From contig JADCBP010000005.1 in the NCBI GenBank assembly GCA_020253445.1, positions 744,001 through 808,000 of the forward strand: a DNA stretch of 64,000 nucleotides. The letters are read 5' to 3'. This DNA is from Methylobacterium sp. Its GTDB lineage: Bacteria > Pseudomonadota > Alphaproteobacteria > Rhizobiales > Beijerinckiaceae. The notes under the pieces were generated by a model that worked only from the letters and a program-made list of their open reading frames with translations, was not told the origin of the DNA and ran no database searches. A program made the position numbers and the translations under genes. This document shows positions 1 to 64,000 of the stretch, in pieces; position 1 is the first letter of the stretch, and each line of letters begins with the position of its first letter.

Positions 1-46
1 GACTTTCTGGAACTCCCGTGGTCTCGAAACTCTTTGGAGGTACACC

Positions 47-1390
47 ATGAAGCTCGTGAAGAGCCTTCTCCTCGGTTCGGCAGCTGGCCTCGTTGCCGTT
101 GCCGGCGCCTCGGCCGCCGATCTCGGCGTGAAGAAGCCGACGGCTGTTGAATATGTGAAGACCTGCCCGCAATACGGCGCCGGCTTCTTCGTTGTTCCGG
201 GCACCACGTCGTGCCTGAAGATCATCGGCCGCGTTCGCGCCGATTACATTTTGAATACCTTCGGTCGGAACACCGGGAGTGCTGGCGGCGTGTCGGGCCG
301 CGCGAATGATCGTACGACCTTCCGCGTTCGCGGCTACTTCGGCTATGATCATCGCACCTCAACCGAATATGGTCTCCTGCGCACCTATGTCCGCGGCTTT
401 ATCGGTCGTGACAATGCCAACGCCTACGCGCCGGTTATCGAGTATGCATTCATTCAGTTCGGTGGACTGACGGCTGGCCGTATCACCCCGGTCTTCGAGC
501 ATGGCTACGCCAACCTGTATAACGGCTCGAATGCATTTGGTGGCTTCTCCGATATCTCCTACATCAACTCGCTGGGCTACACCTTCCAGTTCGGCGGTGG
601 TTTCTCTGCCACTGTCGCGCTTGATTCGGCCAACGAGCGCGTTGTTGGAGTCGGCTACACCGGCAACCGCACGACTATCCCTGCCGGTGGCCCCGGTCCG
701 GGCACTACCACCTCTGTGTTCCAAGGCACTGGCGCCCAGGGTGGCGCGCGGATGCCCGACATTGTCGCCTCGCTGGATTATGCTGGCGCTTGGGGTAGTG
801 TGAAGTTGGCCGGTGCGCTGCACGAGGTCAACTCGGCAGCTTTGGGTGATCGCAGCTCCCTTCAGCCGGACGGTTCCATCCGTATCGACGCTGGCAACAG
901 GACTTCGCAGAACAGGATTGGTTTTGCTGTCACTGCAGCGACCAAGATCAATCTTCCGATGATTTCGGCCGGCTCGAATGTCTGGCTGAACGGCACCTAC
1001 GCCGATGGTGCTATCAGCTATGCGGGCTTCGGTTCGACTGCTGTGATTGGCGGGGTCTCGAACACCTTCCAGGACGCTGTTGTGGTTGGTACGTCGCTTC
1101 GCTTGACGAGGGCCTGGGCGCTCGCGGGTGGTCTTGAAGTTTTTGCGACCCCGACCATTCGCGCCGGCCTCTATGGTACGTATGCCTCGATCGACCGTCA
1201 CGGTTCGGGTAACAATATCGATACCTACTCCGTTTGGGGTCAGGTTGCCTGGCTTCCAGTCTCTGGCTTCCAGATCGGTGGCGAAATCGGTTACGTCGGC
1301 GCTCGCTATGGCTCCGCCTTCGCTTCGACCAATGCTGGTCGCGCCAGGGATCATTGGACGGGTCGTCTCCGCTTCCAGCGCGACTTCTAA
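47..1390 (+). CDS. Rhizobial-type outer membrane porin (Porin_2 family)
   Basis: Outer-membrane general porin, a beta-barrel that passes small hydrophilic solutes. Residues 1-23 form a Sec signal peptide ending in GASA before ADLG. The mature N-terminus carries the two cysteines (TCPQYG and TSCLKI) found in rhizobial porins. The remainder is a glycine- and aromatic-rich strand pattern ending in phenylalanine, the usual signal for barrel assembly. Its 447 residues fit the family. The start has a strong GGAGG about 5 bases upstream. The gene is followed by a strong terminator, so it is probably a single-gene transcript. Family assignment is firm; the exact substrate range is unknown. Confidence 0.95.
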   Translation: MKLVKSLLLGSAAGLVAVAGASAADLGVKKPTAVEYVKTCPQYGAGFFVVPGTTSCLKIIGRVRADYILNTFGRNTGSAGGVSGRANDRTTFRVRGYFGYDHRTSTEYGLLRTYVRGFIGRDNANAYAPVIEYAFIQFGGLTAGRITPVFEHGYANLYNGSNAFGGFSDISYINSLGYTFQFGGGFSATVALDSANERVVGVGYTGNRTTIPAGGPGPGTTTSVFQGTGAQGGARMPDIVASLDYAGAWGSVKLAGALHEVNSAALGDRSSLQPDGSIRIDAGNRTSQNRIGFAVTAATKINLPMISAGSNVWLNGTYADGAISYAGFGSTAVIGGVSNTFQDAVVVGTSLRLTRAWALAGGLEVFATPTIRAGLYGTYASIDRHGSGNNIDTYSVWGQVAWLPVSGFQIGGEIGYVGARYGSAFASTNAGRARDHWTGRLRFQRDF

Positions 1391-1414
1391 TCTCTGCAAA
1401 GAGGTTTGGAATTG

Positions 1415-1444
1415 GACCCGGGGCGCAAGCTCCGGGTCTTTTTT
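1415..1444 (+). terminator. Rho-independent terminator of the porin gene
   Basis: A 10-bp GC-rich stem (GACCCGGGGC pairing with GCTCCGGGTC, one G-U pair) with a GCAA tetraloop is followed by a run of six T. It lies 25 bases after the porin stop codon. Confidence 0.93.
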
Positions 1445-1574
1445 ATGCCTCGGCTGGGCCGTTCTCCCGTTTGCCCGTCGTTCAGAATGTTGACGAAATC
1501 CTGAACCATGCCAGTTTCGCAAGCAGGCCACCTTTGGCGTGGCGCAGCGGCGCGTCTGTCGAGAGGTAAGCGGG

Positions 1575-2978
1575 ATGTCATCGCCCATCCGTTGGTTTTT
1601 CGGTCTGGTCCCGGTCTTCGTGCTGCTGATCGCAGCCGGATCGATGCGCCAATCCGGCATGGAGGCGGATCTGCGCGAGGGTGGCGAGATTGCGCTGAAG
1701 GCCGCGAAACTCGAATGGGCGAGTGTCACGCTGTCGGGCCGCGATGCGGTTCTCCGGGGCGAGGCCCCGGCGCCCGAGGCGCTTCCTGCGGCCATCGCGG
1801 CCGCCGGGCAGGTGGCGGGCATCCGCCTCGTCAACAACGCGATGACGCTGCTCCCGGAGCAGCAGCCCTTCACGACCATGATTACGAGGGAACTCGACCG
1901 CGTGGTGCTGGCCGGGTTCATTCCGCCGGGGCCGTTTCGCGACATGCTGATGGAGGCGGCCCGCAAGGCGTTTCCCGGCCTGCCGATCCACGATCAACTC
2001 AAGGCTGCCCGTGGCGCATCCGCTTACTACATCAATCACCTGGAATTCGGGCTGAGGCAGCTGTCCCGGCTCGCGGAGGGCCAATTGAAGCTCGCCGGCC
2101 AGACGCTCTCGCTCACGGGGCGCGCGGCCAATGGCGAGATTTCCGATGCCGTGCGTGCTGAGCTACAGGCCTTGCCGACGGGATTGGTGCTCGGCCGCGG
2201 GCTTGGCCGCGGCGACATCACCTCGCCGGCGATCCGCCCCTATCTTTTCAATGCCGTCCGCGGCGAGCGCGACCTCACGCTCTCCGGTTTCGTGCCGGAT
2301 GCGAAGGCGCAGGAGGACATTCTCGACTTCGCCCGCCGCTATTTCGAAGGCGACCGCGTGGTCGCAAGCCTGCAGATCGGTTTGGGTGCGCCTGAGGGTT
2401 TTCTCGCCACCGTGCAGGCTGGGCTGCAGGATCTGTCGCGCCTGATGCCCGGTGCCTCGCTGATCATGTCCGACAAGACGATTGCCCTGCGCGGGCTCGC
2501 GCCGCTCGAACCCGCGCGCGATCAGGTTCTCGCGGGGTTCCGTGGCCGCGTGCCCGCGAGCTTCGGCGTCACGCTCGACATCAACACGGCATCTCCGCCG
2601 CCGCTGATCCGGGTGGTCGGCGAGTGCAATTTCCTGTTCCGGGATCTGCTTTCCCGCGCGCGAATCCAGTTCGACACCGGCTCCTCGGCCATCGCGCCGG
2701 AAAGCTTCGGCCTTCTGGATCGGCTCGTGGTGGCCGTGCGCCGCTGCGAAGGCGCGAAGGTCGAGATCGCGGGACACACGGATTCCGTCGGTTCGGCCGA
2801 GAGCAACTTTGCCCTCTCGGAAGCGCGGGCGAGATCGGTGGTGGATTATCTTGCGAAATCCGGCATACCCGGCGAACGCATCGAGGCCCGGGGTTATGGT
2901 GCGAGCCGGCCCATCGCCTCCAACGAGACGGCCGAAGGGCGGGCGCAGAACCGTCGGATCGAATTCACGTTGCAGTGA
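1575..2978 (+). CDS. OmpA-family protein with BON-like repeats
   Basis: Cell-envelope protein of 467 residues. An N-terminal hydrophobic segment (about residues 7-21) is a signal anchor. The middle (about 30-350) contains repeated BON-like alpha/beta units of the kind that bind membranes. The C-terminus (about 365-465) is a clear OmpA peptidoglycan-binding domain with IQFDTGSSAI, AGHTDSVGS and RGYGASRP, plus NRRIEF near the end. I chose the ATG at 1575; an in-frame GTG at 1539 exists, but the signal anchor begins right after the ATG. The next gene starts 9 bases downstream, so the two are probably co-transcribed. Confidence 0.85.
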   Translation: MSSPIRWFFGLVPVFVLLIAAGSMRQSGMEADLREGGEIALKAAKLEWASVTLSGRDAVLRGEAPAPEALPAAIAAAGQVAGIRLVNNAMTLLPEQQPFTTMITRELDRVVLAGFIPPGPFRDMLMEAARKAFPGLPIHDQLKAARGASAYYINHLEFGLRQLSRLAEGQLKLAGQTLSLTGRAANGEISDAVRAELQALPTGLVLGRGLGRGDITSPAIRPYLFNAVRGERDLTLSGFVPDAKAQEDILDFARRYFEGDRVVASLQIGLGAPEGFLATVQAGLQDLSRLMPGASLIMSDKTIALRGLAPLEPARDQVLAGFRGRVPASFGVTLDINTASPPPLIRVVGECNFLFRDLLSRARIQFDTGSSAIAPESFGLLDRLVVAVRRCEGAKVEIAGHTDSVGSAESNFALSEARARSVVDYLAKSGIPGERIEARGYGASRPIASNETAEGRAQNRRIEFTLQ

Positions 2979-2987
2979 GGTGCGGCC

Positions 2988-4091
2988 ATGATCTATCTGA
3001 TCGGACAATTCTGGCTCTGGCTGCTCGCGGCCTTCGTGCTGGGCCTCGCGGTGGGTTGGTTCACGTTCCGCGGGCGCGATGGCATGTTCTGGCGCGGGCT
3101 CATCCCCTGGGCGATGCTGCTGGGTGTCGGCGCGCTGGTTGCGGCGTCGCGCGTGTTTCGGGACGGGCCCGGTTTCTGGGTCGATCTCGGCATGCTGCTG
3201 ACCGGATGCTATTTCATCGGCTGCTTCCTTGGCGATCTCTGGAAGGGGCGGATGGCTGAGGAAACCGCGCCGGCCGTTGCCCGGGCCGATCCGGTGGTTC
3301 CCGTCCCCGCACCGCCTCCCGTTTCCGTGCCGCTTCCAGCCGCTGAGCCGGTTTCCGCCCGGCCGAAGGAACTCGCGGTCGAGCCGATGATGGTGGATGC
3401 CGAGCCCGCCGCCGAGGCCATCGAGCAGGCCATCACGGGCCTGAGCCTTCCGAGGGGCGGGAGGCCGGATGACCTCACGCGCATTTTCGGCATTGATCCG
3501 GAGACGGAAAGGAAGCTCAACGCGCTGGGCCTCTACCATTTCGACCAGATCGCCGCGCTCACGGCCGGGCAGCGACGCTGGCTCTTCCGGCAGCTCGGAT
3601 TCGAGGGCCGTTTCCCCAGCTGGTGGTGGCGCTGGAAACATGAGGCTCAGCAGATCCTGGGCCGAGCTGCTGCGGCACAGCCTGCGGCATCGGCTGGCGC
3701 GCCGGCCGAGCCGGTTCATGCAGGCGTGAAGCCGCAAGGGCTTGAGGCGCCGCGCGAGGGCAGGGCGGATGACCTCAAGCGCATTCGCGGCATCGGTCGG
3801 CAGAATGAGGCGCGGCTCCACGCGCTGGGCATCTGGCATTTCGATCAGATCGCCGGCTGGAGTGCCGAGGAAATGCAGTGGGTGGGTTCCCACCTCGCTT
3901 TCCCCGGCCGCATCGAGCGCGAGGATTGGGTGGGCCAGGCAAGGCAGCTCGCAACGGGCGCCGAGACAGAGTTCTCGAAGCGCGTCGCCAAGGGCCTCGT
4001 GCCCAGCTCCGCCGATGATGGTGACAAGGGGCGGGACAATGTCGCGAAGCCCGGCCAGCCCGTGAAGCCGCCGCCCTATAAGAAGGGCTGA
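2988..4091 (+). CDS. Membrane-anchored protein with two tandem NuoE-C-terminal-like helix-hairpin-helix repeats
   Basis: 367-residue protein of unknown role. Two or three transmembrane helices occupy residues 1-85, followed by a Pro/Ala/Val-rich linker (about 95-150). Two copies of an approximately 65-residue module follow: RPDDLTRIFGI...LYHFDQIAALT near 160 and RADDLKRIRGI...IWHFDQIAGWS near 258. The module resembles the helix-hairpin-helix extension at the C-terminus of alphaproteobacterial NuoE and of some ribosomal L21 proteins. It starts 9 bases after the OmpA-family gene, suggesting a two-gene envelope operon. The module family is recognised from its sequence pattern; the function is not known. 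Confidence 0.75.
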   Translation: MIYLIGQFWLWLLAAFVLGLAVGWFTFRGRDGMFWRGLIPWAMLLGVGALVAASRVFRDGPGFWVDLGMLLTGCYFIGCFLGDLWKGRMAEETAPAVARADPVVPVPAPPPVSVPLPAAEPVSARPKELAVEPMMVDAEPAAEAIEQAITGLSLPRGGRPDDLTRIFGIDPETERKLNALGLYHFDQIAALTAGQRRWLFRQLGFEGRFPSWWWRWKHEAQQILGRAAAAQPAASAGAPAEPVHAGVKPQGLEAPREGRADDLKRIRGIGRQNEARLHALGIWHFDQIAGWSAEEMQWVGSHLAFPGRIEREDWVGQARQLATGAETEFSKRVAKGLVPSSADDGDKGRDNVAKPGQPVKPPPYKKG

Positions 4092-4097
4092 CCCGGC

Positions 4098-5021
4098 TCA
4101 GGCGGGATCGGCGCTCGCCAGAAAATCGAGAATTGCGGCGATCGTCGGCTCATCCTCCAGCAATGGCGCATGGCCCTGCTTCGGCGCGATGTGCAGCCGC
4201 GCGGGTTGGCCGAATTCCCCCTGCTGATGCCGGGCGACCATCGCCTCCGCCGTCTCCTGCGAGAGAAGATCGGAAAGTTCGCCACGAATGAGCAGGAAGG
4301 GCACGGGCTTCAGCGCATCGAATTGTGGCCAGAGCGGGGGAATGGGTTTTTCGAGGTCGAGATCCGCCAAGGTGCGCATCAGGTTGGTATCGTAGCGCGG
4401 AACCAGCTGGCCATTCTCGCTTCGCCAGACCCGGCGGGCAAAGGCGAGCCAGCTCTCGTCGCTCTCCTCGGGGAAGGAGCCACCGAAGAGGTGCTTCAGC
4501 GTGATGACGGCCTGATCTTCCGAACGGGGCGTCGGGATCTTGCCGACATAGGAACGGATGCGCGCGAGCCCCTGCGCCTCGATGATCGCGCCGATATCGT
4601 TCAGGATCGCGCCTGCCAGCACACCGGGCCGCGTGATGGCCGTGAGCATGGTGAGAAGCCCGCCGCGCGAGGTGCCGAGGAACAGCGCACGCGGGATGCC
4701 AAGGGCGGTGAGGGCGGCGTGGAGATCCTCCAGCTCCACCATGAGATCGTATTTCTTCCAGTCGGAATCATAATCCGACAGGCCCCGGCCGCGATAATCG
4801 AAGGCCAGCACGCGCCGGCCCTGATCCCGCGCGATGCGGTTGCCGACCACCTCGAAATCGAGCGCGTTGCGGGTGAGGCCGGGCAGGCAGATCACCGGCA
4901 GCCGAGCGGCATGCCGGTTGCCCGTTTCGGCGATGTGCAGGCGAAGCCTGTCCCCCGAATGGCAGAACAGGCTCTGCCAGCCCTGGAGTTCGGGATGCTT
5001 CGCGGGGGTATCAGAGGGCAT
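4098..5021 (-). CDS. Alpha/beta-fold hydrolase
   Basis: Cytoplasmic alpha/beta hydrolase of 307 residues. The nucleophile elbow is LGTSRGG (GxSxG), the acid is in RGELSDLL, and the catalytic histidine is in KQGHAPLL near the C-terminus. FDYRGRGLSDYD is the typical segment after the second strand. Substrate cannot be deduced. The ATG at 5021 is used here; an in-frame GTG at 5030 lies closer to an AGGAGA motif and may be the true start, adding three residues. It diverges from dapA. Confidence 0.82.
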   Translation of the reverse strand: MPSDTPAKHPELQGWQSLFCHSGDRLRLHIAETGNRHAARLPVICLPGLTRNALDFEVVGNRIARDQGRRVLAFDYRGRGLSDYDSDWKKYDLMVELEDLHAALTALGIPRALFLGTSRGGLLTMLTAITRPGVLAGAILNDIGAIIEAQGLARIRSYVGKIPTPRSEDQAVITLKHLFGGSFPEESDESWLAFARRVWRSENGQLVPRYDTNLMRTLADLDLEKPIPPLWPQFDALKPVPFLLIRGELSDLLSQETAEAMVARHQQGEFGQPARLHIAPKQGHAPLLEDEPTIAAILDFLASADPA

Positions 5022-5148
5022 CGGCTTCACGTCTCTCCTGCGCGCTTTCCCTCCGGTTTTATCGGCAGCGGTTGACGCGGCAAGCGTTTTCCGATGAAAC
5101 CTTCGCTCCACCGGGCAAGAGTCCCGGCATTCGACATGGATCTTCCCG

Positions 5149-6051
5149 ATGAGCGCTCCGGCCAATGCCCACCGTTTCCGCGGCTCTTTCACGGCTCTGG
5201 TGACGCCGTTCAAAGGCGGCGCGCTCGATGAGGCGGCTTTCCGCGAGCATGTCTCGTGGCAGATCGCCGAGGGCACGAATGGCCTCGTGCCGGTGGGCAC
5301 CACGGGCGAAAGCCCGACGCTCTCCCATGACGAGCACAAGCGCGTGGTGGAATGGTGCATCGCCGAGGCCAGGGGCCGCGTTGCGGTGATCGCCGGCGCG
5401 GGTTCGAACAACACCGCCGAGGCGATCGACCTCGCGATGCATGGCGAGAAGGCAGGCGCCGATGCGCTGCTCGTCGTCACGCCCTATTACAATCGTCCGA
5501 CGCAGGAAGGGCTCTACCGCCACTTCAAGGCGGTGAACGATGCCGTGGGCATTCCAATCTTCATCTACAACATTCCGCCGCGCTCCGTGGTGGATATGTC
5601 GAACGAGACGATGGCCCGGTTGTTTGAACTGAGGAACATCGCCGGCGTGAAGGATGCGACCGCCAATCTCGCGCGCGTTTCCCAGCAGCGCCACCTCCTC
5701 GGCAAGGATTTCATCCAGCTCTCGGGCGAGGACATGACAGCGCTCGCCTATAATGCGGCGGGCGGGCATGGCTGCATTTCGGTGGTTTCCAATGTCGCGC
5801 CGCGCCTTTGCGCCGAGATGCAGGCCCTGAGCCTGAAGGGCGATTTCGTCGGCGCGCTCGGAGTGCAGGACCGCCTCGTGCCGCTGCATGATGCAGTGTT
5901 CAAGGAGCCGGGCCTTGCCGGCGCGAAGCACGCGCTGAAGCTGCTGGGACGGATGAACGAGGAAATCCGCCTGCCGATGATGCCGGTGGCGCAGGAGGCG
6001 ACGAAAGCCGCGCTGCGCTCGGCACTCCGGCATGCGGGCCTGCTGAACTGA
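5149..6051 (+). CDS. dapA: 4-hydroxy-tetrahydrodipicolinate synthase
   Basis: Condenses pyruvate with aspartate semialdehyde in the lysine and diaminopimelate pathway; cytoplasmic. The (beta/alpha)8 enzyme shows GTTGES (pyruvate binding), [11 protein letters not shown] (catalytic tyrosine), YNIPPRS, and the Schiff-base lysine in AGVKDAT. Its 300 residues match the family. It lies upstream of smpB with one flavoprotein gene between, a neighbourhood common in this order. Confidence 0.96.
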
Positions 6052-6127
6052 GTGCATGAGAAGCAAGAAACAAGCGAAGTGACAGTCGGCTCGCGTGAGG
6101 ATCTTGCGATTGGAATAGGGGAACTTC

Positions 6128-6772
6128 ATGTATGAGCCCGCGCATTTCCGGGTCGAGGATCGTGCGGCACTCTTCGATGTGATCCGCGCTCATCCGCTCG
6201 CCCAGTTGATCACGGCGGGGCCGGGCGGGTTGATGGCCAACCCCATTCCTTTCGTGCTCACGGGTGAGCCCGGCCGTGAAGTCCTGCGAGCGCATCTCGC
6301 GCGGCCCAACCCGCAATGGCAGGAATTGAAGGCCGGCGCCGAGCCGCTCGCGATCTTCCAGAGTGTCGAGCATTACGTTTCGCCAAGCTGGTATGCCACG
6401 AAGGCCGAGACCCACAAGGTCGTGCCGACCTGGAATTACATCGTGGTGCAGGTGAGGGGACCGGCCAGGGTGGATGACAGCCGTGAATGGCTGCATGGCC
6501 AGATCGATCAGCTCACGCGGCAGCATGAGGCCGGCCGTGCCCAGCCATGGTCCGTGAATGATGCGCCGGAGCCCTTCATCGAGGCGCAGATGCGCGGCAT
6601 CGTGGGCGTGGAGATCGCGATCCGCGAGATCACCGGCAAGTTCAAGCTGAGCCAGAACCGCCGGGTCGAGGATCAGCAGGGCGTCGTCGCGGGGCTCGCC
6701 GAGGATGGCGATGCGCAGGCCGAAGCGATGCGCGCGCTCATCGCGGCGCATCTTGCGCGCACGGCCCGCTGA
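6128..6772 (+). CDS. PaiB-like FMN-binding protein (negative transcriptional regulator family)
   Basis: 214-residue split-barrel flavoprotein of the PaiB family. It begins MYEPAHFRVED and contains AQLITAG, ANPIPFVL, SPSWYATK and VPTWNYIVVQVRG, which are the family signatures for FMN binding. In Bacillus the family was named as a repressor of protease genes, but no DNA-binding helix-turn-helix is visible here, so the regulatory role is not supported by sequence. It lies between dapA and smpB on the same strand. Confidence 0.85.
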   Translation: MYEPAHFRVEDRAALFDVIRAHPLAQLITAGPGGLMANPIPFVLTGEPGREVLRAHLARPNPQWQELKAGAEPLAIFQSVEHYVSPSWYATKAETHKVVPTWNYIVVQVRGPARVDDSREWLHGQIDQLTRQHEAGRAQPWSVNDAPEPFIEAQMRGIVGVEIAIREITGKFKLSQNRRVEDQQGVVAGLAEDGDAQAEAMRALIAAHLARTAR

Positions 6773-6787
6773 GCCCACATACGATCC

Positions 6788-7255
6788 ATGACCGACAATC
6801 CCCGCTTCAGAATTGCGGCCGATAACCGCAAGGCCCGCTACAATTTCGAGATCGTCGACGCGATCGAGGCCGGGCTCGTGCTGACAGGCACCGAGGTGAA
6901 GGCCCTGCGCGGCGGCAAGGCGACGATCGCCGAGAGCTACGCCACGATCGAGAATGGCGAACTCATGCTCGTGAATTCCTATATTCCGGAATATCTGCAG
7001 GCCAATCGCTTCAACCACGAGCCGAAACGGCCGCGCAAGCTGCTCGCCAGCAAGAAGCAGATCGCCCGCTTCGCGCAAGCCATCGAGCGCGAGGGCATGA
7101 CGCTCATTCCGCTGAAGGTCTATTTCAACGAGAAGGGCCGGGCAAAGATCGAGGTCGCGATCGCGCGCGGCAAGAAGCTGCACGACAAGCGCGAGAGCGA
7201 GAAGGAACGCGACTGGAAGCGCGAGCAGGGGCGGCTCTTGCGCGATCGCGGTTAA
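6788..7255 (+). CDS. smpB: SsrA-binding protein SmpB
   Basis: Binds tmRNA and delivers it to stalled ribosomes for trans-translation. The 155-residue OB-fold protein shows [37 protein letters not shown] and a basic C-terminal tail ([13 protein letters not shown]-like) that mimics mRNA in the decoding site. The tmRNA gene itself was not seen in this window. The end overlaps the convergent UDG gene by 4 bases. Confidence 0.96.
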
Positions 7256-7878
7256 GCAACCAGCGCCCTGATGCGCGCGAGCACATCGCGGAACATCGCT
7301 TGCGTCAGCACGCCGGTATTCGTGTTGTAGCGCGAGCAATGGTAGCTCGAGACCAGAGTCACCCGGCCGATCGGCACTTCCCCACCATGCCTGAACGGCA
7401 CGCGGGACGCCTTTTCGCCCAGGGCACGCACCGTGCTCTGATGCGCGATCTGCCCCAGCACGAGAATGCTCGAAAGGCGGGGCATTCCGGCAATGACAGC
7501 TTCCAGGAACGGCCGGCATTGCGTGATTTCCGCCGGTTCCGGCTTGTTCTTCGGCGGCACGCAGCGCACGGCATTGGTGATGCGGCAATCCTGAAGCTGC
7601 AGCCCGTCATCGGGCCGCGCGCGGTATTCGCCGGTCGCGAAACCGAAATCGATCAATGTGCGATAGAGCAGGTCACCGGCATAATCGCCGGTGAATGGCC
7701 GGCCCGTGGCATTCGCGCCGCGCAAACCCGGCGCAAGCCCGACGATGAGCAGCCGCGCATCCGCGCTGCCGAAGGCGGGAACCGGCGCATTATGCCAACC
7801 CGGCTCGCGGCTCCGCCATTCACTGCGAAAGGCAGCGAGGCGCGGGCAAAGCGGGCAATCGCCGGAGGGCTCGCTCAC
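7252..7878 (-). CDS. Family 5 uracil-DNA glycosylase (UDGb type, iron-sulfur)
   Basis: Removes uracil and related deaminated bases from DNA. The 208-residue protein has the UDGb motif [16 protein letters not shown], an N-terminal CPLC pair plus two later cysteines (AVRCVPP and TQCRPF) that fit a [4Fe-4S] site, and a C-terminal [10 protein letters not shown] segment corresponding to the HPSRxNxxTG motif of the family. Its start overlaps the end of the upstream NYN-protein gene by 4 bases (ATGA), so the two are translationally coupled. Confidence 0.9.
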
Positions 7879-8501
7879 TCGTCGTCACGGTCACGCGAGG
7901 GGCGGGACGGGCGCTCGATGAAGGAGGGCATGCCGGAACGGCCTTCGGCCAAGCCGGGGCTGCGCGGCTCGCGCACCGGGCGCTGGGCCGGATCGCGCCC
8001 GATCTTCGACTGAAGCTCTGCGAGTTCCACGAACTGGTCGGCCTGGCGGCGGAGATCATCCGCGATCATCGGCGGCTGGGTCTGGATGGTCGAGACTACC
8101 GAGACGCGCACGCCCTTGCGCTGGATGGCCTCCACCAGAGAGCGGAAATCGCCGTCGCCGGAGAACAGAACCATGTGGGTGATGAAGGGGGCGAGCTCCA
8201 TCGCATCCACCGCGAGCTCGATATCCATGTTGCCCTTCACCTTGCGGCGCCCCTGCGCATCGGTGAATTCCTTCACCGGCTTGGTCACGACGGAATATCC
8301 ATTGTAATCCAGCCAATCGATCAGCGGACGGATGGAGGAATATTCCTGATCCTCGACGAGCGCGGTGTAATAGAAGGCGCGCACGAGATACCCGCGCGAG
8401 CCGTATTCCTTGAGGAGCTGGCGATAATCGATGTCGAAGCCAAGGCTCTTCGACGTGGCGTAGAGATTTGCGCCATCGATAAACAGGGCGATGCGATCCA
8501 T
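7875..8501 (-). CDS. NYN-domain (LabA/DUF88) putative ribonuclease
   Basis: 208-residue protein of the PIN-like NYN fold, predicted metal-dependent RNase. The acidic cluster is visible in ALFIDGANLY (first Asp), KGNMDIELAVDAM and LFSGDGDFRSLVE. The last 40 residues are Arg/Pro/Ser-rich and probably disordered. It shares a 4-base overlap with the UDG gene downstream and is divergent from rpoZ, with 242 bases between. Targets are unknown. Confidence 0.85.
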   Translation of the reverse strand: MDRIALFIDGANLYATSKSLGFDIDYRQLLKEYGSRGYLVRAFYYTALVEDQEYSSIRPLIDWLDYNGYSVVTKPVKEFTDAQGRRKVKGNMDIELAVDAMELAPFITHMVLFSGDGDFRSLVEAIQRKGVRVSVVSTIQTQPPMIADDLRRQADQFVELAELQSKIGRDPAQRPVREPRSPGLAEGRSGMPSFIERPSRPSRDRDDE

Positions 8502-8743
8502 GGGGGTAGCGTTCCATCAAAGGTGATCGTGTTGAAATGACGATCTTCATTAACGTTGGAAATGTGCCGCAAATGATGCGGGTGGTCCATTGCGTGCGTG
8601 CAAATTTTCCGATACTTCAGCGAAAACGTCTGGTATCGATCAGTCGGACGCCTTTCCGGGCTGGCTGCGGCTTGCGGCCGGAGCCGGAAGCGTGTATGCG
8701 CAGGCTTCCCTTTAAAATTCAAGCCTCAAGGAGCGTGTCTTTC

Positions 8744-9151
8744 ATGGCTCGCGTCACCGTCGAAGATTGCGTCGACAAGGTTGAGAACCGTTTCGAACTC
8801 GTGCTGCTTGCGAGCCACCGTGCCCGCATGCTGGCCAATGGCTCCAATCCGCTGGTCGCGCGGGATCGCGACAAGAACCCGGTTGTCGCCTTGCGCGAGA
8901 TCGCCGAGGAGCGCCTTTCGCCGGGCGATCTGAAGGAAGAGTTCATCCATTCGCTGCAGAAATATGTCGAGGTGGACGAGCCCGAACCCGAGGCCGTGCC
9001 CCGCCTGCAGGCGCCCTCTGGCGGGTTTCAGCCGGCGGCGCTCTCGTCCGATGACGATTCGGCGGTGGAATTCGACCGCATGTCGGAAGAAGACCTGCTG
9101 CGAGGCCTTGATGGCCTGGTCGCGCCGACCGAGCAGGACGACGACGAATAA
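8744..9151 (+). CDS. rpoZ: RNA polymerase omega subunit
   Basis: Small subunit that helps assemble and stabilise RNA polymerase. The 135-residue protein begins [20 protein letters not shown] and includes ASHRARML and [11 protein letters not shown], the omega core. An acidic C-terminal tail is typical of this order. The ATG at 8744 has an AAGGAG about 10 bases upstream. Its own terminator separates it from rsh downstream. Confidence 0.95.
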
Positions 9152-9198
9152 TCCGATACTTCGCCGTTGCGCGGCGGAAATCCGGTTGTCATATTGAG

Positions 9199-9228
9199 AA
9201 GGGCGTCGCATTTTGCGCCGCCCTTTTT
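9199..9228 (+). terminator. Rho-independent terminator after rpoZ
   Basis: The stem AAGGGCG/CGCCCTT continues after one mismatch into CGCA/TGCG with a TTT loop, then a run of T. It lies about 50 bases after rpoZ, ahead of rsh. Confidence 0.85.
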
Positions 9229-9291
9229 GATGTGAATGATGCGTCACGCTTTCCGTCGCGGCACGCCACAGCACGGGCAAGACAGCCGGCC

Positions 9292-11493
9292 ATGATGCGG
9301 CAGTACGAACTCGTCGAGCGGGTGAAGCGCTACAATCCACGCGCGGATGAGGACCTGCTCAACCGGGCCTATGTCTACGCCATGAAGGCGCATGGCTCGC
9401 AGAAGCGTGCTTCCGGCGATCCCTATTTTTCGCATCCCCTCGAAGTCGCGGCCATCCTCACCGAATTGCGTGTCGATGACGAAACCATCGCCGCCGCGAT
9501 GCTCCATGACACGATCGAGGATACCGAAACCACCCGCACGGATATCGAGAGCCGCTTCGGCGACGACATCGCGACCCTTGTCGAGGGTCTGACCAAGATC
9601 AAGAAGCTCGATCTCGTCTCCAAGAAGGCTGCGCAGGCTGAAAACCTGCGCAAGATGCTTCTGGCCGTCGCCGAGGATGCGCGCGTGCTGCTCGTGAAGC
9701 TGGCCGATCGCCTGCACAACATGCGCACGCTGCATTATGTGCCGCCAGACAAGCGCGCGCGCATCGCCGAGGAAACGCTCGAGATCTACGCCCCGCTCGC
9801 GGGCCGCATCGGCATGCAGGAGATGCGCGAGGAACTCGAGGAAATCTGCTTCCGCGTGCTCATGCCCGATGCGCATATGATGGTGATGCAGCGGCTGGAG
9901 GCGTTCCGGTCACGCGCAGGGCCGATCATCGCCTTCATCGAGAACGATCTGCGCGGGAAACTCGCCGCCAACGGCATCGAGGGTGATGTGAAGGGACGCG
10001 AGAAGCGGCCCTATTCCATCTGGCGGAAGATGGAGCGCAAGAGCGTCTCCTTCGAGCAATTGCCGGATATCCTGGGTTTCCGGGTATTGGTGGGCAACAT
10101 CCCGGATTGCTACCGCGTGCTGGGAATCGTTCACAACGCCTGGCCCTTCGTTCCGGGGCGCTTCAAGGATTACATCTCCACGCCGAAGCAGAACGATTAT
10201 CGCTCGATCCACACCACCGTCGTCGGTCCCAAGCACCAGCGCGTCGAGCTTCAGATCCGCACGCAGGCCATGGACGAGATCGCCGAATACGGTATCGCCG
10301 CGCACGCGCTCTACAAGGACCAGACCGTCGCCGAGCGCGACGCCGTGCTCGGCAAGGAGGCGCGCGCCTATAACTGGCTGCGCCGAACGATCGAGACCCT
10401 GGCTGAGGGCGACAATCCCGAAGAGTTCCTCGAGCACACGAAACTCGAGCTCTTTCATGATCAGGTGTTCTGCTTCACGCCCAAGGGCCTGCTCATCACC
10501 CTGCCGCGCAGCGCGACCCCGATCGATTTCGCCTATGCGGTGCATACCGATGTGGGCAATCACGCCGTGGGCTGCCGCATCAATGGCCGCAATGCGCCGC
10601 TGACGAGTGAATTGCGCAACGGCGACGAGGTGGAAATCCTCACCTCCGAGGCGCAGGTGCCGCCGCCGGCATGGGAGAGCCTCGTCGTGACCGGCAAGGC
10701 GCGATCCTCCATCCGCCGCGCGACGCGCGAGGCCGTGCGGAAGCAATTCGCCGGGCTTGGTCGGCGCATCATCGAGCGTGCTTTCGAGCGCATGGGCAAG
10801 CCGCAGACCGAGGAGAAGCTCGCCTCTGTCGTGCGGCGGCTGGCCCGGCCCGGCCTCGAGGATGTCTTTGCCGCCGTGGGCCGCGGCGAACTCCATTCCG
10901 GCGATGTCGTGAAGGCGGTGTTCCCCGATTTCAAGGAGGAAACGCCGAAAGCGCCCGCCGGCCTCAACGGCGCGGGCTGGTTCGGCGTGCAGGGCGCCGA
11001 CGAGGTGAAATTCAAGGTGCCGGGCAAGGAAGGGGGCGCGGGCGCGCTGCCCATTCGCGGCCTTTCGGATGACCTGCCGGTGCGTTTCGCGCCGGGTGGC
11101 GGACCGGTGCCGGGCGAGCGGATCGTCGGCATCCTGACGCCAGGCGAGGGAATCACGATCTACCCCATCCAGTCGCCGAGTCTCTCGGCCTTCGACGAGG
11201 AGCCCTGGCGCTGGCTGGATGTGCGCTGGGATGTGGAGGAGGGCGAGCGCCGCCGCTACCCCGCGCGGCTCATCGTCTCGGTGATCAACGAGCCGGGCAG
11301 CCTCGCGGAAGTGGCCCGCGTGATGGCGGAGACCGATGCGAATATCGACAATATCGAGATGCGCTCGAAGACCAGGGATTTCCGCGAGATGCTGTTCGAC
11401 ATCGAGGTGTGGAACATCAAGCATCTCACCACCATCATCACGGATCTCAAGGCGAAACCGATGATCGCCAATGTCGACAGGGTTGTGGGCTGA
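9292..11493 (+). CDS. rsh: Bifunctional (p)ppGpp synthetase/hydrolase (RelA/SpoT homologue)
   Basis: Makes and degrades the alarmone (p)ppGpp in the stringent response. In the 733-residue protein, an N-terminal HD hydrolase (HPLEVAAIL, LHDTIEDTETT, KLADRLHNMRTL) is followed by the synthetase domain (about 230-350) with the RFKD motif typical of bifunctional enzymes and NDYRSIHTTV. Next come a TGS domain (VFCFTPKGLLITLPRSATPIDFAYAVH) split across about 400-450, and a C-terminal ACT domain (about 655-730). I chose ATG at 9292 because homologues begin MMRQYELVERV; an in-frame GTG lies at 9232. It is the only RSH gene in the window. Confidence 0.94.
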   Translation: MMRQYELVERVKRYNPRADEDLLNRAYVYAMKAHGSQKRASGDPYFSHPLEVAAILTELRVDDETIAAAMLHDTIEDTETTRTDIESRFGDDIATLVEGLTKIKKLDLVSKKAAQAENLRKMLLAVAEDARVLLVKLADRLHNMRTLHYVPPDKRARIAEETLEIYAPLAGRIGMQEMREELEEICFRVLMPDAHMMVMQRLEAFRSRAGPIIAFIENDLRGKLAANGIEGDVKGREKRPYSIWRKMERKSVSFEQLPDILGFRVLVGNIPDCYRVLGIVHNAWPFVPGRFKDYISTPKQNDYRSIHTTVVGPKHQRVELQIRTQAMDEIAEYGIAAHALYKDQTVAERDAVLGKEARAYNWLRRTIETLAEGDNPEEFLEHTKLELFHDQVFCFTPKGLLITLPRSATPIDFAYAVHTDVGNHAVGCRINGRNAPLTSELRNGDEVEILTSEAQVPPPAWESLVVTGKARSSIRRATREAVRKQFAGLGRRIIERAFERMGKPQTEEKLASVVRRLARPGLEDVFAAVGRGELHSGDVVKAVFPDFKEETPKAPAGLNGAGWFGVQGADEVKFKVPGKEGGAGALPIRGLSDDLPVRFAPGGGPVPGERIVGILTPGEGITIYPIQSPSLSAFDEEPWRWLDVRWDVEEGERRRYPARLIVSVINEPGSLAEVARVMAETDANIDNIEMRSKTRDFREMLFDIEVWNIKHLTTIITDLKAKPMIANVDRVVG

Positions 11494-11656
11494 TGGGCCG
11501 CCTCGCAGCCTTGCCGCCGGATGTTGCCCTCACGCGAACCGGGCGCAGCCCGCCGGAGAATGCGCTCGGCGAAGCGAAACTTGTCGATTTCGCCGACAAG
11601 GTTTACGCCCACGGCTCTGAAACCTGCATGATCTTTCCGAAGGAGGGGCCGGGCGC

Positions 11657-12253
11657 ATGACGAGAGACGAGATCCTGGCAGAGTTCCGCGCGGCCGGTGC
11701 CCTGCTGGAGGGGCATTTCATCCTGTCCTCGGGGCGGCGCTCGCCGGTCTTCATCCAGAAATTCCGGGTGTTCGAGCATCCGGGTCGCACCGAGACGCTC
11801 TGCCGCGCCCTGGCCGAAAAGCTCACGGCCGCTTTCGGCAAGGTGGATGTGGTGGTGGCCCCCGCGATCGGCGGCATCGTGCCGGGCTACGAGATCGCCC
11901 GCGCGCTGGGCGCCCGCTCCATCTTCGTCGAGCGCGAGGATGGCGTGTTCCAGCTTCGCCGCGGCTTCGAGATCCGCGAGGGCGAGCGCGTGGTGGTGGT
12001 CGAGGATATCGTGACCACGGGCCTCTCGGTGCGCGAATGCCTGAACTCGCTGGGCGACCAGCCGGGCCAGATCCTCGGCGTGGCCTGCCTCATCGACCGC
12101 TCGGGCGGCAAGGCGGATGTCGGCGCGCCACTCGTCGCTTTGTGTGAATTCGTCGTACCGGATTACGATCCGCGCGAATTGCCGCCGGAACTGGCGAAAA
12201 TCCCGCCGATCAAGCCGGGTTCGCGCAGCATTCAGGGGGCAAAGGCCGGATGA
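11657..12253 (+). CDS. pyrE: Orotate phosphoribosyltransferase
   Basis: Converts orotate and PRPP to orotidine 5-phosphate in pyrimidine synthesis. The 198-residue protein has [15 protein letters not shown] near the N-terminus, [14 protein letters not shown], and the PRPP-binding [13 protein letters not shown] near residue 118. AAGGAGG lies upstream of the ATG. It overlaps pdxJ by 4 bases, opening a run of overlapping genes. Confidence 0.95.
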
Positions 12254-13002
12254 GCGCAAAACTCCGCCTCGGGGTGAATATCGATCATGTCGCCACCGTT
12301 CGAAATGCGCGGGGCGGCGCACGGCCCGATCCGGTGCGTGCCGCGCTTCTCGCCATCGAAGCGGGGGCGGATGGCATCACGGCGCATCTCAGGGAGGATC
12401 GCCGCCATATCCGCGATGCGGATATTGAACGTCTCAAGGCTGAAATCTCGAAGCCGCTGAATTTCGAGATGGCCGTGACCGAGGAGATGCTCGCCATCGC
12501 AACCCGCGCGCGGCCCCATGCCTGCTGCCTCGTGCCGGAAAAGCGCGAGGAACGCACCACCGAAGGCGGGCTGGATGTGGTGGGCCAGAAGGCCGCGCTC
12601 ATCCCGGCCATCGCGAAGCTGAAGGCCGCGGGCTGCCGCATCTCGCTCTTCATCGAGCCGGATGAGGCGCCGATCCGGGTTTCGAAAGAACTGGGCGCGG
12701 ATATCGTGGAACTCCATACCGGCACCTGGTGCCATGCGGTGGAAGCGGGGGATGCCGCGAAAGCAGGGGCGGAATTCCAGCGCCTCAAGGCCGGTGCAGC
12801 GTTCGGGGCTTCGATTGGCATCGAAATGCATGCGGGCCACGGCCTTGATTTCGAGACGGCCGAAAAACTGGCCACCGTGCCGGAATTTGTGGAATTCAAC
12901 ATCGGGCATTTCCTCATTGGCGAGGCGATCTTCGTTGGTTTGCCCGAGGCGGTTCGCCGGATGCGCGCGAGCATGGATCGTGGTGTGGCGCAACGCGCAT
13001 GA
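12250..13002 (+). CDS. pdxJ: Pyridoxine 5-phosphate synthase
   Basis: Last condensing step of DXP-dependent vitamin B6 synthesis, joining deoxyxylulose 5-phosphate and 3-amino-2-oxopropyl phosphate. The 250-residue TIM barrel begins [19 protein letters not shown] and contains [48 protein letters not shown] and [17 protein letters not shown], all diagnostic. It overlaps pyrE upstream and acpS downstream by 4 bases (ATGA), so translation is coupled. Confidence 0.97.
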
Positions 13003-13403
13003 TCATCGGGATCGGCTCCGATCTCTGCCGCATCGACCGCATCGAGCAGACGCTGAACCGTTTCGGCGAGCGGTTCATCAGCCGGGTCTTCACCGATACG
13101 GAGCGCGCGCGCTCCGAGCGCCGGGCCGAGCGCGTGGCGAGCTATGCCAAGCGCTTTGCCGCCAAGGAGGCGATGTCGAAGGCGCTGGGCACGGGCCTGC
13201 GCATGGGGATCGCCTGGCGCGACATGGGCGTGGTGAACGAGCCATCGGGCCGGCCCACCATGGTGCTCCTGGGCAAGGCAGCGGAGCGGCTCAAGGCCAT
13301 CACGCCGCCGGGCCATCGCGCCGTGATCCACCTGACCATCACGGATGATGCGCCCTATGCGCTGGCCGTGGTGGTGATCGAGGCCTTGCCCGATAGCGGA
13401 TGA
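12999..13403 (+). CDS. acpS: Holo-[acyl-carrier-protein] synthase
   Basis: Transfers the 4-phosphopantetheine arm from CoA to acyl carrier protein. The 134-residue protein starts [16 protein letters not shown] with the metal-binding Asp, followed by [20 protein letters not shown] (Glu and Lys of the active site) and GRPTMVL. It starts inside the pdxJ stop region (ATGA overlap). Confidence 0.96.
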
Positions 13404-13486
13404 TCGCCGTTCTGCCGCCGCATTGCCCTTGCAGAGGCCCGCCTGTATACCCCTTCGAAACCTGATTTTCCCGAGGAAATCCCCAC

Positions 13487-14254
13487 ATGACGAACCAGAC
13501 GCCGGGCGAGCCCGCGAAAGCCCGATCGGGCGGCTGGGGCGAAACGATCCGCGTGATCGTGGAAGCCCTGCTGATCGCCGTGGTCATCCGCACGCTTCTG
13601 TTCCAGCCCTTCTCGATTCCCTCGGGCTCGCTGATCCCGACCTTGCTGATCGGGGATTATCTGTTCGTCTCGAAATTCAGCTATGGCTTTTCGAGGCATT
13701 CCTTCCCGTTCTCGGCGGCGCCCTTCTCCGGCCGCATCTGGGCCGCCGAGCCGACGCGCGGGGACATCGCCGTCTTCAAGCTGCCGAAGGATAACGAGAC
13801 CGATTACATCAAGCGTGTCATCGGTTTGCCGGGCGATCGGGTTCAGGTTCTCGATGGCCGCCTGCGCATCAATGGCCAGCCGGTGCAGAAGGTCGCGGAC
13901 GGCTTTGTCGAAGACCGCGATGCCTTCGGCCGCGTGACCCGCGTGCCGCGTTTCCGTGAAACCCTGCCCAACGGCGTGAGCTACCACGTGATCGAGCGCG
14001 AGGGGGATCGCGGCTATTTCGACAATACCGTGGAATATGTCGTGCCCGCCGACCATTACTTCATGATGGGCGACAATCGCGACAATTCGACCGACAGCCG
14101 CGATCTGCAATCCGTCGGGTTCGTGCCCTTCGAGAACTTCGTGGGCAAGGCGCAGATCATCTTCTTCTCGATGGATGAGGGCACGCCGGCCTGGCAGGTC
14201 TGGCGCTGGCCGACCGATCTGCGCTGGAACCGCATCTTCCAGAAGGTGCGCTGA
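13487..14254 (+). CDS. lepB: Signal peptidase I
   Basis: Membrane serine protease that cleaves Sec and Tat signal peptides. The 255-residue protein has one N-terminal transmembrane helix (about 20-38). The catalytic serine lies in IPSGSLIPTL (the usual Met after Ser is Leu here), the catalytic lysine in DYIKRVIGLPGD, and the C-terminal GDNRDNSTDSR box is present. It lies directly upstream of rnc, 2 bases apart, as in many bacteria. Confidence 0.95.
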   Translation: MTNQTPGEPAKARSGGWGETIRVIVEALLIAVVIRTLLFQPFSIPSGSLIPTLLIGDYLFVSKFSYGFSRHSFPFSAAPFSGRIWAAEPTRGDIAVFKLPKDNETDYIKRVIGLPGDRVQVLDGRLRINGQPVQKVADGFVEDRDAFGRVTRVPRFRETLPNGVSYHVIEREGDRGYFDNTVEYVVPADHYFMMGDNRDNSTDSRDLQSVGFVPFENFVGKAQIIFFSMDEGTPAWQVWRWPTDLRWNRIFQKVR

Positions 14255-14256
14255 GC

Positions 14257-14940
14257 TTGGCGCGGCCGGGGCGCGACATGCTGGAAGAGCGGATCGGATA
14301 TGCGTTCCGAAATGCCGAGTTGCTGGATGAGGCTTTGACCCATGTCTCCGTCTCGCTGCCGGGAGGGAAATCCTACCAGCGGCTGGAATATCTCGGTGAT
14401 CGCGTGCTGGGCCTCGTGATCGCGGAGATGCTGTTCGAGGCTTTCCCGAAGGCGCCGGAAGGCGATCTCTCGCGCCGCCTTGCCGATCTCGTGCGCAAGG
14501 AGACCTGTGCAGAAATCGCGCGCGGCTGGGGCCTCGGGGATCATCTCCGGCTGGGGGAGGGGGAGCGGCGCTCGGGAGCGAGGAAGCGCGACGCCCTTCT
14601 CGGCGATGCCTGCGAGGCCGTGCTCGGCGCGGTGTTCCGCGACGGCGGTTTCGAGGCGGCGAAGGCGCTCGTCCGCACCCATTGGCAAGCGCGGATGCAC
14701 GAGCCGCTGAGCGCGCCGAAAGACCCCAAGACCAGGCTTCAGGAATTCGTGCAGGCGAAAGGTCTGGCAGTGCCGCGCTATCAGGATGTCCGGCGTTCCG
14801 GCCCGGACCATGCTCCGGTCTTCGAGGTTGCGGTTCTGGTCGATGGCTATCCGCCGGCCGCTGCCCATGGCCCGTCGAAACGCGTGGCGGAGCGTGCCGC
14901 CGCCGAAACCTGGCTCGCGCGCGAGGGAGTGTTGTCATGA
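14257..14940 (+). CDS. rnc: Ribonuclease III
   Basis: Double-strand-specific endoribonuclease for rRNA and mRNA processing. The 227-residue protein has the signature QRLEYLGDRVLGLVIAEML near residue 45, the second acidic motif DALLGDACEAVLGAVFRDGG near 110, and a C-terminal dsRNA-binding domain (about 155-225). The start is a TTG at 14257; ATG at 14278 is the alternative and trims seven residues. The stop overlaps the start of era by 4 bases. Confidence 0.94.
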   Translation: MARPGRDMLEERIGYAFRNAELLDEALTHVSVSLPGGKSYQRLEYLGDRVLGLVIAEMLFEAFPKAPEGDLSRRLADLVRKETCAEIARGWGLGDHLRLGEGERRSGARKRDALLGDACEAVLGAVFRDGGFEAAKALVRTHWQARMHEPLSAPKDPKTRLQEFVQAKGLAVPRYQDVRRSGPDHAPVFEVAVLVDGYPPAAAHGPSKRVAERAAAETWLAREGVLS

Positions 14941-15863
14941 CCGTCGAAACCGGGAATCCGGAAACGCGCTGCGGGTTCGTTGCGCTGATCGGCGCGCCGA
15001 ATGCCGGCAAATCGACGCTCCTCAACGCGCTGGTTGGCGCGAAGGTGTCGATTGTATCCCGGAAAGTTCAGACCACCCGCACCCAGATGCGTGGCATCGC
15101 GATCGAGGGGCAGACCCAGATCGTCTTTGTCGATACCCCTGGAATTTTCCGTCCGAAGCGGCGGCTTGAGACCGCGATGGTCTCCTCCGCATGGGGCGGC
15201 GCGGCGGATGCCGATGTCGTCGCCGTGCTGGTGGATGTCACCCGCCACAAGGACGAGGCGCAGGAGGCCGTGCTCGCGCGGCTCGAGGAAATCCGCCAGC
15301 CGAAGATCCTGATCCTGAACAAGATCGACCTTCTGGGGCGCGAGGAATTGCTGGCCATCGCGCAATCGCTGAACCAGCGCGCGAAATTCGAGGCGACCTT
15401 CATGATTTCCGCTCTCACGGGTTCGGGCGTGAAGGATATCCTGGCCGATCTCGCGCGCCGGCTGCCGAAGGGACCATGGCTCTACCCCGAGGATGAGATT
15501 TCCGATGCGCCCTTGCGCTTTCTCGCGGCGGAAATCACCCGCGAGAAGATCTTCGAGCGCCTGCATGACGAATTGCCCTATCGCTCCACCGTGGAAACCG
15601 AAAGCTGGAAGGTTCTGAAGAATGGCGAAGTGCGCGTCGAGCAGGTGATCTATGTCGAGCGCGAGAGCCAGCGGAAGATCATGCTCGGCGAGAAGGGCCG
15701 CACCATCAAGGCGATCGGCTCGGCCGCGCGCGCGGAGATCGCCGAGGCGGCGGAAACCAGGGTGCATCTCTTCCTCTTCGTGAAAGTGCGCGAGAACTGG
15801 ACCGACGATCCCGAGCGCTATCGCGAGATGGGCCTCGAATTCCCCAAAGAGCCAAAGGCGTAA
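14937..15863 (+). CDS. era: GTPase Era
   Basis: Ribosome-assembly GTPase that binds 16S rRNA. The 308-residue protein shows the P-loop GAPNAGKSTLLNAL, switch region TTRTQMRGI, DTPGIF, NKID, and a C-terminal KH domain (about 215-305) with GEKGRTIKAIGSAAR. The ATG at 14937 overlaps the rnc stop, and the coding frame upstream of it is antisense or out-of-phase noise. It belongs to the lepB-rnc-era-recO run. Confidence 0.96.
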   Translation: MTVETGNPETRCGFVALIGAPNAGKSTLLNALVGAKVSIVSRKVQTTRTQMRGIAIEGQTQIVFVDTPGIFRPKRRLETAMVSSAWGGAADADVVAVLVDVTRHKDEAQEAVLARLEEIRQPKILILNKIDLLGREELLAIAQSLNQRAKFEATFMISALTGSGVKDILADLARRLPKGPWLYPEDEISDAPLRFLAAEITREKIFERLHDELPYRSTVETESWKVLKNGEVRVEQVIYVERESQRKIMLGEKGRTIKAIGSAARAEIAEAAETRVHLFLFVKVRENWTDDPERYREMGLEFPKEPKA

Positions 15864-15869
15864 AATCGG

Positions 15870-16613
15870 ATGGAATGGCGCGACGAGGGCCTTGTTCTCG
15901 CCACGCGCCGCCACGGCGAGCGCGACTCCCTCCTCGAGGTGATGACCGAGGCGCATGGCCGGCATCTCGGCCTCGTGCGCGGCGGGCGTTCGAGCCGCAT
16001 CGCCCCGATGCTCCAGCCCGGCAATCGCGTCTCGCTCGTCTGGCGCGCGCGGCTCGAGGAGCATCTTGGGCAGTTCACGGCGGAAACGCTGGAAGCACGT
16101 GCCGGGCAGGTGCTGGCTTCGCCGCTGGCGCTTCAGGCGGTGAACCACTTGGGAACGCTGCTGCGCCTGCTGCCCGAACGCGAGCCCCATGCGCAGGTCT
16201 ATGCCGCGGCTGACGGCCTTTGCGGGCTTCTGGGAGAGCCGTTTCTGCTGGCCGAAACGCTGGTGCGTTTTGAACTGATGATCCTGCGCGAACTCGGTTT
16301 CGGGGTCGATCTCTCCGAATGCGCGGCCACGGGGCAGCGCGAGGATCTCATCTTCGTCTCGCCGAAATCGGGCCGCGCGGTTTCACGCGAGGCCGGCGAG
16401 CCTTATGCGCCGAAGCTCCTGGCCTTGCCCGGCTTCCTGCTCGCCGGGCCATCCCGCCCGGATGAAACGCCCGCCATGGCCGAGCTGCTCGCGGGCTTCC
16501 GGCTCAGCGGGTTCTTCCTCGCCCGCCACGTCTTCGAGCCCCGCGCCCTGCCGCCCAGCTCGGGCCGGGCCGCCTTTCTGTCGCTGCTCGAGGCACTCCC
16601 GCCCAATCGTTGA
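15870..16613 (+). CDS. recO: DNA repair protein RecO
   Basis: Recombination mediator that helps load RecA onto SSB-coated DNA. The 247-residue protein begins MEWRDEGLVLATRRHGERDSL, the OB-fold start of RecO, with GRHLGLVRGGRSSR and NRVSLVWRARLEEHLG next. It continues into a helical domain. It starts 6 bases after era and ends the run; no clear terminator follows. Confidence 0.92.
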   Translation: MEWRDEGLVLATRRHGERDSLLEVMTEAHGRHLGLVRGGRSSRIAPMLQPGNRVSLVWRARLEEHLGQFTAETLEARAGQVLASPLALQAVNHLGTLLRLLPEREPHAQVYAAADGLCGLLGEPFLLAETLVRFELMILRELGFGVDLSECAATGQREDLIFVSPKSGRAVSREAGEPYAPKLLALPGFLLAGPSRPDETPAMAELLAGFRLSGFFLARHVFEPRALPPSSGRAAFLSLLEALPPNR

Positions 16614-16713
16614 GCACGCAACATTTTCGACATTTCAGGCAAATTTTAGCGATCTTTTTCATCGAATTCTTCGTCTTTGGCGGCTTTCCTGAACGGGACC
16701 TAGGAGAGGGACC

Positions 16714-18027
16714 ATGCGGACTGCAGAAGCAGGACGTTCATTCGCACGCGATCGCAGCGGAGCCGTCGCGCTGATGTTTGCCCTGTCGCTGCCCATGTTG
16801 CTGGGCGGAATGGGCCTTGCCGTGGATTACGCCATGGTCTCCCGCCAGCAGGCCGCGCTGCAATCCGCCTCCGACAGCGCAGCCCTGCGCGCCGCGCGCG
16901 AAATGATCATCGCCGAGCCGTCCCCGACGCGCGTGCAGGCGGTGGCGAAGCGGACCGTCGACGCTATCCTTTCCGAGGGCGGGCGCGTCGGACGTCCAAG
17001 GATCGACTGGACCGTGGCCTCGCGGCTGGATGACAGCTCCAGAAGCGTTATCGTGAATGTGTCGCGGCCGGTGAAGCCGGTTTTCGCGAAGATCTATGCC
17101 TTTCTGGGCTTCGTGCCTGATCCGTGGGTGATGGAAACCTCGTCGAAGGTCATCCTGTCCCATAATTCCAAACTTTGCATGCTTCTCACCGGTGACAACG
17201 GCACGGTGCTCGAACTGAGGAAGAATGCGCGCCTCACCGGAACGCAGTGCTCGATCCATTCGAATTCACGCTCTCCCAGCGGCATCAGGCTGGGCGAAGG
17301 CTCCCAGCTGGTCGCGGATCTCGTCTGCTCGCGGGGGGGCATCAACAATCAGGGCAGCACCATCCGGACCGACACCCTGAACGATTGCCCGCCCGTGGAA
17401 GACCCGCTGCGGGCGCGGCCGGCCCCGCCGGTCGGCTCCTGCATCTCGGCGAGCCGTCTGGTTTTGAAGAGCGGGACACACACGCTGAACCCGGGCACCT
17501 ATTGCGGCGGGATCGATGCCCGGGGCACGGCCAAGATCTTCCTCAATCCGGGCATCTATGTGTTTCACGACGGGGATCTCAACGTGACCCATGATGCGGA
17601 GATCCGCGGCAAGCATGTCGGCCTCTATTTCCGCGGGGCGGCATCCTATTTCCGCTTCCGCGACAATGCTCTCGTGGATCTGACCGGCCCGAAGGACGGC
17701 CCGATGGCCGGCCTGCTGATCTGGCGCGACCGCGCGAACAACCTTTCGGACAAGGCTGCCGGACGAGATTCCTCTCAGACCAACTCGGTCAACGCCAACC
17801 GCGCGATGCGTCTTACGGGCACCATCTATCTGCCGGAAGGGCAGCTCTTCATCGGCGCGAAGGCGCCGGTCGCGCAGGTCTCGGATTACACGGTGATCCT
17901 CGCGCGAAAGCTCGAATTGCTCGACGGCCCGAACCTCGTTCTGAACACGAACTATGCCGGTTCGGACGTGCCCGTGCCGCAGGACCTCGGCCCGATCGGG
18001 CTCCGGAACATGCGCCTGACGAACTGA
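16714..18027 (+). CDS. TadG-like exported protein with beta-helix-like C-terminus (copy 1)
   Basis: 437-residue protein. The N-terminus matches TadE/TadG pilus-assembly proteins: DRSGAVALMFALSLPMLLG is a transmembrane anchor followed by GLAVDYAMVSRQQAALQSASDSAALRAAREM. The C-terminal two thirds has regular short strands (LNPGTYCGGIDARGTAKIFL, FHDGDLNVTHDAEIRGKHVGLYFRG) that suggest a right-handed beta-helix, and paired cysteines. AGGAGAGGG precedes the ATG closely. A paralogue follows at 18191. No tad ATPase, secretin or pilin gene is in the window, so a pilus role is inferred only from the N-terminus. Confidence 0.75.
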   Translation: MRTAEAGRSFARDRSGAVALMFALSLPMLLGGMGLAVDYAMVSRQQAALQSASDSAALRAAREMIIAEPSPTRVQAVAKRTVDAILSEGGRVGRPRIDWTVASRLDDSSRSVIVNVSRPVKPVFAKIYAFLGFVPDPWVMETSSKVILSHNSKLCMLLTGDNGTVLELRKNARLTGTQCSIHSNSRSPSGIRLGEGSQLVADLVCSRGGINNQGSTIRTDTLNDCPPVEDPLRARPAPPVGSCISASRLVLKSGTHTLNPGTYCGGIDARGTAKIFLNPGIYVFHDGDLNVTHDAEIRGKHVGLYFRGAASYFRFRDNALVDLTGPKDGPMAGLLIWRDRANNLSDKAAGRDSSQTNSVNANRAMRLTGTIYLPEGQLFIGAKAPVAQVSDYTVILARKLELLDGPNLVLNTNYAGSDVPVPQDLGPIGLRNMRLTN

Positions 18028-18190
18028 GTTCTCGCCAGGGTTCATACCGCCGGATTGCGAAAAAACCGCCGTTTTCTGCTCCAGGTCGTGCAGCATGGTT
18101 AAGCACCTTGCGCGGTCTTTCTTTCGCTCGTCGGCCTCAGCCCTTATCCAGAGCGTGCATCGTTCCGCCTGCGAGGAGGGCAAGGCCGTC

Positions 18191-19606
18191 ATGAGTGCCG
18201 GAGGTTCCAACGGCCCAAACAGCACGTCGCGTTTCCTGCGCGAGGGGCTTGCCCTGTTCCGGGATCGCCGTGGCTCTACGATCACGATCTTCGCTCTCGC
18301 CCTGCCTTCGGTTCTCGCCCTCGCGGGCGGCGCGGTGGATTATGCCGCCGTCATGCGCGACCAGAGCCGTCTGCAAGCGGCAGCGGATGCCGCGGCGCTC
18401 GCAGTGGCGCGCGAAATGTCCATGGGGCCGATGAGCCCGGATCGCGTGCAGACGCTGGCCACGACCTATGCCGCAGCGCAGTTCACCGATCCGCCGCGCG
18501 TCGCCGGAACGATCGTCGAGAACGGGATGGGCGTGCAGGTGCGCATCCAGAAGCCGGCCGAAGCGCCGCTCGGCATCCTGCCGATGCTCGGTGCCTTCAG
18601 CGATCTTTCGGCCAGCGCGGTGGCGCGGATAAACGCAGATTCCAAGCCGATCAAGCTTTGCCTGCTGGCGTTGGGCGAGAAGAGAAACAGCGGCATCTTC
18701 ATGCACAACAATTCGGTGATCATGGCGCCGCAATGCATGCTGCAGTCCAACGCCACCGTTCGCGAAGCGATCATCATCCAGCAGGGTTCGAAGCTCCAGT
18801 CGAACCTCACCTGCGCGAGGGGGGGAATCGCGAACCATGCGGGCATCCTCCAGACCACCCTTCTGACGGATTGCCCGCCCGTGGCGAACCCGCTCGCAAA
18901 GAAGCCAGAGCCGCCCGTGAATGGCCCGTGCATCGCCAACAAGCTGGTGATCCGCAACTGGGAGAAGCGAACGCTCGTGCCCGGAGTCTATTGCAACGGC
19001 GTCACCATCGAAGGCTCCGCCCAGGTCACGCTCGCGCCCGGCATCTTCGTGTTCCGAGGCGGGCCGCTCATCACGAGGCAGAACAGCGAGTTGCTCGGCA
19101 ATGGCGTGACGCTGATGTTCTCCGGCCGGAAATCCTACTTCCGGTTCCTCGATAACAGCCTGATCCGCCTCTCGGCGCCCACCAGCGGCATCAGCGCCGG
19201 AATGCTGCTGTGGGAGTCCAGCACCTTCTTGAAAGGCGCGAATTCCTGGCTCAATGGCGGTTGCGGCGATTCCATGGGCGATGATGACGATGACAGGGGC
19301 ACGTTTGGCTGTTCCTTCCGGACAGGGGGTGGGGTTGCGCCGATCAGGAAGTCCAACGAGCATCACATCAATTCGGAACGTACCCGGGAAATGACTGGCA
19401 CCATCTATCTGCCCGAAGGGTTGCTCCTGGTTGACAGCCGCCGGCCCATTGCGGACCAGTCGCCCTTCACGATCATCGTGGTCAGCCGCCTCGATCTCTA
19501 TGATGGACCCAGCCTGGTGCTGAACGCCAATTACGACGGTACGTCGGTTCCGGTGCCGCCCGGCCTCGGCCCGATCGGCGCGAAGAGCGTGAGGCTCGGC
19601 AATTGA
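18191..19606 (+). CDS. TadG-like exported protein with beta-helix-like C-terminus (copy 2)
   Basis: 471-residue paralogue of the gene at 16714. It has the same TadG-type N-terminus (DRRGSTITIFALALPSVLALAGGAVDYAAVMRDQSRLQAAADAAAL, split) and matching C-terminal landmarks (KLCLLALG, CSRGG-like CARGGIANH, LTDCPPVANPL, VYCNGVTIEGSAQVTLAPGIF). An insertion near residues 355-380 is Asp-rich and flanked by cysteines and is absent from copy 1. I chose ATG at 18191, which follows a GGAGG and gives the proper N-terminus; an in-frame ATG at 18095 adds 32 residues with little support. Confidence 0.75.
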   Translation: MSAGGSNGPNSTSRFLREGLALFRDRRGSTITIFALALPSVLALAGGAVDYAAVMRDQSRLQAAADAAALAVAREMSMGPMSPDRVQTLATTYAAAQFTDPPRVAGTIVENGMGVQVRIQKPAEAPLGILPMLGAFSDLSASAVARINADSKPIKLCLLALGEKRNSGIFMHNNSVIMAPQCMLQSNATVREAIIIQQGSKLQSNLTCARGGIANHAGILQTTLLTDCPPVANPLAKKPEPPVNGPCIANKLVIRNWEKRTLVPGVYCNGVTIEGSAQVTLAPGIFVFRGGPLITRQNSELLGNGVTLMFSGRKSYFRFLDNSLIRLSAPTSGISAGMLLWESSTFLKGANSWLNGGCGDSMGDDDDDRGTFGCSFRTGGGVAPIRKSNEHHINSERTREMTGTIYLPEGLLLVDSRRPIADQSPFTIIVVSRLDLYDGPSLVLNANYDGTSVPVPPGLGPIGAKSVRLGN

Positions 19607-19623
19607 GGCTCGAGGCTGGGGGA

Positions 19624-19672
19624 AACCCGGCTGCGGCGCTTTACGCGAATCGCCCCATCCTCTAGCCGGGTT
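19624..19672 (+). repeat. 9-bp perfect inverted repeat in front of parC
   Basis: AACCCGGCT (19624-19632) and AGCCGGGTT (19664-19672) are perfect complements separated by 31 bases. The right arm ends 2 bases before the parC ATG. If transcribed it could fold over the start; it also overlaps the promoter-like element listed here. Confidence 0.6.
19640..19667 (+). promoter_or_regulatory. Promoter-like element placed for a leaderless parC mRNA
   Basis: TTTACG (19640-19645), a 16-base spacer and CTAGCC (19662-19667) resemble -35 and -10 boxes. A start 7-8 bases after the -10 box would fall on or next to the A of the parC ATG at 19675. No Shine-Dalgarno sequence is visible there. Confidence 0.4.
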
Positions 19673-19674
19673 CC

Positions 19675-21915
19675 ATGGGAAAACCGGTAGAACCGCCGCC
19701 CGAAGGGGCCACCGAGATTGTTCCGCTGCGCGCGGCGCTGGAAGAGCGTTACCTCGCCTATGCGCTCTCGACCATCATGCATCGCGCCTTGCCCGATGCG
19801 CGCGACGGGCTGAAACCCGTGCATCGGCGTATCCTCTACGGAATGCATCTCCTGCGGCTGAACCCGGCCGCGCCCTTCAAGAAGAGCGCGAAGATCGTCG
19901 GGGACGTGATGGGCACGTTCCACCCGCATGGCGACCAGGCGATCTACGACGCCCTCGTGCGTCTGGCGCAGGATTTTTCCTCGCGCTATCCGCTCGTCGA
20001 CGGGCAGGGCAATTTCGGCAATGTCGATGGCGATGGCGCCGCCGCCTATCGCTACACCGAAGCGCGGATGACCGAGGTTGCCCGCCTCCTGCTCGAAGGC
20101 ATCGACGAGGATGCCGTCGTCTTCCGCCCGAACTATGACGGGCTCAACGAGGAGCCGATCGTTCTCCCCGGTGCCTTCCCCAACCTGCTCGCCAATGGCG
20201 CGCAGGGCATTGCGGTGGGCATGGCGACCTCGATCCCGCCCCATAACGCGGCCGAACTCTGCGCCGCCGCGATGGCGCTGATCGATGATCGCAATGCGTC
20301 GCTCGAAGCCCTCATGCGGCACGTGCCGGGCCCGGATTTCCCGACCGGTGGCGTGATCGTGGAGACCCCTCAGAGCCTCGCCGAGACCTATCGCACGGGG
20401 CGCGGCTCCATCCGCTGCCGGGCCCGCTGGCACAAGGAGGAGACGGGGCGGGGCACTTACGTGGTCGTCGTCACCGAGATTCCCTATCTCGTGCAGAAAT
20501 CACGGCTGATCGAGAAGATCGCCGAACTTCTCAACGAGAAGAAGCTGCCGCTTCTGAACGATGTGCGCGATGAGAGCGCCGAGGATATCCGCGTCGTGCT
20601 CGAGCCCAAGAACCGGGCGGTGGAGGCGGAAATCCTCATGGAAGCGCTTTTCAAGCTCACGGAACTGGAAACGCGCTTCCCCGTGAACATCAACGTGCTG
20701 ATTGATGGCAAGGTGCCGAAGGTGGTGGGTCTCGCGGAGGCCCTGCGCGCTTTCCTCGATCATCGCCGCGAGGTGCTCTTGCGCCGCTCGCGCTTCCGCC
20801 TCGGCCAGATCGAGGCCCGGCTCGAAATTCTCGGCGGCTTGCTCGTCGCCTTCCTCAATCTCGACGAGGTGATCCGCATCATCCGCGAGGAGGACGAGCC
20901 GAAGCCCGTGCTGATGAAGCGCTTCGACATCAATGATGTGCAGGCCAATGCCATCCTTGATACGCGCCTGCGTCAGCTGCGCAAGCTCGAGGAAATGGAG
21001 CTTCGCCAGGAGTTCGACGAGCTCTCCAAGGAGAAGGCGGATATCGAGGCCTTGCTGGGGTCTGAAACCAAGCAGTGGAAGACCGTGCGTTGGGAGATCG
21101 GCGAAGTCGGCAGGAAATTCTCGAAGGACACGCCCTTGGGACGCCGGCGCTCCACTTTCGGCACGGCGAGCGATGTCTCGATCGATGTGGCGGAGGCGCT
21201 GATCGAGCGCGAGCCGATCACGGTCGTGGTGACAGAGAAGGGCTGGATCCGTGCGTTGAAGGGGCACAATGTCGATCTTGCGACGCTTGCCTTCAAGGGC
21301 GACGACGCCTTGGCTTTCGCCTTTCCGACGGAGACAACCGCCAAGGTCATCCTGCTCACCACCGATGGCAAGGCCTATACGCTCGATGCCTCGAAACTGC
21401 CCGGCGGGCGCGGCTTCGGCGAACCCATCCGCCTGATGGTCGATCTTGATGCCGAAGCCGAGATCATGGCCGCCTTCCCGCATCAGCCGGGCAGGAAATG
21501 GATCATCGCGGCGAAGGATGCGCGCGGCTTCGTGGTGCCGGGCGATGATCTCCTCTCCTCCACCCGCAAGGGGCGGCAGGTGATGGTGGTGGATGATGCG
21601 CGCCTCTGGCGCATCGCGCCGGTCGAGGGCGATTGGGTCGCGATTGTCGGCGAGAACCGGAAACTGCTGGTCTTCCCCCTGGTCGAGGTGCCGGAAATGG
21701 GACGCGGCAAGGGCGTGCGCCTGCTGAAGATGAAGGATGGCGGGCTTTCCGACCTCAAGACCTTTGCTGGCGAATCCGGGCTCATCTGGAAGGACAGTTC
21801 GGGCCGCGTCTTCACCCTCAAGGGCGAGGAATTGCGCGACTGGTCGGGAGCGCGTGCTGAAGCGGGCCGGCTTGTGCCGAAAGGTTTCCCGCGTTCCGGC
21901 CGGTTTTCAGGCTGA
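19675..21915 (+). CDS. parC: DNA topoisomerase IV subunit A
   Basis: Cuts and rejoins DNA to decatenate replicated chromosomes, working with ParE. The 746-residue protein has [18 protein letters not shown], the quinolone-determining loop [17 protein letters not shown], the active-site tyrosine in [10 protein letters not shown], a long coiled coil (about 365-480) and C-terminal beta-pinwheel blades after 490. The loop carries Gln where GyrA has Ser, which is usual for this ParC branch as far as I recall. The start agrees with homologues but has no Shine-Dalgarno sequence. Confidence 0.95.
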
Positions 21916-22031
21916 TCTTCTTTCTTGCATTTTCGAAAAGAGTCTTCGCCCCTTAAATGGTTTTCGGATGCATGGCTGCAACCTAACTCTGGTGCTGAAG
22001 CTCTATTCCGGGCATCTCCAGAGGATCATCC

Positions 22032-22610
22032 ATGACCACGATCGCGATCGTTTATCACTCCGGCTATGGCCACACTGCCGTGGTGGCCGAGGCCGTCTCC
22101 GAGGGCGTGACGCGTGGCGGCGCCTCGCCAAGGCTTCTGAAAATCGAGAATGCCGCGCAGGATTTCGCCGCCTTCCTCGAGGAAGTGAGCCAGGCCGACG
22201 CCGTGATCTTCGGCGCTCCGACCTATATGGGCGACATTTCCGCGCCGCTGAAGGCATTCTTCGAGGCCTCCGCCGGGATCTGGATGAAGCAGGGCTGGAA
22301 GGACAAGATTGCCGCCGGCTTCACGAATGGCCTGACTTTCGCAGGCGACAAGGGCCATTCGCTCACCTCGATGGTGGTTTTGGCCATGCAGCACGGCATG
22401 ATCTGGGTCGGCAGCGCGCAGCCCTTGGGCAATGTCAACGGCAACACGACCTCCGCGCCGGAAGCGGTGAACCGCCTCGGTTATTCGATGGGCGTGGTCA
22501 CGCAGTCGGACAATGCCGGTCCGGATGTGACCCCGCCACCGGGTGACCGCGAGAGCGCGCGCCTGCTGGGCGAGCGCGTGGCGAAGATCACCGCGAAGTT
22601 TTCGGCCTGA
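22032..22610 (+). CDS. Flavodoxin-family NAD(P)H oxidoreductase (WrbA-like)
   Basis: 192-residue flavodoxin-fold protein. The FMN phosphate loop is YHSGYGHTAVVAE at the N-terminus; further FMN contacts are FGAPTYMGDISAPLKAF and FTNGLTFAGDKGHSL. It is probably an FMN-dependent quinone or flavin reductase. AGAGGA precedes the ATG. It is followed by a GC-rich hairpin before the DsbA-fold gene. Substrate is not deducible. Confidence 0.82.
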   Translation: MTTIAIVYHSGYGHTAVVAEAVSEGVTRGGASPRLLKIENAAQDFAAFLEEVSQADAVIFGAPTYMGDISAPLKAFFEASAGIWMKQGWKDKIAAGFTNGLTFAGDKGHSLTSMVVLAMQHGMIWVGSAQPLGNVNGNTTSAPEAVNRLGYSMGVVTQSDNAGPDVTPPPGDRESARLLGERVAKITAKFSA

Positions 22611-22640
22611 TGCAAGCCTGCCAAAGAATGGCATAGTGGG

Positions 22641-22663
22641 GGCGCGACGTGAGTCGCGCCGTT
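22641..22663 (+). terminator. GC-rich hairpin, weak terminator or spacer element
   Basis: GGCGCGAC/GTCGCGCC forms a perfect 8-bp stem with a GTGA loop, followed only by GTTTCC. The short T-run makes termination uncertain. Confidence 0.4.
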
Positions 22664-22683
22664 TCCTGTTCGGGAGAAGACCG

Positions 22684-23340
22684 ATGTCCGAAGCCGCGCC
22701 GCAGCCACGCCTGCTCTGCTTTTTCGATGCGATGTGCTCATGGTGCTATGGCTTCGCGCCGGAAATGGACAAGATCGCAAACCATTTCGGCGACCGGCTG
22801 GAATATCTCACCTTTACCGGTGGGCTCCGGCCCTTCAACCGCGAGCCGGTCTCGGACGAGATGCGTGACAAGCTGCTCGAGACCTGGCGGCGGATTGAGG
22901 AACTCACCGGCCAGCCTTTCGGCGGCGAATTGATGCTCGACCAGGACTTCATCTACGACACCGAACCGGCAAGCCGCGCGATTGTCACGATGCGCCACGC
23001 CCAGCCTGGTTACGATTACTCCTATTACCTCACCATCCAGAAGGCGTTCTACGAGCGTGGCGAGGACATCACGCGCGAGGATACGCTCGCGGGCTATGCC
23101 TCGGTGTTCGGCGTGCCGGCCGAGCGCTTTCAGGAACTTTTCCACTCCGAGCCGATCAAACAGGCGGTGCTCAACGATTTCGGCGTTGCCAAGCAATTCG
23201 GCATCAAGGGCTTCCCCACGCTCATCCTGCACCGGACGGATGGCAAGAACCCGAACGCGATGCTCCTGGCGGGGCAGGGCTACACGCCGGGCCTCGAGAT
23301 GATCCAGCGCATCGAGGCCGGGCTCGCGGCGGATGTGTGA
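22684..23340 (+). CDS. DsbA-fold thiol oxidoreductase-like protein (FrnE/2-hydroxychromene isomerase type)
   Basis: 218-residue thioredoxin-superfamily protein without a signal peptide, so probably cytoplasmic. LCFFDAMCSWCYGFAPEM carries a CxxC (CSWC) at about residues 20-23, and GIKGFPTLILH holds the cis-proline near residue 180. The helical insertion between them is that of the DsbA/FrnE class. Likely a protein disulfide or glutathione-linked reductase; the partner is unknown. ATG at 22684 follows a GGGAGAAG. Confidence 0.85.
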   Translation: MSEAAPQPRLLCFFDAMCSWCYGFAPEMDKIANHFGDRLEYLTFTGGLRPFNREPVSDEMRDKLLETWRRIEELTGQPFGGELMLDQDFIYDTEPASRAIVTMRHAQPGYDYSYYLTIQKAFYERGEDITREDTLAGYASVFGVPAERFQELFHSEPIKQAVLNDFGVAKQFGIKGFPTLILHRTDGKNPNAMLLAGQGYTPGLEMIQRIEAGLAADV

Positions 23341-24075
23341 TTACTTATCCACCCGCTCCCAGGTGACCATTCCCAACCGCTCCTGCGGCAGGAAGCGGGC
23401 CTTGTAGTCCATTTTCTTCGACCCCTCGACCCAGTAGCCGAGATAGAGATAGGGCAGGCCGAGGGATTTGGCGCGTGCGATGTGATCGAGGATCATCATC
23501 GTGCCGAGCGAGCGGCTTTCATGGTCCGGCTCGTAGAAGGAATAGACCATCGAGAGCCCGTCCGAGAGGATATCGGTCAGCGAAACCGCGACGAGTTCGC
23601 CGGGATGCTGGCCTTCGGGAGGGCGGCGATATTCCACCAGCCGTGTCTCGACATGGCTGTCTTCCACCATCATGGCGTAATCGAGAACCGACATGTCCAC
23701 CATGCCGCCATCGGCGTGTCGAGCGTCGAGATAGGCCCGGAACAGGGAATACTGCTCGGCGGCGGGGCTCGCGGGCTGCATCCGCCCGGTGATGTCGGCA
23801 TTGTTGCGCATCACCCGGCGGAAACTGTCCGAGAGGCGAAACTCGTTCACCAGAACGCGCACGGAGACGCAGGCACGGCAATTCTCGCAAGCCGGCCGAT
23901 AGGCGATGGATTGGCTGCGGCGGAAGCCACCCTGCGTGAGGATCTCGTTGAGCTGGATCGCCCGTTTCCCCACGAGATGGGTGAACACCTTCCGTTCCTG
24001 CCGCCCCGGCAAATAGGGGCAGGTTGTCGGAGCCGTGAGAAAGAATTGCGGCGTCGTCCGCGGCTGCTGGGTCAT
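23341..24075 (-). CDS. bpt: Aspartate/glutamate leucyltransferase (arginyltransferase family)
   Basis: Adds leucine from Leu-tRNA to N-terminal Asp or Glu, marking proteins for the N-end-rule pathway. The 244-residue protein has [14 protein letters not shown], the cysteine-rich [13 protein letters not shown], and the C-terminal [18 protein letters not shown]. The ATG at 24075 begins [11 protein letters not shown], as in homologues. It sits downstream of ilvA on the same strand. Confidence 0.93.
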
Positions 24076-24157
24076 GGTTGAGTGAAATCCTGCTCCCGAA
24101 TCTGCCTCGCTTGCAAGTAGCCCGAACACAAGTTTGCTATGGGTCAATTTTTTTATG

Positions 24158-25444
24158 TCAATCGGCCTGCGTCATGAGAGGGGCGGCGGGTTCCGGCGCC
24201 CACGGCATAACGACGCCATCGGGGTCGATCCGTTGCGGGTTGAGCCCTTCGGCGGCCAGCGCATCGAAGATTTCGGCCGCATGTGGCTCACCGCGCGTCT
24301 CTACCGTCACATCCAGTGACACGCCCCTGGCCGGGACCGAGAGAAAAGTGCGGCGATGGGTTACTTCGAGGATGTTCGCGCCGAGTTCGCCGAGCCGGGT
24401 GGCCACGCGGCCGAGAAAGCCGGGCCGGTCATCCGAGGTGAGGCGGAAGGAGATGATCCGCTGCTTGCGCTCGAGTTCCCGCACCATGATGGAAGCAAGG
24501 ATGCGCGCGTCGATGTTCCCGCCGCAGAGGATGAGCCCGACCTTGCGGCCCCTGAACCTTTGCGGCTCGTGCAGCAATGCGGCGAGACCTGCCGCGCCCG
24601 CGCCCTCGGCCATGGAGCGCTGATGGTTCGCGAAGGCATCGACCGCGCGTTCCACCGCGCTTTCCGGCACGAGAATGGGGCCGGAGACGAGGCTTTTGGC
24701 GATCTCCAGCGTGAGCTTGCCGACATGTTTCACCGCGATGCCCTCTGCCAGCGTGGGTCCGCCGATGGAGAGGCTCGAGCCCGTCATCGCGTTGTGGAAG
24801 GAGGGGTAGCTCGCGACCTCCACGCCGACGATCTCGATTCCGGGCTTCAGCGCCTTCGCCGCAAGTGCGACGCCGGAGATCAGCCCGCCACCGCCCATAG
24901 GCACGAGGATGCAATCGAGATCGGGGAAATCGGCCAGCATTTCGATGCCGATCGTGCCCTGTCCGGCCACGATATCCGGGTCGTCATAGGGATGCACCAG
25001 CACCAGCCCGCGTTCAGCGATCAGTCGCTCCACCTCAGCCTGGCTTTCGGCCAGGGTCTCGCCCTTGAGAATCACCTCCGCGCCGAAGCGGGCGGTATTC
25101 TCCACCTTCACCTGCGGGGTAGCCTCCGGCATCACGATGGTTGCTGGGATGCCCAGACGCTGCGCGTGATAGGCCACGGCCTGCGCATGGTTGCCGGCCG
25201 ACATGGCGATGACGCCCTTCTTTCGTGCCTCGCCATCAAGCCGAGACATCTTCACATAGGCCCCGCGCTCCTTGAAGGAGCCGGTGACCTGCATGTTCTC
25301 GAACTTCACCACGCAATCCGCGCCCGTCAGCGCCGAGAGGCGCGGGGCCGCAAGACAGGGCGTGCGGATGATCTGACGCTTCAGAAGGGCAGCGGCGGCT
25401 TCGATGGCCGCGAGATCCGGCCAGTGGGCGGGTGTGTTTGGCAT
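24158..25444 (-). CDS. ilvA: Threonine ammonia-lyase
   Basis: PLP enzyme deaminating threonine to 2-oxobutanoate for isoleucine synthesis or threonine breakdown. The 428-residue protein has the PLP lysine in [10 protein letters not shown], the asparagine loop [12 protein letters not shown], the phosphate-binding [10 protein letters not shown], and a C-terminal ACT domain (about 335-410) for effector binding. Short length with one ACT domain fits the TdcB-like/IlvA class seen in this order. It starts 6 bases after the permease gene, so they are probably co-transcribed. Confidence 0.92.
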
Positions 25445-25450
25445 GCGGAT

Positions 25451-26821
25451 TCACCCCTTCAGGCCCTGCGGCGTTCGGAAGCGCCGCTCGGGTCCCTCCG
25501 GATAGCCGAAAAAGCCCCCGGGTTTCAGCACCAAAAAAGCCGCCAAAAGCGTGAAAGACGCCAGTTCCCAGTGCTCTATGGCGTGAAAAACCATCCAGAG
25601 CGTCTGCATCATGCCGATCAGCGCCCCGGCAAGCACCGCGCCGCCCAGCGAGCCCACCCCGCCGAGGATCGCCGCCATAAATCCGGCGAGGCCCATCATC
25701 GTGCCGGAGGAGAAGGTGATGCCGCCATGGAGCAGCGTGACCGAGGCGCCCGCGAGGCCCGCGAGCGCGGTCGCGATCAGGCTCGAGAGGATGAGCACGC
25801 GGCGTGGGTCGAGCCCCAGCAGCTCGGCCGCCTCCGGGTCATCGGCGATGGCCCGCCAGGCGCGGCCGAAACGGCTCCTGCGCATGACGAGGAGCAGAAG
25901 CGCGATGGCGAGCAGGTTCATCGCCACAATACCAAGCGCGCGAGGGCTGGCCATCACCTCGAAGCCACCGCCGGATGCCAGCGCGAAACTGCCTTCCCCC
26001 ACCGGCGGAAGCCAGGTGTTCCGCGCGCCCTGCGCGAGGCGAAGGCCTTCCTGCACCGCGATCATCATGCCGACACCCGCGACGAGAATCGGCTGGCCCC
26101 CGCGCATCGCCAGCGGATGAAGGACGCGCTTTCCCGCGACAGCTCCCCAAAGCGCGATGGTCCCCAGGGTGACCAGCAACGCTACGGGTTCTATCGCGAG
26201 GCCCAATCGCGGAAACACGGCCGCCAGCAGCAGGATCGCGAGGCTGGCGACCATTCCACCCATGGCCGCGAATTCCCCGAAGGCGAGGTTGATGCGCCCG
26301 ATCAACCCGTAGATCAGCGCGGTCGCAAGGGCGAGCAAGGCCAGCAGCGTGAGGCGCGGCAATCCGCCCAGCGCATATTGCAGCGCCGTGGCCAGCTCCC
26401 GTGAAGGCAGTTCCAACAGGCCATCGCCGCGCCGCGGGGGCCCCGGATCGGACATCACCGAGACCTGCGATTCGAGCCAGCGCTCCTTCAGGAACCAGAG
26501 TTGCGATTCGCCGAGGCCCACGCCATCGATCAGAACCGCGACGAGATCGCGTTTGGCGGCGGAATAACCCGCGCCGCCGAAACGGCAGGTCAACAGGCGC
26601 TCCGGCGCATCCTTGCCGCCGGCGCGAAAGGTGATGTGGACCGCGCGACCGCCCGCGGCCTCGCTGTCGATTACGGTGATGCCGTCATCCTGCGCGAAAA
26701 GCGCCGGAAGCAGCATGCGGCACAGGCGGCTCTGCTCAGCATCCAGCGAGCCCGCGCAGGCGGCGGTGAGCGTGAGAAAAGCCAGGGCGGCAAGACGGCA
26801 GAGAACCACCCGAAGCGGCAT
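25451..26821 (-). CDS. LivH-type branched-chain amino acid/urea ABC permease with exported N-terminal extension
   Basis: 456-residue protein in two parts. Residues 1-22 look like a signal peptide with a lipobox-like LTAAC. About 25-130 is a soluble segment with cysteines. From about 135 onward is a LivH/UrtB-type permease with roughly eight transmembrane helices, GLIGRINLAFGEFAAMGG and a C-terminal GGVGSLGGAVLAGALIGM typical of the family. No binding protein, LivM or ATPase genes are adjacent. Start at ATG 26821 fits the signal peptide; a TTG at 26857 is possible. It lies 6 bases upstream of ilvA. Confidence 0.8.
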   Translation of the reverse strand: MPLRVVLCRLAALAFLTLTAACAGSLDAEQSRLCRMLLPALFAQDDGITVIDSEAAGGRAVHITFRAGGKDAPERLLTCRFGGAGYSAAKRDLVAVLIDGVGLGESQLWFLKERWLESQVSVMSDPGPPRRGDGLLELPSRELATALQYALGGLPRLTLLALLALATALIYGLIGRINLAFGEFAAMGGMVASLAILLLAAVFPRLGLAIEPVALLVTLGTIALWGAVAGKRVLHPLAMRGGQPILVAGVGMMIAVQEGLRLAQGARNTWLPPVGEGSFALASGGGFEVMASPRALGIVAMNLLAIALLLLVMRRSRFGRAWRAIADDPEAAELLGLDPRRVLILSSLIATALAGLAGASVTLLHGGITFSSGTMMGLAGFMAAILGGVGSLGGAVLAGALIGMMQTLWMVFHAIEHWELASFTLLAAFLVLKPGGFFGYPEGPERRFRTPQGLKG

Positions 26822-26884
26822 GGTGCCGAGGTGAGGGAAGGGGCCGGGCTTTGGCAAGTCCGGATTTCCGCGCAGTTCAGCGGC

Positions 26885-28060
<1,176 letters not shown>

Positions 28061-28083
28061 CAGAACAAACGAGGGTGCATGGC

Positions 28084-29139
28084 ATGATGGTCGGACATAG
28101 CGATCTGTTGGCGGAACGGCGCGGAGCCCTGGGGTTGATCACACTCAATCGCCCGCAGGCGCTCAATGCGCTGAACGACGCGATGGTCGATGGTCTGCGC
28201 GCCGCGCTCGATGAATGGCGCGACGATGACACGATCCGCCATGTGATGATTCGTGGCACCGGCCCCAAGGCCTTCTGCGCCGGGGGGGATATCCGGCTGA
28301 TCCATGATCTCGGACGCGCGGGCAAACAGGCCGTCGCGCTGGATTTCTGGGCGCGGGAATATCGGCTCAATTCCGTGATCAAGCACTATCCGAAGCCCTA
28401 TATCGCGCTGATCGACGGCATCGTGATGGGCGGTGGGGTGGGTATTTCACTCCATGGTTCGCATCGCCTCGCCGGCCCGAATTATCTTTTCGCCATGCCG
28501 GAAGTGGGGATCGGCTTCTTCCCGGATGTCGGCGCGAGCCATGCGCTGCCACGCCTCACCGGGGCGGTGGGTGCCTGGCTGGCGGTGACCGGCGCGCGAA
28601 TCCGCCGGGCCGACGCGATCGCGCTCGGCCTTGCGACCCATGCCGTGCCTCAGCATTGCGAGGAAGAATTGCTGATGCATCTGACGGCCGGGCTTCCGGT
28701 GGATTCCGCCGTGTCGCGGGTCGCCGAACACGAACAGCAGGCGCCGATCCTCGCCAGGCTCGATGCCATCAACCGGCATTTCTCGTTTGATTCGGTGGGC
28801 GAAATCCTCGCCTCGCTGGAGGCCGCCGGGCCGGATGACGCCTTCGCCGCCGAGACGCTCGCCGGCATGCGGGCGAAATCACCCATGTCGATGGCGATCG
28901 CGATCGAGCAGGTGAAGCGCGGTCGCACGCTCGATTTCAACGAGGCGATGGTGATGGAATACCGGATTGTCAGCCGGCTGGTGCATGATCCGGATTTCTA
29001 CGAGGGGGTTCGCGCGCTGATCATCGACAAGGACAACCAACCGCGCTGGAACCCCGCGCGGATCGAGGATGTCGACCCGGCGAAGGTCGCCGCGCATTTC
29101 GAGCCGCTTCCGCGCGATCTCGACCTCCCCGGAGCCTGA
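28084..29139 (+). CDS. 3-hydroxyisobutyryl-CoA hydrolase (crotonase fold)
   Basis: Hydrolyses 3-hydroxyisobutyryl-CoA in valine breakdown. The 351-residue crotonase-fold protein has AFCAGGDIRLIHDLG, GIVMGGGVGISLHGSHR and MPEVGIGFFPDVGASHALPRL, which fit the hydrolase subgroup better than enoyl-CoA hydratase, as does its length. I chose the ATG at 28084; an adjacent in-frame ATG at 28087 and a TTG at 28033 also exist. The next gene starts 4 bases after its stop. Confidence 0.88.
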   Translation: MMVGHSDLLAERRGALGLITLNRPQALNALNDAMVDGLRAALDEWRDDDTIRHVMIRGTGPKAFCAGGDIRLIHDLGRAGKQAVALDFWAREYRLNSVIKHYPKPYIALIDGIVMGGGVGISLHGSHRLAGPNYLFAMPEVGIGFFPDVGASHALPRLTGAVGAWLAVTGARIRRADAIALGLATHAVPQHCEEELLMHLTAGLPVDSAVSRVAEHEQQAPILARLDAINRHFSFDSVGEILASLEAAGPDDAFAAETLAGMRAKSPMSMAIAIEQVKRGRTLDFNEAMVMEYRIVSRLVHDPDFYEGVRALIIDKDNQPRWNPARIEDVDPAKVAAHFEPLPRDLDLPGA

Positions 29140-29143
29140 GCCC

Positions 29144-29602
29144 ATGGTGCAACCGCGCGATCGCGACAGAAACACGGATTTCGTGATCGAACCCGGCGGA
29201 CGCGACGAGCCGCCCATCGGGGGCGAAATGAAGGCCGCCGGCGTGCGCTGGGACCTGATCATGACCCTTTTCCTGCGGCTCGCGGCGGCGATCTGCATGC
29301 TCAAGGGGATCGGTTTCTGGATGCTCGTCCTGGGATTGGGCGATCTGCCGCTTGCCGAGGAACCGCGCCTGAGGCAGGCCATCATTGTCGCCTTCGCATT
29401 GCTCAATTGCTCGGCGGCGGTGGGGTTGTGGCTGCTCGCCACCTGGGGCACCAGCCTCTGGCTGTTCCTCTCCACCTTCGAATTCGTGCTGGGTGTGACA
29501 GGCTATGCGCGGACAGTGGGCCTCTTCACGGCCACTGGCTCCGGCATCATGATGTTCATGTTCTTCGCGCTCACCTTTCTGTTCCGAAGGCAGAAATTCT
29601 GA
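29144..29602 (+). CDS. Small four-helix membrane protein (resembles DUF6163)
   Basis: 152-residue integral membrane protein. A hydrophilic N-terminus of about 40 residues (MVQPRDRDRNTDFV) is followed by about four transmembrane helices: LIMTLFLRLAAAICMLKGIG, AIIVAFALLNCSAAVGLWLL, SLWLFLSTFEFVLGVTGYA and SGIMMFMFFALTFLF. The position just before ldtR and the size recall the DUF6163 family of this order; that match is from memory. Function unknown. It starts 4 bases after the hydrolase gene. Confidence 0.72.
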   Translation: MVQPRDRDRNTDFVIEPGGRDEPPIGGEMKAAGVRWDLIMTLFLRLAAAICMLKGIGFWMLVLGLGDLPLAEEPRLRQAIIVAFALLNCSAAVGLWLLATWGTSLWLFLSTFEFVLGVTGYARTVGLFTATGSGIMMFMFFALTFLFRRQKF

Positions 29603-29838
29603 CGAGCAGAGGCCGCGGGCCGGCCTTCCGGCGGGCCATCCGAGTCATCGTTACCGAATTGTGAGATTCATTTCTTGAAAATACTAACAAATGCAAAGCA
29701 AGGATTTCATTTACCGCGAAGGATGAATACCAAATTTACGCTGGAATTTAAACGCATCTTCACAGGGCCGCCTTATACATACCTCTAGAACACAGGGGCA
29801 GGCCCAAGGCTGCCTCAAGTCAAACAGGGGTGCTGAAC

Positions 29839-30351
29839 ATGTCGAAGAGCAATGTTGCTGTCCGGACGGAAGGCGTAGCAGAATCCGCGCAGGTCGTTCG
29901 TCCGAAATACCTTGAAGCTCTGGCCCTCGTGGAGCGTCTTCACCGCCGTCTTCTGGATGTGATCAAGGACGAATTCGATCGCCGCGGTCGCAATGATGTG
30001 AACAGCGTGCAGGCGCTGCTCCTCTACAATATCGGCGACAACGACGTGACAGCCAGCGAATTGCGCACGCGGGGCTACTATCTCGGCTCCAACGTCTCCT
30101 ACAATGTGAAGAAGCTGGTGGAACTTGGCTATCTTTCGCATCAGCGCAGCCGCGTCGATCGCCGTTCGGTCCGCATCCGCCTCGCGCCGAAGGGCCAGGA
30201 AGTTCACAAGATTGTCTCGGACCTCTACGAGAAGCATGTGCGCACCATCGAGCAGATCGGTGGCATCGGCCAGCATGATTTCGATACGCTGAACCATGCG
30301 CTGATGCGTCTCGATCGTTTCTGGACCGACCAGATCCGCTATCGGCTCTGA
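29839..30351 (+). CDS. ldtR: MarR-family transcriptional regulator LdtR
   Basis: 170-residue winged-helix regulator. It begins MSKSNVAVRTEGVAESAQVV and has YLGSNVSYNVKKLVELGYLSHQ (recognition helix and wing) and RSRVDRRSVRIRLAPKG, the LdtR signature in this order. In Liberibacter and Sinorhizobium, LdtR controls an L,D-transpeptidase gene and osmotic tolerance. That target lies directly downstream here. ATG at 29839 is used; a GTG at 29830 is in frame. A terminator follows. Confidence 0.9.
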   Translation: MSKSNVAVRTEGVAESAQVVRPKYLEALALVERLHRRLLDVIKDEFDRRGRNDVNSVQALLLYNIGDNDVTASELRTRGYYLGSNVSYNVKKLVELGYLSHQRSRVDRRSVRIRLAPKGQEVHKIVSDLYEKHVRTIEQIGGIGQHDFDTLNHALMRLDRFWTDQIRYRL

Positions 30352-30457
30352 TCTTGCGGCGAAGGCCGGCCCCGCCCTGATGCGGGCCAGAAAGCCCTCC
30401 CCCCGATTTCTGGATCGCGGCCTCACGCGATCGCCTCCGGAATCCCTCCCCCGACTG

Positions 30458-30493
30458 AAGGCCCGCTGCCCCCTGGCGGGCCTTGTTCTTTTT
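30458..30493 (+). terminator. Rho-independent terminator after ldtR
   Basis: AAGGCCCGC (30458-30466) pairs perfectly with GCGGGCCTT (30476-30484) around a 9-base loop, followed by GTTCTTTTT. Confidence 0.88.
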
Positions 30494-30601
30494 GCTGGGC
30501 CTCACGCGCTCGTGAGCGGAAATTGCGCCGGCGCGCCACAAATTCGCCCCCGTTCGCCCGCTCTAGGGGAAACAGACGGGATTGCGAGGTGCCGGCAAGC
30601 C

Positions 30602-30621
30602 ATTGCAAACGGTTTCGCAAT
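30602..30621 (+). promoter_or_regulatory. Palindromic operator candidate upstream of the L,D-transpeptidase gene
   Basis: ATTGC-A-AA-....-TT-C-GCAAT: 7 of 10 pairs around the centre match. The half-sites ATTGC/GCAAT lie about 90 bases ahead of the likely start codon, in the only gap between ldtR and its expected target. Binding by LdtR is inferred. Confidence 0.4.
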
Positions 30622-30710
30622 TCTCTTCGGTTTAAGAAACAGTTATGATGAAAGGCGCTTTGGGGACCGGAATCGGTGCTTCATCGCCGCGAACGGAACA
30701 GGTGATACGG

Positions 30711-32012
30711 ATGTCGGGCGATCGGGCTTCACGCTTTTCAGGGATGGGAATGGACCGCCGCGCGTTCCTCTCGGGAACGGCTGGCTTGTTCGGGGCCGCC
30801 GCGGCTCTTCCCGCCTTCGCGCAGCAATCGCCGATGATCGGTGGCCAGGCCGAATGGGCCCAGACCTATGACACGGGCACCATCCGCTCCCGGAATATCC
30901 GCACCTCCTATCCCATTCTCGGCCCCGCGACGTTGCAGGCGCTCGAAGGGGCGATCGGCGTCTATCAGCAGCTTGTCGCGCGCGGCGGCCATCCGCCGCT
31001 GCCTTCCGACCAGCGCCTGAAACTCGGCACCCGCCATCCGAATGTGCAGGCCTTGCGGGCGCGCCTGATCGAGCTTGGCGATCTCTCCCCGAATGTCGGC
31101 AACAGCGACATCTTCGATTCCTTCGTCGATGGCGCGGTGAAGCGCTATCAGGCCCGCCACGGCCTGACCCCCACGGGCGTCGTGGGTGCTCAGACTTTCG
31201 CGGCGCTCAACACCCCGGCTGAAATCCGCCTTCGCCAGCTCGAGATGAACCTCGTGCGGCTGCGCGGCTATCCGGCCAATCTCGGCAACCGCTATGTCAC
31301 GGTGAACATTCCGGCGGCCTATGTGGAGACGGTCGAGAACGGCCAGGTCGCGACGCGCCACGTGGCCGGCGTCGGCAAGATCGACCGCCCGTCGCCCATC
31401 ATGAATGCCAGGATCGTGGAGGTGAATTTCCACCCCTTCTGGACCGTGCCGGCCTCGATCATCCGCAAGGATCTGATCCCGCTGATGCAGAAGAACCCGA
31501 ATTACCTCACCGAGCAGAAGATCCGCATCTTCAACCAGCAGGGGCAGGAACTTCAGCCCGCGCAGGTGAACTGGAATTCGGACGAGGCGACGCGCTACCT
31601 GTTCCGGCAGGATCCCGGCGGCGAGCATAACAGCCTTGGCTTCGTGCGCATCAACATCCCGAATCCACACGGCGTCTACATGCATGACACGCCGGCCAAG
31701 GGCATTTTCGGCGATGATTACCGCTTCGTCTCTTCGGGCTGCGTGCGCGTGCAGAATGTGCGCGAATACATCTACTGGATCCTGCAGGATAACCCGCAAT
31801 GGACCCGCGATGCGATCGACGAGGCCTTCCGTGCCGCGCGCCGCATCGATGCGCGTCCGCGCGAGCCGATTCCCGTCTACTGGACCTACATCACCGCCTG
31901 GGCGACGCCCGATGGCGTGATCCAGTTCCGCGACGACATCTACGGCAAGGATGGCGTGGGCCCCGGCGCCGTGACGCAGGCCCTGCGTGAGGGCGATGAT
32001 CGGCCTGATTGA
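30711..32012 (+). CDS. ldtP: L,D-transpeptidase with peptidoglycan-binding domain (LdtP type)
   Basis: Periplasmic enzyme that forms 3-3 cross-links or attaches proteins to peptidoglycan. The 433-residue protein starts with a Tat-type signal (MDRRAFLSG then a hydrophobic stretch to PAFAQ). A PG_binding_1 domain follows (about 100-165, PNVQALRARLIELG and DGAVKRYQARHG). The YkuD domain has VYMHDTPAKG and FVSSGCVRVQN with the catalytic cysteine near residue 344. An ATG at 30645 is in frame and would lengthen the n-region; the choice of 30711 is uncertain. LdtR upstream is the likely regulator. Confidence 0.9.
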   Translation: MSGDRASRFSGMGMDRRAFLSGTAGLFGAAAALPAFAQQSPMIGGQAEWAQTYDTGTIRSRNIRTSYPILGPATLQALEGAIGVYQQLVARGGHPPLPSDQRLKLGTRHPNVQALRARLIELGDLSPNVGNSDIFDSFVDGAVKRYQARHGLTPTGVVGAQTFAALNTPAEIRLRQLEMNLVRLRGYPANLGNRYVTVNIPAAYVETVENGQVATRHVAGVGKIDRPSPIMNARIVEVNFHPFWTVPASIIRKDLIPLMQKNPNYLTEQKIRIFNQQGQELQPAQVNWNSDEATRYLFRQDPGGEHNSLGFVRINIPNPHGVYMHDTPAKGIFGDDYRFVSSGCVRVQNVREYIYWILQDNPQWTRDAIDEAFRAARRIDARPREPIPVYWTYITAWATPDGVIQFRDDIYGKDGVGPGAVTQALREGDDRPD

Positions 32013-32065
32013 TCGTTGCCGGACCGCGACTTTCTCCGGGGTGACTTTCGCCAGCTGGATCGTGC

Positions 32066-32094
32066 TTGTTTGCCGCTTTCGCCCCATGCTAGCC
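32066..32094 (+). promoter_or_regulatory. Promoter-like element placed for a near-leaderless mRNA
   Basis: TTGTTT (32066-32071), a 17-base spacer and CTAGCC (32089-32094). Transcription 7-8 bases later would start at the ATG at 32102. The -10 context CCCCAT-CTAGCC is shared with the parC element. Confidence 0.35.
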
Positions 32095-32101
32095 GTGGAG
32101 C

Positions 32102-33046
32102 ATGATCCAAACTTCTTCCGTTTCGCTCGATGATATCCGCGCCGCAGCCCGGCGGATCGCGCCCCATGCGCGGCGGACGCCGGTTCTGCCGATGGAGCGG
32201 GGCGAACTCGGCGGGGATTTCCTGCCGAATTTCAAGCTGGAATTCTGCCAGCATGCCGGCTCTTTCAAGACGCGTGGCGCGTTCAACTCCCTGCTGACCC
32301 TCGAGAATCCCGATCGCGGCGTCGCCGCTGCCTCCGGCGGCAATCATGGCGCGGCTGTGGCCTATGCCGCGCGCCGTCTTGGCCTCAAGGCGCGGATTTT
32401 CGTTCCGGAAATCGCGAGCCCCGCCAAGGTGGAGGCGATCCGCCGATTCGGTGCGGAGGTGGTGATCGGCGGCGCGCGCTACGATGATGCGCAAGCCGCC
32501 TGCGACGCCCATGTGGCGGAAACCGGCGCGGCTCGCATTCACCCCTTCGGAGCAGCCCCGACCATTGCGGGGCAGGGCACGCTCGGCCTCGAATGGGCAG
32601 AGCAGGCCGACCTCGACACGGTGCTGATCGCGGTGGGTGGCGGCGGGCTGATCTCGGGCATCGCCAGCGCCTTTGCCGGCACGGGCCGGAAGGTTCTGGG
32701 CGTGGAGCCGGAAGGTTCGCGCGCGCTCCATGCTGCGCTCGAAGCGGGGAAACCCGTGGATGTGTCGGTCGATTCGATCGCGGCGGATTCGCTGGGCGCG
32801 AAAAATGTCGGACCCTTCGCGCATGCGATCTGCCGCGATCATGTGGCCGGGGTGGTGCTGGTGCCGGATGAGGCGATCCGTTCCGCGATGGCGACGCTGT
32901 GGCGCGATTTCCGCCTGGCCTGCGAGCCGGGGGGCGCGGCAGCCTTGGCAGGCCTGCTCTGCGGTGCCTATCGGCCCTCGGCGGGCGAGCGGGTGGGGGT
33001 GCTGCTCTGCGGGGGAAATGTCGATCTTGAGAAAATCCCCGCTTAG
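32102..33046 (+). CDS. Threonine/serine dehydratase-like PLP enzyme
   Basis: 314-residue fold-type II PLP enzyme. The PLP lysine is in HAGSFKTRGAF, the asparagine loop in AASGGNHGAAVAY, the phosphate loop in [12 protein letters not shown]. It lacks the ACT domain of the ilvA gene at 24158, so it is a catabolic-type dehydratase or serine racemase-like enzyme; substrate preference cannot be fixed from sequence. The GTC-type hairpin after its stop has no T-run. Confidence 0.82.
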   Translation: MIQTSSVSLDDIRAAARRIAPHARRTPVLPMERGELGGDFLPNFKLEFCQHAGSFKTRGAFNSLLTLENPDRGVAAASGGNHGAAVAYAARRLGLKARIFVPEIASPAKVEAIRRFGAEVVIGGARYDDAQAACDAHVAETGAARIHPFGAAPTIAGQGTLGLEWAEQADLDTVLIAVGGGGLISGIASAFAGTGRKVLGVEPEGSRALHAALEAGKPVDVSVDSIAADSLGAKNVGPFAHAICRDHVAGVVLVPDEAIRSAMATLWRDFRLACEPGGAAALAGLLCGAYRPSAGERVGVLLCGGNVDLEKIPA

Positions 33047-33184
33047 TCTCCGGCCCCCCGGGGGAGACCGGTTTCAACCGCCGGGCTTACAAAAAAGAAA
33101 GGATTGCGTCGGCCTTTCTTTTGACCATTTTCTGTGGCATACGTTAAAGATCGAGTTTTAGGCTGAATGGCTTGTCGACGATTC

Positions 33185-33214
33185 TTGGGCTTTGTCCCGG
33201 CGCCGTCTCTAGAC
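33185..33214 (+). promoter_or_regulatory. Promoter-like element for the cold-shock gene
   Basis: TTGGGC (33185-33190), an 18-base spacer and CTAGAC (33209-33214). It would give a leader of roughly 70 bases, long enough for a cold-responsive structure. TTGACC at 33121 is another -35 candidate. Confidence 0.35.
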
Positions 33215-33293
33215 CTTCCGATCAAGACATCGATAGACCCCGCGCGCGCTTTCAGTGCCCGCCTTACACCTTGTTTCTTGAAAGGAAACTACC

Positions 33294-33506
33294 ATGCAGA
33301 CCGGAACCGTGAAATGGTTCAACGCGACCAAGGGCTTTGGCTTCATCCAGCCGGACCAGGGCGGTCCCGATGTGTTCGTTCACATCACCGCGCTTGAGCG
33401 TGCCGGCATCCGCGGCCTCGCGGAAGGCCAGAAGGTCGAGTTCGTGCTCACCCCCGACCGCCGCACCGGCAAGTCGGCGGCTGACCAGCTTCGCCTCGTG
33501 AACTGA
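33294..33506 (+). CDS. Cold-shock protein, CspA family
   Basis: 70-residue single-stranded nucleic-acid-binding protein. It begins [20 protein letters not shown] (RNP1) and has [10 protein letters not shown] (RNP2). It acts as an RNA chaperone in the cytoplasm. GAAAGGAAA lies just before the ATG. It has its own terminator and therefore is probably monocistronic. Confidence 0.95.
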
Positions 33507-33536
33507 ACCTTGCCGGCCAGGGCCGTATAGGTTTTC

Positions 33537-33567
33537 GAGACCGCGTCCTCCGGGGCGCGGTTTTTTG
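33537..33567 (+). terminator. Rho-independent terminator after the cold-shock gene
   Basis: ACCGCG (33540-33545) pairs with CGCGGT (33556-33561), extended by A-T and G-T pairs, and is followed by six T. Confidence 0.85.
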
Positions 33568-33736
33568 TTGCCGGCTCATATCCTGCGCCGGGCGGTTCTT
33601 CGCCGCGTGAGGGGCTTCTGCCCTTGTGATTGCAGGTCGTTCGCCTTAGAGAACGCTGCTCCCGGCGCCGGGCGGAATCCCGCTTTTGCAGGTCTGCCCG
33701 GCCCGGGCCCCGCCAGGGAGTTGCCAAGGAGCCAAC

Positions 33737-35029
33737 ATGACCGCCGCTGCCGCCATCCGCTCGAATTCCTTCTTCTCGGCGAGCCTCGCCGATGCCGATC
33801 CCGAAATCGCGAAGGCCGTGCAGCTCGAACTCGGTCGCCAGCGCGACGAGATTGAACTCATCGCTTCAGAGAACATCGTGAGCCGCGCCGTTCTCGAGGC
33901 GCAGGGCTCGGTGATGACGAACAAATATGCGGAAGGCTATCCCGGCAAGCGCTATTACGGCGGCTGCCAGTTTGTCGATATCGCCGAAGAATTGGCGATC
34001 TCCCGCGTGAAGCAGCTTTTCGGCTGTGATTTCGCCAATGTGCAGCCGAATTCGGGTTCGCAGGCCAACCAGGCGGTGTTTCTCGCGCTGATGAAACCGG
34101 GCGACACCTTCATGGGCCTGAACCTCGCGGCGGGCGGCCATCTCACGCATGGCGCCTCCGTGAACATGAGCGGCAAGTGGTTCAACGTGGTGCCCTACAA
34201 CGTGAACCCGGAAACCCACCTCATCGACATGGAGGAGGTCGAGCGCCTCGCGATCGAGCACAAGCCGAAGATCATCGTCGCCGGGGGCTCGGGTTATGCG
34301 CGGCACTGGGATTTCGAAGCCTTCCGCCGCATCTGCGATGCCGTGGGTGCCACTTTCATGGTGGATATCGCGCATTTCGCTGGCCTCGTGGCCGGTGGCG
34401 CGCATCCCTCGCCGTTCCCGCATGCGCATGTTGTCACTTCGACCACGCACAAGACCCTGCGCGGCCCTCGCGGCGGCATCGTGCTGACCAACGATCCGGA
34501 AATCGCCAGGAAGATCAATTCGGCGGTGTTCCCCGGCCTGCAGGGCGGCCCGCTGATGCATGTGATCGCGGCCAAGGCCGTGGCCTTCAACGAGGCGCTG
34601 CAGCCGGAATTCAGGAACTACGCGCATGCCGTCGTTGCCAATGCGAAGGCGCTCGCCGAGACGCTGAAATCCAGGGGTTTCGCCATCGTCACCGGCGGCA
34701 CGGACAATCACCTGATGCTGGTGGATCTGCGCCCGAAGAAGGTGACGGGCGTTGCCGCCGAAAAGGCATTGGGTCGCGCGCATATCACCTGCAACAAGAA
34801 CGGCATTCCCTTCGACCCCGAGAAGCCGATGGTGACGAGCGGCATCCGCCTCGGTTCGCCGGCGACCACTTCGCGCGGCTTCGGCGTGGCGGAGTTTCAG
34901 CAGGTCGGCAATCTCATCGCCGAGGTGGTGGATGGCCTTGCCAGGAATGGCGAGGAGGGCAATAGCGCCGTGGAAGAGGCCGTGAAGGCCAAGGTCCACG
35001 CGCTCACCGCGCGGTTCCCGATCTATTGA
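33737..35029 (+). CDS. glyA: Serine hydroxymethyltransferase
   Basis: Interconverts serine and glycine, loading one-carbon units onto tetrahydrofolate. The 430-residue PLP enzyme shows [32 protein letters not shown], the PLP lysine in [12 protein letters not shown], and [18 protein letters not shown] precedes the ATG at 33737. It heads the glyA-nrdR-rib-nusB-thiL neighbourhood. Confidence 0.97.
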
Positions 35030-35038
35030 TGGGCACAG

Positions 35039-35063
35039 GCCGGCTTTTCATGGGAGCCGGCTT
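35039..35063 (+). terminator. Hairpin after glyA, possible weak terminator
   Basis: GCCGGCT (35039-35045) pairs with AGCCGGC (35055-35061) around a 9-base loop. The following TTGACCTTT is not a clean T-run, so termination is uncertain. Confidence 0.45.
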
Positions 35064-35235
35064 GACCTTTCCACCCCTTTCCAACAGGCGAGGATGCATT
35101 ACCCGATCAATTGGATACCGGTTGATCGAAGAAAATGCGATGAGTTCAAGCAACGGAGGCTGTCATGCGATCCTTGATCGCCCGCCAAGCTCCGGCCGGG
35201 CCGACAGGGCGCGGTTTTCGTTCCGGATTGTTCCC

Positions 35236-35721
35236 ATGCGTTGCCCCTTCTGTGGTTCCTTCGACACGCAGGTGAAGGATTCGCGCCCCGCCGATGATGG
35301 CGGCGCGATCCGTCGCCGGCGCGTCTGCACCGATTGCGGCGGGCGCTTCACGACCTTCGAGCGGGTGCAGCTGAAGGAACTGATGGTGGTCAAGCGCTCG
35401 GGCCGGCGCGTGCCGTTTGATCGCGACAAGCTCGCGCGCTCCATCGAGATCGCACTGAGGAAGCGCCCCATCGACCGCGACCGCGTGGAAAGGCTGATCA
35501 ACGGCATCGTGCGCGAACTCGAGAGCCAGTCCGAGGGCGAGGTGACCAGCGAGGGCATCGGCGCGCTGGTGATGGAACGCCTGCGGCGGCTCGATCAGGT
35601 CGCCTATGTGCGCTTCGCCTCGGTCTACAAGAACTTCAACGCCGCCGAGGAATTCGGCGACATCCTCCGCGAACTCGGGCACGAGGAAGTCTCGGGCGAG
35701 ACCGCCGAGGATGGCGGATGA
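35236..35721 (+). CDS. nrdR: Transcriptional repressor NrdR
   Basis: Zinc-ribbon and ATP-cone repressor of ribonucleotide reductase genes. The 161-residue protein starts [18 protein letters not shown], continues with [15 protein letters not shown] to complete four zinc cysteines, and carries the ATP-cone (about 49-139) with [17 protein letters not shown] and [11 protein letters not shown]. It overlaps ribD by 4 bases (ATGA). Confidence 0.96.
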
Positions 35722-36872
35722 TGTTCGCCCCGCGGGACGAAGCCTTCATGCGTGCGGCGATCGCGCTCGCGCGGCGCGGGCTCGGCCGCACCTGGCCGAA
35801 CCCTTCCGTCGCGGCCCTCGTGGTCAACGAGAGCGTCGATCCGCCGGTGATGCTGGGCCGGGGCCGCACATCGCCCGGCGGCCGGCCGCATGCGGAAGCG
35901 AATGCCGTGGCGGAAGCCGGAGAAGCGGCGCGCGGTGCCACGATGTATGTCACGCTGGAACCCTGCGCGCGGCGCTCGCAGCGGGTCTTCGGGCCGTCCT
36001 GCACGGAAATCATTCTCGCGAGCGGCATAGCCCGCGTGGTGATCGGTGCTGCCGATCCCTCGCCTTTCGCGAGCGGGGAGGGGACGGAGGCCCTGCGCAA
36101 GGCAGGCATCGCGGTGGTGACGGGCCTTTGCGAGCCGGAGGCGCGCGCGGTGACGCGCGGCCATTGCCTGCGCGTTTCCAGCCATCGGCCCTTCGTGACC
36201 CTCAAGCTCGCGCAGACAAAGGACGGATTCGCCGGAACCGCAGATCGCAAGCCGATCGCGATCACCGGCGAGGAGGCACGTGCTTACGTGCAACGCCTCC
36301 GCTCGATCCATGATGCCTTGATCACCGGCATCGGCACGGTGCTGGCCGATGATCCCCGGCTCGATGTGCGCCTGCCGGGCATGGCCGGCATGAGCCCGAT
36401 GCGCGTGGTGCTCGATACCGAAGGCCGCCTGCCCGCCCATGCGCGGATCATCACGGAAGCGGCCAAGGCACCCGTGCTGATTCTCTCTGCCAAGGCGCGC
36501 AATCCGTTCCTTGGCGTCTCGAATCGGACTGCGAGCCAAGCGGGCCCATCGGGCGGGGAGGGCGAACAGGCTGCTGAAATCCTTGGTATTCCCAAGGCCG
36601 AGGATGGCCATCTCGATCTCGCGGCCGCCCTTGGTGCGCTCGCCGCGCAGGGCATCACACGCGTGATGGTCGAGGCCGGGCCGACGCTTTCCAACGCCTT
36701 CGCGAAAGCCGGTTTCATCGACCGCCTCGAACTCCTGACCGGCGCGAATGCCATCGGCCAGGGCCTGCCCGCCATCGGGCGGGACCTTGCCGGATGGATC
36801 GCGAAGGCCCACCTCGTGGGCGCGCGCATGCTCGGGCCGGACCGGCTCGAAATTCACGAGGGGAAGGGCTGA
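35718..36872 (+). CDS. ribD: Bifunctional riboflavin biosynthesis deaminase/reductase RibD
   Basis: Deaminates and then reduces the pyrimidine intermediate of riboflavin synthesis. In the 384-residue protein, the N-terminal deaminase (1-145) has the zinc His and Glu in [13 protein letters not shown] and cysteines 83 and 95. The reductase (about 155-380) has [28 protein letters not shown] and VMVEAGPTL. The spacing between the two zinc cysteines is 11 residues instead of 8 and the usual HHG after the first cysteine is replaced by ARRSQR, so the deaminase zinc loop is atypical. It overlaps nrdR and ribE. Confidence 0.9.
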
Positions 36873-37513
36873 TGTTCACCGGCATCGTCACCGATATCGG
36901 AACCGTGGAACGGGTTGAGGGCGGCACAAACCTCAAGCGATTGCGCATCGCCTGTTCCTACGACCCCGCGACGATCGCGATCGGTGCCTCCATCGCCTGT
37001 GCCGGCTGCTGCCTCACGGCCATCGCGGTTGGCGGCGAGGCCGGCGCGAGCTGGTTCGAGGTGGAAGCAGCGGCCGAGACGCTTCGCCTCACCCGTGTCG
37101 GCACCTGGCGGAAAGGCACGCGCATCAATCTCGAACGCGCGCTGAAGATCGGCGATGAACTCGGCGGGCATCTCGTGACCGGGCATGTCGATGCCCTCTC
37201 CGAGATCGTGTCCCGCGAGGAGGTCACGCCGTCGGATGTGAATTGGGGTGCCACCGCGCGCTTCATGCTTCGCGCGCCGAAACCGCTGCATCGCTTCATC
37301 GCGGCTAAGGGCTCGGTCGCGCTCGATGGCGTCTCGCTCACGGTGAACCTTGTGGAGGATGATCTCTTCTCGGTGCTGCTCATTCCGCATACCCTCGCGG
37401 TCACGACCTTCGGGACGCGGAAGGCGGGTGATCACGTTCATCTCGAGATCGACATGATGGCGCGATATGCGGCGCGGCTCGCCGAGACCGCGGCGCTTGC
37501 CGAGAGGCAGTGA
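36872..37513 (+). CDS. ribE: Riboflavin synthase
   Basis: Dismutates two 6,7-dimethyl-8-ribityllumazine molecules to riboflavin. The 213-residue protein has two repeated lumazine-binding halves: [16 protein letters not shown] with GASIACAGCCLTAI, and GGHLVTGHVDALSEIV with GSVALDGVSLTVNLVEDD. The start overlaps the ribD stop by 1 base, so translation is coupled. Confidence 0.95.
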   Translation: MFTGIVTDIGTVERVEGGTNLKRLRIACSYDPATIAIGASIACAGCCLTAIAVGGEAGASWFEVEAAAETLRLTRVGTWRKGTRINLERALKIGDELGGHLVTGHVDALSEIVSREEVTPSDVNWGATARFMLRAPKPLHRFIAAKGSVALDGVSLTVNLVEDDLFSVLLIPHTLAVTTFGTRKAGDHVHLEIDMMARYAARLAETAALAERQ

Positions 37514-37554
37514 AGCGCCTAAACGCAAGCGCTCAGGATTTTCAGGAGTTTGTC

Positions 37555-38028
37555 ATGGCCGAGGCCAAGCGCCGGCAGGCGCCGATTTCAGGCGCGCGCG
37601 GTGCCCATATCGTCGTGATCGAGGGGCGTTATTACGACGACCTCAACGACATGCTGCGCGAGGGCGCGACGGCGGCGATCAGCGAGGCTGGCGCGGAATT
37701 CGAGATCATCACCGTGCCCGGCGCGCTGGAGATTCCCGTCGCCATGGCGATCCGCGCCGAACAGCAGCCGAAGCCCGATGGTTTCGTGGCGCTTGGCGTG
37801 GTCATTCGTGGCGAAACCTCGCATTATGACATCGTCTCGGTGCAGTCGAACCGCGCGCTGATCGACTATGCCACCACCAATGCCATTCCCTTCGGCAATG
37901 CCATCCTCACGGTCGAGAACGAGGCGCAGGCGGAAGCGCGCGCCAACCCGGCGAAGGGCGACAAGGGGGGAGACGCCGCCCGTGCTGTGCTCATGCTCGT
38001 GGCCTTGAAGCGGGGGTCTGGCCGATGA
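37555..38028 (+). CDS. ribH: 6,7-dimethyl-8-ribityllumazine synthase
   Basis: Penultimate riboflavin step, forming lumazine from the ribityl pyrimidine and dihydroxybutanone phosphate. The 157-residue protein shows EGRYYDDLNDMLREGA, TVPGALEIPVAMAI, GVVIRGETSHYDIV (with the catalytic His) and PFGNAILTVENEAQA. CAGGAG precedes the ATG at 37555; the 41-base gap before it holds no FMN riboswitch. It overlaps nusB by 4 bases. Confidence 0.95.
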   Translation: MAEAKRRQAPISGARGAHIVVIEGRYYDDLNDMLREGATAAISEAGAEFEIITVPGALEIPVAMAIRAEQQPKPDGFVALGVVIRGETSHYDIVSVQSNRALIDYATTNAIPFGNAILTVENEAQAEARANPAKGDKGGDAARAVLMLVALKRGSGR

Positions 38029-38543
38029 TCGAGCAAGGCAAGAAGATCCGCTCGCGCGATCGCTCGGTCAGCCGGGGTGAGAAGCGCGCCGCCGCGCGCC
38101 TCGCGGCCGTGCAGGCGCTCTACCAGATGGAACTCGCGGGGAAAGGCCTCAACGAGGTTTTTGCCGAGTTCGAGAGTTTCTGGATGGGCCGGGAGATCGA
38201 GGGCGACCAGTACAAGCCCGCCGAGGCGGCCCTGTTCCGGCTCATCCTCGAAGGGGTGCTCGCCGACCAGGTGGCGCTCGACCAGGCGGTGGATCGCATT
38301 CTCGAGGGCTGGCCGCTGAAGCGCGTGGAAGCCATCATGCGCGCGACGCTCCGCGCCGGTGCCTTCGAGCTCAAGCATGGCAAGGATGTGCCGCCACGGG
38401 TCATCCTCTCGGAATATGTCGATATCGCCTCGGCCTTCCTCGAGAAGGACGAGGTGGGCATGGTCAATGCCGTGCTCGACAGGCTGGCGCGCGACTATCG
38501 CGCCGAGGATCTGGCAAAGCCCGCGCCCCCGCGCGAAAGCTGA
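38025..38543 (+). CDS. nusB: Transcription antitermination factor NusB
   Basis: Binds boxA RNA with S10 in rRNA antitermination. The 172-residue all-helical protein has RSVSRGEKRAAARLAAVQAL, YQMELAGKG and RVEAIMRATLRAGAFEL followed by VILSEYVDIASAFL, matching the family. It overlaps ribH by 4 bases, the usual ribH-nusB pairing. Confidence 0.95.
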   Translation: MIEQGKKIRSRDRSVSRGEKRAAARLAAVQALYQMELAGKGLNEVFAEFESFWMGREIEGDQYKPAEAALFRLILEGVLADQVALDQAVDRILEGWPLKRVEAIMRATLRAGAFELKHGKDVPPRVILSEYVDIASAFLEKDEVGMVNAVLDRLARDYRAEDLAKPAPPRES

Positions 38544-38549
38544 CGCGCC

Positions 38550-39545
38550 ATGACCGGCGCCGCCGATACGCCCGGTGAATTCGAGCTGATCGCGCGCTTT
38601 TTCGCGCCGCTTGCCGGGCCGGGCGCCTTCGGACTTGCGGATGATGCCGCCGCGCTCGATGTGCCAGCGGGTGAAAGCCTCGTGGTCACCAAGGACATGA
38701 TCGTCGAGGGCGTGCATTTCTTCGGGAACGACGCGCCTGCTTCCATCGCCCGCAAGGCGCTGGCGGTGAACCTCTCCGATCTTGCGGCCAAGGGCGCGCG
38801 TCCCTTCGGGTTTCTGCTCGGGTTCGGGCGCACGCGGGCGCAGGGCGAGGATTGGCTGGCCGGTTTCGTGGCGGGCCTCGCGGCACTCTCGCGCGAAAGC
38901 GGCTGTGCGCTGCTGGGCGGGGATACGGTCAACGCGCCGGCGCTCACGCTCTCCGTCACCGCCTTCGGAACCGTGCCCCGGGGGAGCATGGTGCCCCGCC
39001 AGGGCGGCGAGCCGGGTGATCTCGTCTATGTCTCGGGAACGATCGGCGATGCCGCATTGGGCGTGACACTGCGCCTCGCGCCCGATGCCCTCTGGGCGCA
39101 CGCCCTTGAGCCGGAACACCGCGATTTCCTGCTCGACCGTTATCTTCATCCCCGACCGCGCAATGCGCTCTCGCCCGCATTGCTCGCCCATGCGCGCGGC
39201 GCGATGGATGTCTCGGATGGGCTCGTGGGCGATGCGGACAAGCTCGCGAGCCGCCTTGGCGGGCGTTTCGAGATCGGTGACGTACCGCTCTCGGATGCGG
39301 CCCGCGCGGCCTTGCTGGCTGATCCCGTGCTCATCGACACGATCCTCACCGGGGGCGATGATTACGAGATCCTTTGCGTGATCCCGCCGGATCGGGCCGT
39401 CGCCTTCGAGGCGGCGGCACGGGAGGCAGGCGTGCCCGTGGCATGCATCGGGAGGCTGGGCGAGGTGGGCGGGGTGCGTCTTTGGTGCAACCCGGATGGC
39501 CGCGAACGTCGCTTCACGCGGCGCGCCTATGCGCATAGTTTCTGA
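38550..39545 (+). CDS. thiL: Thiamine-monophosphate kinase
   Basis: Phosphorylates thiamine monophosphate to the active diphosphate. The 331-residue AIR-synthase-type protein shows FELIARFFAPLAG, LADDAAALD, LVVTKDMIVEGVHF, KALAVNLSDLAAKGARP, GGDTV and MDVSDGLVGDADKLA plus GGDDYEILCVI. It starts 6 bases after nusB. Confidence 0.95.
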   Translation: MTGAADTPGEFELIARFFAPLAGPGAFGLADDAAALDVPAGESLVVTKDMIVEGVHFFGNDAPASIARKALAVNLSDLAAKGARPFGFLLGFGRTRAQGEDWLAGFVAGLAALSRESGCALLGGDTVNAPALTLSVTAFGTVPRGSMVPRQGGEPGDLVYVSGTIGDAALGVTLRLAPDALWAHALEPEHRDFLLDRYLHPRPRNALSPALLAHARGAMDVSDGLVGDADKLASRLGGRFEIGDVPLSDAARAALLADPVLIDTILTGGDDYEILCVIPPDRAVAFEAAAREAGVPVACIGRLGEVGGVRLWCNPDGRERRFTRRAYAHSF

Positions 39546-39571
39546 GGAAACGAGACCAAGAGGAATGTTCC

Positions 39572-40765
39572 ATGGCCCATGATGACGCGCTCGCCCGGCG
39601 CAATGCGCTGGTGCTCTCGGGCGCGCAGGCGCTGGCCGGAGCCAATGCCTCGGTGGTGTTCGCCACGGGCGCGCTGGTCGGGGCCTCGCTCGGGCCGTCT
39701 CCGGCCTGGGCCACGGCGCCCACGACGACCTTCGTGCTCGGCACGGCGTTGGCCACCATGCCCGCGGCCTTTCTGCTGCGCAGGCTGGGGCGTCGCGCGG
39801 CCTATCAATATGGCGCTGCCATGGGGCTGCTGGCGGGTCTCATCGCGGCCTATGCCGTGCGGGAGGGGTCGTTCGCCCTGTTCATGATCGCGACGGCGAT
39901 GTGCGGCTGCTACCAGGCCTTTGTCGTGAACTATCGTTTCGGCGCGACGGACAATGCGAGCCCGGGTTTCCGCCCCAAGGCGATTGCCTGGGTGCTCGCG
40001 GGCGGCATCGCGGCGGCCTTCGTGGGGCCGCAACTGGTGATCCACACCCAGGACATGATGCCGCCCTTCACCTTCATGGCGAGCTATATCGGGCAGGCGC
40101 TCGTGGCGGGCCTGAGCATTTTCCTGCTGTTCTTCTTCCGGAATGCCCCCGCGCCGGTAGCCGTCTCGCAGGAGCCCGCCCGACCCTTGCGCGAAATTCT
40201 GAAGTCTCGCCGCCTGAAGCTCGCCATCGGCATTTCGGCCATCGCGCAGGCGCTGATGAACTTCATCATGACCGCGACCCCGCTTGCGATGATCGGCTGC
40301 TTCCACACGACGACCGACGCGACCCTGGCCATCCAGTGGCATATCGTGGGGATGTTCCTGCCCGGCTTCTTCACCGGCCCGCTGATTGCCCGGTTCGGCG
40401 TCTACAAGGTGATCGCCGCGGGGCTGATCCTGCTCGCGCTCTGTGGCATCGTGGGGCTTTCCGGCATCACGATCGCGCATTTCAACACCGCGCTCATCCT
40501 GCTGGGCGTGGGCTGGAACTTCGCCTTTGTCGGCGCATCCGCCGTCGTCGCCGAGGGGCAGAAGCCATCCGAACGCAACCTGGTGCAGGGTTTCACCGAT
40601 CTCGTGATCTTCTCGGTCACGGCGCTTGCCTCGCTGTCTTCCGGCAAGTTGCTGGCGGGATTCGGCTGGGCGAGCCTCAACATCGCGCTTTTCCCCTTCA
40701 TCATCGCTGCTCTTGCGATGGTCGTGCTGCTGCTGCGTGAGGATCGCCGGCGCGTCGCGGCCTGA
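39572..40765 (+). CDS. Major facilitator superfamily transporter
   Basis: 397-residue inner-membrane protein with about 12 transmembrane helices in two halves joined by a loop with RPLREILKSRRLKLAI (about 205-222). LRRLGRRAAYQYGA after the second helix resembles the MFS A-motif. An efflux role is plausible; the substrate is unknown. AAGAGGA precedes the ATG. It follows thiL by 26 bases, so it could belong to the same transcript. Confidence 0.85.
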   Translation: MAHDDALARRNALVLSGAQALAGANASVVFATGALVGASLGPSPAWATAPTTTFVLGTALATMPAAFLLRRLGRRAAYQYGAAMGLLAGLIAAYAVREGSFALFMIATAMCGCYQAFVVNYRFGATDNASPGFRPKAIAWVLAGGIAAAFVGPQLVIHTQDMMPPFTFMASYIGQALVAGLSIFLLFFFRNAPAPVAVSQEPARPLREILKSRRLKLAIGISAIAQALMNFIMTATPLAMIGCFHTTTDATLAIQWHIVGMFLPGFFTGPLIARFGVYKVIAAGLILLALCGIVGLSGITIAHFNTALILLGVGWNFAFVGASAVVAEGQKPSERNLVQGFTDLVIFSVTALASLSSGKLLAGFGWASLNIALFPFIIAALAMVVLLLREDRRRVAA

Positions 40766-40940
40766 TCCGGCCCTTTCCTGGTCGAAAACGCAGGCTTACC
40801 CCGAAATGGGGGCTTGGAGAAGTGGTTGAAGCTTTGTAAACCCGTGCGCAACCCGCAGGACCGGACCGTGGCAGGGGGCTTCGTTCGGGGAGCCTGCGGA
40901 GAACAAGAAAACTTCGATTGAAACGCGGAACAGGCACGAC

Positions 40941-43091
40941 ATGACACCACTTCTCGTGATCATCGCGCTGGGGGCGCTCTCCATCCTTTATGCCGTCATC
41001 ACCATCAATCAGGTGATGAGCAAGGATGCCGGCAGCCAGCGCATGCAGGAAATCGCCGCCGCCGTTGCGGAAGGCGCTCAGGCCTATCTCAACCGCCAGT
41101 ACAAGACGATCGCGCTCGTGGGCGTGGTGATCTTCGTCGGCACGTGGTTCCTGCTGGGCCTTCCGGTGGCCATCGGTTTCCTGATCGGCGCGGTGCTTTC
41201 GGGCGCCGCCGGCTATATCGGCATGAACGTCTCGGTGCGCGCCAATGTGCGCACGGCGCAGGCCGCGATGCAGAGCCTTGCGGGCGGCCTCGACCTCGCC
41301 TTCAAGGCGGGTGCCGTGACCGGCATGCTTGTTGCGGGCCTCGCGCTTCTTGGCGTCGCGGTCTATTACATGATCCTCACGCAGTTCATGGGCCACGCGC
41401 CTGCGAGCCGCACCGTGATCGACGCGCTGGTCGCGCTCGGCTTCGGCGCTTCGCTCATCTCGATCTTCGCGCGTCTTGGCGGCGGCATCTTCACGAAGGG
41501 TGCGGATGTGGGCGCCGACCTCGTGGGCAAGGTGGAAGCCGGCATTCCCGAGGATGACCCGCGCAACCCCGCCGTGATCGCCGACAATGTGGGCGACAAT
41601 GTAGGCGACTGCGCCGGCATGGCGGCCGACCTTTTCGAGACCTATGCGGTGACGATCGTCGCGACGATGGTGCTCGCGGCGATCTTCTTTGCCGGCCAGC
41701 CGAGCCTTGCGAGCGCGATGATCTACCCGATGATGATCGGTGGCGTCTGCATTCTCACCTCGATCATCGGCACCTATTTCGTGAAGCTCGGCGCCAATGG
41801 TTCGATCATGGGCGCGCTCTACAAGGGCCTCATCGCGACCGGCGTGCTTTCCATCGGCGGCCTCTGGGTCGCGACGCAGTTCACCATCGGCTGGGGCTCG
41901 ATCGGCACGGTTGGCGGCCAGAGCATCACCGGTGGCGCGCTGTTCCTCTGCGGTCTGGTCGGGCTTCTGGTGACGGCGGCCATCGTCTGGATCACTGAAT
42001 ATTACACCGGCACCGGCATGCGCCCGGTGAATTCGATCAGCCAGGCCTCGGTGACCGGCCATGGCACCAATGTCATCCAGGGGCTCGCGGTCAGCCTCGA
42101 ATCGACGGCGCTGCCGACCCTCGTGATCGTCGCGGGCGTGATCCTCACCTACAACCTCGCGGGCCTGTTCGGCACGGCGATCGCCACGGCCTCGATGCTG
42201 GGCCTCGCCGGCATGATCGTGGCACTCGATGCCTTCGGCCCGGTGACGGACAATGCGGGCGGCATCGCCGAGATGGCGGGCCTGCCGAAGGAAGTGCGCA
42301 AGTCGACCGACGCGCTCGACGCGGTCGGCAACACCACGAAGGCCGTCACCAAGGGCTATGCGATCGGTTCGGCGGGCCTCGGCGCGCTGGTGCTCTTCGC
42401 GGCCTATAACTACGACCTGCAATATTTCATCGCGGAAGCCAACAAGGCGGGCTCGACGGCATTCCCCTACTTCAAGGGCATCGGCACGATCGATTTCGGC
42501 CTCGCCAATCCCTATGTGGTGGTGGGCCTGCTGCTCGGCGGCCTCATCCCCTACCTCTTCGGCGGCATCGCGATGACGGCCGTGGGCCGCGCGGCCGGCG
42601 ACGTGGTGGTGGAAGTGCGCCGCCAGTTCAAGGAGAAGAAGGGCATCATGGAAGGCACGGAGAAGCCGGATTATGCCCGCGCGGTCGACATGCTGACCAA
42701 GGCCGCCATCCGCGAGATGATCATCCCCTCGCTGCTGCCGGTTCTGGCGCCTGTCGTCATCTTCTTCGGCGTGAACGCCATTGCCGGCAAGGCGCAGGCC
42801 TTCGCGGCGGTGGGTGCGATGCTCCTCGGTGTGATCGTGACGGGCCTGTTCGTCGCGATTTCGATGACCTCGGGTGGCGGCGCCTGGGACAACGCGAAGA
42901 AATCCTTCGAGGACGGTTTCGTGGATCAGGACGGCGTGCGCCACATGAAGGGTTCGGATGCCCACAAGGCGTCGGTGACCGGCGACACCGTCGGCGATCC
43001 CTACAAGGACACCGCCGGCCCGGCCGTGAACCCGGCCATCAAGATCACGAACATCGTGGCCCTGCTGCTGCTCGCGATCCTGGCGCATTGA
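40941..43091 (+). CDS. hppA: K+-independent membrane-bound proton-pumping pyrophosphatase
   Basis: Couples pyrophosphate hydrolysis to proton export across the inner membrane. The 716-residue protein with about 16 transmembrane helices has [40 protein letters not shown] and [19 protein letters not shown]. The lysine in NTTKA marks the K+-independent subclass. The closing [17 protein letters not shown] is also present. It stands alone with a strong terminator. Confidence 0.97.
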
Positions 43092-43163
43092 CTGGAACGA
43101 TTGCGAAACCCTGCCTCTCGGCATGGATTCGCAATCGGCCACTTCAACAATGGCTGGTTTTGG

Positions 43164-43192
43164 AAACGGCGCCGCTTGCGCCGTTTTTTTTT
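43164..43192 (+). terminator. Rho-independent terminator after hppA
   Basis: AACGGCGC (43165-43172) pairs perfectly with GCGCCGTT (43178-43185) around CGCTT, followed by a run of nine T. Confidence 0.95.
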
Positions 43193-43233
43193 CCGTTAGC
43201 CTCGCCCGCATCGAATATGGGGGAGGCTTATTG

Positions 43234-43503
43234 TTGAATAAGAAATTGATCCTGATCGCAGTGTGTTCGGGGCTTTACTTCCAGTATTCCGCCGTCCCGG
43301 CTCTTGCTTACGATCCGCTTTGCGATCAGGTGAAAAGCCGAGCAGGCAAAGCCCGCTGCCAGTGCAATTCGGACGCGGGAGGTGTCGTCCGGCGGCGCCC
43401 GAACGACAGGGGAAAGAGCGCGATTTACTGGTCGCGTCCAACGAGGCCAGCCGCCGTCGCTCAGGTCAGCGCATGCATGCGCGGCAAGGGATTTCCAACG
43501 TAA
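43234..43503 (+). CDS. Small exported cysteine-containing protein of unknown function
   Basis: 89-residue protein starting at TTG 43234 (or 43231) behind a strong GGGGGAGG. The N-terminus NKKLILIAVCSGLYFQYSAVPALA is a clear signal peptide with an AxA cleavage site. The mature part is about 60 residues, basic, with four cysteines (PLCDQ, ARCQCN, SACMRG). I do not recognise a family. The base composition is less GC-rich than neighbours. It lies between hppA and the convergent bamE. Confidence 0.55.
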   Translation: MNKKLILIAVCSGLYFQYSAVPALAYDPLCDQVKSRAGKARCQCNSDAGGVVRRRPNDRGKSAIYWSRPTRPAAVAQVSACMRGKGFPT

Positions 43504-43548
43504 TCATTCGTCGCTTCGGAGACGACGAGTTTCACGCGGCGGGAAAAA

Positions 43549-43998
43549 TCACACCGCGCTGGCGCCGAGCCGGCGGAAGATGCCGCCGAGGAAGCTCGCT
43601 TCCTGCCCGCCGGTGGGGGTGGTGCGCGAGATGAAATCGAACACCACGCCATCCTTCAGGCCGTAATCGGCGACGCGCGTGACGCGGTTCTTGTCATCGA
43701 GGTAGAAGGCGATCACCCGCTGGTCGGTGATGCGGTCATTCAGCGCCAGGATGGGGCGCGAGACCTTCTGGGAGATGTAATAATAGGTCTGCCCGCCCAC
43801 GGTGGAGGTGGTGGAGGGCGTACCCATCACCAGCAGCACCTGTTCGGCCGAGGAGCCGACCTTGATCTGCGCCAGGGCCTTCTCGTCGATCACATAGCCG
43901 CGCTGGCCGATGCTCTGATCGGCGCAGCCGGTGGTCGCAAGAAGCAGGGCCGCGATCGCCGTGGCGCCAGCCAGGCCGGGCAGGGTGCGCATCGTCAT
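43549..43998 (-). CDS. bamE: Outer membrane assembly lipoprotein BamE (SmpA/OmlA)
   Basis: Small lipoprotein of the beta-barrel assembly machine. The 149-residue precursor has a lipobox LLLATTGC at about residue 25. The mature SmpA/OmlA domain has RGYVIDEKALAQIKVGSSAEQVLLVMGTPS, split, and YYYISQKVSRP. GGAG lies 8 bases before the ATG at 43998. It is divergent from the chaperone gene at 44216, a common arrangement in this order. Confidence 0.92.
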   Translation of the reverse strand: MTMRTLPGLAGATAIAALLLATTGCADQSIGQRGYVIDEKALAQIKVGSSAEQVLLVMGTPSTTSTVGGQTYYYISQKVSRPILALNDRITDQRVIAFYLDDKNRVTRVADYGLKDGVVFDFISRTTPTGGQEASFLGGIFRRLGASAV

Positions 43999-44215
43999 GC
44001 GTAGAACTCCATTCGGTCGGAACGGGCTGGCGGAAGATGCGGGTGGAGCCCGCACCTGCAAGCCTGACATTGGGGCCTTCGATGCCCTTTTCCGGGGCGA
44101 AAGACAATCATTCGATTGCGGAGAAATGAAGATTGAAAAACGACCCGGCCTACGCCACAAGCGGCGGCAAGGTCGGATCTTTTCCCGTTTGGTTGTCCCT
44201 TACCGCAGGTTTTCG

Positions 44216-44746
44216 ATGTTCGGCTGGTTGTTCCGCTCCCGCTCGGTGCCTGACGTGACAGGGCTGTTCCTCGATCTCGTCGCGGCTGCGCGCAACCCCG
44301 TGGCCTATCGGGAGCATGGCGTCGCGGATAGTTTCGAGGGCCGCTTCGAGCGGCTCGCGCTGGTGACGACGCTGGTGCTGCGTCGGCTGTCGCAGCTTTC
44401 CGCCCCGGCCGAGGCCGTGGGGCAGGAGGTGGTGGACCAGCTCTTCCGGCATCTCGATGATGGTTTGCGCCGTTCCGGCGTCGGCGATCTCTCGGTCGGC
44501 AAGAAGGTGAAGGCGCTGGCGCAGGGCTTCTATGGTCGCGCAGGGGCCTATACCGCGGCGATTGAATCCGGGGATGAGGTGCAACTCCGCGCGGCGCTCG
44601 CGCGCAATCTCTACGGCTCCGAACGGATGCCGGAGGATGTTCCGGCCGGGCTGGTGGCCGAGATTCGGGACATGATCGCAACCCTTGATTCGAAGGATCT
44701 CGCCGGGCTTCTGGCCGGTGATGCTCTGGCGGGAGGCCGGACATGA
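44216..44746 (+). CDS. Ubiquinol-cytochrome c chaperone (CBP3) family protein
   Basis: 176-residue helical protein of the ubiquinol-cytochrome c chaperone family, which helps assemble the bc1 complex. It has ARNPVAYREHGVADSFEGRFE, LVTTLVLRRLSQL and DDGLRRSGVGDLSVGKKVKALAQGFYGR. ATG at 44216 begins MFGWLFRSRS. It overlaps the YceD-like gene by 4 bases. Confidence 0.85.
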   Translation: MFGWLFRSRSVPDVTGLFLDLVAAARNPVAYREHGVADSFEGRFERLALVTTLVLRRLSQLSAPAEAVGQEVVDQLFRHLDDGLRRSGVGDLSVGKKVKALAQGFYGRAGAYTAAIESGDEVQLRAALARNLYGSERMPEDVPAGLVAEIRDMIATLDSKDLAGLLAGDALAGGRT

Positions 44747-45324
44747 GCAAATCCAAGATTCCTCCCAAGATTCCGGTCAAGCTTCCCGCCCTGCCCTATA
44801 CCGAGCCGCTTTCGGTCATGACGCTGAAGGGCGAGACGCATCTCGTGCTGAAGCCCGATGCCGAAACACGGGCGCGGATCGCGCAGTTCGCGGGGCTTCA
44901 CGCGCTCGACCGCTTCGAGGCGCACCTCACGCTCCACCCCCGGCATGATGGCTCGGTGGAGGTCAGCGGCCGCGTGGATGCCGAGACGCAGCCGATCTGC
45001 GTCGTCACGCTCGAGCCCTTCGCCGATCACGTCTCCGAGCCGGTGGAGGCGACCTTCGCGCCGCCGGAGGTGCTGGCGCGCCTCGCCGAGCGTGAAGTGG
45101 AGGAAGACGAGGACGCGCTGGCCGATGGCAGCCCGGAATTGCCGGATGCGATCGTCAATGGCCATATCGATCCGGCGGCTCTCGCGGTGGAATATCTGAT
45201 CCTTGGGCTCGACCCCTATCCACGCAAGCCGGATGCCGATTTCGCCGAGATCAAGGTCGGTGAGGACATGATTTCGCCTTTCGCGGCGCTCAAGGCGCTG
45301 AAATCGGATGAGGGCAAGGGCTGA
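44743..45324 (+). CDS. YceD/DUF177-family protein
   Basis: 193-residue protein of the DUF177 family, linked in other bacteria and plants to 23S rRNA accumulation. It has a central VSGRVDAETQPICVVTLEPFADHV, split, and a late acidic stretch EREVEEDEDALADG followed by DPAALAVEYLILGLDPYPRKP. Only one cysteine of the usual pair is kept. It overlaps the preceding chaperone gene and precedes plsX, replacing the yceD-rpmF-plsX order of enterics; no rpmF is present. Confidence 0.85.
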   Translation: MSKSKIPPKIPVKLPALPYTEPLSVMTLKGETHLVLKPDAETRARIAQFAGLHALDRFEAHLTLHPRHDGSVEVSGRVDAETQPICVVTLEPFADHVSEPVEATFAPPEVLARLAEREVEEDEDALADGSPELPDAIVNGHIDPAALAVEYLILGLDPYPRKPDADFAEIKVGEDMISPFAALKALKSDEGKG

Positions 45325-45448
45325 TTGCCGCTGCTTGGCGCTTGCAAGCGGCCCCCGCGCATTCTAATCGAACCCATCGGTCTCGCGGGGCTTCCTGCCT
45401 GCCGGTTCGAAAGCCGGCGCGTCGGGCCGGTCGAGGAGTGAACACCGG

Positions 45449-46588
45449 ATGAGCGACGAGGCCCAGGCTCACGAGCCGCGCAGAAGCGGGCGCAATCTGC
45501 GCATTTCGCTCGATGCGATGGGTGGCGATTTCGGTCCCACGGTAACTGTGCCTGGCGCGGCGCCGGCGCTGGAACGGCACCCCGATTGCGAATTCCTGCT
45601 GTTCGGCCGCGAAAGCGAGATCAACGCCGAGCTCGACAAGCATCCCAAACTCAAGGCCCGCGCGCGCGTCATCCATGCGGATATTGTGGTCCCTATGGAC
45701 GAGAAGCCGAGCCAGGCGCTGCGCCACGGGCGCTATAAATCCTCGATGTGGTTGGCAATCGACGCCGTGCGCAAGGGCGAGGCGGATGTCTGCTGTTCCG
45801 CCGGCAATACCGGCGCATTGATGGTGATGGCCCGCTTCTGCCTGCGCATGATGCCGGGCATCGACCGCCCGGCGCTTGCCTGCATGTGGCCCACCGCGCG
45901 CAGCGAGAGCATCGTGCTCGATGTCGGCGCCTCCATCGGTGCCACGGCCGAGAACCTCGTGGACATGGCGATCATGGGCTCGGCCATGGCGCGGATCGTG
46001 TTCGATCTGGAGCGTCCCACGGTCGGGCTGCTGAATGTCGGCGTCGAGGAGATCAAGGGCGTGGAGCAGGTGAAGGAGGCCGGCAGCATCCTGCGCGAGG
46101 CCAACCTCCCGAACATGCACTATATCGGCTTCGTCGAGGGCGATGATATCGGCAAGGGCCGTTCGGATGTGGTCGTCACGGAAGGATTTGCCGGGAATAT
46201 CGCGCTCAAGACCGCCGAGGGCACCGCGAAGCAGATCGGCGATTACCTCAGAAGCGCCATCCAGTCGTCATTCCTGGCGAAGATCGGCTATCTTCTGGCG
46301 CGCGGCGCGTTCAATTCCCTGCGCAGCAAGATGGACCCGCGCCGGGTGAATGGCGCGGTCTTCCTCGGGCTCAACGGCGTGGTGGTGAAGAGCCATGGCG
46401 GCACGGATGCCCTGGGCTTCGCAAGCGCCGTGGATGTGGCCTATGACATGGCGAAATATGATTTGATGGCGAAGATCGGCTCGGCCCTGGCCGAACGCGG
46501 CGAATGGGTTCTGCCCGGCGCTTCTTCCGCCATGGTCGAGAACCGCGCCGGCGAAGACCCGGCCGACAGGGAAACGGGATCAGCCTGA
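45449..46588 (+). CDS. plsX: Phosphate acyltransferase PlsX
   Basis: Makes acyl-phosphate from acyl-ACP for phospholipid synthesis. The 379-residue protein shows [44 protein letters not shown] and [23 protein letters not shown] precedes the ATG. Its stop overlaps the fabH start by one base. Confidence 0.96.
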
Positions 46589-47559
46589 TGCGTCGCTCGC
46601 GAATTGCCGGCGTGGGAAGCTATCTGCCCGCGCGGATCGTCACGAATGCCGAACTTGCCGAGCGGATGGACACATCCGACGAGTGGATCCGCCAGCGCAC
46701 CGGCATCGGCCAGCGCCACATCGCGGCCGAGGGCGAAACAACGAGCATGCTCGGGCTGAAGGCGGCGGAGGCTGCGCTCGCCCATGCGGGCCTCACCGCA
46801 CAGGATATCGACCTCATCGTCCTGGCGACCGCCACGCCGGATTACACCTTTCCCTCCACCGCCACACAGGTTCAGGCAGCGCTTGGCATTACCCATGGCG
46901 CCGCCTTCGATGTCGCGGCGGTGTGCTCGGGCTTTGTCTATGCGCTGACGGTCGCGGACAAGTTCATCACCTCCGGCGCGAACCAGCGCGCGCTGGTGAT
47001 CGGCGCGGAAACCTTCTCGCGCATCCTCGATTGGGAAGATCGCGCCACGGCCGTGCTCTTCGGCGATGGCGCGGGCGCGGTGGTGCTTGAGGCGATCGAC
47101 GGCAAGGGAGATGCCGCGGATACGGGCATTCTCACCACGCATCTGCGCTCCGATGGGCGTCATCGCGCGAAACTCTATGTCGATGGTGGCCCGTCCTCCA
47201 CCGGCACCGTCGGCCATCTGCGCATGGAGGGCCGCGAGGTCTTCAAGCATGCAGTGGGCATGATCACGGATGTCATCGTCGATGCCTTCGCGGCCACGGG
47301 CTATTCGGCCGAGACGATCGACTGGTTCGTGCCGCATCAGGCGAACCAGCGCATCATCACCGCCAGCGCGGACAAGCTCGGTATCGCACCCGGCAAGGTG
47401 GTTCTGACGGTCGACATGCATGGAAATACCTCCGCCGCCTCCATTCCGCTCGCGCTGGATGTCGCGGTGAGGGATGGCCGGATCCAGCGCGGCCAGGTCG
47501 TGCTGATCGAGGCGATGGGCGGTGGTTTCACGTGGGGGGCGGCGCTTTTCCGCTTCTAG
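46588..47559 (+). CDS. fabH: Beta-ketoacyl-ACP synthase III
   Basis: Starts fatty-acid synthesis by condensing acetyl-CoA with malonyl-ACP. The 323-residue thiolase-fold enzyme has the catalytic cysteine in [13 protein letters not shown] (about residue 113), the histidine in VPHQANQRI and the asparagine in [22 protein letters not shown] is the FabH-specific N-terminal motif. Coupled to plsX by a 1-base overlap. Confidence 0.97.
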
Positions 47560-47717
47560 CAAAGCTTGTTGGCAGGGTTGAAGCTTGACCCTGCGACTGC
47601 TTGTCAATAGCTTCGGAAAATCAGAAGGATAGTTTTAAAGATTCTGCGCCGGTGCTGGTGCGGCCGCAAGAAGAAGAGAATGGTCGCCTTTGGCTCGGTC
47701 AATTGAGGGAGTTGAAC

Positions 47718-48029
47718 ATGGCTGGGCGCACCATCACCCGTGCCGATCTTTGTGAGGCTGTCTACCAGAAGCTTGGCCTGAGCCGGGCCGAATCGTCGGA
47801 ACTCGTCGAGACCGTGCTGAAGGAAATCAGCGATACGCTGGTTTCCGGCGAGACCGTGAAGCTTTCGTCCTTCGGTTCGTTCATCGTCCGCGAGAAGGGC
47901 GAGCGCATTGGCCGCAACCCGAAAACCGGCGTTGAAGTTCCCATCACCCCGCGCCGCGTGCTGGTCTTCAAGCCGTCCAATGTGATGAAGGCAAGGATCA
48001 ATGGCGACGATACCGCCGCCGAAGATTGA
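47718..48029 (+). CDS. ihfA: Integration host factor alpha subunit
   Basis: DNA-bending nucleoid protein. The 103-residue protein has [42 protein letters not shown] and the DNA-intercalating [20 protein letters not shown]. The ATG at 47718 follows GAGGGAGTTGAAC. The 158 bases upstream contain TTGACC at 47585 as a possible -35. Confidence 0.95.
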
Positions 48030-48155
48030 TCTCCAACAAATTCCAGGCGTCTTTTTTCCCGATAAAGATATTCACCGGAATGCCACGCTCCCTTTCGGGC
48101 GAACGGGGCAGGCCAACAGGATTCCACGGATTTCGGCACCCTGGGGAGGGGGCTG

Positions 48156-48872
48156 ATGGACAAGGCACCGGACGCGTACCGGACAATCAGCGAGGTGGGC
48201 GAGGATCTCGACATCGCGCAGCATGTGCTGCGTTTCTGGGAAACGCGCTTTCCGCAGATCAAGCCCCTGAAACGCGGTGGCGGTCGCCGTTACTACCGGC
48301 CCGATGATGTCGAGTTGCTCAAGGGTATCCGGCATCTGCTTTATCGCGAGGGCTACACGATCAAGGGTGTGCAACGAATCCTGAAGGAGCAGGGCGCCAG
48401 GGCCGTGCAGGCCGTGGGTCGCGCCGGTGGCCTCGTGCCTGGACTGGAACCGGCCGCGCCCGAGGATGATGTCTTCGAGGATCGTGCAGCGCCGGCGGCC
48501 CGTACGCCCCCCGCGCCCCCGCGCCCGGCGCCAGCGCCGCCGCATCCGGACCTCTTCGCGCCAGTCGTTGCTCCAACACAGCCCGCCGTGACGCCTCCCT
48601 CCCCTTCACAGGCCGTCGAGCCGTCTTCGATGGCGGCCCGCATGAAGGAGGGGCAGGTCTCGTTCACCCGTGGCGGATTGGGGGCGCGACCATCCTTCAT
48701 GCCGCCGGACGAACCTTCCACGGCAGAGCAGGCTGCTTCGATCTCGCCCCAGCCCGCCAATCCCTCCGCCTCCGCCCGGCAGGCCTTTCTCGATGCCCTG
48801 AACGAACTTGAATCGGCGCGCGCCGCGATTGGCAAAGTCCTTGCCGGTCGCCCGCGCCCGGGCGATGATTGA
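48156..48872 (+). CDS. MerR-family transcriptional regulator
   Basis: 238-residue regulator. The N-terminal MerR helix-turn-helix is [20 protein letters not shown] followed by [20 protein letters not shown]. The remainder is Pro/Ala-rich and low complexity, with a short C-terminal helix ([19 protein letters not shown]). There is no obvious ligand cysteine pattern. It commonly follows ihfA in this order; targets are unknown. Confidence 0.9.
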
Positions 48873-48903
48873 CGATATCGGCTTTGTCGTCAGCGCGGCT
48901 GGT

Positions 48904-51282
48904 TCAGCCCGGCAGGAAGCCCGCAGCCATCAGGAAGCGCCGCAAAACCCCGCGCAGCGGCTCGAAGCGGAAGGTCACCGTGTTGACTCCGGCCGGCAGG
49001 ATGACCGCGCGGAAAATGCCGTTGGCACGCAGGACCGGGGTGGATTTTCCATCGATTTCCGCAAACCACCAGGGGTGCCAGATATCGTTCAGCAGCAGCA
49101 CCCCGCCACGCTGGGCATCGGTTTCCACCGTGATCTCGGTGTTGGTGTAGCGCGTGATCCTTGCCGTTCCGCCGAAGCGCGTGCGCGGCAGCGGCAGCGA
49201 GGTGCGCTCGATATAGGCGACGCGGCGGAAATCGGTGCCCGGCCATTCGCCGAATTGCAGCAGGCGGGTTTGGTCGACGATCTGCGCCTCGTTCACCACC
49301 ATCACGCGGGGCAGCGCGTCCGGGTTCTCGTAGATATAGGCGTCCTTCGTGCGCGCCACGAGCGGCAAGGGATTGGTGCGAATACGCGGGTCGACCTTGG
49401 CGATGGGCGCGCCGATCGCGATGAAGCGCAGACCCATCAGATTCGCGAAGGGCGAGCGGTAGGAGGGGAAGAGTGGCGCGAAATTGTGCTGGTCGATGCC
49501 CGCCACCTGATCGCCGGCGCCGGTGGCGGTCACGTAATGCTTGAGGCGCAGCGGGTTGTAGCCCAAGGTGTTCTCGAAGCCATGCACGAGGCCGAGATTG
49601 GGCCAATGAAAGCCGAGCCCGGCAATCTCCACCCGATCACGGCGCGTGCCATCCTCGACAATGCGCTTCCTGAGTTCCAGGATGGTGTCGTTCTGTGTAT
49701 CGAGCCGCATCGCCTCATATTCGGCCATCGGCAGGCCGGTGGAATCATTGGGGCGCATGTTCCAGCCGAAATCGGCCGCGAGCAAAGCTGCGAAAGCCGC
49801 CGCCGCGAGCACCGGGCGCCGCAAGGCGATGGGTCGCACCAGCAGCACGACGATGAGCGTCGCCGCAACAAAGCCGAAGGCGATGAGGATATCGAGCATG
49901 GATTGCTGCAACTTGCCGAGCCAGATCGCCAAGCCGATGGCCGCCGCAAAGCCCGCAACCACGAGGCCACCGAGCGCGACCATCGCGCCGCGCCCGATCT
50001 CCTCGCCGCGGCGGATCAGATGATCGAGGCCGAACCCGGCGAGGAAGGCCCCGAGCGCGCCGACCAGGAAGAGTGAATCCGCCGGTCGACGGAAGAGCGA
50101 GACACCCGGAAGCGCGTGGTAGAGCACGCCGAAGAGCGGCGTGTATTTCCCCAGCGCATAGAGGATCATCAGGACGAACATGATGCCCAGCGCCATGAAG
50201 CGGTGGCCATAGGCGCGGCGCGAGGTGAGCCACAGGACGATGGCCGCGAAAGGCAGCACGCCCATGTAGAAATTCGCCATGTTCCGCGCCACAACGAGAT
50301 TCACGATATAGGGCCAATGGACGCTCGGCGCGCCCCAATACCGGTCATTCGGCCCGATCGTGCCAAAGAGGTTCGCGACAAGCAGGGTCAGCAGGCTCGA
50401 TGGGTGCAGCGAGCCCATTTCCGCATCGGCAATGGTGAAATGCGGTCGATTGGAATCCGCCGCGAAGTTCAGCACCATGATGGTCGGCAGCGCGATGATC
50501 GCCGAGCCCACGACCAGGCCGACCAGCAACGGCCTGAAGGTCGCCCGGAAGCGCTCGACGAAGGCGCCGCCGGTCATCCAGTAGGCGACCACATAGCCGC
50601 CCAGCGCAACAAGCGTGAGGAATGCCACCTGATCGGGGTCAAGCGCGGTCAATGCCGCGAAGAGGCCGGCAAGCGCGCCATAGCGCGCAGAGCCAAGGCG
50701 CAGGCCGCGCTCGAGCATCCACAAGGCCCAGGGAAAATAGATGAGCGAAAAAATCTGCCCGGTATGCTGGATGCGCCAGGAGGCGGCACCGCCATAGGCA
50801 AAGGCGATGGCCGCCACAAGGGCCGCTGCGGGGTGCCAGCGCCGGTCTCGCCCGAATCCCAGCACGCCGAAGGCACCGAAGAGCAGGCCGAGAAACGTTA
50901 AGCCATCCACCATCCGCATGGTTGGATCGGGGGTCAGCGAGGCCAGCAGCAGATGGGGCGGGGAGAAGATCAGCGATTGGGGATCGGCGATCTGCGGGTG
51001 CCCGCCAAACACGAAGGGCGCCCAGAAAGGGCTTTCGCCGCGATGGAGCGATTGGGCCAGAAACACCATTTGCGCGTGGAAATGCGCCTTCGCATCCCAT
51101 GGAATGGTCACCTGCCCGGATAGCCAGGGCCAGGCAAGACCCGCCCAGACCAGCACCAGCAGGCCGGAAGCCGACAGCCAGACCCGCGCATCATCCCCCG
51201 GAGGAACAACCGGGGGGTAGGTGATGCGGGGCAGAGGGATCCTGGTGAGGTCCCTCCCCGGTTCAGGTAATTTCTGGAGCAT
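48904..51282 (-). CDS. YfhO-like multi-pass membrane protein
   Basis: 792-residue inner-membrane protein with a dozen or so transmembrane helices (about 35-500) and a periplasmic C-terminal domain. The opening WLSGQVTIPWDAKAHFHAQM and FWAPFVFGGHPQIADPQS motifs and the C-terminal RAVILPAGVNTVTFRFEP resemble the YfhO family, glycosyltransferase-C-like proteins. GAGAGGG precedes the ATG. It lies 45 bases after the GTP cyclohydrolase-like gene on the same strand. Confidence 0.78.
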   Translation of the reverse strand: MLQKLPEPGRDLTRIPLPRITYPPVVPPGDDARVWLSASGLLVLVWAGLAWPWLSGQVTIPWDAKAHFHAQMVFLAQSLHRGESPFWAPFVFGGHPQIADPQSLIFSPPHLLLASLTPDPTMRMVDGLTFLGLLFGAFGVLGFGRDRRWHPAAALVAAIAFAYGGAASWRIQHTGQIFSLIYFPWALWMLERGLRLGSARYGALAGLFAALTALDPDQVAFLTLVALGGYVVAYWMTGGAFVERFRATFRPLLVGLVVGSAIIALPTIMVLNFAADSNRPHFTIADAEMGSLHPSSLLTLLVANLFGTIGPNDRYWGAPSVHWPYIVNLVVARNMANFYMGVLPFAAIVLWLTSRRAYGHRFMALGIMFVLMILYALGKYTPLFGVLYHALPGVSLFRRPADSLFLVGALGAFLAGFGLDHLIRRGEEIGRGAMVALGGLVVAGFAAAIGLAIWLGKLQQSMLDILIAFGFVAATLIVVLLVRPIALRRPVLAAAAFAALLAADFGWNMRPNDSTGLPMAEYEAMRLDTQNDTILELRKRIVEDGTRRDRVEIAGLGFHWPNLGLVHGFENTLGYNPLRLKHYVTATGAGDQVAGIDQHNFAPLFPSYRSPFANLMGLRFIAIGAPIAKVDPRIRTNPLPLVARTKDAYIYENPDALPRVMVVNEAQIVDQTRLLQFGEWPGTDFRRVAYIERTSLPLPRTRFGGTARITRYTNTEITVETDAQRGGVLLLNDIWHPWWFAEIDGKSTPVLRANGIFRAVILPAGVNTVTFRFEPLRGVLRRFLMAAGFLPG

Positions 51283-51327
51283 GCAACCCTCTCACGCCCT
51301 CGGAACCGCCGGCCTCTCCCTGAGCGG

Positions 51328-52449
51328 TCAGTCCGTCAGCGGGGCATGGGCAACCATCGCATCGAAATCGATGAAATGGCCGGCGCGGTCACGCTTGGAG
51401 GCGAGATAGCGCACGTTCTCGGCCGTCGGGCGGCCATAGGCGCGGTTATCGGCCACGACCTCGAGACCCGACGCCTTCAGCGCGCCGATCTTCTCGGGGT
51501 TGTTGGTCATCACGCGGACGCTCGTCACGCCGAGCCTGCGCAGCATCTCGGCCGCGAAATCGAAGCGACGCTGGTCGAGGCCGAAGCCCAGAACCTCGTC
51601 GGCGTCATAGGTGTCCCAGCCCTGCGACTGGAGCTTGTAGGCGCGCATCTTGTTGGCGATGCCGTTCCCGCGTCCCTCCTGATCGAGGTAGAGCAGGATG
51701 CCGCCATCGGCCTGCGCCATCTTCTGCACGGTGCCGCGCAGCTGGTCGCCGCAATCGCACTTCAGTGAGCCGAACAGATCGCCCGTCAGGCAGGCGGAAT
51801 GCATGCGGATGGCCACGGGCTTCGCAAAATCCGGCTTGCCGACGATGATTGCTACCTGGTCGCGCAGGCCTTCGCCGCCGCGGAATACCACGAATTCAGT
51901 CTCGGCCGCGAATTCCAGCGGAACGGGCGCGCGACCGACGATCTGGATGGCATTCACCTGTGCCGCACGATAAGCGCGGATGTCCTTCAGCGAGACGCGC
52001 ACAAGATCGTCCGTCAGCGCCGAAGCCGGCAGCGGAACGGCATAGACGGCCGGGGTGAGCAGCGCGAGGCGCGCCAGCTCGATCGCGCCTTCATCCAGCG
52101 TGCCGGCCGGCGAAACCGGAGCGTCAATGCGCGCGTCGATCTTCAGGGCGAGAGTTTCCACACGCGCCGCATCCGGCACGGGAAAGGCCACGATACCGGG
52201 CTGCTGACGATCCAGACCCAGACGACGCAGGCGCGCCGCAGGGATGATGAGCCGGGCGCGGCCCGGAGCGAGTGTGTCGAGGCCTTCCGCGATCCGCTGG
52301 GTCAGAGCGTCCACCAGAAGCACGACGAGGGCTTCCCCTCCTTCCAGAACCGCCACGGGGCGGCCGGCGCGGAATTCGGCGATGGCGCGATCTACCGCGC
52401 GTTCATCCGCTGTATCGAAAAGCCCAAGAACTTCGGCAACTTTGCTCAT
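51328..52449 (-). CDS. GTP cyclohydrolase II with degenerate RibB-like N-terminal domain
   Basis: 373-residue two-domain protein. The C-terminal part (about 175-365) is GTP cyclohydrolase II: zinc cysteines 220, 231 and 233 (HSACLTGD and SLKCDCG), YLDQEGRGNGI with Arg260, and MTNNPEKIGAL. The N-terminal part (about 15-165) aligns in layout with dihydroxybutanone-phosphate synthase (FRAGRPVAVL, RLRRLGL), but the catalytic DDEDRENEGD block is replaced by EGGEALVVLLVD. It opens the formamide ring of GTP to a diaminopyrimidine; the N-domain is predicted inactive. It may feed the adjacent gene set rather than riboflavin. Confidence 0.87.
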   Translation of the reverse strand: MSKVAEVLGLFDTADERAVDRAIAEFRAGRPVAVLEGGEALVVLLVDALTQRIAEGLDTLAPGRARLIIPAARLRRLGLDRQQPGIVAFPVPDAARVETLALKIDARIDAPVSPAGTLDEGAIELARLALLTPAVYAVPLPASALTDDLVRVSLKDIRAYRAAQVNAIQIVGRAPVPLEFAAETEFVVFRGGEGLRDQVAIIVGKPDFAKPVAIRMHSACLTGDLFGSLKCDCGDQLRGTVQKMAQADGGILLYLDQEGRGNGIANKMRAYKLQSQGWDTYDADEVLGFGLDQRRFDFAAEMLRRLGVTSVRVMTNNPEKIGALKASGLEVVADNRAYGRPTAENVRYLASKRDRAGHFIDFDAMVAHAPLTD

Positions 52450-52669
52450 TTCACTTCCAATCAGTCCATGTTTGCGGTCTTTTCGACGGAGGAATTCCAT
52501 CGGATGGACACCGTGTTCACACTCGGTGGCGGCACTTATCACCAGGGAAGATGAACGCAGGCTGTCTGAGCGTTCACCCTGTTTAAAATTCCTTGCCTTT
52601 GGCAGCCGGGTCCCCTCAGAACGAAAAGCACTGTCCATCCGTGGGCCGCTTCCGGGCGGTGAAAGCAGC
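52450..52669. other. Divergent promoter region between the GTP cyclohydrolase and RibD_C genes
   Basis: 220 bases without a supported gene. It must hold promoters for both directions. I looked for the FMN riboswitch core on both strands and did not find it. Confidence 0.5.
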
Positions 52670-53371
52670 ATGATTCCTCCTACGTGCCAGAACGCCGATC
52701 CGTTCCGTTTTTTTCGTGCGAAACTTCCGGATCGCCCGTTCATCGTGGCGCAGCTCGGCCAATCGCTCGACGGGCGCATCGCAACCCTCACGGGCGACAG
52801 CAAGTATATCGGCAGCCGCCCCTCGCTTGCCCATCTCCATGCCATCCGCGCCCATGTGGATGCGGTTGTGGTGGGCATCGGCACGGTTCTGGCCGATGAT
52901 CCGAAACTCAATGTGCGGCTCTGCGAAGGTCCGAATCCCGCGCGCGTCGTCATTGATGCGAAGGGCCGTCTTCCGGCCGCCGCGCAATGCCTCGATGGTT
53001 CCGATGGTGCGCGGCGCATCGTGCTGCGCGGCCCGGATGCGAGAGGCGAGGCCCTGCCGGCGGGCGTGGAGGTTCATCGCCTGCCCATAAGCGCTGCGGG
53101 GCGGTTCGATCTCGTGGAACTCGCGCGGGCGTTGCGGCATCTCGGTTTTGCGCGCGTGTTGCTGGAAGGCGGTGCGGCGATGATCTCGCAGGCGATCGAT
53201 GCCGGCATCGTCGATCGGCTGCACCTCATGGTCTCGCCCGTGCTGATCGGTTCCGGCCAGCCGGGTCTCGAGCTCGAACCGGTGCGGCGACTGGCCGATG
53301 CCCGGCGGCCCGCCGTGGAGGTGACTTTGCTTGGCGAGGGCGAGGTGTTATTCGATTGCGACTTAAGTTGA
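52670..53371 (+). CDS. Stand-alone RibD C-terminal (pyrimidine reductase) domain protein
   Basis: 233-residue protein with only the NADPH-dependent reductase half of RibD, a dihydrofolate-reductase-like fold. It has AQLGQSLDGRIATLTGDSKYIG, split, then [20 protein letters not shown] and VLLEGGAAMISQ. No deaminase domain. A full ribD is present at 35718, so this copy is likely to act on another or earlier pyrimidine, perhaps the product of the divergent GTP cyclohydrolase gene. ATG at 52670. Confidence 0.85.
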   Translation: MIPPTCQNADPFRFFRAKLPDRPFIVAQLGQSLDGRIATLTGDSKYIGSRPSLAHLHAIRAHVDAVVVGIGTVLADDPKLNVRLCEGPNPARVVIDAKGRLPAAAQCLDGSDGARRIVLRGPDARGEALPAGVEVHRLPISAAGRFDLVELARALRHLGFARVLLEGGAAMISQAIDAGIVDRLHLMVSPVLIGSGQPGLELEPVRRLADARRPAVEVTLLGEGEVLFDCDLS

Positions 53372-53388
53372 ATGGAAGGGGATCGATC

Positions 53389-53943
53389 ATGGCAACAGGA
53401 ACCGAACCGCAATCCTATTCCGGCCCGCAGAAGCTCCTGCACTGGCTTATCACATTGATGGTGATGATGTTGGCTCCCATCGGTTTCTACATGGTCGAGC
53501 GCGGGGAGAAGACCAACTTCGACGCCCTCACCAACACGCTCTACACCAACCACAAGACCTTCGGCTTCCTCTTCCTGATGCTCGTGGCCTTGCGCATCGT
53601 CATCCGCTCCCGGCGGGGGGTTCCGGCACCGGTCCCCACCCTCACGCGCTTCGAGCGCCTTGCCTCCGAGGCGGTGCACAAGGGCTTGTATGCGTTGATG
53701 GTTCTCGTGCCGCTGCTCGGCTGGGCCGGTGTATCGGCCTTTCCGGCGCGCGGCATCCTCTTCGGGCTTTCGCTGCCGCCGATCATGCCGGTGAATGCGG
53801 ATCTCGCGAAGGTCATCCTGGAGCTTCACGGCTATGCGGCCGTGGCCATGCTGGTGCTGATCGCGGCGCATTTCGCCGGTGCCATGATGCATCGCTTCGT
53901 CAGGAAGGATGGTGTGATGCGCCGGATGATGCCCGGCACGTGA
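53389..53943 (+). CDS. Cytochrome b561-type diheme membrane protein
   Basis: 184-residue inner-membrane protein with four helices. Histidines for two b hemes lie in QKLLHWLITLM, YTNHKTFGFLF, EAVHKGLYALM and LIAAHFAGAMMHRFV. Such proteins pass electrons between quinol and periplasmic or soluble partners. AAGGGG precedes the ATG. It follows the RibD_C gene by 17 bases and is probably co-transcribed. Confidence 0.88.
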   Translation: MATGTEPQSYSGPQKLLHWLITLMVMMLAPIGFYMVERGEKTNFDALTNTLYTNHKTFGFLFLMLVALRIVIRSRRGVPAPVPTLTRFERLASEAVHKGLYALMVLVPLLGWAGVSAFPARGILFGLSLPPIMPVNADLAKVILELHGYAAVAMLVLIAAHFAGAMMHRFVRKDGVMRRMMPGT

Positions 53944-53976
53944 CGCCAGTGCGGCCGGCCTTGCCGCAAGCGCCGA

Positions 53977-54828
53977 TCATGCCTTTGCGGCGAGGATATC
54001 CGTGTGACCGGTCTTCATGCGCGAGCCCTTCTGGTCGCCCATAGAGGTGCGCCAGAACAGCCAGTCATCCGCGCCATTGTCGGCGATGAGCCCGGTTTCC
54101 ATCACCGCGCGATGCAGGCCCTTCAGAAGCTCGGTCTTGAGCGCAATGTCCGAGGGCTTCAGCACCCAGGGCGTATCCGCCGTTTCCACGCCGTAGCCCG
54201 CTTCTTTCAGCAGGCGAGCGAGCGTGGCCGCTGCCATAGGGCCTTCCGCCGGGCCAAACCCCTTGTCGCGCTTCTGGTGGATCTTGAAGGCGTTGATCAT
54301 GCCCCAATCGAAGGGATGGGCGGGGATGAACTCATCCTCGCCGTTATAGGTCAGCACCGTATAGAAGATCGCGGGCGTGGACCTCAGCGCCTGCACGAAG
54401 CGGCGCATCCACGGCTCGGAGATGAGATCGAACAAGGCCGAGGCCGTGACGATGTCGATCTCGCCCGAGATCACCTTCTCGAGTTCCACATTGAGATCGG
54501 AGATGCGGAAGGTGACGCCGATATTCTTTCCATCCTTCACCAGCACGAGTTTGTCACCGATCGTCCTGGCCTCGTCCGCCCATTCGGTCAGAATCTTCGT
54601 GGCGCGCTCCAGCAGGGCCGGATCGTAATCCACGAGCGTCCATTCCTGGTTCGCCCCAAGGGCCGGCGCAGTGGCGCGGAGGTTGGAGCCCGTGCCGCAG
54701 CCGAGATCGGTGATGCGGAGGGTGTCGTGTCCCTCGACGCGCTTCGCAAGATTGGCGAGCAGCCCGGCGGAACGGGAGCGATGGTCGGCCGGCTCGCGCA
54801 GAGCCAGCCAATCGGCGGAGAAACCCAT
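53977..54828 (-). CDS. Class I SAM-dependent methyltransferase
   Basis: 283-residue methyltransferase. Motif I is ITDLGCGTGSNLRATAPAL near residue 40, with WTLVDYDPALLERA as the acidic second motif. Begins MGFSADWLALREPADHRSRS. It is the last gene of a minus-strand run, 2 bases after the glycosyltransferase gene. The acceptor is unknown; context suggests a pterin or pyrimidine glycoside. Confidence 0.85.
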   Translation of the reverse strand: MGFSADWLALREPADHRSRSAGLLANLAKRVEGHDTLRITDLGCGTGSNLRATAPALGANQEWTLVDYDPALLERATKILTEWADEARTIGDKLVLVKDGKNIGVTFRISDLNVELEKVISGEIDIVTASALFDLISEPWMRRFVQALRSTPAIFYTVLTYNGEDEFIPAHPFDWGMINAFKIHQKRDKGFGPAEGPMAAATLARLLKEAGYGVETADTPWVLKPSDIALKTELLKGLHRAVMETGLIADNGADDWLFWRTSMGDQKGSRMKTGHTDILAAKA

Positions 54829-54830
54829 GG

Positions 54831-55916
54831 TCAGGGGCCTTTCGAGGCAGGGGGAACGAGGTTCGGGCCATTGCCGGAAAGGCCTTGCAGCGCGCCGGCG
54901 ATGATGCGGGCCGTATCCTCCCAGGTCGGGAGGTTCTGGCCCGCGCGATGGGCGGCCTCGGCGAGGCGCGCGCGCAGGCCGGGATCGGCGAGGGCGTCAT
55001 CCAGCGCCTTGCGGAGCGCCGGAACGTCGCCCGGAGGCACTTTCAGCCCCGCGCCATCCGGCACGGTCTCGGAGGCCGCGCCGCCCGTGGTGGTGACGAT
55101 GGGAAGCCCGCGCTGCAAGGCTTCGCCCAGCACCATGCCATAACCCTCAAAGAGTGAGGACATCACGAAGAGGTCAGCTGTCTCAAAGAGATGGTCGAGA
55201 TCTCGATCCGGCACCGCGCCCAGGAGCCGGATGTGCCCGTCGAGGCCCGAGAGGCGGATCTGGTCACGCAGGGCGTTCACGGTTTCGAGGCTGCGGGCCG
55301 TACCGGCGATGCGCAGTTTCCAGTTCCGGCGCTTCAGGCCATGCAGCGCCTCGACCAGCACGCCATAGCCCTTGCGTGGCACGATGGAACCGACCGCCAG
55401 CATGTTCACGACATCGGATTTCGAACCCATCGCGCGCGATTTCCGCGCCGTGCCGGGCTCTGCGACCGTGATCTTGTCGCGCGCCACGCCAAAATCGCCG
55501 GCCAGGATCTTCGCGGTGAGCGGCGAGGTGACGATCACGTGCTCGGCGAGCGCCAGCGCTTTCGTCTCGGAATCATGCAAAGCCACGGTGCGCTCCGGCG
55601 AGATGCCGTTCTCCAAGGCGAGCGGATGGTGGCAGAGCGCCACGATCCGGCGGTTGAAGCGACGGATCAGTTCTTCCGGCATCGCGCCATAGGCAAGCCC
55701 ATCGATCAGCAGGATGCAATCGGCGGGCAGGCTCGCGATGATCGCAGCGGTATCCTCGAGATCCGCCGCGCTTGGGTTGGGGTAGCTGCCGGGCAGGGCG
55801 ACGTGCAGAGCCTCCACCCCGGCCTGCGGCAGAAGGCGGATCACCGCGCGATCATAGGCATAGCCGCCCGTGGGCAGCGAGAGATCGCCGGGAATGACAA
55901 AGGCGATCCTGATCAT
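54831..55916 (-). CDS. Family 4 glycosyltransferase
   Basis: 361-residue GT-B glycosyltransferase. The C-terminal GT4 half has NMLAVGSIVPRKGYGVLVEAL, RIAGTA, and FVMSSLFEGYGMVLGEALQRGLPIV, containing the EX7E-type motif. The N-terminal half is MIRIAFVIPGDLSLPTGGYAYDR. No membrane segment. It starts 4 bases after the PTPS-like gene and ends 2 bases before the methyltransferase. Confidence 0.9.
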   Translation of the reverse strand: MIRIAFVIPGDLSLPTGGYAYDRAVIRLLPQAGVEALHVALPGSYPNPSAADLEDTAAIIASLPADCILLIDGLAYGAMPEELIRRFNRRIVALCHHPLALENGISPERTVALHDSETKALALAEHVIVTSPLTAKILAGDFGVARDKITVAEPGTARKSRAMGSKSDVVNMLAVGSIVPRKGYGVLVEALHGLKRRNWKLRIAGTARSLETVNALRDQIRLSGLDGHIRLLGAVPDRDLDHLFETADLFVMSSLFEGYGMVLGEALQRGLPIVTTTGGAASETVPDGAGLKVPPGDVPALRKALDDALADPGLRARLAEAAHRAGQNLPTWEDTARIIAGALQGLSGNGPNLVPPASKGP

Positions 55917-55920
55917 GGAA

Positions 55921-56322
55921 TTACGCAACCGCACCCTCGAACCAGGCGCGGGCGAGGTCCGTCTCGTGCAGGGTCACGCGGATCTTCGAGAGGCCCTTGC
56001 CATCTTCACCCAGCGCGCCGGATTTCGCCGCCTTCACCATGCCCTCGAAGATGTGACGGGCAAGGAATTCCGTGGTGGTGAGAATGCCCCTGAACTCAGG
56101 CAGCTCGTCGAGGTTCTGGTATTTCAGCGGCTTCAGCACAGCCGCGAGCGTATCGAGTGCTGCGCCGATATCGACCACCACGTTCTGCTTCGTCATCGTC
56201 TCGCGGAAGAAGGCGACATCCACCACGAAGGTCGCGCCGTGCATGTTCTGCGCCGGGCCAAAGAACGGATCGGGCAGCGAATGGCCGATCATGATGCGAT
56301 CACGGACTTCAACGGCGAACAT
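55921..56322 (-). CDS. Divergent 6-pyruvoyl-tetrahydropterin synthase-like protein
   Basis: 133-residue T-fold protein resembling QueD/PTPS. His14 (GHSLP) and His28 (NMHGATF) align with two zinc histidines, and Glu120 (LHETDLARAW) with the substrate-binding glutamate. The catalytic cysteine ahead of HGH is replaced (FGPAQNMHG), the third histidine is Ala30, and the DHxxLN catalytic motif is KYQNLDE. I infer altered or lost canonical chemistry. It follows the dehydrogenase gene by 102 bases and precedes the glycosyltransferase by 4. Confidence 0.78.
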   Translation of the reverse strand: MFAVEVRDRIMIGHSLPDPFFGPAQNMHGATFVVDVAFFRETMTKQNVVVDIGAALDTLAAVLKPLKYQNLDELPEFRGILTTTEFLARHIFEGMVKAAKSGALGEDGKGLSKIRVTLHETDLARAWFEGAVA

Positions 56323-56424
56323 GGGGCGGTTCCTTCTTGACGTAGCCCGACGGGCGACAGATCCCGACTGGCTTTTGCGAGAAGCCTCGCGCCGCATGGC
56401 GCGAAACGAAAACAACAAGCTGGT

Positions 56425-57405
56425 TCAATACTGAACCAGGGTCACGAGACCTTGCGCATCCCTTGCGAGCAACCGCGGGATGGCGTCGGGCAAAGCGGGA
56501 AAGGGAAGCGTTTCGGTGAGAAGCGCGTCGAGCCTTTCGTCGCGCAATAGGCGCAAGGCTGCCTGAAGGCGCGATGAATAAGACCAGCCGCGCGATGCAT
56601 GCCCCGGCGAAACCGTGCCGACCTGCGAGGAGACGAGCTTCACCCGGCCCGCATGGAAATGTCCGCCAAGCGGCACCATCAGCGGCTTTTCGCCATACCA
56701 GGAAAGTTCGATCACCGTGCCGTTGGGGGCGGTCGAGGCAATGGCGGTCGCGAGGCCCGGCTGGCTCGCGGAGGCGTGGAAGACGACATCCTGATGCCTC
56801 GGCGCTTCCGCCGGCAGGGCGAATCGCGCACCGAAGGCTTCGGCCATCGCGGCGCGAGCGGGGTTCACGTCCACCAAGGTCACCTCGGCGCCGGGAAAGC
56901 GCGCGGCGAGACAGGTCACGAGCACGCCCACAAGGCCACCGCCCACCACGGTCACACGGTCCGCGGCACTCATGCCGGAATCCCAGATCGCGTTGAGCGC
57001 GGTTTCCATATTGGCGGCGAGCGTCGCGCGCGGAGTGGGGATATCATCGGGAATGAGCTGGAGCATCGCGGTTTTCGCGTTGAACACTTCCTGATGCGGG
57101 TGGAGCACGAAGACCCGCTTGCCAACGAGTTCCTCCGGCCCTTCCTCCACCCGCGCCACGGCGCAATAGCCGTATTTCACGGGGAACGGGAAATCTCCCG
57201 CCTGATGCGGGCAGCGCATCCGCTCGCGCTCGCCTTCCGGCACGAGGCCCGAAGCGATGAGCCGCTCCGTTCCGCGCGAGAGCGCCGAAGCGAGCATCAC
57301 GAGCCGCGATTCATCCGCCAATGGCGGTTCTACGCGCTCCTCGCGCAGTTCGGCCTGCAGGGGCGCAACATACCAGAGCGCGCGGGCGGTGGTGGACGTG
57401 AACAT
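56425..57405 (-). CDS. Medium-chain dehydrogenase/reductase
   Basis: 326-residue zinc-type alcohol-dehydrogenase superfamily protein. The NAD(P)-binding Rossmann motif is VTVVGGGLVGVLVTCLAARF, and LVDVNPARAAMAEAFGA gives the acidic end of the second strand. The catalytic and structural zinc motifs (GHE and the four-cysteine lobe) are missing. It resembles the BchC-like branch. It leads a minus-strand run with the PTPS-like, glycosyltransferase and methyltransferase genes and diverges from the opgH-like gene. Confidence 0.82.
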   Translation of the reverse strand: MFTSTTARALWYVAPLQAELREERVEPPLADESRLVMLASALSRGTERLIASGLVPEGERERMRCPHQAGDFPFPVKYGYCAVARVEEGPEELVGKRVFVLHPHQEVFNAKTAMLQLIPDDIPTPRATLAANMETALNAIWDSGMSAADRVTVVGGGLVGVLVTCLAARFPGAEVTLVDVNPARAAMAEAFGARFALPAEAPRHQDVVFHASASQPGLATAIASTAPNGTVIELSWYGEKPLMVPLGGHFHAGRVKLVSSQVGTVSPGHASRGWSYSSRLQAALRLLRDERLDALLTETLPFPALPDAIPRLLARDAQGLVTLVQY

Positions 57406-57587
57406 GGCTCGACCGTTCCAGTTTGCTTCTGTTCAGATTGCGCGTGGCAGGTAGCGCCCGCAAAAGCGAGGAAACCCGTTTCGCGCCGGTTTCGCAACGA
57501 ACCCTTTTCATGCCAGAGAGGGACAAGCAAGGCGGGACTTTTCCGGCACTCGCCCCATTTGACTTTCGCCCGAAAGGCCGACCCGAC

Positions 57588-59384
57588 ATGACGACCTCCA
57601 CCGAGCCCGCCGCCCCCCGCGCCGAGCTTTCGCTGACACCCACCGGCACCCAAAGCTCGGAAGTGCTGATGCTGCGCCGCCTCATCGTGGCGGGCCTCAA
57701 CATTTTCCTCTATCTCGCGCTGGCCGCATGGGGATGGTCCATTCTCGCGGTCGAGGGCTGGTCGATCGTCGATATCCTGCTGTTCATCTGCTTCCTTTTC
57801 GGCACGCCCTGGGCGGTTCTGGGCTTCTGGAACGCCGTCATCGGCCTCATCCTGCTGCATGGTCCGCGCAACGCCATGCAGGATGTCGCGCCCTTCGCCT
57901 CGATTGCCGATCCCGCCATGCCGGTGACGCTGAAGACCGCGATCTTCATGACGCTCCGCAACGAGGACCCCTCGCGCGCCTTCCGCCGCCTGCGGCTGGT
58001 GAAGGAAAAGGTGGATGCCACGGGCCATGGCGACAAATTCGCCTATTTCCTGCTCTCCGACACCAACAAGGATGATGTCGCGGCGCAGGAGGAAGAGCTT
58101 TTCGCCACCTGGAAGGCAGAGGCTGGCGCGACCGCGCCGCTCTTCTATCGTCGGCGCACGGAGAATACCGGCTTCAAGGCCGGCAATGTGAAGGATTTCC
58201 TGAACCGCTGGGGCTCGGATTACGACCTCATGCTGCCGCTCGATGCGGACAGCCTGATGGATGGCGAGACAATCCTCCGCCATGTCCGCATCATGGAGGC
58301 GAACCCGAAGCTCGGCATCCTGCAGAGCCTCGTGGTCGGCATGCCCTCGCAGAGCCTCTTCGCGCGTATCTTTCAGTTCGGGATGCGGCAGGGCATGCGC
58401 TCCTACACGATGGGTCAGGCCTGGTGGGTGGGCGATTGCGGCCCGTTCTGGGGGCACAACGCGCTCGCGCGCATCGCGCCGTTCCGCGACCATTGCGAAT
58501 TGCCGGTGCTGCCGGGCCCGCCGCCCTTTGGCGGGCATATCCTCAGCCATGATCAGGTGGAAGCCACCTTCATGCGTCGCGCGGGCTATGAAGTGCGCGT
58601 GATGCCGGAGGAAGGCGGTTCCTGGGAGGAAAACCCGCCGACCATCCTCGAATTCATGAAGCGCAATACCCGCTGGTGCCAGGGCAACCTGCAATATTTC
58701 AAGCTGCTCGACACCAAGGGCCTCTACCCGGTCAGCCGCTTCCAGCTGATCTGGGCGATCCTGATGTTCCTCGGCATCCCCGCCTGGACACTGATGTTGC
58801 CGCTGGCGGCGCTGAAGCCTTTCGATGGCGAGAGCCTCGCGGCCTTCCCCGTGGGCTCGGCGCTGGCGCTCTACATCTTCTTCACCATCATGAACCTCAT
58901 GCCGAAGATCGCGGGTTTGCTGGATATTCTCCTCACCCCCGGTGGCACGAAGCGCTATGGCGGCACGGGCAAGTTCCTGTTCGCGGGTCTGAGCGAGATC
59001 GTTTTCGCCTGGATCCTCGGCGCGTCCGATACGTTCCGCACCACGGTCTTCATCGTCGGTCTCATCTTCGGAAAGTCGGTGGTCTGGGGCGGGCAGGCGC
59101 GTGACGCCCATGGCGTGCCATGGGATGTCGCGACCTCGAATCTCTGGCCGCAGACGCTGTTCGGTTTCGTCGTCGTGGGCCTGATGGCCGCGACCTCCAT
59201 CCAGTTCGCGCTCTGGTCGCTGCCGCTCACGCTCGGCTTCCTCGTTGCCATCCCCTTCGCGGTGTGGAGCGCCGAACCCGCGCTCGGCGCCGCGAGCGTG
59301 CGGAGCGGGCTTTACGCGATCCCCGAGGAAATCGACACCCCGGCGATTGTCGCGAAGCTCCGCGCTCAGGAAGCGGGGCACTGA
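57588..59384 (+). CDS. opgH: Glucans biosynthesis glucosyltransferase (MdoH/OpgH type)
   Basis: Inner-membrane family 2 glycosyltransferase polymerising glucose for osmoregulated periplasmic glucans. The 598-residue protein has two N-terminal helices, FMTLRNEDPSRAF, NTGFKAGNVKDFL, LPLDADSLMDGETIL, GHILSHDQVEATF and FMKRNTRWCQGNLQ (the Q/RxxRW-type motif), then about five C-terminal helices. It is shorter than enteric OpgH. No opgG/opgD lies nearby. ATG at 57588 is used; 57510 is an in-frame alternative. Confidence 0.9.
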   Translation: MTTSTEPAAPRAELSLTPTGTQSSEVLMLRRLIVAGLNIFLYLALAAWGWSILAVEGWSIVDILLFICFLFGTPWAVLGFWNAVIGLILLHGPRNAMQDVAPFASIADPAMPVTLKTAIFMTLRNEDPSRAFRRLRLVKEKVDATGHGDKFAYFLLSDTNKDDVAAQEEELFATWKAEAGATAPLFYRRRTENTGFKAGNVKDFLNRWGSDYDLMLPLDADSLMDGETILRHVRIMEANPKLGILQSLVVGMPSQSLFARIFQFGMRQGMRSYTMGQAWWVGDCGPFWGHNALARIAPFRDHCELPVLPGPPPFGGHILSHDQVEATFMRRAGYEVRVMPEEGGSWEENPPTILEFMKRNTRWCQGNLQYFKLLDTKGLYPVSRFQLIWAILMFLGIPAWTLMLPLAALKPFDGESLAAFPVGSALALYIFFTIMNLMPKIAGLLDILLTPGGTKRYGGTGKFLFAGLSEIVFAWILGASDTFRTTVFIVGLIFGKSVVWGGQARDAHGVPWDVATSNLWPQTLFGFVVVGLMAATSIQFALWSLPLTLGFLVAIPFAVWSAEPALGAASVRSGLYAIPEEIDTPAIVAKLRAQEAGH

Positions 59385-59385
59385 C

Positions 59386-60156
59386 ATGGCGCTCTCGACC
59401 CTGGAAATCTCGGCGCTCACGAAGAAATGGCCGCATCTCAAGCGCTCCTTCGAGGTCTATCACGGTGACCAGTCCCGCGATGACGCGATGGATGCGCTCT
59501 ATGCGCGCTTTCTTTCCGCGGGCGCGCTGGCTTTCGACGTGGGCAGCCATGTCGGCGACCGGATCGGCTCCTTCCGCCGCTGCGGCGCGCGCGTGGTGGC
59601 GCTGGAACCCCAGCCGGATTGCGCAAGCGCGATCCGGCTGATCTTCGCGGGTGATGCGGGCGTGACTTTGCTCGAAAGCGCCTGCGGGCCGAAGCCCGGC
59701 GAAATCACGCTGCACGTGAACTCGGCGAACCCCACCGTCTCCACCGCCTCGGCGGATTTCCTGAAGGCGGCGGATGGCGCGGCGGGCTGGGAGGGCCAAT
59801 TCTGGGATCGCGAGATCCCTGTCCCGGTCACCACGCTTGATGCGTTGATCGCGCGATATGGCATGCCCGATTTCGTGAAGATCGATGTCGAGGGTTTCGA
59901 GGCCGATGTGATCGCAGGGCTTTCCCGCGCGATCCCCGCGCTTTCCTTCGAGTTCACGACCATCCAGCGTGACGTTGCCTATCGGTGCCTCGCGCTGATC
60001 GCGAAGCGCGGCGCCTATCGCTTCAACATCGCGCTCGGCGAAAGCCAGAAGATGGATTTCGCGGAGGGCATTTCCGCCGGGGCGATGGAAGCGCATATCC
60101 GCGCCCTGCCGCATGAAGCGAATTCGGGAGACGTCTATGCGGTTCTCGATCGCTAG
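59386..60156 (+). CDS. FkbM-family methyltransferase
   Basis: 256-residue SAM methyltransferase of the FkbM family. ALAFDVGSHVGDRIGSFRRCG is motif I, VVALEPQPDCA the second motif, and DFVKIDVEGFEADVIAGL the FkbM hallmark. It starts one base after the opgH stop codon and overlaps the next gene by 20 bases, so the three genes form an operon. It may methylate the glucan or a linked sugar; that is inference. Confidence 0.9.
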   Translation: MALSTLEISALTKKWPHLKRSFEVYHGDQSRDDAMDALYARFLSAGALAFDVGSHVGDRIGSFRRCGARVVALEPQPDCASAIRLIFAGDAGVTLLESACGPKPGEITLHVNSANPTVSTASADFLKAADGAAGWEGQFWDREIPVPVTTLDALIARYGMPDFVKIDVEGFEADVIAGLSRAIPALSFEFTTIQRDVAYRCLALIAKRGAYRFNIALGESQKMDFAEGISAGAMEAHIRALPHEANSGDVYAVLDR

Positions 60157-61105
60157 CCTCGCCGCCGTTCTCGCGGCTGTCGCGCCCGTTTTCGCCCAGA
60201 ACCCTCCCGGAGGCCCCGTGCTCGCTCCCCCGAAAGACGAAATGACCGTCAAGGTCCAGAACCTCTCCGAACCCGAGGTCTGCGCCGAGAAGGACAATAT
60301 CGACATCCGCTTCTCGAACCCGGATGTGCGGCGCTTCAAGATCCAGGCGATCCAGCCGAGTTATATCGGCATGCTGCGCGAGGATCGCTACCTGCCGGAC
60401 TGGACCGCCTGCGACATGACCGGCGACCCGGCCTATGTCTCGGGCAAGCCGAGGCAGGTGACCTTGTGGGAAACGCCCTCGATGTGGGTGGTGGGACATG
60501 TCTTCCCGGCCTTCTGGCGGCCGGCCACCGTGCCGGTGAAGATCGGCGACCGGGTGGAGCACGGCCTGCATCTCATCCAGCTCTGGATGCGCGTGAACGA
60601 GCGCTCCGAGGAGATGCTCGTGGTCTATCCGCCCGATGGCTACTGGCGCATGCGGCCCCTGCCGCCGAAGCATCTGGGCTGGACCGCCTATGGCTCGAGC
60701 TTCATGGTTGGCCCGGTGACGATGGAAGGGCGCCCGGTGGTGGCGCTGAAGGAGATCGCCTTCGATCCGGAGGAGAAGAAATTCACCTTCACCTTCCGCG
60801 ATGGTGGCGAGGGCGCCTTGCGCATCGTGCATCTGGATGCCGATCGCTTCGTGATCGAGGCGACGCTTGCGGGGGATTTGCCGAGGGACAAGCCCTTCGC
60901 CGCCCTCCGTTCGATGTACATTACCGAGACGAACAATGATGCGGCCCGCGTCGCCTGGCGCGAGGCGAAGAACCCGCGCTGGGGGGAGGAGCACATCCTC
61001 GATTACAAGGGCGGAGAGGCGACCGAGTTCTGGGCGGGTCGCCATGTGGCCTCGCGCCACAACACCTCGGCGCCCGACATGGTGTTCTCCCGCTTCGAGA
61101 AGTAG
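60137..61105 (+). CDS. Secreted protein of unknown function
   Basis: 322-residue protein with a signal peptide (MRFSIASLAAVLAAVAPVFA before QNPP). The mature part has many short strands and Trp/Pro-rich turns (YWRMRPLPPKHLGWTAYGSS, EFWAGRHVASRHN) and two cysteines (EVCAEKD and TACDMTG). I recognise no family. A GGGAG precedes the ATG at 60137, which lies inside the end of the FkbM gene. Co-occurrence with opgH suggests a periplasmic role in glucan modification or sensing. Confidence 0.7.
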   Translation: MRFSIASLAAVLAAVAPVFAQNPPGGPVLAPPKDEMTVKVQNLSEPEVCAEKDNIDIRFSNPDVRRFKIQAIQPSYIGMLREDRYLPDWTACDMTGDPAYVSGKPRQVTLWETPSMWVVGHVFPAFWRPATVPVKIGDRVEHGLHLIQLWMRVNERSEEMLVVYPPDGYWRMRPLPPKHLGWTAYGSSFMVGPVTMEGRPVVALKEIAFDPEEKKFTFTFRDGGEGALRIVHLDADRFVIEATLAGDLPRDKPFAALRSMYITETNNDAARVAWREAKNPRWGEEHILDYKGGEATEFWAGRHVASRHNTSAPDMVFSRFEK

Positions 61106-61334
61106 GTCCGCGGCCCCTCGCCGGAGAAACTGGCCGGCGGATTGGCCGCAGAGATTGGCTTTCTCCCGGTGGAGTGGAAATTTTCCCGCCTTTTCAGCAA
61201 TCTAAGATTGTGTTTTTGCATTTATTTTACCGCGCCTTAACAATGGAGCGCGCAGAAACACAACCTATGGTTTATACGCTCTCCGGCCGGGATGATCGGC
61301 TCCCTGGCGGAGGGTTCGTTCAAGAGGGACTGAA

Positions 61335-63287
61335 ATGGGCATTCTCAACAACATTCGGCTGAAGACGAAACTCTTCGCCGTCGTGATTTTCCTGGTCGCG
61401 GTTTCCGCCAGCATATCCGCCACTGTCTACTTTTCGACCAAGGGCGTGATCGAGACGACGGGCCAATTGCAGGCCATGGTCGAACGCCTCCAGAATGCCG
61501 GGCGCGGCACCGCCAACCTCCTTGCCTATGCCCGCGCCGTCGAGTTCCTCCCCCTCGAACTGGACGCTGAACAGCGTTCGCAGTTCGAGAAACTCGCGGA
61601 TGACGAATTGCGGCGGTTCCGCGCCCGCATCGACCAGATCAAGCTTGCTGTTCCCGCCGATCGGGTCGATATCGACCAGATCCGTGACCAGATCGGGCGG
61701 TACGAGCCGGATATCCATCGCAAGGTGGCCAGCCTTTCCCGCGAAAAGAAGTTCGATGAGGCCACCAAGCTGGCATTCGCCGGGGATTCCGTGATCGCGG
61801 ATATCCGCAAACATCTGCGCAACATCGAAGATCGAAACCAAGCCCTCTACCGCGCAGGAACGGAAAAGCTGGAAGTGCAGGAGCACGGCCTCCTCAACAC
61901 CATCATCGTCATCGCCGTCGCCGGCTGCGTGCTGGGCCTTCTGGCGGCGTTCACGACGATTGTCATCGGAATCACGCAGCCGTTGCTGCGCCTGATCCAT
62001 GCCATGCAATCCCTGGCGGCAGGCCGCACCGACAAGGAGATCGAAGGCACCGCGCGCAAGGACGAGATCGGCCAGATGGCGCAAACGGTTGCCGTGTTCC
62101 GCGAGAACGCGCTGGAGCGTGCCCGGCTCGAAGGCGAAATGCGCCGCGAACGGGACATGGAGAAGGCGCGGCAGAGCCGCATCGACGGGCTCATCACGCA
62201 TTTCCGGGGCAGTATCGGCGATATTCGCCAGCTTCTCGATGGTCAGCTCGATATCCTGAAGAGCTCTTCCTCCACCCTCGGGCGCATTGCGGAGGAGGCC
62301 TCCCAAGGGGCCAATGTCGCGGGCTCGGCGACCTCCGAATCCTCCGAGAACGTGTCGCATGTCGCGAATGCCGCGAGTGAACTCACCTCGGCGAGCCGCG
62401 AGATCTCGACGCAGGTCCACAAGGCCAGCGAAAGCGTGACCGAGGCGATGAATGTGGCGCAGAGGGCAGATGAGGATGTCTCCAGCCTCGCGAATCTGGC
62501 GGAGCGAATCGGCGCCATCGTGGACATCATCAACTCGATCGCCGAGCAGACCAACATGCTGGCGCTGAACGCGACCATCGAGGCGGCCCGCGCCGGCGAG
62601 GCGGGGCGTTCCTTCGCGGTCGTTGCCTCGGAGGTGAAGACCCTGGCTGGCCAGACCGCCAAGGCCACGGACGAGATTTCCGCGCAGGTGCAGGCGATCC
62701 AGCAGGCCACGCAGCATGCCGTGAACTCCATCCGCACCATCTCGAACCAGGTTTCCGAGATTCAGGGCCGCACGACGGCCATCGCCGCCGCGGTGGAGGA
62801 GCAGGAGGCCTCCACGCTCGAAATCAGCCGGGCCATCGCGCTGGCTTCCGAAGGCTCCGAACAGGTCGCGGGATCGGTCTCCACCATGGTGAAATCGGTC
62901 GAGAAGACCAATGCCGAGGCCGGGCAGTTGCGCTCGATTTCCGATCTCATCGCGGATGTCAGCGGCAATCTCACCCGAACGGTCGATGGCTTCCTGCATG
63001 CCGTGGCCGAGGATGTTCAGGAGCGCCGCCGCGCGGTTCGCAAGGCCATCCGGCAGGTCGCCATCGTCACCGTGCGCGGCAAGCGCATGCAGACGATGGC
63101 GCTCGATATCTCGGAGACCGGCCTGCGGATCGAGGCTGTGCCAGGCCTTCAGGTGGGCGATGTGGTGGATATCGAATGGGTGACCGGTGAGCGCCTGCGC
63201 GGACGCCTCGTCTGGCTGCGCAACGGGCAAAGCGGTGTCGAGCTGGATGCCGCCATGCCGGCGCAGATCCTGCGCGAGGCGGCCTGA
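61335..63287 (+). CDS. Methyl-accepting chemotaxis protein with C-terminal PilZ domain
   Basis: 650-residue chemoreceptor. Transmembrane helix 1 (about 13-35), a periplasmic helical sensor (36-188), helix 2 (190-214), HAMP (about 216-268) and the cytoplasmic signalling coiled coil with tip [20 protein letters not shown] near residue 403. After the coiled coil, residues about 557-645 form a PilZ domain with [12 protein letters not shown] and [12 protein letters not shown], the c-di-GMP-binding residues. AT-rich upstream sequence (61196-61260) may hold the promoter. Confidence 0.93.
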
Positions 63288-63290
63288 GGC

Positions 63291-64000
63291 TCAGCGCTCG
63301 AACATTCTTTCGAGCACGCGGATGGTGGGCCGTTGCGGCAAGGTCGCCCGGCTCAGCACCACGCTGGTGGAGCCCGCGCGCTCGATCGCGTGGGTTTCCG
63401 TCATTTTCGAAAGGAAGTTCTGCAGCACGCGCTCGGAAAAATAGTGCATCGGCACCACCATCTTGGGCCGGAGCTGTCCGATCACCTCGGCGATGCCGGA
63501 AAGATCAATCGTCCAGGAGCCGTCGACCGCCGCAAGCACCACATCCACCTGGCCGATGGCCGCGAGATGCTCCGGCGTCAGCGTGTGGTGAAGATGCCCG
63601 AGATGGGCGATGCAGAGCCCGGCGGCCTCGAAGATGAAGATCGAATTGCCGTAGAATTCCGTCCGTGCCTCGCCCCAGCCGCCGCGAATGTTGGTGGGCA
63701 CGTTGCGCACGCGCAGGTCGCGTTCCTGCAGGTCATGCTTCGGCATCTCGCCGGCTCGGCCCCAGCCGCGCAGCACGTGGCGGATCGCCGGATCGGGCGC
63801 ATGGGTGAAATGCGTGGAATGCGCGTGGTTCATCGTCGCCACGTCGGGCGGGGCCTCGGGGCGGACGTAATCGTTGTAATCGGTCGCGGCGGTCACGCCG
63901 CCCGGCGTCTCGATCGTGAAGGTCGCGTGGCCCACATAAGTGAGACGCACCTCGCCGGATTGCAGCGCGGCGGGAAGGATCGGCGTGCCATCGGGCGCGC
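63291..64000 (-). CDS. Metallo-beta-lactamase-fold hydrolase (UlaG-like), 5-prime end outside the window
   Basis: The minus-strand reading frame is open from its stop at 63291 to the window edge. An internal GTG at 63950 (MRLTYVGHATFTIETPGG) is not the likely start, because the upstream codons read PDGTPILPAALQSGEVRLTYVG, as in homologues. AHSTHFTHAPD is the altered HxHxDH zinc motif; IAHLGHLHH and PMHYFSERVL hold later metal histidines. Probably UlaG/RomA-type. It converges on the chemoreceptor gene with 3 bases between. Confidence 0.82.
   Translation of the reverse strand, partial: APDGTPILPAALQSGEVRLTYVGHATFTIETPGGVTAATDYNDYVRPEAPPDVATMNHAHSTHFTHAPDPAIRHVLRGWGRAGEMPKHDLQERDLRVRNVPTNIRGGWGEARTEFYGNSIFIFEAAGLCIAHLGHLHHTLTPEHLAAIGQVDVVLAAVDGSWTIDLSGIAEVIGQLRPKMVVPMHYFSERVLQNFLSKMTETHAIERAGSTSVVLSRATLPQRPTIRVLERMFER

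Follow-up and report, generated by a model that had tools for sequence, protein, structure and literature searches.

A conserved gene block around a PTPS-IV protein in Methylobacterium: a candidate pathway from GTP to a glycosylated, methylated pterin-like or pyrimidine product

What might a bacterium make when genes of the kind that open GTP for riboflavin stand beside genes for a PTPS-like protein, a glycosyltransferase and a methyltransferase? The question is raised by a window of 64,000 nucleotides from Methylobacterium sp. (contig JADCBP010000005.1, positions 744,001 to 808,000), in which a prediction made from the letters alone had placed seven such genes within 6 kb. The block is real: all seven are present where the original prediction had put them, and their coordinates have been refined. 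Four lie on the reverse strand, separated by intergenic gaps of 102, 4 and 2 bases: an MDR dehydrogenase of BchC/polyol-dehydrogenase type (56425–57405; PF00107, E 8.6e-8), a PTPS-IV protein (55921–56322), a GT4 glycosyltransferase (54831–55916; PF00534, E 9.7e-31) and a class I SAM methyltransferase (MT, 53977–54828; Methyltransf_25, E 1.4e-7). The others encode GTP cyclohydrolase II (GCH2, reverse strand), a lone RibD C-terminal reductase (RibD_C) and a cytochrome b561 (both forward strand). A search for riboswitches gave no Rfam match across 48–62 kb of the window, a promoter scan returned 0 sites against a shuffled mean of 1.3, and a terminator scan 7 against 7.5.

No other PF01242 protein was found in the genome beside the PTPS protein (FGPAQ...HGAT). 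It matches PDB 3d7j (SCO6650; E 3.1e-37), a member of PTPS-IV, and carries the FGPAQ signature of that subfamily. Of the 130 PTPS ORFs compared, 124 have FGPA; among the six that do not, five are haloarchaeal. The haloarchaeal proteins lack FGPAQ and keep H-x-H. HGH occurs in none of the 130 proteins, and the PTPS-II (CxxxxxHGH) and PTPS-III (ExxHGH) motifs are likewise absent from all 130. An invariant Glu, presumably the pterin anchor, is retained in the PTPS-IV proteins. Most of the annotated records examined label the protein as a queuosine enzyme (6-carboxytetrahydropterin synthase). This candidate role was rejected: CxxxHGH, the motif of QueD (PTPS-I), is absent – the altered catalytic residues had been foreseen – and the QueD model gives 30.8 bits against a cut-off of 89.25. 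The motif test speaks against the annotation.

Is the block more than a local accident? A strong match to the MDR was found in 36 of 289 alphaproteobacterial genomes. At 35 of the 36 strong loci an altered PTPS lies within 9 kb of the MDR; the four core genes (MDR, PTPS, GT4 and MT) occur together at 31, and RibD is present too at 25. The neighbours are thus conserved, and the objection that the original prediction had raised against itself, a neighbourhood not kept among related genomes, falls. As a marker GCH2 was discarded: at 1e-45, P0001 finds matches in 105 of the 289 genomes, while only 36 have a strong MDR, which makes GCH2 unspecific. A scan of genome contigs found at least 589 encoded PTPS relatives, including those of Bosea, Ancylobacter, Hyphomicrobium, Paracoccus and Rhodobacter. 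At 80 named loci, the best 80 of these at least 589 – a sample biased to close relatives because it was picked via PTPS – the MDR is present at 70, all four core genes at 60 and an intact GCH2 at 32. The block recurs in Actinomycetota (Streptomyces, Microbacterium) and in one gammaproteobacterium, and a variant is found in Haloarcula; three Streptomyces plasmid regions have PTPS-IV without the other core genes. Laboratory strains that carry the block include Xanthobacter autotrophicus DSM 432, Ancylobacter aquaticus DSM 101 and Methylosinus trichosporium OB3b. Several of the loci are truncated at contig ends. Neighbour counts over 132 loci, given below, record a gene within 9 kb; of the 28 plasmid records with a match to the MDR, 16 enter these counts, with the three Streptomyces and further plasmid regions (one of them from Natrarchaeobaculum) left out. 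Part of the sequences behind the HMMs for MdoH, cytochrome b, FkbM, RibD, GCH2 and CDP-alcohol phosphatidyltransferase came from the counted loci themselves.

The sequence shows which enzyme families are encoded and that their genes stay together in evolution; from this we infer five steps and a product. On balance we favor a dedicated pathway that would lead from GTP to a glycosylated, methylated pterin-like or pyrimidine product. To this extent the earlier interpretation, a dedicated route that opens GTP to a diaminopyrimidine and then transfers a glycosyl and a methyl group, stood; its order of steps, its role for the PTPS-like protein and any choice between pyrimidine and pterin are proposals. 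First, and with good probability, GCH2 would open GTP to 2,5-diamino-6-ribosylamino-4(3H)-pyrimidinone 5'-phosphate; in haloarchaea GTP cyclohydrolase IIa/III would act instead, accompanied at some loci by the product of a creatininase-family gene. Second, and hardly less probably, RibD_C would reduce ribose to ribityl before any deamination, so that the 2-amino-4-oxo face would be kept. The third step is doubtful: the polyol-type MDR would oxidize one of the secondary alcohols in the ribityl side chain to a ketone, and PTPS-IV would bind the ring and help this ketone to condense onto the 5-amino group, so that a reduced pterin would arise with no need for GTP cyclohydrolase I. Fourth, a sugar would fairly likely be added by GT4 and a methyl group by MT. 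Fifth, it is possible, though we put it forward with hesitation, that the product is tied to the membrane or envelope, via a CDP-alcohol phosphatidyltransferase in some lineages or with an MdoH-type protein, as here. Taken whole, the scheme – a reduced pterin made free of GTP cyclohydrolase I by GCH2 or GCH III, by way of a ribityl compound whose side chain a zinc-free polyol dehydrogenase oxidizes and whose ring is closed on a re-purposed PTPS, then glycosylated, methylated and either membrane-anchored through a phosphodiester or coupled to an MdoH-type glycan, and perhaps serving near cytochrome b561 to carry electrons in the membrane – is rather unlikely to hold in every part.

The third step is where one alternative parts from this scheme. 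The MDR scores 38.2 bits against the BchC model, below the model cut-off, and in profile searches against the PDB it resembles polyol and sugar-acid dehydrogenases. In the family alignment Ser43 and Tyr80 are invariant, at what we take to be the places of the catalytic zinc Cys and His; the enzyme is probably zinc-free, as the original prediction had it. The likeness to polyol and sugar-acid enzymes would also suit a monocyclic diaminopyrimidine glycoside with no pterin ring, with the MDR and PTPS-IV reshaping its side chain or its sugar. So would the loss of all PTPS catalytic motifs, which makes ring closure by PTPS only a proposal. Against this, the PTPS fold and the invariant Glu, in its presumed role, suggest a pterin-like ligand, and free diaminopyrimidines are unstable; we regard a monocyclic product as unlikely. 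For MT, a family alignment of 25 sequences was made, and a PDB profile search for its role gave weak general matches only.

A decorated pterin could also be built from dihydroneopterin triphosphate supplied by FolE, with GCH2 and RibD_C as riboflavin genes lying near by accident. FolE is indeed present in 27 of the 29 genomes examined (for those that bear the block, 25 of 27), Methylobacterium itself included, and in G231 a copy adjoins the MDR. Furthermore, in the core-bearing genomes G096, G095, G231 and G128 the PF00925 copies read are degenerate, with no intact ordinary GCH2 among them; intact GCH2 per genome was judged on fetched copies, which do not include the weak second copies in G095, G231 and G128 or a second copy in G175. 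Among 100 genomes of one order, however, PTPS-IV occurs in 64 while FolE and FolE2 occur in none. GTP cyclohydrolase IIa/III, the enzyme of the haloarchaeal variants and unrelated to GCH2, was found on 5 of 72,556 plasmids, and on all five it lies directly upstream of the MDR. Together with the HGH lost from all 130 PTPS proteins, these observations make FolE supply quite unlikely. The FolE-less order and the archaeal enzyme beside the MDR indicate that the pathway probably starts from a riboflavin-type diaminopyrimidine. A dedicated pathway draws support from a block conserved in several phyla and from archaea in which a GTP cyclohydrolase unrelated to GCH2 neighbours a like dehydrogenase. 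It counts against such a pathway that the MDR of two Natrarchaeobaculum plasmids has no annotated PTPS next to it. Creatininase-family genes are present at 9 of the 132 loci; their best score is to the MftE model, below every cut-off, and a creatininase-family protein of S. meliloti has been proven to act as a formamidase on what GCH III makes (PMC9478397). A folate bypass was considered and set aside: HPPK is found in 77 of the 100 genomes of the FolE-less order, and also in the PTPS-IV-less genomes G289, G291, G295 and G305, so that its presence is left unexplained by the block.

The dedicated pathway must also be weighed against plain riboflavin supply. GCH2 (51328–52449, reverse strand; PF00925, E 2.3e-50) scores 501.6 bits against PRK08815 (cut-off 464), matches 2bz0 (E 2.4e-40) and keeps the zinc cysteines and conserved Tyr. 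It is not a bifunctional RibBA: PF00925 is its sole domain match, and in the degenerate N-terminal half, predicted to be a dead RibB half, Pfam finds nothing and the alignment shows no acidic RibB stretch. The GCH2 domain of the genome's other RibBA lacks the zinc cysteines and the third protein with PF00925 belongs to the PRK07198 type, which leaves the cluster copy as the only ordinary intact GCH2 found, a point overlooked at first; it may therefore serve riboflavin as well. This favors a flavin branch, in which riboflavin, or a flavin glycoside for secretion, would be supplied by GCH2 and RibD_C, with a flavin as the compound that the remaining enzymes decorate. Moreover, an intact GCH2 lies within 9 kb at only 47 of the 132 loci (strict motif), which counts against a dedicated role; L046, L071, L073, L116 and L140 have a GCH2-family match that fails the strict motif and were excluded, although the PF00925 match at L140 is strong.

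RibD_C (52670–53371, forward strand; PF01872, E 1.7e-37; start codon checked) argues the other way. As predicted, it is a reductase domain alone, with no deaminase domain, although a full-length RibD with a deaminase part is encoded elsewhere in the window, in the ORF at 35421–36869, also as predicted. It is nearest to reductases that act before deamination (best solved relatives 6p8c and 2azn), and probably acts on a 2,5-diamino compound; since it reaches 104.7 bits against TIGR01508, under the cut-off of 186.45, we file it only as working like a diamino reductase. A second strong GCH2 copy is present in five genomes, and we know of no place for a PTPS fold in flavin synthesis. A flavin branch is improbable. 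An F420-related pathway can hardly be right: the FO precursor is a deaminated compound, the block has no deaminase and no FO synthase is annotated at the plasmid loci examined. What speaks for it is that one Streptomyces locus has an annotated oxidoreductase of F420-dependent type nearby, and that a passage in a review ties PTPS-IV to F420 on unpublished evidence (PMC5041015).

Membrane-linked partners and other recurring neighbours had been omitted from the original prediction. Divergent from the MDR is a gene for an MdoH-type membrane glycosyltransferase (about 57588–59384, forward strand, the start codon being our choice), which gives 879.4 bits to PRK05454.2-6 (cut-off 884) and exceeds the cut-offs of two sister models. 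It is followed on the same strand by two possible partners, an FkbM-type methyltransferase (59386–60156; PF05050, E 9.5e-17) and a secreted-looking protein (60113–61105) with no Pfam or NCBIfam match. MdoH-type genes occur at 63 of the 132 loci, FkbM-type genes at 42, the secreted-looking protein at 27 of 115, and cytochrome b561 (here 53389–53943; PF01292, E 6.8e-28) at 55 of 132. A CDP-alcohol phosphatidyltransferase accompanies 33 of the 132 loci, and 32 of these 33 proteins have a complete catalytic motif; it is found together with MdoH at one of 132, a count that ignores kinship. The Methylobacterium genome lacks this CDP-alcohol subtype (best match 30 bits). These partners, which nearly exclude each other, suggest a membrane-linked product.

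How much of this is new? The claim that no named pathway has this gene set holds in part: our literature search found no paper that we recognized as treating the whole block. PTPS-IV itself, however, is a named subfamily, for which the AGeNNT work of 2017 gives the FGPAQ signature and reports PF00925 and PF01872 neighbours (PMC5445326). The link of PTPS-IV to GCH2 and RibD_C genes is therefore in print; the subfamily has no established function, and we found no mention there of the MDR, GT4, MT, creatininase or CDP-alcohol phosphatidyltransferase. Archaeal and fungal riboflavin synthesis opens with the same enzyme kinds (GCH II/III, the ArfB/BrbF formamidase, a diamino reductase) and, by our reading, the same intermediates, but the block has no deaminase, and PTPS, MDR, GT4 and MT stand in place of lumazine and riboflavin synthases. 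Cyanopterin, a cyanobacterial pterin glycoside, would be alike if the product of the block is a glycosylated pterin; cyanobacterial routes to such glycosides are described as beginning with FolE (PMC13259868), whereas the block can occur without it.

A common metabolite may lie behind the block across many bacteria, possibly by a second way of making pterins. Haloarchaea contain decorated pterins, such as sulfohalopterin from Haloarcula marismortui. A search of the literature by that name gave other papers only, and no tie between genes and compound was found; Haloarcula marismortui carries a version of the block.

The seven genes that the original prediction had placed within about 6 kb were all located, at 51.3–57.4 kb of the window. 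Those for the medium-chain dehydrogenase (MDR), the PTPS, the GT4 glycosyltransferase and the methyltransferase (MT), the four core genes, share the minus strand, separated by 102, 4 and 2 bases. GTP cyclohydrolase II (GCH2) is also encoded on that strand, and the lone RibD reductase domain (RibD_C) and cytochrome b561 on the plus strand. The block PTPS is the single PF01242 protein of this genome (3.3 Mb, 18 contigs). Against NCBIfam, PTPS, MDR and MT had no match over cut-off among the matches listed, nor had GT4 among the best 25 of its 40 matches. Divergent from MDR, at 57423–61105, is a recurrent group: an MdoH-like gene, an FkbM-type gene and one for a secreted-looking protein without family.

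A tool-drawn class sample of 289 alphaproteobacterial genomes was searched with the window MDR: 41 genomes matched at E≤1e-8, 36 of them strongly (E≤7.4e-44, own genome counted in). Neighbours were counted up to 9 kb from the anchor in these 36 loci (own and 35 others). MDR and PTPS occur together in 35, all four core genes in 31, the core plus RibD in 25, and intact GCH2 near the anchor in 12; L045 has MDR alone and L040 has MDR and PTPS, with GT4 and MT absent. A contig search with PTPS returned at least 589 encoded relatives, the best 80 of which were taken as named loci: MDR and PTPS are paired in 70, the full four-gene core lies within 9 kb in 60, and an intact GCH2 is near in 32. The neighbours are conserved, contrary to what would have refuted the original prediction. 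The closest named PTPS relative among the matches listed, where the nearest kin of the window's genome may be missing, is from Rhabdaerophilum calidifontis (92% identical). At the limits used, 28 of 72,556 plasmid records matched MDR and 20 matched PTPS. Class sample, named loci and 16 plasmid loci together form a set of 132.

Among solved structures, the window PTPS is closest to SCO6650 from Streptomyces coelicolor (3d7j, E 3.1e-37). FGPA is found in 124 of 130 PTPS ORFs and the HGH motif in none of the 130; the invariant Glu of PTPS is presumably the pterin anchor. Haloarchaeal PTPS proteins lack FGPAQ and retain an H-x-H motif, and the archaeal block is therefore a relative, not identical. 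The subfamily and part of its gene context are already known: FGPAQ has been published as the signature of PTPS-IV, and the AGeNNT paper reports PF00925 and PF01872 in the PTPS-IV neighbourhood (PMC5445326). A review, citing unpublished work, states a role for PTPS-IV in F420 synthesis (PMC5041015). In the open-licence literature, where absence is a weak sign, no paper was recognised as describing the whole block, and none of those consulted gave a demonstrated function for PTPS-IV; we take the block to encode a probable pathway from GTP to a pterin or pyrimidine glycoside, potentially more. On three Streptomyces plasmids (L200, L201, L202) PTPS-IV stands without MDR, GT4 and MT core neighbours, among cupin, MBL-fold and BTAD-regulator genes.

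Three lines of evidence point to a riboflavin-type opening of GTP as the start of the pathway: the nearby GCH2, the haloarchaeal GTP cyclohydrolase IIa/III (GCH IIa/III) beside MDR, and PTPS-IV in an order where FolE was found in none of 100 genomes. Of the 132 loci, 47 have an intact GCH2 (strict motif) no more than 9 kb away, an Agrobacterium plasmid being one example. GCH IIa/III, which differs in family from GCH2 (PF05165, E 6.6e-81 for one protein), is directly upstream of MDR on five haloarchaeal plasmids, and these are every record holding it among the 72,556 plasmids searched. In the order of genome G259, PTPS-IV is present in 64 of 100 genomes, FolE and FolE2 in none of the 100; only 20 have completeness of 90% or more and contamination of 5% or less, and PTPS-IV is present in 10 of these. 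Two mapped loci from this order (L055, L056) have GCH2, RibD, MT, GT4, PTPS, MDR and a creatininase. Creatininase-family genes occur at 9 of 132 loci, and one study proved that an S. meliloti family member acts as formamidase on what GCH III produces (PMC9478397). Since the three creatininases scanned score best to MftE, under every cut-off, we only infer a possible formamidase role. HPPK, of folate synthesis, is found in 77 of the 100 genomes, although neither FolE nor FolE2 was detected in any, and does not follow block presence.

The placement of GCH2 in the window could instead be due to riboflavin need: apart from the cluster copy, no ordinary intact GCH2 was found in the genome. At C14:79 kb, RibBA (L157, G000:C14:78000-81000) has a GCH2 domain without zinc cysteines, and a third family protein (L158, G000:C14:344500-347000) is of PRK07198 type (744.8 bits). 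Two strong GCH2 copies are present in each of G216, G015, G028 and G161 (both read) and in G175 (one read). The sole PF00925 copy of G096 is degenerate, as is the better copy in G095, G231 and G128, judged without their weak second copy. The RibBA of family members G070 (L159) and G283 (L190) also lacks the zinc cysteines, and no other PF00925 match was found in either genome; this putative gap in the supply of the first riboflavin intermediate recalls the missing GTP cyclohydrolase discussed for S. meliloti (PMC9478397). Of 29 genomes tested for FolE, 27 have it (25 of the 27 block-bearing ones), and in G231 an extra copy (G231:C121:19535-20065, in L162) adjoins the block MDR.

The nearest solved relatives of RibD_C are 6p8c (deposited as a 2,5-diamino reductase) and 2azn (an archaeal reductase); it scores 124 to 193 bits against seven cluster RibD proteins from other lineages, compared with 84.7 bits against the RibD of its own genome. 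As the block has no deaminase, the 2-amino-4-oxo ring would be retained, which agrees with a pocket of PTPS type. Closest to the MDR profile in the PDB are RspB, an alcohol dehydrogenase, butanediol dehydrogenase, L-iditol 2-dehydrogenase and galactitol-1-phosphate 5-dehydrogenase. Oxidation of the ribityl C2′ would yield the ketone that closes to dihydropterin in the FolE route. PTPS-IV would assist this closure, the least secure step of the scheme, and GT4 and MT would then decorate the product.

One may reasonably guess that the product is linked to a lipid or a glycan. In the set of 132 loci, 33 encode a CDP-alcohol phosphatidyltransferase within 9 kb: 12 of the 36 class-sample loci, 13 of the 80 named ones and 8 of the 16 on plasmids. 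The full catalytic motif is present in 32 of these 33. An MdoH-type glycosyltransferase is encoded at 63 of the 132; both occur together at one, L110 (Fisher p 2e-10 over the 132 loci, ignoring phylogeny). Within the class sample the phosphatidyltransferase is at none of 9 loci with MdoH versus 12 of 27 without (p 0.014, likewise ignoring phylogeny). A CDP-alcohol subtype (84.9 bits or more) was found in 9 genomes of a 20-genome test and in none of the seven with MdoH at the locus (G000, G189, G216, G262, G164, G218, G182); in G175 and G271 it adjoins a GCH2 distant from MDR. Among the 132 loci, 13 have flippase-like genes, and 12 of those 13 also encode the phosphatidyltransferase. On three Haloarcula plasmids (L137, L203, L205) a Gfo/Idh/MocA oxidoreductase gene overlaps or abuts that for the CDP-alcohol phosphatidyltransferase, and the pair sits upstream of GCH IIa and MDR.
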